From the IMG/VR virus record IMGVR_UViG_3300020711_000028, positions 1-30,138 of that record: a stretch of DNA of 30,138 bases; one strand, written 5' to 3'. The translations under genes and the position numbers were made by a program. The DNA comes from a virus. Under the pieces are notes generated by a model that saw only the letters and a list, made by a program, of their open reading frames with translations, did no database searches and had not been told where the DNA came from. Positions 1 to 30,138 of this stretch are shown here, piece by piece. How positions within the stretch are numbered: the stretch's first letter is position 1; each line of letters opens with the position of its first letter.

Positions 1-45
1 CCCTTCCTGAATAATATAATTTTCAAGAGGCTGTAATATTATATA
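1..45 (-). promoter_or_regulatory. Leader and probable ribosome-binding site of the next gene (gp20 portal expected)
   Basis: Downstream of the tail tube stop codon, the minus strand runs about 45 bases to the window edge and ends in AGGAAGGG (positions 8 to 1), a purine-rich Shine-Dalgarno-like sequence. No start codon follows inside the window. In T4-like genomes gene 19 is followed by gene 20, the portal vertex protein, so this is most likely the portal gene's ribosome-binding site. The site is seen; the identity of the next gene is inferred from conserved order. Confidence 0.4.
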
Positions 46-639
46 TTACGTTGAAACAGGGCTTGTTGCTTGCGCAAGATAAGCATTGTTAATTTCATTG
101 GCTGGTAGCCAATAATCGTAAGTAAATGTTACACCGAATGTTTCAATTTGGTTAGAAGATGTCCAATTTAAACCAATAGCGTCGATAGCTGATGGGTAAG
201 CACCGATAATGTCATATTGACGAATTGCCTGACCTTCTTTGCTGTATTGAATTACAGAAAGCTGAGCCTTATAAGCATTTTCGCTAGTATAAACACTATC
301 ACGAATGTTAGCTTCAAGACGATTCAATGAGTTTGACCATTTTTCAAACATTGAACGTACAAGAAAATCTTCATCGTTTTCTACAGTTACTGCCCAATCA
401 CCAAAAGTACGATCGCCAGCAAACTTAACCTGACGACCGAAGTATGATGTTGTTACTTGGCCAATTGTAGATGGTGGAAGTGAAGTTGCGCTGCAAGTAA
501 ATCTGAACTTGTCAGTTGACCCTGCTTGAGCGCCAACTCCTGTTGGAATAGATAGATATACCTCGAAGAGAGTAGGACGTGCACCACCTTGGGTAAGTCC
601 TCTTGACTTAAAGGTACTGATATTAAATCCTGTAGCCAT
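46..639 (-). CDS. 19: Tail tube protein gp19
   Basis: This 197-aa protein is the gp19 tail tube subunit, which stacks as hexameric rings inside the contractile sheath and forms the DNA channel. Family-typical features are the N-terminal FEVYLSIP strand, the segment LPPSTIGQVTTSYFGRQVKFAGDRTF at about residues 54-79, the VENDEDFLVRSMFEKW helix at about 87-102 and a C-terminal FGVTFTYDYWLP. It is somewhat longer than T4 gp19 (163 aa). The start is supported by AAGGAG (648-653 on the minus strand), 8 bases before the ATG. It lies directly downstream of the sheath gene, as in T4, with a near-consensus late promoter (AATAAATA) at 661-668 overlapping the sheath stop codon. Identity rests on sequence recognition plus gene order. 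Confidence 0.93.
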   Translation of the reverse strand: MATGFNISTFKSRGLTQGGARPTLFEVYLSIPTGVGAQAGSTDKFRFTCSATSLPPSTIGQVTTSYFGRQVKFAGDRTFGDWAVTVENDEDFLVRSMFEKWSNSLNRLEANIRDSVYTSENAYKAQLSVIQYSKEGQAIRQYDIIGAYPSAIDAIGLNWTSSNQIETFGVTFTYDYWLPANEINNAYLAQATSPVST

Positions 640-660
640 TTTAATTGCTCCTTTTTATTC

Positions 661-668
661 TATTTATT
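661..668 (-). promoter_or_regulatory. Candidate late promoter (AATAAATA) before gp19
   Basis: AATAAATA on the minus strand differs at one base from the T4 late promoter TATAAATA. It overlaps the tail sheath stop codon and lies 21 bases before the tail tube start, a position where a phage late promoter would make sense. In AT-rich DNA a single-mismatch match is weak evidence alone. Confidence 0.35.
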
Positions 669-2838
669 AAAACTGGCCAACGACTTCAGAGAACTGTACA
701 CCAGTCGCAACCGCTACAAAGTTCAACTGAATATAGTTGATTGAGCGACTTGGCTTGATGTAAATATCACCAACGAACTGATTCGAATCAACAATCACTG
801 GAGGATTATTAGTTGAATCGCAAACAACAAGGTAATCAGTGATACCACGACGACCCTGAACTTCTCTTAGATATGGATTTACTAGAGCCTTAAATTGAGC
901 CTGAGTAAACGCATCGTTGAAGTTGAATAGGAAATATTTAGCAGCAGTCGCAATAGATTTCTCAAGAACGATGAACAAACGACGAACGTTGATATGATCA
1001 AACGCAGAAGGTTGTGACTGCATTGTTTTATCACCGTAAAGAATTGTTCCTTGACCTGGGAATGTAACAACTGGATTAATACCGTTTGGATATAGAAGAT
1101 CACGATCAGTTTGAGTTGGGTTCCAACGTAACTTAACGATATTCTTAATACCGCCGCGAGTATAACCAGCTGGCGACCACCATGGATCATTTGTAAAATC
1201 GGTACGAGCGCATAGACCAGCAATATCGCCGTTCATTGGAACATAACGATATACATCATTATAACGATCATACATATACTTGTAACCTGAATCCATCACA
1301 GCATAAGAACTAGATACTAGAGAATTTCTCCAGTTAACAATAGAAGTTGCTTCTTGTCCTGGATTTCCTCTTACAATAGCATCATCTGGAGTAATGAATA
1401 CAACGCAATCTTTACGGATTTCAGCGATATTTTGTGTTAGGTAGTTAGCAAGCTGGAAGTTGTTAACAGTTTGACCATTTACAACAGTAGAACCAGAAGT
1501 TGGTTTACCTTGAAGAACAAGAGAAATATCAATATTTGAAGCTGAAGCATAATAGTTGTATGCAGTAGCAAGAGTAGCTAGAGGTACGTTTGCTTCGTTA
1601 TAACCATCCATACCCTGAATCATCTGCTGGCTATATGGAGTTTGGTTAGTTGAGTTTACTAGATTAACAGTAGTGTTAGAAGCAGCGCCTGAGCGATCAT
1701 TACCCCACCAAATATAATTTGATGACTGATTTAGAACAGTTGCGTAATAATTATTAGCACCACCGAGGCTATTGTTATCAACACCGCGAGAAAGGTTAGC
1801 GAATGTTTCAAGAATTTTTCCTGCAGTACCAGTAAATACACCATTTTGGTCAACTACAACAACGTGCATTTGGTCAACTACGGAAGTATTACCGTATTGT
1901 GCTTGCCATGCGCTAGTTGCAGGTGCAGTACCAATAACAGTAGAAAATTCCCAATTTCTTGTAATCGTTGGGTTAACAGTGCTATTTGATACATAGTTTG
2001 CTGGTAAGCGATAAGGAGTTGCTAGAGTAATGTTAGCAGAAGCAGATGCGTTAACAGAACTGATAGCTTTTACTTGTACCTTTTGGAAGCCAATTGATGT
2101 ATTACCAAGAACTAGATAATCGCCAATAGTAAGGCTGTTTACAAGAGTATTAGCATAAGTTACTGAGTTAGCATCAGCGCCGAAGGTAGCATTTGCTACA
2201 GCAACGACAAGATTGCTACTTCCGATGCTTACAGTTACGTTAGCATAAACTGGAAGAACTGCACTGTTTGGATAAGTGTAAGCCTGACCATTTGACTGAA
2301 GGTTCGAGCCATAAGCATTTGGGCTATCGCAAACTGCAACACGGATAGAACTACCGTACTGACCAGGATACTTAGCAGCATAATAGATGTTCGAGTCAAA
2401 TGTAGTTGAAATGAAACCGTTTGAATTAGTATTTGACCAAACACTGAAATAATTTGTTTGGTTAAGAACTGCTGGATTAACAGTATTTGCGGCAGCATTT
2501 GCAGGAGCATAAGCATTTAAAGCAACAGCTAATGAGTTAGCAGTTGTTGCTGATGAGTTCGAAACATATGAACCAGAAGTATTAGCAGCACGAGTGATGT
2601 AAAGGCTGTTACCATATGTTAAAAAGTTAGCTGCGGTGAACCAAGTTTCTGCATTGTTTGCGTTTGGATAACCGAATTGAGAAACTACTTGTGTTTCACT
2701 GCCGACGAGAGTTGGTAAACTTACTGGACCCCAATTGAAAATACCAGCGTGTGCACCTGTAGTTGTAGCAACTGTAGGAACAATCGTGGTTAAGTCAACT
2801 TCAGTAACATTTACTCCAGGACTAACTTGAAATGCCAT
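667..2838 (-). CDS. 18: Tail sheath protein gp18
   Basis: This 723-aa protein is the contractile tail sheath, which shortens on infection and drives the tube through the envelope. The N-terminus MAFQVSPGVNVTEVDLT and the following GIFNWGP segment are typical of T4-like sheaths. The C-terminal part has the conserved sheath pattern: INVRRLFIVLEKSI, then FNFND, YLREVQGRRGITDYLVVCD and a final hydrophobic strand. T4 gp18 is 659 aa; the extra length seems to lie in the variable surface region at about residues 80-350, which is rich in Asn, Ser and Ala. The ATG is preceded by AAGGAG at 2845-2850. An exact TATAAATA late promoter lies at 2882-2889. It sits between terminase and tail tube genes, as in T4. 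Confidence 0.95.
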   Translation of the reverse strand: MAFQVSPGVNVTEVDLTTIVPTVATTTGAHAGIFNWGPVSLPTLVGSETQVVSQFGYPNANNAETWFTAANFLTYGNSLYITRAANTSGSYVSNSSATTANSLAVALNAYAPANAAANTVNPAVLNQTNYFSVWSNTNSNGFISTTFDSNIYYAAKYPGQYGSSIRVAVCDSPNAYGSNLQSNGQAYTYPNSAVLPVYANVTVSIGSSNLVVAVANATFGADANSVTYANTLVNSLTIGDYLVLGNTSIGFQKVQVKAISSVNASASANITLATPYRLPANYVSNSTVNPTITRNWEFSTVIGTAPATSAWQAQYGNTSVVDQMHVVVVDQNGVFTGTAGKILETFANLSRGVDNNSLGGANNYYATVLNQSSNYIWWGNDRSGAASNTTVNLVNSTNQTPYSQQMIQGMDGYNEANVPLATLATAYNYYASASNIDISLVLQGKPTSGSTVVNGQTVNNFQLANYLTQNIAEIRKDCVVFITPDDAIVRGNPGQEATSIVNWRNSLVSSSYAVMDSGYKYMYDRYNDVYRYVPMNGDIAGLCARTDFTNDPWWSPAGYTRGGIKNIVKLRWNPTQTDRDLLYPNGINPVVTFPGQGTILYGDKTMQSQPSAFDHINVRRLFIVLEKSIATAAKYFLFNFNDAFTQAQFKALVNPYLREVQGRRGITDYLVVCDSTNNPPVIVDSNQFVGDIYIKPSRSINYIQLNFVAVATGVQFSEVVGQF

Positions 2839-2844
2839 TTTATT

Positions 2845-2859
2845 CTCCTTCCATGGAAG
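2845..2859 (-). promoter_or_regulatory. gp18 ribosome-binding site within a short palindrome
   Basis: AAGGAG (2845-2850) lies 6 bases before the gp18 ATG. The 12-base sequence at 2848-2859 is a perfect palindrome (CTTCCATGGAAG) that runs into it, so the mRNA could form a 4-bp stem with a CAUG loop covering half of the Shine-Dalgarno. The ATG inside the palindrome is not a good start. Any regulatory effect is inference. Confidence 0.35.
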
Positions 2860-2881
2860 ATAGTTTTAATTTAATCTTCAT

Positions 2882-2889
2882 TATTTATA
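2882..2889 (-). promoter_or_regulatory. T4-type late promoter before gp18
   Basis: The minus strand reads TATAAATA exactly, the consensus recognised by the T4 late sigma factor gp55 with gp33 and the sliding clamp. It overlaps the terminase stop codon and lies about 43 bases before the sheath start. Sheath is one of the most abundant virion proteins, so a dedicated late promoter here is sensible. Confidence 0.75.
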
Positions 2890-4516
2890 AATTTTGGTTT
2901 TCAAGCTCGGCCATCCAATTTGCAACAGTTACTGGTTCAATTATCGATTCAAAATCATCACCATTATCCACGAAACCAAATGGAAGAAGATCGTTCTCAA
3001 TATCTTCTTCACTTTTCTCTCTTAGCTTCATTAATGTATTAATATTAGTATATTCTTTGAAATATTGTTGATCAGATAACCATCCAAAAAGCACAAGACC
3101 CATTACCAAGTCATCATGATTTCCAGGTTCAGCTTCGTAACTTTGACCTTTTCTTGAAAAAGTTGAAAGCTCATTAATTGTATTAAAATCATTAATAATA
3201 AGTTGGTTTTGTTCAATAAGAAGTTTAACTATAGAACAACCAACTGATTTAACAGTTTTAGTCGTACGAATGCCTTTATCGACATTTGCACCAAATCCAG
3301 AAGTAATACGTTTGCCACTTCTACCAGCATGCTCCGTAAATAACACATTTTCATATTCAAACTCATTATGCAACGTATGAGAAACTTGTTCACCAATATC
3401 ATTAATTTCTACAAGAACAGATGCATTATTATATCTCTTGGCAATTTGATGAACAACACCAGCATAATCGGCTGGCGTTAACATATTATTGCGATAAACG
3501 CAAACTTGAACGTATGGCATCGTTGTAACATTAATAACACTAAATGCCGAATAATCTAACCCTTTACCTCTTGAAACGTCAGCAATTATAACATAAGCAT
3601 TATTTTGCACTGGTGGAGCATAAAGAAATAAACCATCATCTTTATGAATTGGAGTTTGTGATACAAGTTGTTTTAATTTCCAACCTGCAATAAGAGTACC
3701 AGAACTACCCATAAATTCGACGTTGTATTCTTGGTCAAATTTTTCAGTATCAAAGTTCATTGCAGCAAGAGTATTTTGTTTCCATACCTCATCGCGGCCA
3801 GGAACTCTTTCGTAACCTACTCTGATTGGATTGTATCCATTTTTATTTTGTCTTGCGTTTTCCCAAATAGAATAAAAATGGTTTAAGCCGTTTGGTGTTG
3901 AAACGAGAACAATTTTAGATTCAAGACCAGATGAAATAGTAGGATAAACCGATGTAAAGAAGTCATCCCAATTTTCGATAAATGCAGCTTCGTCAATGAA
4001 TAGAAGGTTAATAGAATAACCACGAATAGAATCAGTTGAAGTAGCAGCTGCGATAACACGGCTGTTATTCTCAAGTTCAAATGAACCTTTATTCCATTCT
4101 TTAACGCCTTGCTGAAGCCATTTAGGAAGATGTTGATAAGCAAGCTGCACACGTCCAAGAATTTCTCTGGCCGTATCGCCTTTGTTAGCAAGAAGGGCTA
4201 CCGTTTTTTCAGCATGGAATAATATGTACCAAAGGATAAACGCACAAGTTGTTGTAGATTTACCTGCCTGACGAGCAGTAGCGATAACCGTAAACCGATT
4301 ATCTGCCATAGATTTAAGCATTTCTTTCTGATAATCATAAAGCGTAAAACTAACAAGACCTTTATCGATATTGATAATTTTCATATATGTTTCAGTAAAA
4401 TATACTGGATCATTGGAGCATTTTAAATACTCCTCAACCATAGTTTGATCAAACTCTATGGCTTGGTTGGATCTCTTAATAAGAGAATTGCCATTATAAC
4501 CTTTTATCTCAGCCAT
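2885..4516 (-). CDS. 17: Terminase large subunit gp17 (packaging ATPase and headful nuclease)
   Basis: This 543-aa protein packages DNA into the prohead: the N-terminal ATPase drives translocation at the portal and the C-terminal RNase H-fold nuclease cuts the concatemer. Visible motifs are Walker A TARQAGKST (residues 80-88), Walker B LLFIDEAA (171-178) and the coupling motif STP (206-208). Nuclease acidic residues are D313 in IADVSRGKGLDYSAF, E370/D373 in VEINDIG, and D468/D469 in GNHDDLVMG. All key residues are present, so it looks functional. T4 gp17 is 610 aa. Its ATG overlaps the end of gp16 by 8 bases, implying translational coupling. No intron or intein interrupts it. Confidence 0.97.
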   Translation of the reverse strand: MAEIKGYNGNSLIKRSNQAIEFDQTMVEEYLKCSNDPVYFTETYMKIINIDKGLVSFTLYDYQKEMLKSMADNRFTVIATARQAGKSTTTCAFILWYILFHAEKTVALLANKGDTAREILGRVQLAYQHLPKWLQQGVKEWNKGSFELENNSRVIAAATSTDSIRGYSINLLFIDEAAFIENWDDFFTSVYPTISSGLESKIVLVSTPNGLNHFYSIWENARQNKNGYNPIRVGYERVPGRDEVWKQNTLAAMNFDTEKFDQEYNVEFMGSSGTLIAGWKLKQLVSQTPIHKDDGLFLYAPPVQNNAYVIIADVSRGKGLDYSAFSVINVTTMPYVQVCVYRNNMLTPADYAGVVHQIAKRYNNASVLVEINDIGEQVSHTLHNEFEYENVLFTEHAGRSGKRITSGFGANVDKGIRTTKTVKSVGCSIVKLLIEQNQLIINDFNTINELSTFSRKGQSYEAEPGNHDDLVMGLVLFGWLSDQQYFKEYTNINTLMKLREKSEEDIENDLLPFGFVDNGDDFESIIEPVTVANWMAELENQNL

Positions 4517-4916
4517 TTTTCATACTCTCAATAGCTTTTTGGAGTTCAGCTGTAGAACCAACAAAAAGATTATTTGTCACGCTTTTAGCTTCATCATTCA
4601 TAGGCGTATCAGCTGCACTAATTTCACGAATTTGTTTTTGTAATGCCAGTAAATCTTTATTAGCATCAAGCATTGTTTTCATAAGAGTACTTAGCACTTC
4701 GAAAGCACGTGGGTGTTGGCTTTGATCGGCTATCTGTGATAGTTTTTCCATTGCGAAAGCGCCATTCTGAATTATCTCATGGATATTAGAACGGGCCATT
4801 TCAAAATCAGTTTTTGCACTATCATCATGCGCTTTTTCGACAATAGATTTTATTGTATTGTCTAGCGGTGGAAGATTAAGAGCAGTACCTAAAGGGTCAT
4901 TATTTGCATTTGTCAT
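4509..4916 (-). CDS. 16: Terminase small subunit gp16
   Basis: This 135-aa protein is the gp16 small terminase, which forms a ring, recognises viral DNA and stimulates the gp17 ATPase. Resemblance to T4 gp16 (164 aa) is clear in the central helical region: QHPRAFEVLSTLMKTM (about 67-82), the following helix ending LALQKQIREI, and the C-terminal NNLFVGSTAELQKAI motif matching T4's VFVGSPTEL. It starts in a four-base ATGA overlap with the gp15 stop and its own end overlaps the gp17 start, so gp15, gp16 and gp17 are tightly coupled. The N-terminal about 35 residues are divergent. Confidence 0.9.
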   Translation of the reverse strand: MTNANNDPLGTALNLPPLDNTIKSIVEKAHDDSAKTDFEMARSNIHEIIQNGAFAMEKLSQIADQSQHPRAFEVLSTLMKTMLDANKDLLALQKQIREISAADTPMNDEAKSVTNNLFVGSTAELQKAIESMKNG

Positions 4917-5761
4917 GATAAGTTAAATGTATTAGAGATATATCCAAAATCACTCGTTGCGGAAATAAGATTAGCAGCAATAGATTGAGCAGCATTAGAA
5001 GTAGGCTGACCGTTTGCTGTTAATCCTGGCTGAATTGTAGTATACAAAGCTGGACTTGTAAATCCAACAGCAGCTGCGATATTGTTTGATGTATCGTAAT
5101 TGTTTGCTGTTGGCGAATAGAAAACCGTGTTTGCAAAAAGAATAATAGCACCAGATTTTACTGGACCATATAGGTATGATTTCATTGTAAAATCAAGAGT
5201 CCAAGTTAAAGCCTGTCTTTCTTTGAAGTCACCAGTATATGTATCTTCCTGTTGAACTGTACCAAGAATAACTGGTATATCATGTTCGACATTCATTTCC
5301 GGAATAAGACGAACTGTCGTTGTCCAATCTGGTGTAAAGAAAGGAAGAATTTGTTCAATAATTTTAGTTGCATCTTCAGTATTTTTAACCATAATATAAA
5401 GACGGAAACCAATATTGTATGGAACTGGAGTATATTGATAAATTAAAGAACTGGTAGTTGTATTGCTAGCGGCAGCATACTTGTTAACAGTATTTAGTTT
5501 TCTTGTAGAATCATATGTTATGTTAGTCATCTCAAATGCCATAAAAGGCATTGTTGGAGTTGCTGACTGTCGTTGAATAGATGGATCTTGTAAAGAACGG
5601 GCCAACATTTTTTCTTTTGGGCCATACGTAATTGGAACTTTAATAAAAGCTGTTTCATTACCAGAGCTGTCTGTTCTCTCAATAGCAATGTCGTCAAACA
5701 ACGTACCGAAAAGAGTTACATATTTTCTTATTAAACTAAAATAAAAAGTTTGACGAAACAT
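4913..5761 (-). CDS. 15: Tail sheath terminator gp15
   Basis: This 282-aa protein matches gp15 (T4: 272 aa), the hexameric ring that caps the finished tube and sheath and forms the surface docking onto the neck. Typical features are the N-terminal TFYFSLIRKYVTLFGTLFDDI, VPITYGPKEKMLARS, MPFMAFEMTNITYDSTRKLN, VPYNIGFRLYIMVKN and LPFFTPDWTTTVRLI segments, in family order. The ATG overlaps the gp14 stop in a TAATG arrangement, and its TGA overlaps the gp16 start. The last about 60 residues are Asn/Thr/Ala-rich and less conserved-looking. Confidence 0.93.
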   Translation of the reverse strand: MFRQTFYFSLIRKYVTLFGTLFDDIAIERTDSSGNETAFIKVPITYGPKEKMLARSLQDPSIQRQSATPTMPFMAFEMTNITYDSTRKLNTVNKYAAASNTTTSSLIYQYTPVPYNIGFRLYIMVKNTEDATKIIEQILPFFTPDWTTTVRLIPEMNVEHDIPVILGTVQQEDTYTGDFKERQALTWTLDFTMKSYLYGPVKSGAIILFANTVFYSPTANNYDTSNNIAAAVGFTSPALYTTIQPGLTANGQPTSNAAQSIAANLISATSDFGYISNTFNLS

Positions 5762-6486
5762 TAATAAGTGCCTTCACTGAATGGGTCAACTTCACTAAAA
5801 TCGATAAATCCAGCAGAAGTATTAGCTAGATATTCATTATCAGTTCCAGGAAGAATAGTATTAAGATTATATTGTTCCATAACTAGATAATTATCGTCTT
5901 CATCAGTAAGCCAATTTCCTTGTTCATCCATAACGCTGTAATCAAGAATATTGGTGCTGAGATTTTGCTGCATAGAATCAATAGCTGGAATACCAGTGTT
6001 GAATATTTCATCTGAATATTCGAATAACTCGCAAGTCATTTTCCATGTATAGAGTTTGCCAAGCTGATAAAACATTTCGAATTTATCAACAAATTTAATT
6101 TGGAAACATTTATTGTTTAATGGGAAATATAAAAGGTCGCCTTCACGTGGTCTTATTAATTTAGTATAAACACCAACTTCTTCAGAGAAAACACGTTGGG
6201 CAATAGAAAACGTAACTTGATCGCGAATTTCAAGACCAAATTTTGACATAAAATTACCATCACCAGTAAACCCATTAATGTTTTCAATGTAGATAGGAAC
6301 TGCATATGTTTGGGTATATGATGACTGATCGTCAGCTGTATAAAGTTGATCGAAATTATTAATATTTCTTGGAATAAAGTACATCTGCTCGCCGTATATA
6401 GAAATTGCTTCTATGATAAGGCTTTCAAGAAGATTTTGTTCTTGGGAGCTATTGAAATTATTAAAGAAAAAATTTGTGCTTGGCAT
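5761..6486 (-). CDS. 14: Neck protein gp14
   Basis: This 241-aa protein is the gp14 neck (head completion) protein (T4: 256 aa), which with gp13 seals the DNA-filled head and receives the tail. Recognisable parts are the N-terminal NFFFNNFNSSQEQNLLESLIIEAISIYG, the MYFIPRN motif, KFGLEIRDQVTFSIAQRVF (about 102-120), RPREGDLLYFP and WKMTCELFEYSDE. It starts in a TAATG overlap with the stop of the homing endonuclease gene, so in this genome gp14 translation is coupled to the endonuclease rather than directly to gp13. The nearest late promoter is at 7252-7259, upstream of the endonuclease. Confidence 0.93.
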   Translation of the reverse strand: MPSTNFFFNNFNSSQEQNLLESLIIEAISIYGEQMYFIPRNINNFDQLYTADDQSSYTQTYAVPIYIENINGFTGDGNFMSKFGLEIRDQVTFSIAQRVFSEEVGVYTKLIRPREGDLLYFPLNNKCFQIKFVDKFEMFYQLGKLYTWKMTCELFEYSDEIFNTGIPAIDSMQQNLSTNILDYSVMDEQGNWLTDEDDNYLVMEQYNLNTILPGTDNEYLANTSAGFIDFSEVDPFSEGTY

Positions 6487-7223
6487 TATTTTAATTTACC
6501 TCTAACCCAGTCATCACCTGGAGAAATATCATTTCTTTTATTTATCACACCATTATTCCACCAAAATTTAGATTTCATTATATCAGATCTTTTTTGTTTA
6601 GAAGCCGTTAGACTATTGCTTATTTTTTCTGATATTTTTTGTTTATCTTCTTTGGTTCTATTTTCCCATTTTTGTTTTGTTTTATTGGCCATATTATTTT
6701 TATATTCTTTGCTGCCAAATTTAACAGGATTATATCTATCTTCTATAGGAAATTTTTCAGCCATTGTTTTTTTCATTGACTGGCGACGTTTTTCTCTTAC
6801 TTCAAGATCAGAACTTTTGTTATCTCTTTGTTCTAAACCAGCAAGATATTTTTCTTTAATATCTGGACGCTGCATTGCTTCTTTAGTTTTTTTAGAAATT
6901 TTTTCTTTTATTGTTAAAGAAGAATTTAAATCTGTAGTCCAATGTCCCCATTTGTGTTTACGTAAATTATAATATTTTTTACCGAGTTCTTCATTTTTTA
7001 TAAGAAAAAGAAATTTATATTCCTCTTCAAACATTTGAACTTTATCTAAAATATTACTTTTCAATATACGTCTTTTGAAATCATTAGGTCTACGTCTATA
7101 TGCATCTCTCATTCTATTTGAAGAACAGATATATCCATCATTAGCTGTTCCCCAATGACAACCTACATAATACATTTTACGTTTTTTGTCAAACCAAAGA
7201 TATACAAATCCATATTTTTTCAT
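6486..7223 (-). CDS. GIY-YIG homing endonuclease (Seg-like, free-standing)
   Basis: This 245-aa, very Lys/Arg-rich protein is a free-standing mobile endonuclease. The N-terminus has a GIY-YIG-type core: YGFVYLWFDKKRKMYYVGCHWG (residues 4-25, with GFVY and YYVG in the two signature positions), followed by RRPNDFKRRIL with the expected Arg and a downstream EEEYKFL with the metal-binding Glu. The middle (about 100-215) carries several NUMOD3-like DNA-binding repeats (KEKISKKTKEAM, EKRRQSMKKT, DKQKISEKISNSL). The C-terminus has the FWWNNG...SPGDDWVRG motif common in phage homing endonucleases. It separates gp13 from gp14, which are adjacent in T4, so it is an insertion. The ORF is intact and preceded by TAGGAG and a perfect late promoter. 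Confidence 0.88.
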   Translation of the reverse strand: MKKYGFVYLWFDKKRKMYYVGCHWGTANDGYICSSNRMRDAYRRRPNDFKRRILKSNILDKVQMFEEEYKFLFLIKNEELGKKYYNLRKHKWGHWTTDLNSSLTIKEKISKKTKEAMQRPDIKEKYLAGLEQRDNKSSDLEVREKRRQSMKKTMAEKFPIEDRYNPVKFGSKEYKNNMANKTKQKWENRTKEDKQKISEKISNSLTASKQKRSDIMKSKFWWNNGVINKRNDISPGDDWVRGKLK

Positions 7224-7251
7224 ATTAATACTCCTATTATTCTTATAGAAG

Positions 7252-7259
7252 TATTTATA
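7252..7259 (-). promoter_or_regulatory. T4-type late promoter before the homing endonuclease and gp14
   Basis: The minus strand reads TATAAATA exactly, 28 bases upstream of the endonuclease ATG and just after the gp13 stop codon. It probably originally drove gp14 and downstream genes; the endonuclease now lies between the promoter and gp14. The match is exact; the history is inferred. Confidence 0.7.
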
Positions 7260-7271
7260 TAAACGAGTGTG

Positions 7272-8012
7272 TTAGCCGATCATATCAGAAACAGGAATTG
7301 TGTAATTAGTAATCATTTCCTGTTCTAGTTCTCTACGTTCCTGAGTAGCTTCATCATATATTTGCTGGCCATTAAAAGTCATACCTCCAGGAAGTTGCAT
7401 TCCTTGATACTTCTTAATGTTAGTACCCCATTGTTGTTTAATTAATGCTTCAGCATAACGAGCTAACCAACGATCACCCCATGCGCGAGTGTATGTATCT
7501 GGGTCAACAACTTGATATGCTTCGATAATAAGGTAATCGCCTACGTTAACAATTGTCCAATCCATATCAATGAAAACTTGATTCATATGGCGGTTATAAC
7601 GTAGAGGCTGTTGTCCAACAAGCATTTGCTCAAGAAATTGAACATGCTGTAAAGCCATGTAATATGGAACCATAGAAACTGATGTAAGCGTATACAAATC
7701 GTTTAATGCAATTTGATAACGGATATTGAACATATTATTAGTATTAAGAGCTTGACCGATTGGAAAAATATTAACAGCGCCAATAATATTGTCAGGCATT
7801 GTAACATAACGATTAATAATATCGTTTTGCGTTACTCTGTATTTGTAATATGTTTTATCAGCGCCATCGAAGTGATAATCCCACCACCAACGGATTGCTT
7901 CGTCGACACGATCATTTACTTGATCATCATCGACGTTAATCTCGATCACAGGTTTACCGAGCTTGCGTAAGCAATATTCAATAAAATCTGCTCTAGATTG
8001 TGGAACTGCCAT
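7272..8012 (-). CDS. 13: Neck protein gp13
   Basis: This 246-aa protein is the gp13 neck (head completion) protein, which acts with gp14 at the portal after packaging. The N-terminus SRADFIEYCLRKLGKPVIEIN, then DDQVNDRVDEAIRWWWDYHFDG (about 28-49) and NIIGAVNIFPIG are characteristic of gp13 in T4-like phages of aquatic bacteria. T4 gp13 is 309 aa, but shorter versions like this are common in the cyanophage group. Spacing to the upstream fibre gene is 43 bases, containing a weak late-promoter-like TTTAAATA (8030-8037) and only a weak GGAAA ribosome-binding site. It marks the boundary where conserved neck genes resume after the variable fibre region. Confidence 0.9.
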   Translation of the reverse strand: MAVPQSRADFIEYCLRKLGKPVIEINVDDDQVNDRVDEAIRWWWDYHFDGADKTYYKYRVTQNDIINRYVTMPDNIIGAVNIFPIGQALNTNNMFNIRYQIALNDLYTLTSVSMVPYYMALQHVQFLEQMLVGQQPLRYNRHMNQVFIDMDWTIVNVGDYLIIEAYQVVDPDTYTRAWGDRWLARYAEALIKQQWGTNIKKYQGMQLPGGMTFNGQQIYDEATQERRELEQEMITNYTIPVSDMIG

Positions 8013-8055
8013 TTTTTAATTTCCTATATTATTTAAATTATTGGTGCATTTAACA

Positions 8056-8695
8056 TTATGAATATTCCCAGATGCGAATCATGCCTTGGTAGCCAGCGCC
8101 GCCAGCATAAGTGATTCCGCCGGTATAGTTAGAGTTATATGCGCCGCCACCGCCAGCTCCCCAACCAGTGCCGTTTCTTCCGCCAGTAGGCGTGGGAAAG
8201 TCGCGGTTTACGTTGCCGCCAATATTGGCTCCGTATGGAGTATCTACGGAACCACCGTATAACCCAGAGGCTGGATTGAGGGGCGTAATAACATAGTCCA
8301 TATTCGATGCAGTTCCGGTCGAACCAGCCGCACCTTGACCAGCGCCACCACCCACGCCAGTGCCGCCCGTTCCGCCAGTAATCTGATACGTTACCGCATT
8401 AATCGTGATAGAAGTAGTTCCACCATTACCGCCAGTTGATGCGCCGCCTCCAGCTGCACCAGCCGCGCCGATAGCGTAAGTGTATCCAGTGGAAGCGGAA
8501 ACAGCGACATATTTGGTGGCAAAAACTGAGCCGCCGCCAGCGCCACCGTAAGAAGGATAAGATGCTGCTGAGCATCCACCACCGCCGCCGCCAGCGCCAA
8601 TCATTTCAATTAAAATATGACCGCAACCCGCTGGGGTTGTATATGTGCCGCCAGCCGTATTGGTAAGAACTTGTGGTGCGCGGATCAATGTACCT
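8056..8695 (-). other. Region encoding the glycine-rich adhesin domain, GC-rich
   Basis: This stretch is visibly richer in G and C than its surroundings: a hand count of 8101-8280 gives about 57% GC, while a typical AT-rich line in the window (15181-15240) has about 17%. Part follows from Gly (GGN) and Ala (GCN) codons, but the contrast suggests a separately acquired or separately evolving tip domain. The encoded segment has multiple Gly-only runs separated by short polar loops, as in receptor-binding tips of T-even-like fibres. Confidence 0.65.
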
Positions 8696-10764
8696 GGAGG
8701 TATTGAAGAAATTGTTTGCCAAGTTTGATTACCTGCTAGATATGTAGTAGAATTTGCAGTTCCAGTTCCAAGTCTTGCTGTCGGTACTGTGCCTGTGGCT
8801 ATATTGGTAGCATTTGTGTAATATGATGCTGCTTGACCATTAAAATTTGTAGCATTATTAGAAGTTAATGTAGCTACGTTAGCAGAAAGAGTTGAGTTTA
8901 ACTGATAAGATGCAGCAGCTGTACCACCAAGATAATTCGAATTATTGGCAGTCATTGTGGCTACGTTAGCAGATAATGTGCTATTTAATTGGTACAACGA
9001 TCCTGCAACGCCGTTGAGGTTAGTAGAATTATTAGCAGTCATTGTGGCTACGTTAGCAGAAAGAGTTGAATTTAACTGGTAAGATGCAGGATTGGTAGCA
9101 TTATATGGTGTATAACCAAGAGCAGTGGTCACTTGCGATGATGTTATTGCGCCATTTAAATTAGTCGCGATAACATTAGCAGATGCTCTGATATCACCAG
9201 TAACATCTATTTTATATGCAGGAGAAGTAGTACCAACACCTACGTTACCATTTGCATATATGCTAGCAAAAGTAGTAGCACCATTGGTAAATATGGCTAC
9301 TGTACCAGTATTTGATTGAACATAAAGACCAGTACCAGTATTTGATACTGCATAAATACCAAATCCAGTATTTGATACTCCAAGTACGCCACCAACAGTA
9401 TTTGATAGTGCATATACGGCCCATGAAGTATTTGATTGAGCAACTACTCCAAATGAACTATTTGATTGACCATATACGCCAGTAGCAGTATTAGATAAAC
9501 CATAAACTCCACTACTACTGTTAGATGTACCATATATTGCAGTACCAGTATTTGATGTTACAGTTAAGGTTGTTACAGTTGAGGTGGTTGATCCTACAGT
9601 AATCGTTGCAGAATTAACAACCCCAGTATAAACACCAGTAGAGTTAGCTACTGTGCTAGTGCCTACAGAATATGATGCTGCATTCACTGATACAGCATTA
9701 ACAATACCAGCATAAACACCAGTAGTATTGGCTACAAATGCTGTGCCTATTGTATATGAAGTAGCATTAACAATGCCAGTTGTATAAACACCAGTAGCAT
9801 TTGCTACTACTGCAGTTCCTACGTTTGCTGAAGTTGTAACGTAAAGAGTACCAGTATTAGTTTGACCTGTAACCGAAAGGGTATTTGATAATGTAGCAGC
9901 ACCAGTAACAGCAACAGTATTACTGAAAGTAGCAGCATTAGAAACTGCCAAATTAGCAGTAGTAATACCTGTAAGAGTAAGCGAAGTTACAGCAGAAGTA
10001 GAATTTTGAACCGCTAATGATACTGGAGATATTGTTACGTTACCAGTAGAATTAGCTATATTAAAACCAGCAGTAATTTGTGTTGTACTATTATTACCAA
10101 TAGTAATTAAACCGCTGTTAGCTAGTGTTACTGTCGGAACGCTTGTATTACCAGTTATCGTAACGCCAGCATTACTTACCGAAAGACTAGCGGCTGTAAA
10201 CGATGTAGCATTAACGCCACCAACTGTATAGATACCTGATGTATTAATTACGTCAGACGAACCAACTTGAATGGCGGAACCATTAACAACGCCAGTAGTA
10301 TAAACACCTGATAAATTTGCAACGAATACGTTAGCAACACTAGAATTACTGATTGCAAGATACGTAGGATTTACGACAATATTACCTGTTGGATTTACAA
10401 TAACATCTGCTGTTGAATTGCCATACCCATAATAAGTCGAATTACCGGTAAAAAAGTGAGTCGAATTAGTTTGGGTATTTACAGTCGAGTTACCTACTGT
10501 TAAAATACCAGTGTTAACAATAGTAACGATATTGGCAGTTAAATTAGCAGAAGTAACAGTTATTGTTTGACCTGTTACAACTACGTTGCCACCAAGCGAT
10601 GAAGTGCCAGTTACAGCAAGTGCACCTTGTACGTTAGCAGTACCAGTAACCGTTAAATTTGCATCGGGAGAAGTATTATTAATACCAACCTGACCATTGT
10701 TGGCGAAAATTAAATTATTGTTGACCTGTAGGCCATTTTTAATTCTGAATATATTATCGGTCAT
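8056..10764 (-). CDS. Tail fibre with C-terminal glycine-rich adhesin-like domain
   Basis: A 902-aa virion fibre that probably contacts the host. The N-terminal about 400 residues hold VTGTA..., NATGVYTTGIVNA and SNTVAVTGAATLSNTLSVTG repeats, predicted as a beta-rich trimeric shaft. Residues about 402-487 are eight 10-residue GVYG.SNT repeats, and about 560-645 are three 29-residue YQLNSTLSANVATMTANN repeats. Residues about 690-902 form a Gly-rich domain with runs such as GAGGGGGG, GAAGAAGGG and GWGAGGGGAY and end with GMIRIWEYS. This resembles polyglycine-II adhesins like gp38 of phage S16, fused to the fibre. ATG at 10764 is chosen over TTG at 10773 because GAGGGAG (10775-10781) is 10 bases from the ATG but only 1 from the TTG. 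Exact late promoter at 10796-10803. Confidence 0.82.
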   Translation of the reverse strand: MTDNIFRIKNGLQVNNNLIFANNGQVGINNTSPDANLTVTGTANVQGALAVTGTSSLGGNVVVTGQTITVTSANLTANIVTIVNTGILTVGNSTVNTQTNSTHFFTGNSTYYGYGNSTADVIVNPTGNIVVNPTYLAISNSSVANVFVANLSGVYTTGVVNGSAIQVGSSDVINTSGIYTVGGVNATSFTAASLSVSNAGVTITGNTSVPTVTLANSGLITIGNNSTTQITAGFNIANSTGNVTISPVSLAVQNSTSAVTSLTLTGITTANLAVSNAATFSNTVAVTGAATLSNTLSVTGQTNTGTLYVTTSANVGTAVVANATGVYTTGIVNATSYTIGTAFVANTTGVYAGIVNAVSVNAASYSVGTSTVANSTGVYTGVVNSATITVGSTTSTVTTLTVTSNTGTAIYGTSNSSSGVYGLSNTATGVYGQSNSSFGVVAQSNTSWAVYALSNTVGGVLGVSNTGFGIYAVSNTGTGLYVQSNTGTVAIFTNGATTFASIYANGNVGVGTTSPAYKIDVTGDIRASANVIATNLNGAITSSQVTTALGYTPYNATNPASYQLNSTLSANVATMTANNSTNLNGVAGSLYQLNSTLSANVATMTANNSNYLGGTAAASYQLNSTLSANVATLTSNNATNFNGQAASYYTNATNIATGTVPTARLGTGTANSTTYLAGNQTWQTISSIPPGTLIRAPQVLTNTAGGTYTTPAGCGHILIEMIGAGGGGGGCSAASYPSYGGAGGGSVFATKYVAVSASTGYTYAIGAAGAAGGGASTGGNGGTTSITINAVTYQITGGTGGTGVGGGAGQGAAGSTGTASNMDYVITPLNPASGLYGGSVDTPYGANIGGNVNRDFPTPTGGRNGTGWGAGGGGAYNSNYTGGITYAGGAGYQGMIRIWEYS
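8830..9085 (-). repeat. Three tandem 87-bp repeats in the fibre gene
   Basis: Three copies encode YQLNSTLSANVATMTANN followed by a variable about 11-residue tail (STNLNGVAGSL, SNYLGGTAAAS, ATNFNGQAASY). The DNA copies share the nearly identical block TGTGGCTACGTTAGCAGA on the plus strand, indicating tandem duplication with little divergence. Similar YQLN repeats occur in other phage fibres. Confidence 0.8.
9302..9560 (-). repeat. Eight tandem 30-bp repeats (GVYG.SNT) in the fibre gene
   Basis: A run of about eight 10-residue units of the form [IV]YG.SNT..G is encoded by 30-bp DNA repeats, each with a core like CCAGTATTTGATAC on the plus strand. The period is regular with no length variation, implying a solenoid or beta-helical shaft segment whose length can change by unequal crossing over. 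Confidence 0.8.
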
Positions 10765-10795
10765 CTGGTTCAATCTCCCTCAGATAGTTTTTTTA

Positions 10796-10803
10796 TATTT
10801 ATA
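10796..10803 (-). promoter_or_regulatory. T4-type late promoter before the adhesin fibre
   Basis: The minus strand reads TATAAATA exactly, 31 bases before the ATG at 10764 and 1 base after the stop of the 58-aa ORF. The fibre's Shine-Dalgarno GAGGGAG lies between them. It gives the adhesin fibre its own late transcript. Confidence 0.72.
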
Positions 10804-10804
10804 A

Positions 10805-10981
10805 TTAAACACCTGTGACGAAATATATATTCGCGTTCCCATTATTATAAAGTGTTATTGCATTAACTGCTGTGTTTACGGCATATGATGTTAATGATGT
10901 TACGTTAGCTGAAATTACATTTACAGTAGCTACTACATTTGCTATAATAACAGGCGTTTCAGAAACTAACACCATAGTCAT
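10805..10981 (-). CDS. Small 58-aa ORF between BppU-like protein and fibre
   Basis: A short ORF starting MTMVLVSETPVII and ending NGNANIYFVTGV. Its ATG shares one base with the TAA of the upstream BppU-like gene (TAATG), and AGAGG lies 10 bases before it, so translation by coupling is plausible; a second ATG is the third codon. The composition (Val, Asn, Ala, Thr) matches neighbouring virion proteins and the ORF fills an otherwise empty gap of about 200 bases. No family recognised. It could be a small baseplate or fibre accessory protein, or a remnant of a longer fibre gene. No transmembrane segment is evident. Confidence 0.6.
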   Translation of the reverse strand: MTMVLVSETPVIIANVVATVNVISANVTSLTSYAVNTAVNAITLYNNGNANIYFVTGV

Positions 10982-11304
10982 TACATAGATACCTCTGGAG
11001 TAACGGTAACTTGACCTTCAACAATTCTAGTTACGTTTCCTGATGCATCTGTAAGTTTAACATCATAAACATAACGGCCATCAGTAATACTTGCTGTGGT
11101 ATTCGCATCCATCGATAATGTTATTACGCCATTTGCTAAAGCAATATTAAAATTAGTAGCAGTATTTGAAGTATACCATTTACGCATTTGCGACTCACCA
11201 GTATAACCAGTAAGATTTAATGGATTATTATTTGCATCTGTTAATGTAATCTGAGTACTAAAAGTAGTACCTTGGTCAATTGTTATGTTAGCTTTTACTG
11301 CCAT
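10981..11304 (-). CDS. BppU-like N-terminal domain protein (Ig-like, baseplate or fibre accessory)
   Basis: This 107-aa protein has the pattern of the BppU N-terminal domain seen in phage baseplate upper proteins and small structural proteins: ITIDQGTTFSTQITLTDANNNPLNLTGY, then SQMRKWYTS, a central NGVITLSMD, and DGRYVYDVKLTDASGNVTRIVEGQVTVTPEV. It is predicted to be all-beta. In lactococcal phages the BppU N-terminus attaches to the baseplate; here it stands alone as the whole protein. It lies one base after the stop of the repeat-built fibre and overlaps the next small ORF's start, so it may be a connector or cap between baseplate and fibre. Family assignment is from motif recognition; its role is inference. 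Confidence 0.68.
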   Translation of the reverse strand: MAVKANITIDQGTTFSTQITLTDANNNPLNLTGYTGESQMRKWYTSNTATNFNIALANGVITLSMDANTTASITDGRYVYDVKLTDASGNVTRIVEGQVTVTPEVSM

Positions 11305-11305
11305 A

Positions 11306-14002
11306 TTACACCGTGAATGTTGTTCTTAGTATTTTTGCTACGACGTTTGAAGTAGATACAGTTCCAACTGTCGCTGTTCCATAAAGACGAACCACACCAG
11401 CTGATATGTTTGCAGTAAATGTAGCAACCGCACCTAATGTTGTGTTGCTATAAATTTGACCATATTCAGTAATATATGCATTAGTGCCATCTTGAACAAG
11501 AAGAAGTTTGCTCATTTGATACCCAAGCGATGTTGGTGATGTATTATCAACGACTTGAATAGTATATTCAGCAGTTCTATAAGTAGAAGCCGAGAAACTA
11601 TCGGCTATTTGAGCTACGTTACTTGTAAATTGATAAGTATTGGCAACTATAAGAGTAGTATTTGTTGAAGTATTAGTATTTAAACTTAATGAACCATTAA
11701 TAACTGAATTTGCATTTAAAAACAATGAACCGCTTTGAGAAGTAATAACATTGGTATAAAAGTTCGTAACATAAGCTGAAGTAAATACGTTAGAAACAGT
11801 ACCTATCGAAAATACCGCATTTCCAACTGATGTAATATTACCATTGACGTTTAGTACGCCATTGTATGTTCCAGAAACATTAAGAGTTGTAAGATTCGCT
11901 ACAGTTGCAGTAACATTAGTTGTACTTACAAAACCTGAATAAACATTTGTTATGTATGCGTTAGCAAATGTATTTGAAGCATTACCAATAACAAGAGAAT
12001 TATTTGGAGAAGGTATAATGTTACCAACAGCAGAGAACCCACCAACTATAGTACCCGTAACATTAAGATTATATGTCGTTACTGAGTTTGCATATACGTT
12101 ACCACCAACAATCGATGTATTAGTAGAAGAGTTTCCGACGACGATTGCTGTGGAGTTAGCATAAAAACCATTTGATGTCGCATTAATAGTACCAATATAA
12201 ACATTATTTGCATTTATAGGATTATTAAATACAGCATTTCCGCTAAATGTTGCAAGACCACCAATAGTCACCGCATTACCAACAGAAATACTATTAACTG
12301 TTGTAAGACCAGATATTGTTATCGTATTACTAAAAGTAGCTGTATTTGTTACAGATAATGTATTTGACAAAGTAGCAGCACCAGTTACTGATAAAGTATT
12401 AGATAATGTAGTAGTACCAGTTACAGCGATAGTATTACTTAAAGTAGCAGCACCAGTTACGGCGATGGTATTACTGAAAACCACATTTCCGGTAGCTGCT
12501 AATGTATTGCTAAGAGTAGTAGCACCAGTTACGATGATAGTGTTGCTAAAGGTAGCTGTATTTGTTACAGATAATGTATTACCAAAAGTAGCCGCACCAG
12601 TTACAGCGATAGTATTACTGAAAACAGCATTTCCAGTGTGAATTGTTTGATTACTGAAAGTAGCGTTACCAGTAACTGCTATAGTGTTACTAAAAGTAGC
12701 AGCTAAATTAATAGTAGCAGTTCCGCCAACTGTTATATTATTACTAAAAGTAGATGTATTAGTAACTGCTAATGTATTGCTGAAAGTAGCCGCACCAGTA
12801 ACTGCGATAGTATTAGATAATGTAGCAGCCCCAACTACGCCAATTGTAGAAGATAAGTTAGCTGCACCAGCGATACCAACAGTGCTTAATAAATTAGCTG
12901 CACCTGTAATACCAACAGTGCTTAATAAATTAGCAGAATTTGTAACAGATAAAGTATTTGATAATGTTACCGCATTTGTCACAGCTAGTGTATTAGCAAT
13001 AGTAACAGCACCATTTACAACAAGTGTGCTCGATAAAGTAGCTGCACCAACAACACCTAATGTACTACCGACGTTAGCAGATGATTGTAAATTAGTTGCA
13101 CCAACAACATTAATAGTATTTGAATGCGTAGTCGCACCAACAATTGAAACAGTATTATTAAATGTAGCATTACCAGTAACTGTAATTTGATTACTAAATG
13201 AAACATTACCAGTATGTATTGTTTGATTACTAAAAGTGGCATTTCCAGTTACAATAATAGTATTTGCTAAAGTAGCAGCACCACCAACGTTGAATATACC
13301 ATCGACATTTGCAGTACCAGTTACCTGAAGACGAGCATTAGGATTTGTATTGCCGATACCAACGTTGGCGCCAGAATCAATACGCATAGCTTCATTAGTT
13401 GCTAATGAACCATTACTGAAAAAGTTAATGTATGCTTGACCAGCAGTACCAACTGAAAAATTATTATTTCCGCTGTAAATATAACCGTCATTTGGGCCAT
13501 TTATAGTCCATGTAGTATTTGACCAAAGGGAACTATTGATACCTATATCAGTAAATACGTTGCTATTTATACCTTGATCATTATATACGGCATAATCTGC
13601 AGAAGCGGAGTGTCCACTATTTGCATTTTGTAAAACTATTTGGATGTAATTATTTTGATTGCCATAACTTTCTTGGATAGAACTAGGAGTTGCAAGATAT
13701 CCAAGTTGCACGTTCGAGCTTGAGTTACCGAATACTGCTGTAACACCAGTTACGTTAAGATTTGAACTAATAGTAACCGATGCACCATTAACCGAAATAT
13801 TACCAGCAACAATATTAGTAACATAAAGAGTATTGGAACCAAAAATACCATTAACAAATGCATTACCAGTAGAAACAGAGCCGCCAACAGTAGTATCTAC
13901 AGTTACGACGTTTGCTCCCATGGCAACAACCAAATCATTGGTTCTTTGTAACCATGTACCGAAACTTTGAGTATTACCTACTTGCGATAAATTAATTGTC
14001 AT
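11306..14002 (-). CDS. Repeat-built tail fibre protein (dodecapeptide repeats)
   Basis: This 898-aa fibre begins MTINLSQVGNTQSFGTWLQRTNDLVVAM, an N-terminal attachment segment that recurs in fibres of T4-like phages of aquatic bacteria. Residues about 95-215 are a non-repetitive insert with a typical AMRIDSGANVGIGNTNPNARLQVTG transition, where GIG.T.P is a common fibre motif. Residues about 237-587 consist of roughly 28 units of a 12-residue repeat of the form [IL].VTGAATLSNT, predicted to be a regular beta shaft. Residues about 590-780 continue with less regular Asn-rich beta repeats, and the last about 110 (ADSFSASTYRTAEYTIQVVDN...) look like a globular tip found in other phage structural proteins. 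It follows the coiled-coil gene by one base. Receptor binding is inferred. Confidence 0.82.
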   Translation of the reverse strand: MTINLSQVGNTQSFGTWLQRTNDLVVAMGANVVTVDTTVGGSVSTGNAFVNGIFGSNTLYVTNIVAGNISVNGASVTISSNLNVTGVTAVFGNSSSNVQLGYLATPSSIQESYGNQNNYIQIVLQNANSGHSASADYAVYNDQGINSNVFTDIGINSSLWSNTTWTINGPNDGYIYSGNNNFSVGTAGQAYINFFSNGSLATNEAMRIDSGANVGIGNTNPNARLQVTGTANVDGIFNVGGAATLANTIIVTGNATFSNQTIHTGNVSFSNQITVTGNATFNNTVSIVGATTHSNTINVVGATNLQSSANVGSTLGVVGAATLSSTLVVNGAVTIANTLAVTNAVTLSNTLSVTNSANLLSTVGITGAANLLSTVGIAGAANLSSTIGVVGAATLSNTIAVTGAATFSNTLAVTNTSTFSNNITVGGTATINLAATFSNTIAVTGNATFSNQTIHTGNAVFSNTIAVTGAATFGNTLSVTNTATFSNTIIVTGATTLSNTLAATGNVVFSNTIAVTGAATLSNTIAVTGTTTLSNTLSVTGAATLSNTLSVTNTATFSNTITISGLTTVNSISVGNAVTIGGLATFSGNAVFNNPINANNVYIGTINATSNGFYANSTAIVVGNSSTNTSIVGGNVYANSVTTYNLNVTGTIVGGFSAVGNIIPSPNNSLVIGNASNTFANAYITNVYSGFVSTTNVTATVANLTTLNVSGTYNGVLNVNGNITSVGNAVFSIGTVSNVFTSAYVTNFYTNVITSQSGSLFLNANSVINGSLSLNTNTSTNTTLIVANTYQFTSNVAQIADSFSASTYRTAEYTIQVVDNTSPTSLGYQMSKLLLVQDGTNAYITEYGQIYSNTTLGAVATFTANISAGVVRLYGTATVGTVSTSNVVAKILRTTFTV
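12240..13290 (-). repeat. Array of about 28 imperfect 36-bp repeats in the fibre gene
   Basis: The region encodes consecutive 12-residue units, for example IAVTGAATLSNT, LSVTNTATFSNT, VGIAGAANLSST. On the plus strand each unit contains variants of GTAGCAGCACCAGTTAC and GTATTACTAA. The register is nearly unbroken, with a few irregular joins (around residues encoding ANVGSTLGVVG and ITVGGTATINLAATFSNT). A two-unit block (TGNATFSNQTIHTGN) appears twice, near 13204-13263 and 12624-12683, indicating block duplication. Confidence 0.88.
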
Positions 14003-14003
14003 T

Positions 14004-14222
14004 TTACTGTAATTTTCCTAAAAGATCTTTTAGCATTTGTTTAATTTCGGTCACGTCAGTTTTCAATTGTTCTTGTTCTTCAACAATTTTAACTAACTTT
14101 AATTTAAACTCACGTTCTTCTTTGTATTTATTAAGCAAAGAAGGATCTGCGTTTAATATTGCTTTACTATTAGCATCACGAATAAGATCTTTACGATCTG
14201 TTACCAAAAGATGTTTTCTCAT
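14004..14222 (-). CDS. Small coiled-coil protein of the tail module
   Basis: A 72-aa protein starting MRKHLLVTDRKDLIRDANSK. The second half is a strong amphipathic helix (KYKEEREFKLKLVKIVEEQEQLKT...), predicted to form a coiled coil. ATG at 14222 is chosen over one 11 codons upstream (14255) because it forms the ATGA four-base overlap with the preceding gene's stop, the arrangement used elsewhere in this operon. Similar short proteins occur next to large tail genes in cyanophage-type T4 relatives, as far as I recall; no function is known to me. Lying between the PIAQTF protein and the fibre, it may act as a connector or fibre chaperone; that is inference. Confidence 0.7.
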   Translation of the reverse strand: MRKHLLVTDRKDLIRDANSKAILNADPSLLNKYKEEREFKLKLVKIVEEQEQLKTDVTEIKQMLKDLLGKLQ

Positions 14223-16768
14223 ACTTGTAGGGCCAAAGCTCTCATATCTGTACAACGAGGAACAACAACTGGATTATTCGATGTTGGTACAATTTTAATT
14301 GCGAAAGTTAAAAACGTATCATAAACGATATCGTTATTGGATACGTAACGAACGATGCCAAGATTATTCATATAATCAAATGCACCAGATTGGTGTTCAA
14401 GTCCTGGAATAATACCGATATCAGCATACCAAGTAGAATTACCAACAACAGATGGTGGTGAATTTAGAGTAAGAACAGTGCTATTCGAATTTAAATTAAC
14501 GCCAACAATTTGACGAACATTAAATGTAGAAGTATTTGCACCACCAGTATTTGCATTATTCAAGTAAATATATTGACCATTTGAAAATGGTGCTACTGTA
14601 TATGGTGAATTAATTGTTATGTTAGCTGAAGCATTGCTGCAAGTAACAGAATTAGAATAGATAAGTTGACTTTGTGGCAATCCATAAACAAGTTCAACGA
14701 TATCGTTAGTATTAGTAGAACTACTTACTAATGCAGTCGATGTTGGCTGTTCAACAAGTCTTGAATAAATTTTAGTTATTAATGGATCAGGATCATGAGC
14801 GTTTAATAATTGACCATAAACCTGAAGGTTTGAACCAGCTGGACGATATGCGCCAATATAAACAACAAGATCTTCAGCATCTTGACCAGTTGCAAGAACA
14901 ACGCTTTTCGAAATATATCTTGATTGACCAATGAAAACATTACTAGAATATTTTTCATTAATTTCAATAGAAGAAGTTACTAAAGCATTAATAGAATTGT
15001 TGCCTGGAGCATATATCGTATTTCCAGAAACAAAATTTCCTGTAACATTACTTATACCGATATAATTTGGATCGATTGATAATACAGTTCCAGTAGCGGT
15101 ATTAGTTACACCGTTATTTTGTGTAACCGTCATACCTTTAATAAAATATCCACTAGTATTCGAACGTGTTAATATATAACCAGAAATATTATTTGTGTTA
15201 AATAAATTATTTTTAGTTAGTGTTATTGAATTACTAATTGTATCAATATACGGAGAAATTTTATTATTACCAGTTGTAATAGAAGCGATAATACTTGTTG
15301 TATTATTTCCAGAATATAATTGATATTCACTACTTCTGGATTTAATCGCTCTTTCTGTATCAGTAAATTCAGTTGCAACAAAATCAGTAATAGATGTCGC
15401 TGTAGTATCATACACATTAGCAGCTGTTATACCTTTAAGAGTCCAACTAATATTTGTTGATTGTGTATCATTTTCTGCAATTTTAGGAACGATAGCATCA
15501 TAGTTACTATCTGAGTTGAAACGAACAACTGCAGAACTTCCAGAACTTCCACCGATTATCATTTTCATATATGAATTACTAAAATTTACAGTACTATTTG
15601 CAGTAGAGCCATACAAATTAATTGGTATAGATGTTGTATAAACGCCTTGAGTACCACTATAAAAAGCATAAAGAGAATAATTATCACCTCTAATTTTACC
15701 AATTACAGCATTATTGTCACTAAATGCAACGTTGCCATCGACAGTAATCGCAGTCGAATTAATTGTATTAACTACAACACGTGGTTGTGTTATAGATCTA
15801 CCATTAGTAGCAATAAAAATAGTTTGATTCGCATAAAATATATTTGCTGTACCATTACTGGTATATGGCACAGTTATAGTTGTATTTGAGCTAGTTACAA
15901 CATTTTGAGAAACTACAGAAACAACACCATTGGCTGCTGAAGTTGCGCCTTTAACATTAAATGTAGTATTTGAGGTTGAATTTACCCAAGCTCCATTAGA
16001 CGAAGCAATTAATAATTTACTGCTATTAGCATACAACAAATAACCTGTAGCAACATTAGCAGAACCATTACTTTGATAAACAGTTTCACCAGAACTAAAT
16101 GCTCCAGTATTCGAAGATATAGTTAATGCAGCTTGATACCAAACGCCATTACTCATGAATATACGTTCATTTGGTATAAAATTACCAGTCATTGTACTTA
16201 CTAATAACTGTTCGCAATTATTGATATTATAAACAGCTGTTCCTGCACCATTACTTACTGAAAAATCAGCAGTGTAGAGAGTATATTTCATAGCTTCTGA
16301 TTGTACAGCTGTGAAATTAATATCATTTGTTGAAAGATATAAAGAACCATAAGCCGTTGCTGACTGATAAATTGGCGTACTTGTTGTTACGTCTGTACCA
16401 CCAATCGAACCAGTCCAAACAGTATAGTCTGGATTACCACCAACAGGAATAATTACTAATGCATATGAAGTTTGTGTTTGTAAAGTAACTGGTGAAGCAA
16501 AAGTAAATCTAGTAGGAACAGAAGCATCCGAAGATGATTGAATGATAGGAGTTCCATTACTATACGTATCAGTAACATGAAGGGTTACTGTAGCTTCTGG
16601 CAACATATACGGCGTAGGATCACCATTATTCGTTGTGCAAATTCTAAGCTCAACACCATAATATTGACTTACTGACTGAAAATAAATGTCAACAGATGTT
16701 AAAACAACACCTTCTACACCACCTACTGGTTCATTAATATAAAATGTTTGGGCAATTGGTTCAGTCAT
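14219..16768 (-). CDS. Large tail structural protein with N-terminal PIAQTF domain
   Basis: This 849-aa virion protein opens with MTEPIAQTFYINEPVGGVEGVVLTSVDIYFQSVS, a motif region found in large tail/baseplate proteins as [DE]P[LI]AQTF...G...TSVD[LI]YF. It continues with VELRI...NGDPTPYMLPEATVTL, SSDASVPTRFTF and TSYALVI (to about residue 120), a beta-sandwich-like head domain. Residues about 217-286 are one copy of the GAF..GE.VYQSNGSAN module also present twice in the gp8-like protein. The rest is Asn/Ser/Thr-rich beta repeats, ending with a globular segment (about 750-849) containing GLEHQSGAFDYMNNLGIVRYVSNNDIVYDTFLTFAIKIV. In relatives I recall the PIAQTF region follows a DUF4815 region in one polypeptide; here it is a separate gene 10 bases downstream. 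Confidence 0.7.
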   Translation of the reverse strand: MTEPIAQTFYINEPVGGVEGVVLTSVDIYFQSVSQYYGVELRICTTNNGDPTPYMLPEATVTLHVTDTYSNGTPIIQSSSDASVPTRFTFASPVTLQTQTSYALVIIPVGGNPDYTVWTGSIGGTDVTTSTPIYQSATAYGSLYLSTNDINFTAVQSEAMKYTLYTADFSVSNGAGTAVYNINNCEQLLVSTMTGNFIPNERIFMSNGVWYQAALTISSNTGAFSSGETVYQSNGSANVATGYLLYANSSKLLIASSNGAWVNSTSNTTFNVKGATSAANGVVSVVSQNVVTSSNTTITVPYTSNGTANIFYANQTIFIATNGRSITQPRVVVNTINSTAITVDGNVAFSDNNAVIGKIRGDNYSLYAFYSGTQGVYTTSIPINLYGSTANSTVNFSNSYMKMIIGGSSGSSAVVRFNSDSNYDAIVPKIAENDTQSTNISWTLKGITAANVYDTTATSITDFVATEFTDTERAIKSRSSEYQLYSGNNTTSIIASITTGNNKISPYIDTISNSITLTKNNLFNTNNISGYILTRSNTSGYFIKGMTVTQNNGVTNTATGTVLSIDPNYIGISNVTGNFVSGNTIYAPGNNSINALVTSSIEINEKYSSNVFIGQSRYISKSVVLATGQDAEDLVVYIGAYRPAGSNLQVYGQLLNAHDPDPLITKIYSRLVEQPTSTALVSSSTNTNDIVELVYGLPQSQLIYSNSVTCSNASANITINSPYTVAPFSNGQYIYLNNANTGGANTSTFNVRQIVGVNLNSNSTVLTLNSPPSVVGNSTWYADIGIIPGLEHQSGAFDYMNNLGIVRYVSNNDIVYDTFLTFAIKIVPTSNNPVVVPRCTDMRALALQV
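15911..16120 (-). repeat. Third copy of the YQSNGSAN module (in the PIAQTF protein)
   Basis: Residues 217-286 of the PIAQTF protein read ISSNTGAFSSGETVYQSNGS and on to NVKGATSAANGVVS, closely matching two segments of the gp8-like protein (24169-24366 and 22855-23052). The DNA shares the plus-strand core GAACCATTACTTTG with both, so homology is visible at nucleotide level. Confidence 0.8.
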
Positions 16769-16778
16769 TTATATCTCT

Positions 16779-17249
16779 TTATTTGTTGTGGGCCACATAT
16801 GATTCAGCAATATACGTTTTATCGCCAGTTACCGATAATCTATAAACTATGTAATCTTCTCTTGTTTCATATTTAACATTTTTTACAGGAACAAATTTAG
16901 TTTGTTTCCCATTATAATCATAATAAGCTATCATAGAACCTTCAGAAATAGTTACTAATTCTTTTCCTGCATTGTCCATCATAACATTATCATATTCATT
17001 TGGTTTTTGTGTGCGAAGCAATTCTGGATTAAACGCACCCCAACCCATATCTGTCAATAATGGATGTGTTTCAGAAACAAAGTAATCTACATTGTTAAAT
17101 GACACAAGTCTTGAATCTAAGTTAGGTGTTCTTACATTAGTAACTGTATTTATTCCAGTATAACCAAGAACCAAATCACCAACTTTTATATATTGAATTT
17201 GTTTAAACGAACCATCGGCCATAGCAATTAAAGCCCATGGAACATGGCA
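16779..17249 (-). other. Hint (hedgehog/intein) autoprocessing domain
   Basis: This 156-residue segment has the hallmark positions of Hint domains: an N-terminal Cys preceded by Gly-rich sequence, the block A pattern ALIAMADGSFKQIQYIKVGD, a block B-like SETHPLL, a long middle without an obvious endonuclease, and block F/G YRLSVTGDKTYIAESYVAHN. Inteins require Cys/Ser/Thr after HN; here it is Lys then stop, as in bacterial intein-like or hedgehog-like cleaving domains. Predicted chemistry: N-S acyl shift at Cys1531, releasing or cross-linking the upstream 1530-residue tail protein. Confidence 0.78.
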
Positions 17250-20200
17250 ATCACCACCGCCACCGCTGCCATCACCACCTTGGTTGCTTCCATCACCACC
17301 TGGTTTCGAATTTTGGCCATTATCAGTTTCACCATTTACGCCACTAGTATCTACAGAATTATCTTGAACATTTAATCCAGGAACATCTGAAAATCCTTGA
17401 TAGGCATTAATAGTTTGGCTAGTATACTGACTGTCACTTATACCAAGACTGTTGAAAGTTCCAAGACTATTAAGACCTGGAGTACTACTTCCGCCACCAA
17501 ATCCAGATAAATTAGGACTTACGTTATTATCTTGTGGTGTGGAATCTGGATTATCATCTGGTGGAGTAGTATCTACCCAATGGTTATTAGCACCGCCACC
17601 GCCACCGCCGCCACCATTTCCTGGAGAAACTGTTCCACCACCGCCGCCACCGCCGCCGCCAGTATTTTGTTGAGTAACAACATTTTGTGTTTGAGTTACT
17701 TGGCTAAGATTGAAAGTAGCTTGTTGTGCAGAAAGAATAGATGATCCTTTCGAGATAGAAATATTTGTACCGTAGAAAGTTCCAATAGCCTGAGTTGTAA
17801 TAGCATTAGCACCAGTTATAATATTTGGTACATCAACTAAACTAACATTTAAAGTAGTCGCAGTAAACGTATTTGCTGGTATGCTAAAATATGCGCGCAC
17901 AGTACCAGTAGAATCTGAATATAAAGGCGAACCATAAACAACGCTATTATTTGCTAGTTGGAATAAAACATCTGATGCTACAGTTGGTACTGTATCCGTA
18001 GGACCAACACCCTGACCAAATTGTTGATATAACGCAGAACCTACATTTTTACCAGAAACTGAATAAAAAGCTGTAGCTGGTAAAAGGAATGGATTGATAT
18101 CAACGTTGTTTACAAAACCATAAACACGTGTATTTGGTTTCAAACCAGTAGCAGTAAGTTTTGTTATAATTGGTTGCACGTATGGAAGAATAGAAACATC
18201 AGTTACAAAAGTTCCAAGATTATAATTCGTAGTACTTACGTTAGCTGCATAGCTCGTACCAGTTCTAGAATAAGTTGTAGTAACTGTTCCTGATTTATCG
18301 TCTTTATCACCAGAAGAAGGATTTGTGCTCATTTTTGTATTAGCAACATTTCCAACAGGTGCTTGTATAACCGCCCAATTGCTCCATGATGTTCCGAATG
18401 CAGAAGCTATATTTACCCAATTCGAAGAAAGATCAAGATTAGTAGTAACATCTGGAGAAGTTGTTAAATCAGGAGAAGTAGCACCTGATGGGTTAAATGT
18501 AATAGTACCATTCCAATTATAGATATTTCCTTCAATTGCATTTCTGTATTTTGAAGCATAAGGCTGTGAAAGATATGGGCTTTCATTGTAATTAAGCATT
18601 ACATATTTGCCAACTTTTACAGTATTAGAACTAGCATTAGCATTATAACTAATAGGTCTAGACATTTGAGCAAATGCTGGTCTCATATTTCCAGCACTAG
18701 AATCAATTGCAATGTTATATGTTGGATCTAAAGTATTACCAATGCTGTGATCAGAAAACGAATCTACAAGGATACCATTTTGGAATCGATTTTGGCCAGT
18801 AGTACCAGAACGAACAAGAAGATTGGTTGCTGATTGTTCAAGCAATGATAATGAAGTATAATATTGAAGGTTATTAATTTGCTTGGCGATACCACCAATA
18901 TCTTTCATAGTATAGCGTTTTTGCTGTGTAATTGTAGTAGTAACAGCATAATCATATCTTCCAGCAATTTTTGCTTCTGGTGTAGATAATGAAGGATATG
19001 GAGGAACATTAACAATACCAAGAGTCATTACACCATTTGGTTCTGGTGGTGCAACTGGATTAATCGATGGTTTTCCTTCGAATACTCTAAATTGTCCAGA
19101 AGTAGTAATTGCTGCAATATCAGTACGAGCATAATATGATTGAATATTTGCTTGATAATTGGTATCTGGCGTTGGAACAAATGAGCCATAAGATGGATCG
19201 ATATAATATGTTAACACAGCAGAAGGATTAACTGTTGCAACAGTTGTCCAGTTTGTTGAGTTTGCTGATGCATTAGCAGTATTATTTGCCCAAGGGCGGA
19301 AATCGATACTATCTCTCAAATCATATATTATTCCAGAAGTTGAATAATATTGCGGAATAAGTTGAGTTTGAATAGCATATGCATTTGAAGTATTAACGTC
19401 ATCGATAGGATATGAATTAGCATTAAAGAAACCAACACCCTGAGACTGGTTGTATGTAAATGCATTAAGATCAACGAGTATTCTAGAATTTGCATTTAAG
19501 CTATTTCCAATTGCAGAAATTTGTGCAAGACCATAATAATTATCTCTTTGACCATTATCGAATGAGAATGATCCAAGGCTGTTAGAAACAGTATTGCTGA
19601 ATGTACCATTATTAACGTAAATAGCATTAATGCTGAATACATCAGGAAGACCTAATGACCATGGTCCAGTCGAACCAGCTGGATGACTTGCGCAATTAAT
19701 AGCAACATAAACATGTGGATTTAATATTTTTTGTACAGGAACAGTAGCTTCTCTAAGAACATCATAGTATACATTCGCGCCCATAGTTCCAGTAAGATTT
19801 TCACCAAGATTAAACGTAGCAGATCCACTTGTTGAAATGATATTTCTAGTATTCGCACCAACCATTTTAGTAAAGTCAAGTGGAACGCCAGCTGGAAATA
19901 TTTTATAATGATTGCTATTTGTATTTGTAGTATTAAATGTATTAGAAACTGTCATCAATGTATTATTTGTGATAGCAGTAATTTGTCTAATTTGATTATT
20001 AACATCAATAAAATCACCAACTGAATAATCAGTAAGGAATGCAGTTGAACCATTCGCAACAACATTTGATTGTGAAGCTGTTACAGATACGTTACCATTT
20101 TTATTTGCAGTAGTGCCACTAGTAGTTGGGATAATAATAAATGATGCAGTTGCTATACCAGTTTCAGTACCTTCATTTTCGAATATTTCAGTTGCTGAAC

Positions 20201-21839
20201 CTTTTGGTGTTCCAAGAGAAACTGTCATAACACCTGAAGTATTAAATGTAGAAGTATTAGCACGACGATAAACATATTGTTGGTTAGTAAAGCCATTCGT
20301 AGAAAGAGCTTTTTGACCGAATGGGAAAATCATTGAATTAAAATTAGATTGCTGGATAACAGCTGTATTGCTTAATGATAATACAATATCTGCAACACCA
20401 TTAAGGCTGCTTGAATTATAATTGATAATACTTTTTACACTGCTGAAATTCCATCCTGGATACATTTGAACATTGAATAGATAAACAATATATTGTCCAG
20501 TTGGAGTGCCAGCAGTACCAGAATTAAATTCTACGCCTCTAATATACGCAGTTCCAATTTGTGTTGTTGCCGAATAACCAACACCAAGGAAAGAATCAGA
20601 AGAAATAGCATGTTTTGCTACACTGTGTAATTGAATTTGTTGTAATTTATTTGTTTGGAAATCGCCAACATATTCTTGAACGGTAACATAATAACCATAA
20701 TTAGTAGTAACAACTGCACCAGTTGAAGGGGCAAGATCAGTTGCTTTTCTTAATGATGTAATATTATTGTTTAAGAAATCTACATTATAACCTTCAACAT
20801 AACCTTCACCAGCTGAAGAAACTAAGCTGAGATAAGTTGTATTTGAATATGTTGAATTACTTGCTGTATTAGTTTCAACTCTTGGTTTAGTAGAAAGAAC
20901 AAATGGAGTAACAATAAAATTGCCATTTGTTTCATATGTACGGCGAGCCATTTCATCTTCGATAGAAGCGAACTGAGTATTATTTTTAATTGAAACTGGA
21001 TAACCTGCAACAAAATCACAAAGTGAGAAAAACGATGTGGTGTTTGAAATTGCATTTGTTTGACGAGTAACAAGAGTTGGGATAAGTTGGAGTCTGTGTG
21101 CGCCTGGAGCAAGATAATTCGGAGAACCCGAAGCATTATCATAAAGAGCAGAATTTGCTTCTGGAGTAATGATATTTTCGATTGCTTCAAAACCAACTGA
21201 AATATTGTCAGGAGCATTATTAAATGCATCGACTACAATAGTTTGCGGTAATACGTTGATAAAATAACCGTCTTTGAAAATTGTACCGTTTGTTGTTGTA
21301 AATGCGTAGCCTACGCCAGTAACGCCATTAGCAGAAGTAGCAGCTGTTACATTGCCGATCGCAACATTTGCTGTAGTTGCGATTACGAGCGTATCATTAG
21401 CATTAAATGTAGATTGTGGCGAACCATTTGAATATACTGCAGTGTTAAGATATTTAACATAAAGAGTATTAAGATATGGATCTTGTGATTGGAAACCTTG
21501 AACCGCATTAACGATAGATGCTTTAAGGCCATTATTGTTGTAAATAATATTACCAACGAAATTACTAATTGTAAATGCTGTGCCATTTGCATAGTTATCA
21601 TTAATTTTTACAAATTGATAATTGTTATCAAACGTAAAAGCGCAACCTTCAGTTACTGATCCATCTTTAATTAAATTTCTGCCAAATTTGCTAATTTGAT
21701 CTTGAAGGATCGACTGCATAGCATTGAGTTCTCTTGTCTGAACAGCAACACCTGGACGATACAAAACTTGATAATAATTTGAATTGGCGTCAAAATCGTC
21801 AAAATAAGGTGACTGAGATAGATCAATTTGTAGAGTCAT
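16779..21839 (-). CDS. DUF4815-type giant tail protein with C-terminal Hint (intein-like) domain
   Basis: A 1686-aa virion protein. The N-terminus (SPYFDDFDANSNYYQVLYRPGVAVQTRELNAMQSIL, then FGRNLIKDGS) matches the DUF4815 family of phage tail/baseplate proteins. A typical later segment, VTDVSILPYVQPIITKLTATGLKPNTRVYGFVN, lies in the last third of that region. After SVSKG-like SISKGSSILSAQQATF comes a linker (about 1393-1530) with two poly-Gly runs and Asp/Asn/Ser-rich spacers. Residues 1531-1686 are a Hint domain: Cys1531 begins CHVPWALIAMADGSFKQIQY, VGDLVLG follows, ETHPLL holds the block B histidine, and the end is YIVYRLSVTGDKTYIAESYVAHNK. Autocleavage is therefore possible, but no splicing partner follows HN except Lys and a stop. 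Ribosome-binding site GAGGAAAA precedes the ATG. Confidence 0.78.
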   Translation of the reverse strand: MTLQIDLSQSPYFDDFDANSNYYQVLYRPGVAVQTRELNAMQSILQDQISKFGRNLIKDGSVTEGCAFTFDNNYQFVKINDNYANGTAFTISNFVGNIIYNNNGLKASIVNAVQGFQSQDPYLNTLYVKYLNTAVYSNGSPQSTFNANDTLVIATTANVAIGNVTAATSANGVTGVGYAFTTTNGTIFKDGYFINVLPQTIVVDAFNNAPDNISVGFEAIENIITPEANSALYDNASGSPNYLAPGAHRLQLIPTLVTRQTNAISNTTSFFSLCDFVAGYPVSIKNNTQFASIEDEMARRTYETNGNFIVTPFVLSTKPRVETNTASNSTYSNTTYLSLVSSAGEGYVEGYNVDFLNNNITSLRKATDLAPSTGAVVTTNYGYYVTVQEYVGDFQTNKLQQIQLHSVAKHAISSDSFLGVGYSATTQIGTAYIRGVEFNSGTAGTPTGQYIVYLFNVQMYPGWNFSSVKSIINYNSSSLNGVADIVLSLSNTAVIQQSNFNSMIFPFGQKALSTNGFTNQQYVYRRANTSTFNTSGVMTVSLGTPKGSATEIFENEGTETGIATASFIIIPTTSGTTANKNGNVSVTASQSNVVANGSTAFLTDYSVGDFIDVNNQIRQITAITNNTLMTVSNTFNTTNTNSNHYKIFPAGVPLDFTKMVGANTRNIISTSGSATFNLGENLTGTMGANVYYDVLREATVPVQKILNPHVYVAINCASHPAGSTGPWSLGLPDVFSINAIYVNNGTFSNTVSNSLGSFSFDNGQRDNYYGLAQISAIGNSLNANSRILVDLNAFTYNQSQGVGFFNANSYPIDDVNTSNAYAIQTQLIPQYYSTSGIIYDLRDSIDFRPWANNTANASANSTNWTTVATVNPSAVLTYYIDPSYGSFVPTPDTNYQANIQSYYARTDIAAITTSGQFRVFEGKPSINPVAPPEPNGVMTLGIVNVPPYPSLSTPEAKIAGRYDYAVTTTITQQKRYTMKDIGGIAKQINNLQYYTSLSLLEQSATNLLVRSGTTGQNRFQNGILVDSFSDHSIGNTLDPTYNIAIDSSAGNMRPAFAQMSRPISYNANASSNTVKVGKYVMLNYNESPYLSQPYASKYRNAIEGNIYNWNGTITFNPSGATSPDLTTSPDVTTNLDLSSNWVNIASAFGTSWSNWAVIQAPVGNVANTKMSTNPSSGDKDDKSGTVTTTYSRTGTSYAANVSTTNYNLGTFVTDVSILPYVQPIITKLTATGLKPNTRVYGFVNNVDINPFLLPATAFYSVSGKNVGSALYQQFGQGVGPTDTVPTVASDVLFQLANNSVVYGSPLYSDSTGTVRAYFSIPANTFTATTLNVSLVDVPNIITGANAITTQAIGTFYGTNISISKGSSILSAQQATFNLSQVTQTQNVVTQQNTGGGGGGGGGTVSPGNGGGGGGGGANNHWVDTTPPDDNPDSTPQDNNVSPNLSGFGGGSSTPGLNSLGTFNSLGISDSQYTSQTINAYQGFSDVPGLNVQDNSVDTSGVNGETDNGQNSKPGGDGSNQGGDGSGGGGDCHVPWALIAMADGSFKQIQYIKVGDLVLGYTGINTVTNVRTPNLDSRLVSFNNVDYFVSETHPLLTDMGWGAFNPELLRTQKPNEYDNVMMDNAGKELVTISEGSMIAYYDYNGKQTKFVPVKNVKYETREDYIVYRLSVTGDKTYIAESYVAHNK
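17591..17660 (-). repeat. Poly-glycine-coding low-complexity tract in the Hint linker
   Basis: Two runs of eight to nine Gly codons flank TVSPGN and connect the tail protein body to the Asp/Asn/Ser-rich linker. On the plus strand it is a CCG/CCA triplet tract. A second Gly-rich patch (GGDGSNQGGDGSGGGGD) lies right before the Hint cysteine at 17250-17300. These are flexible linkers and likely slippage-prone. Confidence 0.85.
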
Positions 21840-21852
21840 ATTTTCCTCTGTA

Positions 21853-24800
21853 TTAGAACTGAATAACTATTTTAACAACTTCACTAGAAGTATTCGATAA
21901 AGTAACTGGTGCAAAATTTTCTAGATAGATAACATCACCAGAAAGTCTTACAAGATCAGGATAAACAATACTGTTATTAACTGTATTTAATCCTATTGCT
22001 CCAGAATTAGAACCAACCATATTAGCAGATAATAATCCACTTTGGAATTTATTTGGACCACTAATATTATTTAACACTAAAACAGTATAAACATTAGCTA
22101 TAGTTGCACCTGTATTTAGGAGATTTTTAAAGATATCTCCATTCGAAAATGATTTATTCTTTGCAGTAACTCTTAAATATGTGTTATTCGCGAATGTAAC
22201 AATACCTGTTCCATTTGAACTTGCATTTTGGCTTGAGATAATATCACCAACATTAAATGTTCCATTTGCTCCAGTATACACAATATCAACATCATTATTT
22301 GTTGAAATAATAGTACCGTAAGCATTTGTGCTTACTTGTGTTAATACTTCAAATTGTTGAAATGGTGCTGAGTTTGAAGTTAATGGCATTCTTAATGTTT
22401 GGTTAAAATATTGACCAAATATGTTTGTAACATTAATGGTGTTATTAGAACCGTAAAGAGAAACAACATTAGCCTGAGCGCCACTTACGTAATCAGTAAT
22501 ATAACTATTAGAAGTAAATGAACCTTCAACATTTGAAAGAGCAATTTGAGTATTAGTATTCAATGCGATAATTTGAGCAGTAGATAATGAAGTATTTTCT
22601 GTAACAATTTCAACATTTGAAAGCAAACTAAAATATACAGTATTTTGAGCAGCTACGTTAGCTTTAGAACCAGAATTTATGCCAATAATATTATCATTTG
22701 ATAGAACGCCATTAGCAAACATCATATTTGCTGCAAAAGTCCCTTGGGCATTATAAAGAACAAGAGTTCCTTGAGTAGAATTAGCAACATTAGCTGTGTA
22801 TGAAAGAACCATACCAACACCAACAGTTTGTTGATTTGACATTACAGTAGAAATAGTATTTACTACAGCATTCGAACCTGAAGTAACACCTTTAATTTGA
22901 TAAGTATTTGAAAAATATCCATTTGTAGGATTTACAACAATTGTAGTGCTATTGGCAGAAAAAACTGCACCAGTAGCAATATTAGCGGAACCATTACTTT
23001 GGTAAACTATTTCTTTAACAGTAAATGCGCCTGTATTAGAAGAAATGTTTAACCCATCCATTTCCATGTTACCTAATTGTAACACGCTTTCGTTATTAGA
23101 AAACGGCGAAGAAACATTAGTAAGTTGTAATTTTACTCTGCTAAAATTATTAAGGTTTACTGTAAGATCATTGTACAATGGATCTTCTAAAATACCTACT
23201 TTGCGGTATTTACCATAAACTGGGAAAATATATCCTTCAGTTGAGCCGTTAGCAATATTAACTGTTATACCAACGTATGATGCGCCAAGTTCAGAATATG
23301 TATTTGAACCATGTCCCGTTGCTGGTGAAATAGTTGGAGAAGCATTTGCTCCACTACCATAATTGGAATTGGCTGAAATTGCAATCGTAGCATTAGAATA
23401 GTTAGATCCTGGATTAATTACAACAATTTGCTGAATATTATTTGTAGAATTTGTTGCATTATTAACAACCGCATATGCAGCAGCATTTGTTCCATCACCA
23501 TTGATAGTTACTGTTGGTGAAATAATATACTGAGTAAGAGCATTTGGAATTGTGTAATATGAAATTAAATTAGCAGTTCCAAGAGAAGCGTATGTTGATG
23601 AATCTCTAGCAGTAAGAGTTTGACCAAGAACGAAAGTTCCAGTTGGAGCAGTAGTTGTAATATTAGGATAGCTAATTTGAGAAACGATAGATGCTTTTTG
23701 TAAAGATGATTCACCTCTTACAAAAAGTCCAGGAGTAATAGTGCCATTAACATTAGTAAGAATAAGTGTTGATGAATTAGCATATGATATAATAGCGTTA
23801 GCACCCTGATAGATATTATTAATGTCTACTTGATCGACCTTTTCGCCGATAATGAAATTTTGACCAACAGTAGCTACGTTATTATAAGTTAAATTGATAC
23901 CATTAAGATTAGTATTTGAAATATAAGCATTAGCAGAAGTTAATGTAGTTGATAAAATATCAGCTGCATAAGGCATCAAATAATATGAATTAGCAACAAG
24001 AGTATTTGAAAATGGAGTTGCTGTAGTTACAACTGTTGTATTAACAGCCGTAATTCTACGCATATTAGTATTTGCGTTTGAACCAACACGAATAAAGTTG
24101 TTTACTGAAAAAGTAGTATTCGCTGTACCAGTTGAAATATAAACGTAACTTAAACCGTTATTGCTTGTTGATACTGTATTAATAACAGCATTTGAACTTG
24201 AAGTAGAACCTTTAGCTTGATAAGAATTTGACCAAGAACCAGTCGAATTACCAACATAAATTGTAGAACTATTTGAGCTGAACACAACACCATTAGCAAC
24301 AGTAGCCGAACCATTACTTTGATAGATTGTTTCGCCGTTTGCAAATGCACCTGTATTTGAGGTAATATTTAATACTTGGAATGGCTGAACTGTAGCAGTG
24401 CCTGATTCTAATGTGCCTCCTTGTGTGACATCATAGATAGGCGTGTTAAGAGCGAATGTATTTGCGCCACTGTTACGGACAACTTGAAGGACTGTAGAAT
24501 TAGCAGTTATAATAGTGCCATTTGCGCCTGTGTCTGTTTGAATGATAGTATCACCAACTTGGAAAACACCCTGTTTATAATAATAAACAATGCTGTCAAT
24601 ATTTTGAGTAAGGATATTACCGACAGAAATAGAACCAGTTTGAGCTGATAAATTAAACACAGCATAAGTGTTAAATGCAGGTGTTACAGTAACTAATTTA
24701 TTAAGTCCATCATATTTTGTAATTTTGCTAATTTGACCAGCACCGAAACCTGCATTAAGATACATCGATGAACCAGTATAATAATCATTATATGGTGATG

Positions 24801-25464
24801 CGCCACTGTCGATACCGACTGTGTGATTGTTAATAGCTGATGTAAGATAACCAGAATAATATGACTGATAATTATTACCGCCAGCAGTAACACGAATAAC
24901 ATCGATGGTTCCTGGAACTGCATTCGAAGTTACGTTTGCATTTGGTGTTACTGGTATATATGTGTTGGATGTAAAATTAGTATTAGCATCTGTGCTAATA
25001 GAATACATGTATTTCCACACGTATCCGTCTGACGTATTAAATGTACCATATGGTGTTGTAAGAGATGGCTTTACTGTTGAATTAGCACCATTGTTATTGT
25101 CGATTACTTTGTAAACTTGATAATTATCGGTAACTACGAAAAAATATTTTGAATAAAGATTACCATCATTTTGATCATATCTATCAAAGTATGTATTGTT
25201 AGACCAATTATAACGAGGAATCATTTGAATGATATTATTGTTACCGATTCTCAAACCAAAAGTAAGGTCATCATAAATTACTGATTCGTGTTGAGAAACT
25301 GAAGCATTTGCTACAAGAACATTCGAATCGTCAATAGCACCATTGGCATCAGTCCATGGTGTTGGTTTGGCGAAATACATAAAGTATGCTTTTCGCGATG
25401 CAGTGATGTTCGTGATAAACGAATTAACAGCATCAAGATATTGGTGAATAGTTAGTACTGCCAT
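21853..25464 (-). CDS. 8: Baseplate wedge protein gp8, greatly enlarged
   Basis: This 1203-aa protein carries gp8 hallmarks (T4: 334 aa; a wedge component). The N-terminal region aligns by eye with T4 gp8: YFMYFAKPTPWTDAN (27-41) with ITFGRSEPW, IPRYNWSNNTYFDRYD (82-97) with IPRRDW, and DGYVWKYMYSISTD (146-159) plus NTYIPVTP with DGYVWEYLFEIPPD and EYIVVPW. A later KYRKVGILEDPLYND (751-765) looks like the end of the conserved gp8 core. The region between and after (about 270-640 and 780-1170) is filled with beta repeats of the type GxFxxGExVxQxxxGA, including two near-identical modules at 367-432 and 805-870. It lies after the gp7-position gene, as in T4. Confidence 0.82.
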   Translation of the reverse strand: MAVLTIHQYLDAVNSFITNITASRKAYFMYFAKPTPWTDANGAIDDSNVLVANASVSQHESVIYDDLTFGLRIGNNNIIQMIPRYNWSNNTYFDRYDQNDGNLYSKYFFVVTDNYQVYKVIDNNNGANSTVKPSLTTPYGTFNTSDGYVWKYMYSISTDANTNFTSNTYIPVTPNANVTSNAVPGTIDVIRVTAGGNNYQSYYSGYLTSAINNHTVGIDSGASPYNDYYTGSSMYLNAGFGAGQISKITKYDGLNKLVTVTPAFNTYAVFNLSAQTGSISVGNILTQNIDSIVYYYKQGVFQVGDTIIQTDTGANGTIITANSTVLQVVRNSGANTFALNTPIYDVTQGGTLESGTATVQPFQVLNITSNTGAFANGETIYQSNGSATVANGVVFSSNSSTIYVGNSTGSWSNSYQAKGSTSSSNAVINTVSTSNNGLSYVYISTGTANTTFSVNNFIRVGSNANTNMRRITAVNTTVVTTATPFSNTLVANSYYLMPYAADILSTTLTSANAYISNTNLNGINLTYNNVATVGQNFIIGEKVDQVDINNIYQGANAIISYANSSTLILTNVNGTITPGLFVRGESSLQKASIVSQISYPNITTTAPTGTFVLGQTLTARDSSTYASLGTANLISYYTIPNALTQYIISPTVTINGDGTNAAAYAVVNNATNSTNNIQQIVVINPGSNYSNATIAISANSNYGSGANASPTISPATGHGSNTYSELGASYVGITVNIANGSTEGYIFPVYGKYRKVGILEDPLYNDLTVNLNNFSRVKLQLTNVSSPFSNNESVLQLGNMEMDGLNISSNTGAFTVKEIVYQSNGSANIATGAVFSANSTTIVVNPTNGYFSNTYQIKGVTSGSNAVVNTISTVMSNQQTVGVGMVLSYTANVANSTQGTLVLYNAQGTFAANMMFANGVLSNDNIIGINSGSKANVAAQNTVYFSLLSNVEIVTENTSLSTAQIIALNTNTQIALSNVEGSFTSNSYITDYVSGAQANVVSLYGSNNTINVTNIFGQYFNQTLRMPLTSNSAPFQQFEVLTQVSTNAYGTIISTNNDVDIVYTGANGTFNVGDIISSQNASSNGTGIVTFANNTYLRVTAKNKSFSNGDIFKNLLNTGATIANVYTVLVLNNISGPNKFQSGLLSANMVGSNSGAIGLNTVNNSIVYPDLVRLSGDVIYLENFAPVTLSNTSSEVVKIVIQF
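22855..23052 (-). repeat. Second copy of the YQSNGSAN module (gp8)
   Basis: Residues 805-870 of the gp8-like protein (NISSNTGAFTVKEIVYQSNG... to SNAVVNTI) repeat residues 367-432 and match the PIAQTF protein copy at 15911-16120. The plus-strand core is GAACCATTACTTTGG. Confidence 0.82.
24169..24366 (-). repeat. First copy of the YQSNGSAN module (gp8)
   Basis: Residues 367-432 (NITSNTGAFANGETIYQSNG... to SNAVINTV) form a roughly 66-residue beta module found three times in the window: twice here in gp8 and once in the PIAQTF protein. Confidence 0.82.
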
Positions 25465-25488
25465 TTTAATTCCAACGATTGTTTATTG

Positions 25489-25496
25489 TATTTATG
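25489..25496 (-). promoter_or_regulatory. Candidate late promoter (CATAAATA) before gp8
   Basis: CATAAATA on the minus strand is one base from the late consensus TATAAATA. It overlaps the stop of the upstream gene and lies 24 bases before the gp8 ATG, the same layout as the exact boxes before gp18 and the adhesin fibre. The Shine-Dalgarno (TTGGAATT) is weak. Confidence 0.35.
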
Positions 25497-27534
25497 ATGT
25501 TGATTGGACAAGTGAGAAAGATACTGGTGCTGATTCTTGATTTGTTAATTCACTAACAACAGAAAATTTACCATAAAGAGCAACGCCTGAAGGGTGAATC
25601 AAATCTCTAACAAAATTTTCATACGTATCAATCATTCTTGTTGCGATAATTTGATATGAATAAACTTGATAAAATTCATCATCTTGAAGATATATAGTAT
25701 CGCTAGTGAACCCACTGTTATTTTCATAATAACCTTCACCAGCGCCATCTTTATCAACTATAGCAAAACCTGTTACTGTTGAAACATTATTCGTGCTTAC
25801 TAAATTTACATATTCTTCTGGATTATAACCAAATCCAGAATCAACTATCTTTACAGCAGAAACAACACCAGATGAAACACCAGCTACTGCGGTAACAATA
25901 GCGTCTCTACCCCAAATACCACCAACCCCATCTGGTATACCAACATCAGCAACATATGGTTCAATAACAGTAACTGTAGGATTAGCGGAATAACCAATTC
26001 CTGGATTTACACCAGTGATATAAGTTATTTGGCCGATTTGTTTCGAAATAATATTAAATGCGTTGTTTATTTTTGTATCTAAATTAGTAGCGGCTGGATC
26101 AGCTGGAAAATAATTCCAATTTGTCAATCTATTAACATAAGAAACTACTGCAGTTTTTCCTGAACTTTGACCTGTAAGAGTACTACCAGGAATAAAATAA
26201 CCAATAGTATTAGAAGAATTAAACACTGTTACTAACGTAGTATTTGAAACTACAGAATTAACAACACCATTTCCAGTAACTGTAACTTTAGGAAAAGTTG
26301 CATTTACTTTTACAACTGAGCCTGTTGTATTACTTATCAAATAAGTTCCAGGAACAACATTAGCATTATTTAAATTAGTATCAGTACCTGTAATGAATAA
26401 CATAGATCCATCAGAATTATAAACTGTCAATCCTGAAATACCAAGTGCTGTGTTTGATATAGATTCGCCATTTGATATAGCGCCAGAAATATATGAAACG
26501 TCTAAATGTTTAACATTAGCAGATGCAGTTACCAATTCATTATTAGTAAAAGCACCTGTAGAAGATACAGTATTAATTGCAAAACCTTCGGTGCTTATGT
26601 CAAGTAAAGTATTAAATACGTTATTGATTATATCAGTATTGTAGTTGAAAATTTGAATATTTGTAATACCACCAACTTTAAATGTAGCACCAGAACCGTA
26701 TCCGCCTGTTACAGTAACAACTGCATCAGTGCCATATCCATAACCACCATTAACAAGAGTAAATGTAACTTTGCCGTTGTCTACTTGAGTAGTAACGACC
26801 TGTGCAACACCACCAGTACCACTGCCTTGAACTGTTAACAAATCACCAACATTGTAATTTGCTCCACCACCCGTAACAGCAACAGCCGAAAGAGACCCAA
26901 TTATGATTGGCGCGTTACTTACGTTAATATTAGGAAATTGGTGCGAAAATATTTGGTCATCATATTTAAATGTGCCATCGATATTCGATAGGAATAAAAT
27001 ATTTACTGTTTTTTGGTTTACTATTTTTTTAAAATAACTTTCAACAACAGCTGTTGCACCAGAGCTGCTATAAATTTCATATCCAACTAATTGTTGTAGA
27101 TTCGGAAAATTTGTTACTTCAATATATCTTGGAATAGTCCAAATTGCATCTGATGATTTAAAAAGATAATTCCCAGGAACATAAATGTCAATATCTTCAT
27201 TAAACAACATACGGAATAAAAGTCTGTATGAATTATCTGTACCTTTTGACCTGTATAAGTCAATAATATGCTTTACTAATAGCTTAGGATCCGATATAAT
27301 AGATATTGGGAGTGATTGAATATACTTGTCTTTGAAGTATTGAATGAACTGAGGTAAAGTTGTATCAATATCTGTATACTCGAGCATCGATCTAGCTTCG
27401 AATGTAACTTGACCTATCTGTTCAAGCCATTGATAATAACTTTCCATAAATGCAATGAAAGTTGGACCCTGTGTCTTATAAAAGGCAGGAAACTGAGAAG
27501 CAATTAATGGTGATATTATCTTTGAGATTTGCAT
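25492..27534 (-). CDS. Baseplate wedge/structural protein in the gp7 position
   Basis: This 680-aa protein lies between gp6 and gp8, where T4 has gp7 (1032 aa). The N-terminal about 130 residues (IISPLIASQFPAFYKTQGPTFIAFMESYYQWLEQ, then DTTLPQFIQYFKDKYIQSLP and LLVKHIIDLYRSKGTDNSYRLLFRMLFNEDIDIY) are a helical domain recurring in baseplate proteins of marine T4-like phages. The rest is beta-rich with repeated GG..Y..GD.LTV.G..GGGA and V..GG.GY patterns (about 215-280), further copies near 510-580, and GAF..GE-type repeats. The C-terminus contains DEFYQVYSYQI and a FVRDLIHPSGVALYGKFSVV segment. The start overlaps the gp6 stop by one base (TAATG). A gp7 role is positional inference; I see no clear sequence match to T4 gp7. 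Confidence 0.7.
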   Translation of the reverse strand: MQISKIISPLIASQFPAFYKTQGPTFIAFMESYYQWLEQIGQVTFEARSMLEYTDIDTTLPQFIQYFKDKYIQSLPISIISDPKLLVKHIIDLYRSKGTDNSYRLLFRMLFNEDIDIYVPGNYLFKSSDAIWTIPRYIEVTNFPNLQQLVGYEIYSSSGATAVVESYFKKIVNQKTVNILFLSNIDGTFKYDDQIFSHQFPNINVSNAPIIIGSLSAVAVTGGGANYNVGDLLTVQGSGTGGVAQVVTTQVDNGKVTFTLVNGGYGYGTDAVVTVTGGYGSGATFKVGGITNIQIFNYNTDIINNVFNTLLDISTEGFAINTVSSTGAFTNNELVTASANVKHLDVSYISGAISNGESISNTALGISGLTVYNSDGSMLFITGTDTNLNNANVVPGTYLISNTTGSVVKVNATFPKVTVTGNGVVNSVVSNTTLVTVFNSSNTIGYFIPGSTLTGQSSGKTAVVSYVNRLTNWNYFPADPAATNLDTKINNAFNIISKQIGQITYITGVNPGIGYSANPTVTVIEPYVADVGIPDGVGGIWGRDAIVTAVAGVSSGVVSAVKIVDSGFGYNPEEYVNLVSTNNVSTVTGFAIVDKDGAGEGYYENNSGFTSDTIYLQDDEFYQVYSYQIIATRMIDTYENFVRDLIHPSGVALYGKFSVVSELTNQESAPVSFSLVQSTS

Positions 27535-29312
27535 TATACAGCATTTACTGTTACAGTAGTAGAACCTAAATCAATTTCTACGATATTATTCGAATTACCG
27601 ACAATATCATTATAAGTTGATGTTGCAAATATTTGAATACCAGGAGCTCCTAAGAAACTGTATACCGTGATATTTTTAATGTTAACCGTACCACTCAAAT
27701 AATCAATTGTGCCAACCGTTGTATAATTTTGAGTATTGTTTGTTGTAATTTGTTTCAAATACAATATTCCAGTAATACCAACAGCATTTGGATTGACATC
27801 AGTAATTTGATATGTATTTCCATCGAACAAAATAAAATTGCTACTTGTAATGCTACCTACATTAAGCTGATTGCCAAAAGAAGTTGATGGTGAAGCTACA
27901 ACATTAAGAGTAGGTTCAAGCAATTTATAAATTTGAATTGATGTTAAGTTACCATCGATATTCGAATCTGTATTATCAATTGCTTCTAATAACTTAGAAT
28001 ATCTAAACGTAGTATCAAATTTTTGCAAATATGTAATATTGAAATTTGAAATACTAGCTAATACAGCAGATTGGAAATCAACTGGTGTTAATGATGTGTT
28101 TGTGAAGTCAATATTAACAACAACAGTTGGAATTATATAAACATAATTAGGATCAATAATTTTATTTGTGATATTGATTATTTTCTTTGATAGAAGGAAT
28201 GTTAATATATCAGCTTTTCTTTGATTAGCGAGTGGTGCACCGCTGTATGTTGAAGGCGAAATATAAACTACACCGTATTCTGGATTAGGAAGAGTTTCGC
28301 CTCCAAATACGTTAACATCTTCAACATCATTAAAATTATCAAGAATTAATGTTTTATAATCGCTAGTTGTAACTGCTCTATCTTGAACTTGATATGAACG
28401 TGGAGCTCTAAAACGAATCGATTCAATAGTTTCTGGATCAGAACCGTTTGAACTATTAGCAACAGTAGTAACAGTAGAAACTGCAGTACCGCCATTATAT
28501 GTACCTAAATTTTGATTTAGATAAAATGTTGAAACACCGCTACCTGCTGAGCCTTTTGTAATTCTATATGTAACTGTAATGACAGAAGTATTTAAAGGAT
28601 AATCACCAAATACTCCATCACCAAATACAATTTCATATTGACCATTTTGAGCAGCTTGCAAGAAATATATCGTTGAATTAGAGTTTAATCCAAATAAGCT
28701 GCTTGCCTCTGTGTAAATTATGTTATTGCTTCCGTTATTTTCAGAAACAGTAACTGCTATACTTCCAGTATCAACCGTTGCATTAGAAAGAATAAATCTT
28801 TGAGTTGGCTGAGTATAATCAACGATAAATGATTCATTGATATATGTTCCTTCAAAAATTGATACATTACTGAACGTAAACGTATTTGATGAAGAAATTG
28901 CTGTTAAATTAGTATTGGTTGAAAAAGTAAATGCGCCATTCGAATTAGTTCCAGAAAACGAAGTACCTTTTGGAATAACAAATGCGCCAGATGTAATGCC
29001 TGTAGTATTAAAGGTTAAATTAACAACAGCTTCAGCTGAAGTGGCTGATGATGGAATATAGTTTAATTCTTTAGCATGCGATACAACACTATCTCTTAAT
29101 TGTGCGCTATCAAGAAAACTTTCAGCAGCAACCATGTTAAGGTAAAACGAATTTAAATATGTGTTATATGAAAGAATGTCCAAAAGAACATTCATATTCG
29201 ATCCAGTAAAATCATAATCTTGGAAGATAGTTTGAGACTGGAGATATGTTTGTAGATTAGATTTAAGAGTATCAAAATCGAGAGATGTTAAATTGAAAGA
29301 ACTATTAGCCAT
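27534..29312 (-). CDS. 6: Baseplate wedge protein gp6 (baseplate J-like)
   Basis: This 592-aa protein is gp6 (T4: 660 aa), the wedge core subunit that forms the inner iris of the baseplate with gp7 and gp25. Family signs: the N-terminal SLDFDTLKSNLQTYLQSQTIFQDYDFTGSNMNVLLDILSYNTYLNSFYLNMVAAESFLDSAQLRDSVVSHAKELNYIP region (residues 8-85), the beta segment VIPKGTSFS, then YEIVFGDGVFG, and PRSYQVQDRAVTTSDYKTLIL, typical of baseplate J/gp6. The ATG follows the gp25 stop by one base. An exact TATAAATA lies within the 3' end of gp25 at 29361-29368, 48 bases before this start. Strong match and correct neighbours. Confidence 0.93.
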   Translation of the reverse strand: MANSSFNLTSLDFDTLKSNLQTYLQSQTIFQDYDFTGSNMNVLLDILSYNTYLNSFYLNMVAAESFLDSAQLRDSVVSHAKELNYIPSSATSAEAVVNLTFNTTGITSGAFVIPKGTSFSGTNSNGAFTFSTNTNLTAISSSNTFTFSNVSIFEGTYINESFIVDYTQPTQRFILSNATVDTGSIAVTVSENNGSNNIIYTEASSLFGLNSNSTIYFLQAAQNGQYEIVFGDGVFGDYPLNTSVITVTYRITKGSAGSGVSTFYLNQNLGTYNGGTAVSTVTTVANSSNGSDPETIESIRFRAPRSYQVQDRAVTTSDYKTLILDNFNDVEDVNVFGGETLPNPEYGVVYISPSTYSGAPLANQRKADILTFLLSKKIINITNKIIDPNYVYIIPTVVVNIDFTNTSLTPVDFQSAVLASISNFNITYLQKFDTTFRYSKLLEAIDNTDSNIDGNLTSIQIYKLLEPTLNVVASPSTSFGNQLNVGSITSSNFILFDGNTYQITDVNPNAVGITGILYLKQITTNNTQNYTTVGTIDYLSGTVNIKNITVYSFLGAPGIQIFATSTYNDIVGNSNNIVEIDLGSTTVTVNAV

Positions 29313-29313
29313 T

Positions 29314-29742
29314 TTATCTTGCTCTCGATACAGTTAAATTGATATTTACTGGTGTTGTACTATTTATAATAGAAAATACGATATTTACAACGAATGAATT
29401 TTTGTCAGGTGAAGGATATACAACTACATTTAATAAATTTGCTCTTGGTTCGAAATTTTGAATTGTTGTTCTAATATCGTAAGTTAAATTTTGCGCAGTA
29501 ATAGCATCAGCAAATTCAAAAAGAGAACCATTAACATTACCACCAACATTCGGCTGAAATAATCTTTCGCCATAATTTGTTAAAACAAGGTTAGTTATAG
29601 ATTGACGAACTGAATTTTCATTAGTTACTTTTGCTAACTGATTATTAAATGGTACTCTATCAAAATTGTCAAGAAAATCTGAAAACAGAATTTGTTTTTT
29701 CTGTGTTTGAGTAAACTTATCTGCTCTAGAAGTAGTAACCAT
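29314..29742 (-). CDS. 25: Baseplate wedge protein gp25
   Basis: This 142-aa protein is gp25 (T4: 132 aa), a lysozyme-like wedge subunit that, with gp6 and gp53, forms the core bundle and is the sheath-nucleating element of contractile tails. The family pattern is clear: FSDFLDNFDRVPFNNQLAKVTNENSVRQSITNLVLTNYGERLFQPNVGGNVNGSLFE followed by the NFEPRANL motif (EPR at about residues 104-106) and a final beta strand pair. It is preceded by AAAAGGA and immediately followed by gp6; the gp25-gp6 pair is conserved in many myoviruses. Confidence 0.95.
   Translation of the reverse strand: MVTTSRADKFTQTQKKQILFSDFLDNFDRVPFNNQLAKVTNENSVRQSITNLVLTNYGERLFQPNVGGNVNGSLFEFADAITAQNLTYDIRTTIQNFEPRANLLNVVVYPSPDKNSFVVNIVFSIINSTTPVNINLTVSRAR
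29361..29368 (-). promoter_or_regulatory. Candidate internal late promoter before gp6
   Basis: TATAAATA occurs exactly on the minus strand inside the 3' end of gp25 (encoding IIN), 48 bases upstream of the gp6 ATG. The match is perfect and the distance resembles the gp18 promoter (46 bases), but it is inside coding sequence and could be chance in AT-rich DNA. Confidence 0.42.
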
Positions 29743-29769
29743 CTATAAATCCTTTTATGGATATTTAGT

Positions 29770-30087
29770 TTAAAAAGGTAGAGACTTTATTATCACGGAA
29801 GGATTAATAATTTCATTAATTGTATTTGAAATTGTATTTTCATAATAATTAACATCTACGTTTTCATCAACCCAACTATCAAGAATTGATGGTGTTAAAT
29901 CAGCAAACTGTACGAATGTATTTGGATCAGGAGAAGTTAGTGATATATTAAATCCAATAGGAACTGATATTCCGGAATCTAAATCTGTTCCAATAATGTT
30001 GCAGTAAAATGATTTTACTACATCTTTTAAAAGACCTTCTTTAGTTACCATCACTTGAGAGTATTCTCTTACATATGTGATATTCAT
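29770..30087 (-). CDS. Uncharacterised 105-aa protein upstream of gp25
   Basis: A compact 105-aa protein: MNITYVREYSQVMVTKEGLL, then VVKSFYCNIIGTDLDSGISVPIGFNISL, TPSILDSWVDENVDVNYYEN and a C-terminal IINPSVIIKSLPF. It has the look of a small, well-folded conserved phage protein; I recall similar ones beside baseplate genes of cyanophage-type T4 relatives but cannot assign a function. It is too short and dissimilar to be gp53 (T4: 196 aa), which might have been expected near gp25. It starts one base after the stop of the partial upstream gene and is followed by gp25 after 27 bases, so it is part of the same operon. Confidence 0.78.
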   Translation of the reverse strand: MNITYVREYSQVMVTKEGLLKDVVKSFYCNIIGTDLDSGISVPIGFNISLTSPDPNTFVQFADLTPSILDSWVDENVDVNYYENTISNTINEIINPSVIIKSLPF

Positions 30088-30088
30088 A

Positions 30089-30138
30089 TTAGATTCCTAT
30101 TGCCATATAGTTTATTGTAGTTGAAGCTGCTGTAGCGG
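30089..30138 (-). CDS. C-terminal end of an upstream structural gene (partial)
   Basis: The last 15 codons of a gene running off the window edge read ATAASTTINYMAIGI, then TAA. Frame choice rests on the absence of stops and on composition: Ala/Thr/Ser followed by a hydrophobic strand ending in AIGI resembles C-termini of phage fibre and tail proteins. The alternative open frame (ending NRNLI, with TGA overlapping the next ATG) is less phage-virion-like but cannot be excluded. Confidence 0.45.
   Translation of the reverse strand, partial: ATAASTTINYMAIGI

Follow-up and report, generated by a model that had tools for sequence, protein, structure and literature searches.

What role could a Hint (intein/hedgehog-type) autoprocessing domain have at the very end of a phage tail protein, one residue before the stop codon? 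The question is raised by an uncultivated T4-like myophage known from an entire IMG/VR record of 30,138 bases, here called the window. Its tail, neck and packaging genes are all encoded on the minus strand, and its gene content includes tail tube, sheath, terminase, neck, gp15-like sheath stabiliser, fibre and baseplate wedge genes, with gp6-like and further baseplate wedge genes upstream of the gene in question. The window also carries a gene resembling a homing endonuclease amid the neck/connector genes (6486-7223, minus strand; phrog_314, 9.5e-10), as well as diverged repeats of ~90-200 bases with 72-75% identity (22856-24373 and 16011-16127; blastn of contig L001 against the window), which sit inside the baseplate gene 21853-25464 and also in the C-half ORF described below.

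A VrlC-like baseplate protein encoded by two ORFs

The preliminary description of this locus had assigned the 1686-aa product to a DUF4815-type tail protein. The family assignment held in a Pfam search (PF16075, 130.9 bits against a cut-off of 30, E = 6.4e-38), and the product is indeed a protein of a contractile tail, but VrlC-like baseplate component is the better name. Residues 1-1392 align to positions 1-1413 of the 2056-position phrog_358 profile, roughly its first two thirds (E = 4.4e-213), and the ORF that follows aligns to positions 1422-2003 (E = 1.1e-50), so that the two ORFs represent the halves of one family protein (Table 1). Membership in the VrlC-like family is supported by a PF16075 score over the cut-off, by matches to both phrog_358 halves and by the baseplate neighbourhood. 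This family has been described as probably taking the place of T4 gp7 in cyano- and pelagimyophage baseplates (PMC7029224). In cultured relatives, for example Rhizobium phage RHph_I1_18 and Sinorhizobium phage phiM7, both halves occur in one chain, separated by a Ser/Thr-rich linker immediately ahead of a DPI(A/S)Q motif.

Frameshifting or readthrough from the Hint ORF into the C-half ORF was ruled out, because the +1 frame stops right after KEI. An assembly error at the ORF end was likewise ruled out by contig L001, from another record, which is 99.99% identical over 9139 bases. Caulobacter phage Cr30 was rejected as an example of the same split: it too has two ORFs, but the break occurs upstream, inside the N-part.

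Table 1. Features of the split VrlC-like gene and its Hint domain (window coordinates; residue counts include many related copies and are not independent)
Feature	Position	Strand	Evidence
DUF4815/VrlC-like baseplate protein, N-half + linker + Hint, 1686 aa	16779..21839	-	PF16075 6.4e-38; phrog_358 4.4e-213
N-part, residues 1-1392	17664..21839	-	homology to N-half of phrog_358
Gly/Asn/Asp-rich linker, residues 1393-1530, GSGGGGD just before Cys1531	17250..17663	-	sequence
Hint domain, residues 1531-1686, 156 aa	16782..17249	-	Pfam, profile, AlphaFold, Foldseek
Cys1531 = Hint Cys1, predicted nucleophile of the N-S acyl shift	17247..17249	-	Cys in 60/60 VrlC-associated Hints
Block A-like motif ADGSFKQIQYIKVGD	17175..17219	-	alignment of homologues
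Block B SETHPLL; Ser for Thr at B:7; His62 = B:10	17055..17075	-	His in 60/60 homologues
Block G His154-Asn155, residues for C-terminal Asn cyclisation	16785..16790	-	37/37 in-frame, 17/21 split homologues
+1 residue Lys1686, sole residue between HN and stop	16782..16784	-	K/R in 49/56 HN-type VrlC Hints
10-nt gap, Hint stop to C-half ATG	16769..16778	-	+1 frame reads K E I stop
C-half of VrlC-like protein, separate ORF, 849 aa, MTEPIAQTFYI...	14219..16768	-	phrog_358 profile

The C-terminal segment has the sequence and predicted fold of a Hint domain

The elements on which a Hint domain had been proposed, namely a 156-aa end that begins with Cys1531, follows a Gly/Asp/Asn-rich linker and contains ADGSFKQIQYIKVGD, ETHPLL and a terminal YIAESYVAHNK, are all present in the 1686-aa ORF, which stops right after HNK. 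The Pfam families Hom_end_hint, Vint and Intein_splicing match this segment at ~0.002 (~18 bits), below their curated cut-offs, and its homologues in loci L011 and L085 exceed the curated cut-offs of Hom_end_hint, PT-HINT or Vint. When a 15-member Hint profile was compared with PDB sequences, BIL and intein structures were matched at 9e-12 to 1e-7, among them Tetrahymena BIL2 (9e-12), the C. thermocellum BIL (1.8e-9) and gp41-1 (9e-8). Matches to USP7 in a phmmer search of PDB were attributed to chance, as they were absent from the profile search.

The AlphaFold model of the window's Hint (pLDDT 96.8, pTM 0.90) again had Tetrahymena BIL2 as its top Foldseek match in PDB (1.5e-8); gp41-1 (1e-7), hedgehog 1at0 (7.9e-6) and RecA and DnaB inteins were also matched, and BFVD contains a near-identical fold annotated as 'Hint domain containing protein'. 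Judged by its sequence and modelled structure, the segment comprising residues 1531-1686 is a genuine Hint domain, and both the domain and the fold proposed for it were thus borne out.

Conservation of the active site and of the residue that follows it

The window's Hint carries Cys1, a block-B SETH conforming to (T/S)xxH, and His154-Asn155. These catalytic residues are invariant although identity to the window's Hint drops to 25-56%; the 4 of 21 split Hints in which His-Asn is missing belong to a distinct HN-less type, invariably found last in the ORF. These counts, like all those given here, include many related copies and are not independent. Among the 56 HN-type VrlC Hints, the residue after HN is Lys in 33, Arg in 16 and Cys in 7 (including copies in L110, L119, L180, L184 and L189), and in no case Ser or Thr. 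Lys also follows HN in 44/67 HN-type Hints of other phage proteins. The window copy shares with A-type BILs an HN end with no Cys, Ser or Thr at +1 (HNK stop), and it falls outside the Class 1 inteins in that the ORF ends at the +1 Lys and the chain has no C-extein. The earlier expectation that canonical splicing does not occur here is supported by the profile, the fold and the homologues.

The assisting residue of block F (F:4) is Asn or Asp in 56/58 VrlC Hints, the exceptions being the window copy (Arg) and that of L096 (Val). The same two copies, and no others, are those whose ORFs end at the +1 Lys. The altered F:4 may reflect a relaxed need for the C-terminal step, although two related cases by themselves prove nothing, and with Arg at this position the activity of the window copy could be altered.

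Hint domains recur at the same boundary, in frame or split

Scans of viral contigs yielded 78 loci with Hints between VrlC halves at the same boundary; they represent ~50 distinct sequences, some of them partial, and each metagenomic relative has 1-4 Hints. The preliminary description had correctly placed a Hint at the C-terminus, and had overlooked its position at the half-boundary, the adjacent C-half ORF, the in-frame relatives and the tandem copies. Hints lie in frame between the two halves in L011, L104, L113, L119, L125 (three Hints), L152, L205 and L214, with junctions (marked by a slash) such as ...LLVHN/KPIAQSFEV in L011, HNK/GSDPIAQSF in L104, HNK/DPVGETF in L152, HN/RDPLCQTF in L113 and HNC/GGDPIAQSF in L119. 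The longest series of this kind occurs in the 3022-aa VrlC protein of L214 (4514-13579, plus strand), where four tandem Hints separate the halves and each joint reads HNK/CF. In the split type, found in the window, L085, L096, L099, L100, L103, L174, L175, L196, L198 and L213, the ORF stops right after the Hint (window, L096) or else after a short tail or a further module, and the next ORF encodes the C-half. Relatives that lack a Hint mostly encode one chain, yet L087, L089 and L092 are split without one.

No Hint match inside a VrlC protein was found among 50,697 phage genome records with three Hint queries, the annotated matches in isolated phages being mostly helicases, terminases, recombination proteins and hypothetical proteins; in bacterial genomes, none of the 29 Hint loci found had VrlC halves.

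Several related arrangements were observed alongside. Tails beyond the Hint occur in the split VrlC N-parts of L196 (6335-10726, plus strand), L198, L201 and L202, that of L196 containing a Peptidase_S74 chaperone module (PF13884, 3.7e-8); such modules self-cleave in other phage fibres. In L237 (2-850) what follows the Hint resembles a CFI-box-CTERM end (NF041770, 1.7e-4, below cut-off) and is again a Cys-led module downstream of a Gly-rich stretch. A C-terminal helical domain starting with ICTxLYExG occurs after a Gly-rich linker or a Hint in L092 (3642-8417) and L213 (1555-6669), and no Pfam or NCBIfam family matched it over cut-off. The second, HN-less Hint-like type (L085:9410-9985, L133, L212, L015:10051-11046, L024:15588-16394) ends in ...GTTSI or ...GWxxDxDFxYxxW and terminates VrlC N-parts as well as small phage proteins rich in Cys and Asn. 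Finally, a Gly-rich fibre-like protein of 1838 aa (L215:1571-7084, plus strand) has six HNK Hints in a row, and in addition a seventh Hint-like domain without HN and a helical end module.

Selection on the Hint domains and changes between states

Close pairs of split Hints gave dN/dS values of ~0.06-0.19, and in-frame pairs were similar; all pairs were of relatives' Hints, there being no close non-identical relative that covers the window's own. The Hints of the relatives are thus under purifying selection. Such constraint is notable in split copies, because an earlier stop could have deleted these Hints.

A tree of the C-part implied at least 4 changes between fused and split states and at least 10 changes in Hint presence or absence. 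In this tree L152, with an in-frame Hint, is nearest to the split L175/L099/L103, and L195, L200 and L207, also with in-frame Hints, are nearest to the split L196/L213, which suggests that stop-restart replaced cleavage in those two split groups. The window's own clade includes the split Hint-less L087, L089 and L092, so that a Hint is not required for the split state. The association between Hint presence and gene splitting was not significant on the tree, with too few independent pairs.

Proposed mechanism and alternative explanations

Self-cleavage of the VrlC-like protein is probably the best-fitting reading: a BIL-like (A-type) Hint would process its own junction in a baseplate protein, to which, from sequence comparison and modelling, we assign a probability of roughly 0.55. 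A-type BILs have an HN end and no +1 nucleophile; cleavage is their main reaction, with aminolytic ligation to some extent (PMC4031507, PMC7664689). Applied to the window, this behaviour would have Cys1531, aided by Ser1589 and His1592, form a thioester with the acyl group of Asp1530, after which hydrolysis or a small thiol would detach the N-part, Gly-rich tail included, and leave the Hint free. Cyclisation of Asn1685 is possible as well, and would take off Lys1686 alone, since translation of the next ORF already provides the C-half as a protein of its own. In the in-frame relatives with Lys or Arg at +1, the same chemistry is expected to separate the N-half from the C-half, yielding the same two chains that the window phage makes by stop and restart, whereas a split copy would be expected to detach only itself from the N-half. 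Splicing would be possible in the few relatives with Cys at +1.

Among other explanations, the Hint might be catalytically silent in the window phage and act on the N-part as a folding module or as a structural cap at its C-terminus, a possibility that deserves some weight and that we nevertheless consider unlikely. It would accommodate the diversity of end modules at the same place in split proteins (S74 in L196, helical in L213, L092 and L212, CFI-box-like in L237), the altered F:4 of the window and L096, and the ability of an HN-less Hint-like fold to end split VrlC proteins (the third copy of L085, L133, L212); yet Cys1, the block-B His, His154 and Asn155 are all retained, and a pure cap would need neither Cys1 nor HN. 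A selfish origin, with the Hints as selfish or decayed mini-inteins tolerated in a flexible linker at no benefit to the phage, appears improbable. Their patchy distribution, their tandem copies (up to 4 in L214 or 6 in L215), their presence in unrelated virion proteins and the Cys at +1 in the five loci named above, as in real inteins, would be in line with such an origin. However, the 156-aa domain has no homing endonuclease, Lys or Arg at +1 would break the host protein rather than restore it, and low dN/dS is kept in split copies, where Hint loss would cost nothing.

Two further alternatives would have the domain ligate. Acting as a ligase rather than a protease, it could hand the N-part, through its Cys thioester, to the Lys amine of another virion protein or of the host surface, which we regard as quite doubtful. 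The nearest solved relative by both sequence and fold, Tetrahymena BIL2, is reported to form isopeptide bonds with the epsilon-amine of Lys and to dispense its N-flank to substrates (PMC8616854), Lys follows HN in 33/56 VrlC Hints, and the N-flank is a flexible Gly-rich tail; but Arg, incapable of such an acceptor role, replaces Lys in 16/56, which speaks against a universal Lys-acceptor scheme, BIL2 itself is only distantly similar (18% identity when aligned by Foldseek) and the acceptor is hypothetical. By analogy with BIL2, a conjugating module in which the Cys1531 thioester passes the Gly-rich end to a lysine (the conserved +1 Lys, a virion neighbour or the host surface), yielding an ATP-free isopeptide cross-link in the baseplate, is conceivable and has, in our estimate, little chance of being correct. 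Least probable, and very much so, is that the Hint joins the separately translated N-part and C-part in trans: Hint-less relatives do have both ORFs as one chain, and BILs can undergo aminolysis in the absence of a +1 side-chain nucleophile (PMC4031507), but the C-half has its own Met and no partner intein piece, and the split Hint-less L087 and L089 manage without ligation.

Comparison with known systems

Phage inteins are known mostly from replication and packaging enzymes. The literature we found described phage inteins in terminases and a reductase, and no published account of Hint domains in tail or baseplate proteins was found in a search that covered few subscription journals. Hints in phage proteins are already known; what is new is that BIL-like Hints of one family turn up repeatedly at a single boundary within a baseplate protein. 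If self-cleavage is true, it would add a self-processing step to contractile-tail assembly, with in-frame and split relatives as natural pairs predicting the same two chains, and would make available a collection of small Hint domains whose +1 chemistry is unusual, with an almost fixed basic residue where inteins need a nucleophile.

The VrlC/DUF4815 baseplate proteins of T4-like phages (HTVC008M, Cr30, phiM12, cyanophages) are homologous to the N-part and C-part over their full length; in cultured members no Hint was found and the halves usually form one chain, unlike in the window. Class 1 inteins such as phage gp41-1 have the fold and catalytic residues in common with the window's Hint, which in contrast lacks Cys, Ser or Thr at +1 and a C-extein, Cys+1 being found in a minority of relatives. 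A-type BIL domains, for example that of Clostridium thermocellum (2lwy), share with it the Hint fold, the N-terminal Cys, the block-B His, the C-terminal HN, the absence of Cys, Ser or Thr at +1 and a flexible, variable host region. Unlike A-type BILs, the VrlC Hints reside in a conserved baseplate protein, have a prevailing basic +1 residue and occur in up to four tandem copies in relatives, and the window ORF ends one residue past HN. The best match by both profile and fold, BIL2 of the Tetrahymena BUBL1 polyubiquitin-like locus (6y75, 6tmm), differs in its sequence (18% identity), its ubiquitin-like flanks and its demonstrated isopeptide chemistry, and resembles the window's Hint in being positioned between independently folded domains of a polyprotein.
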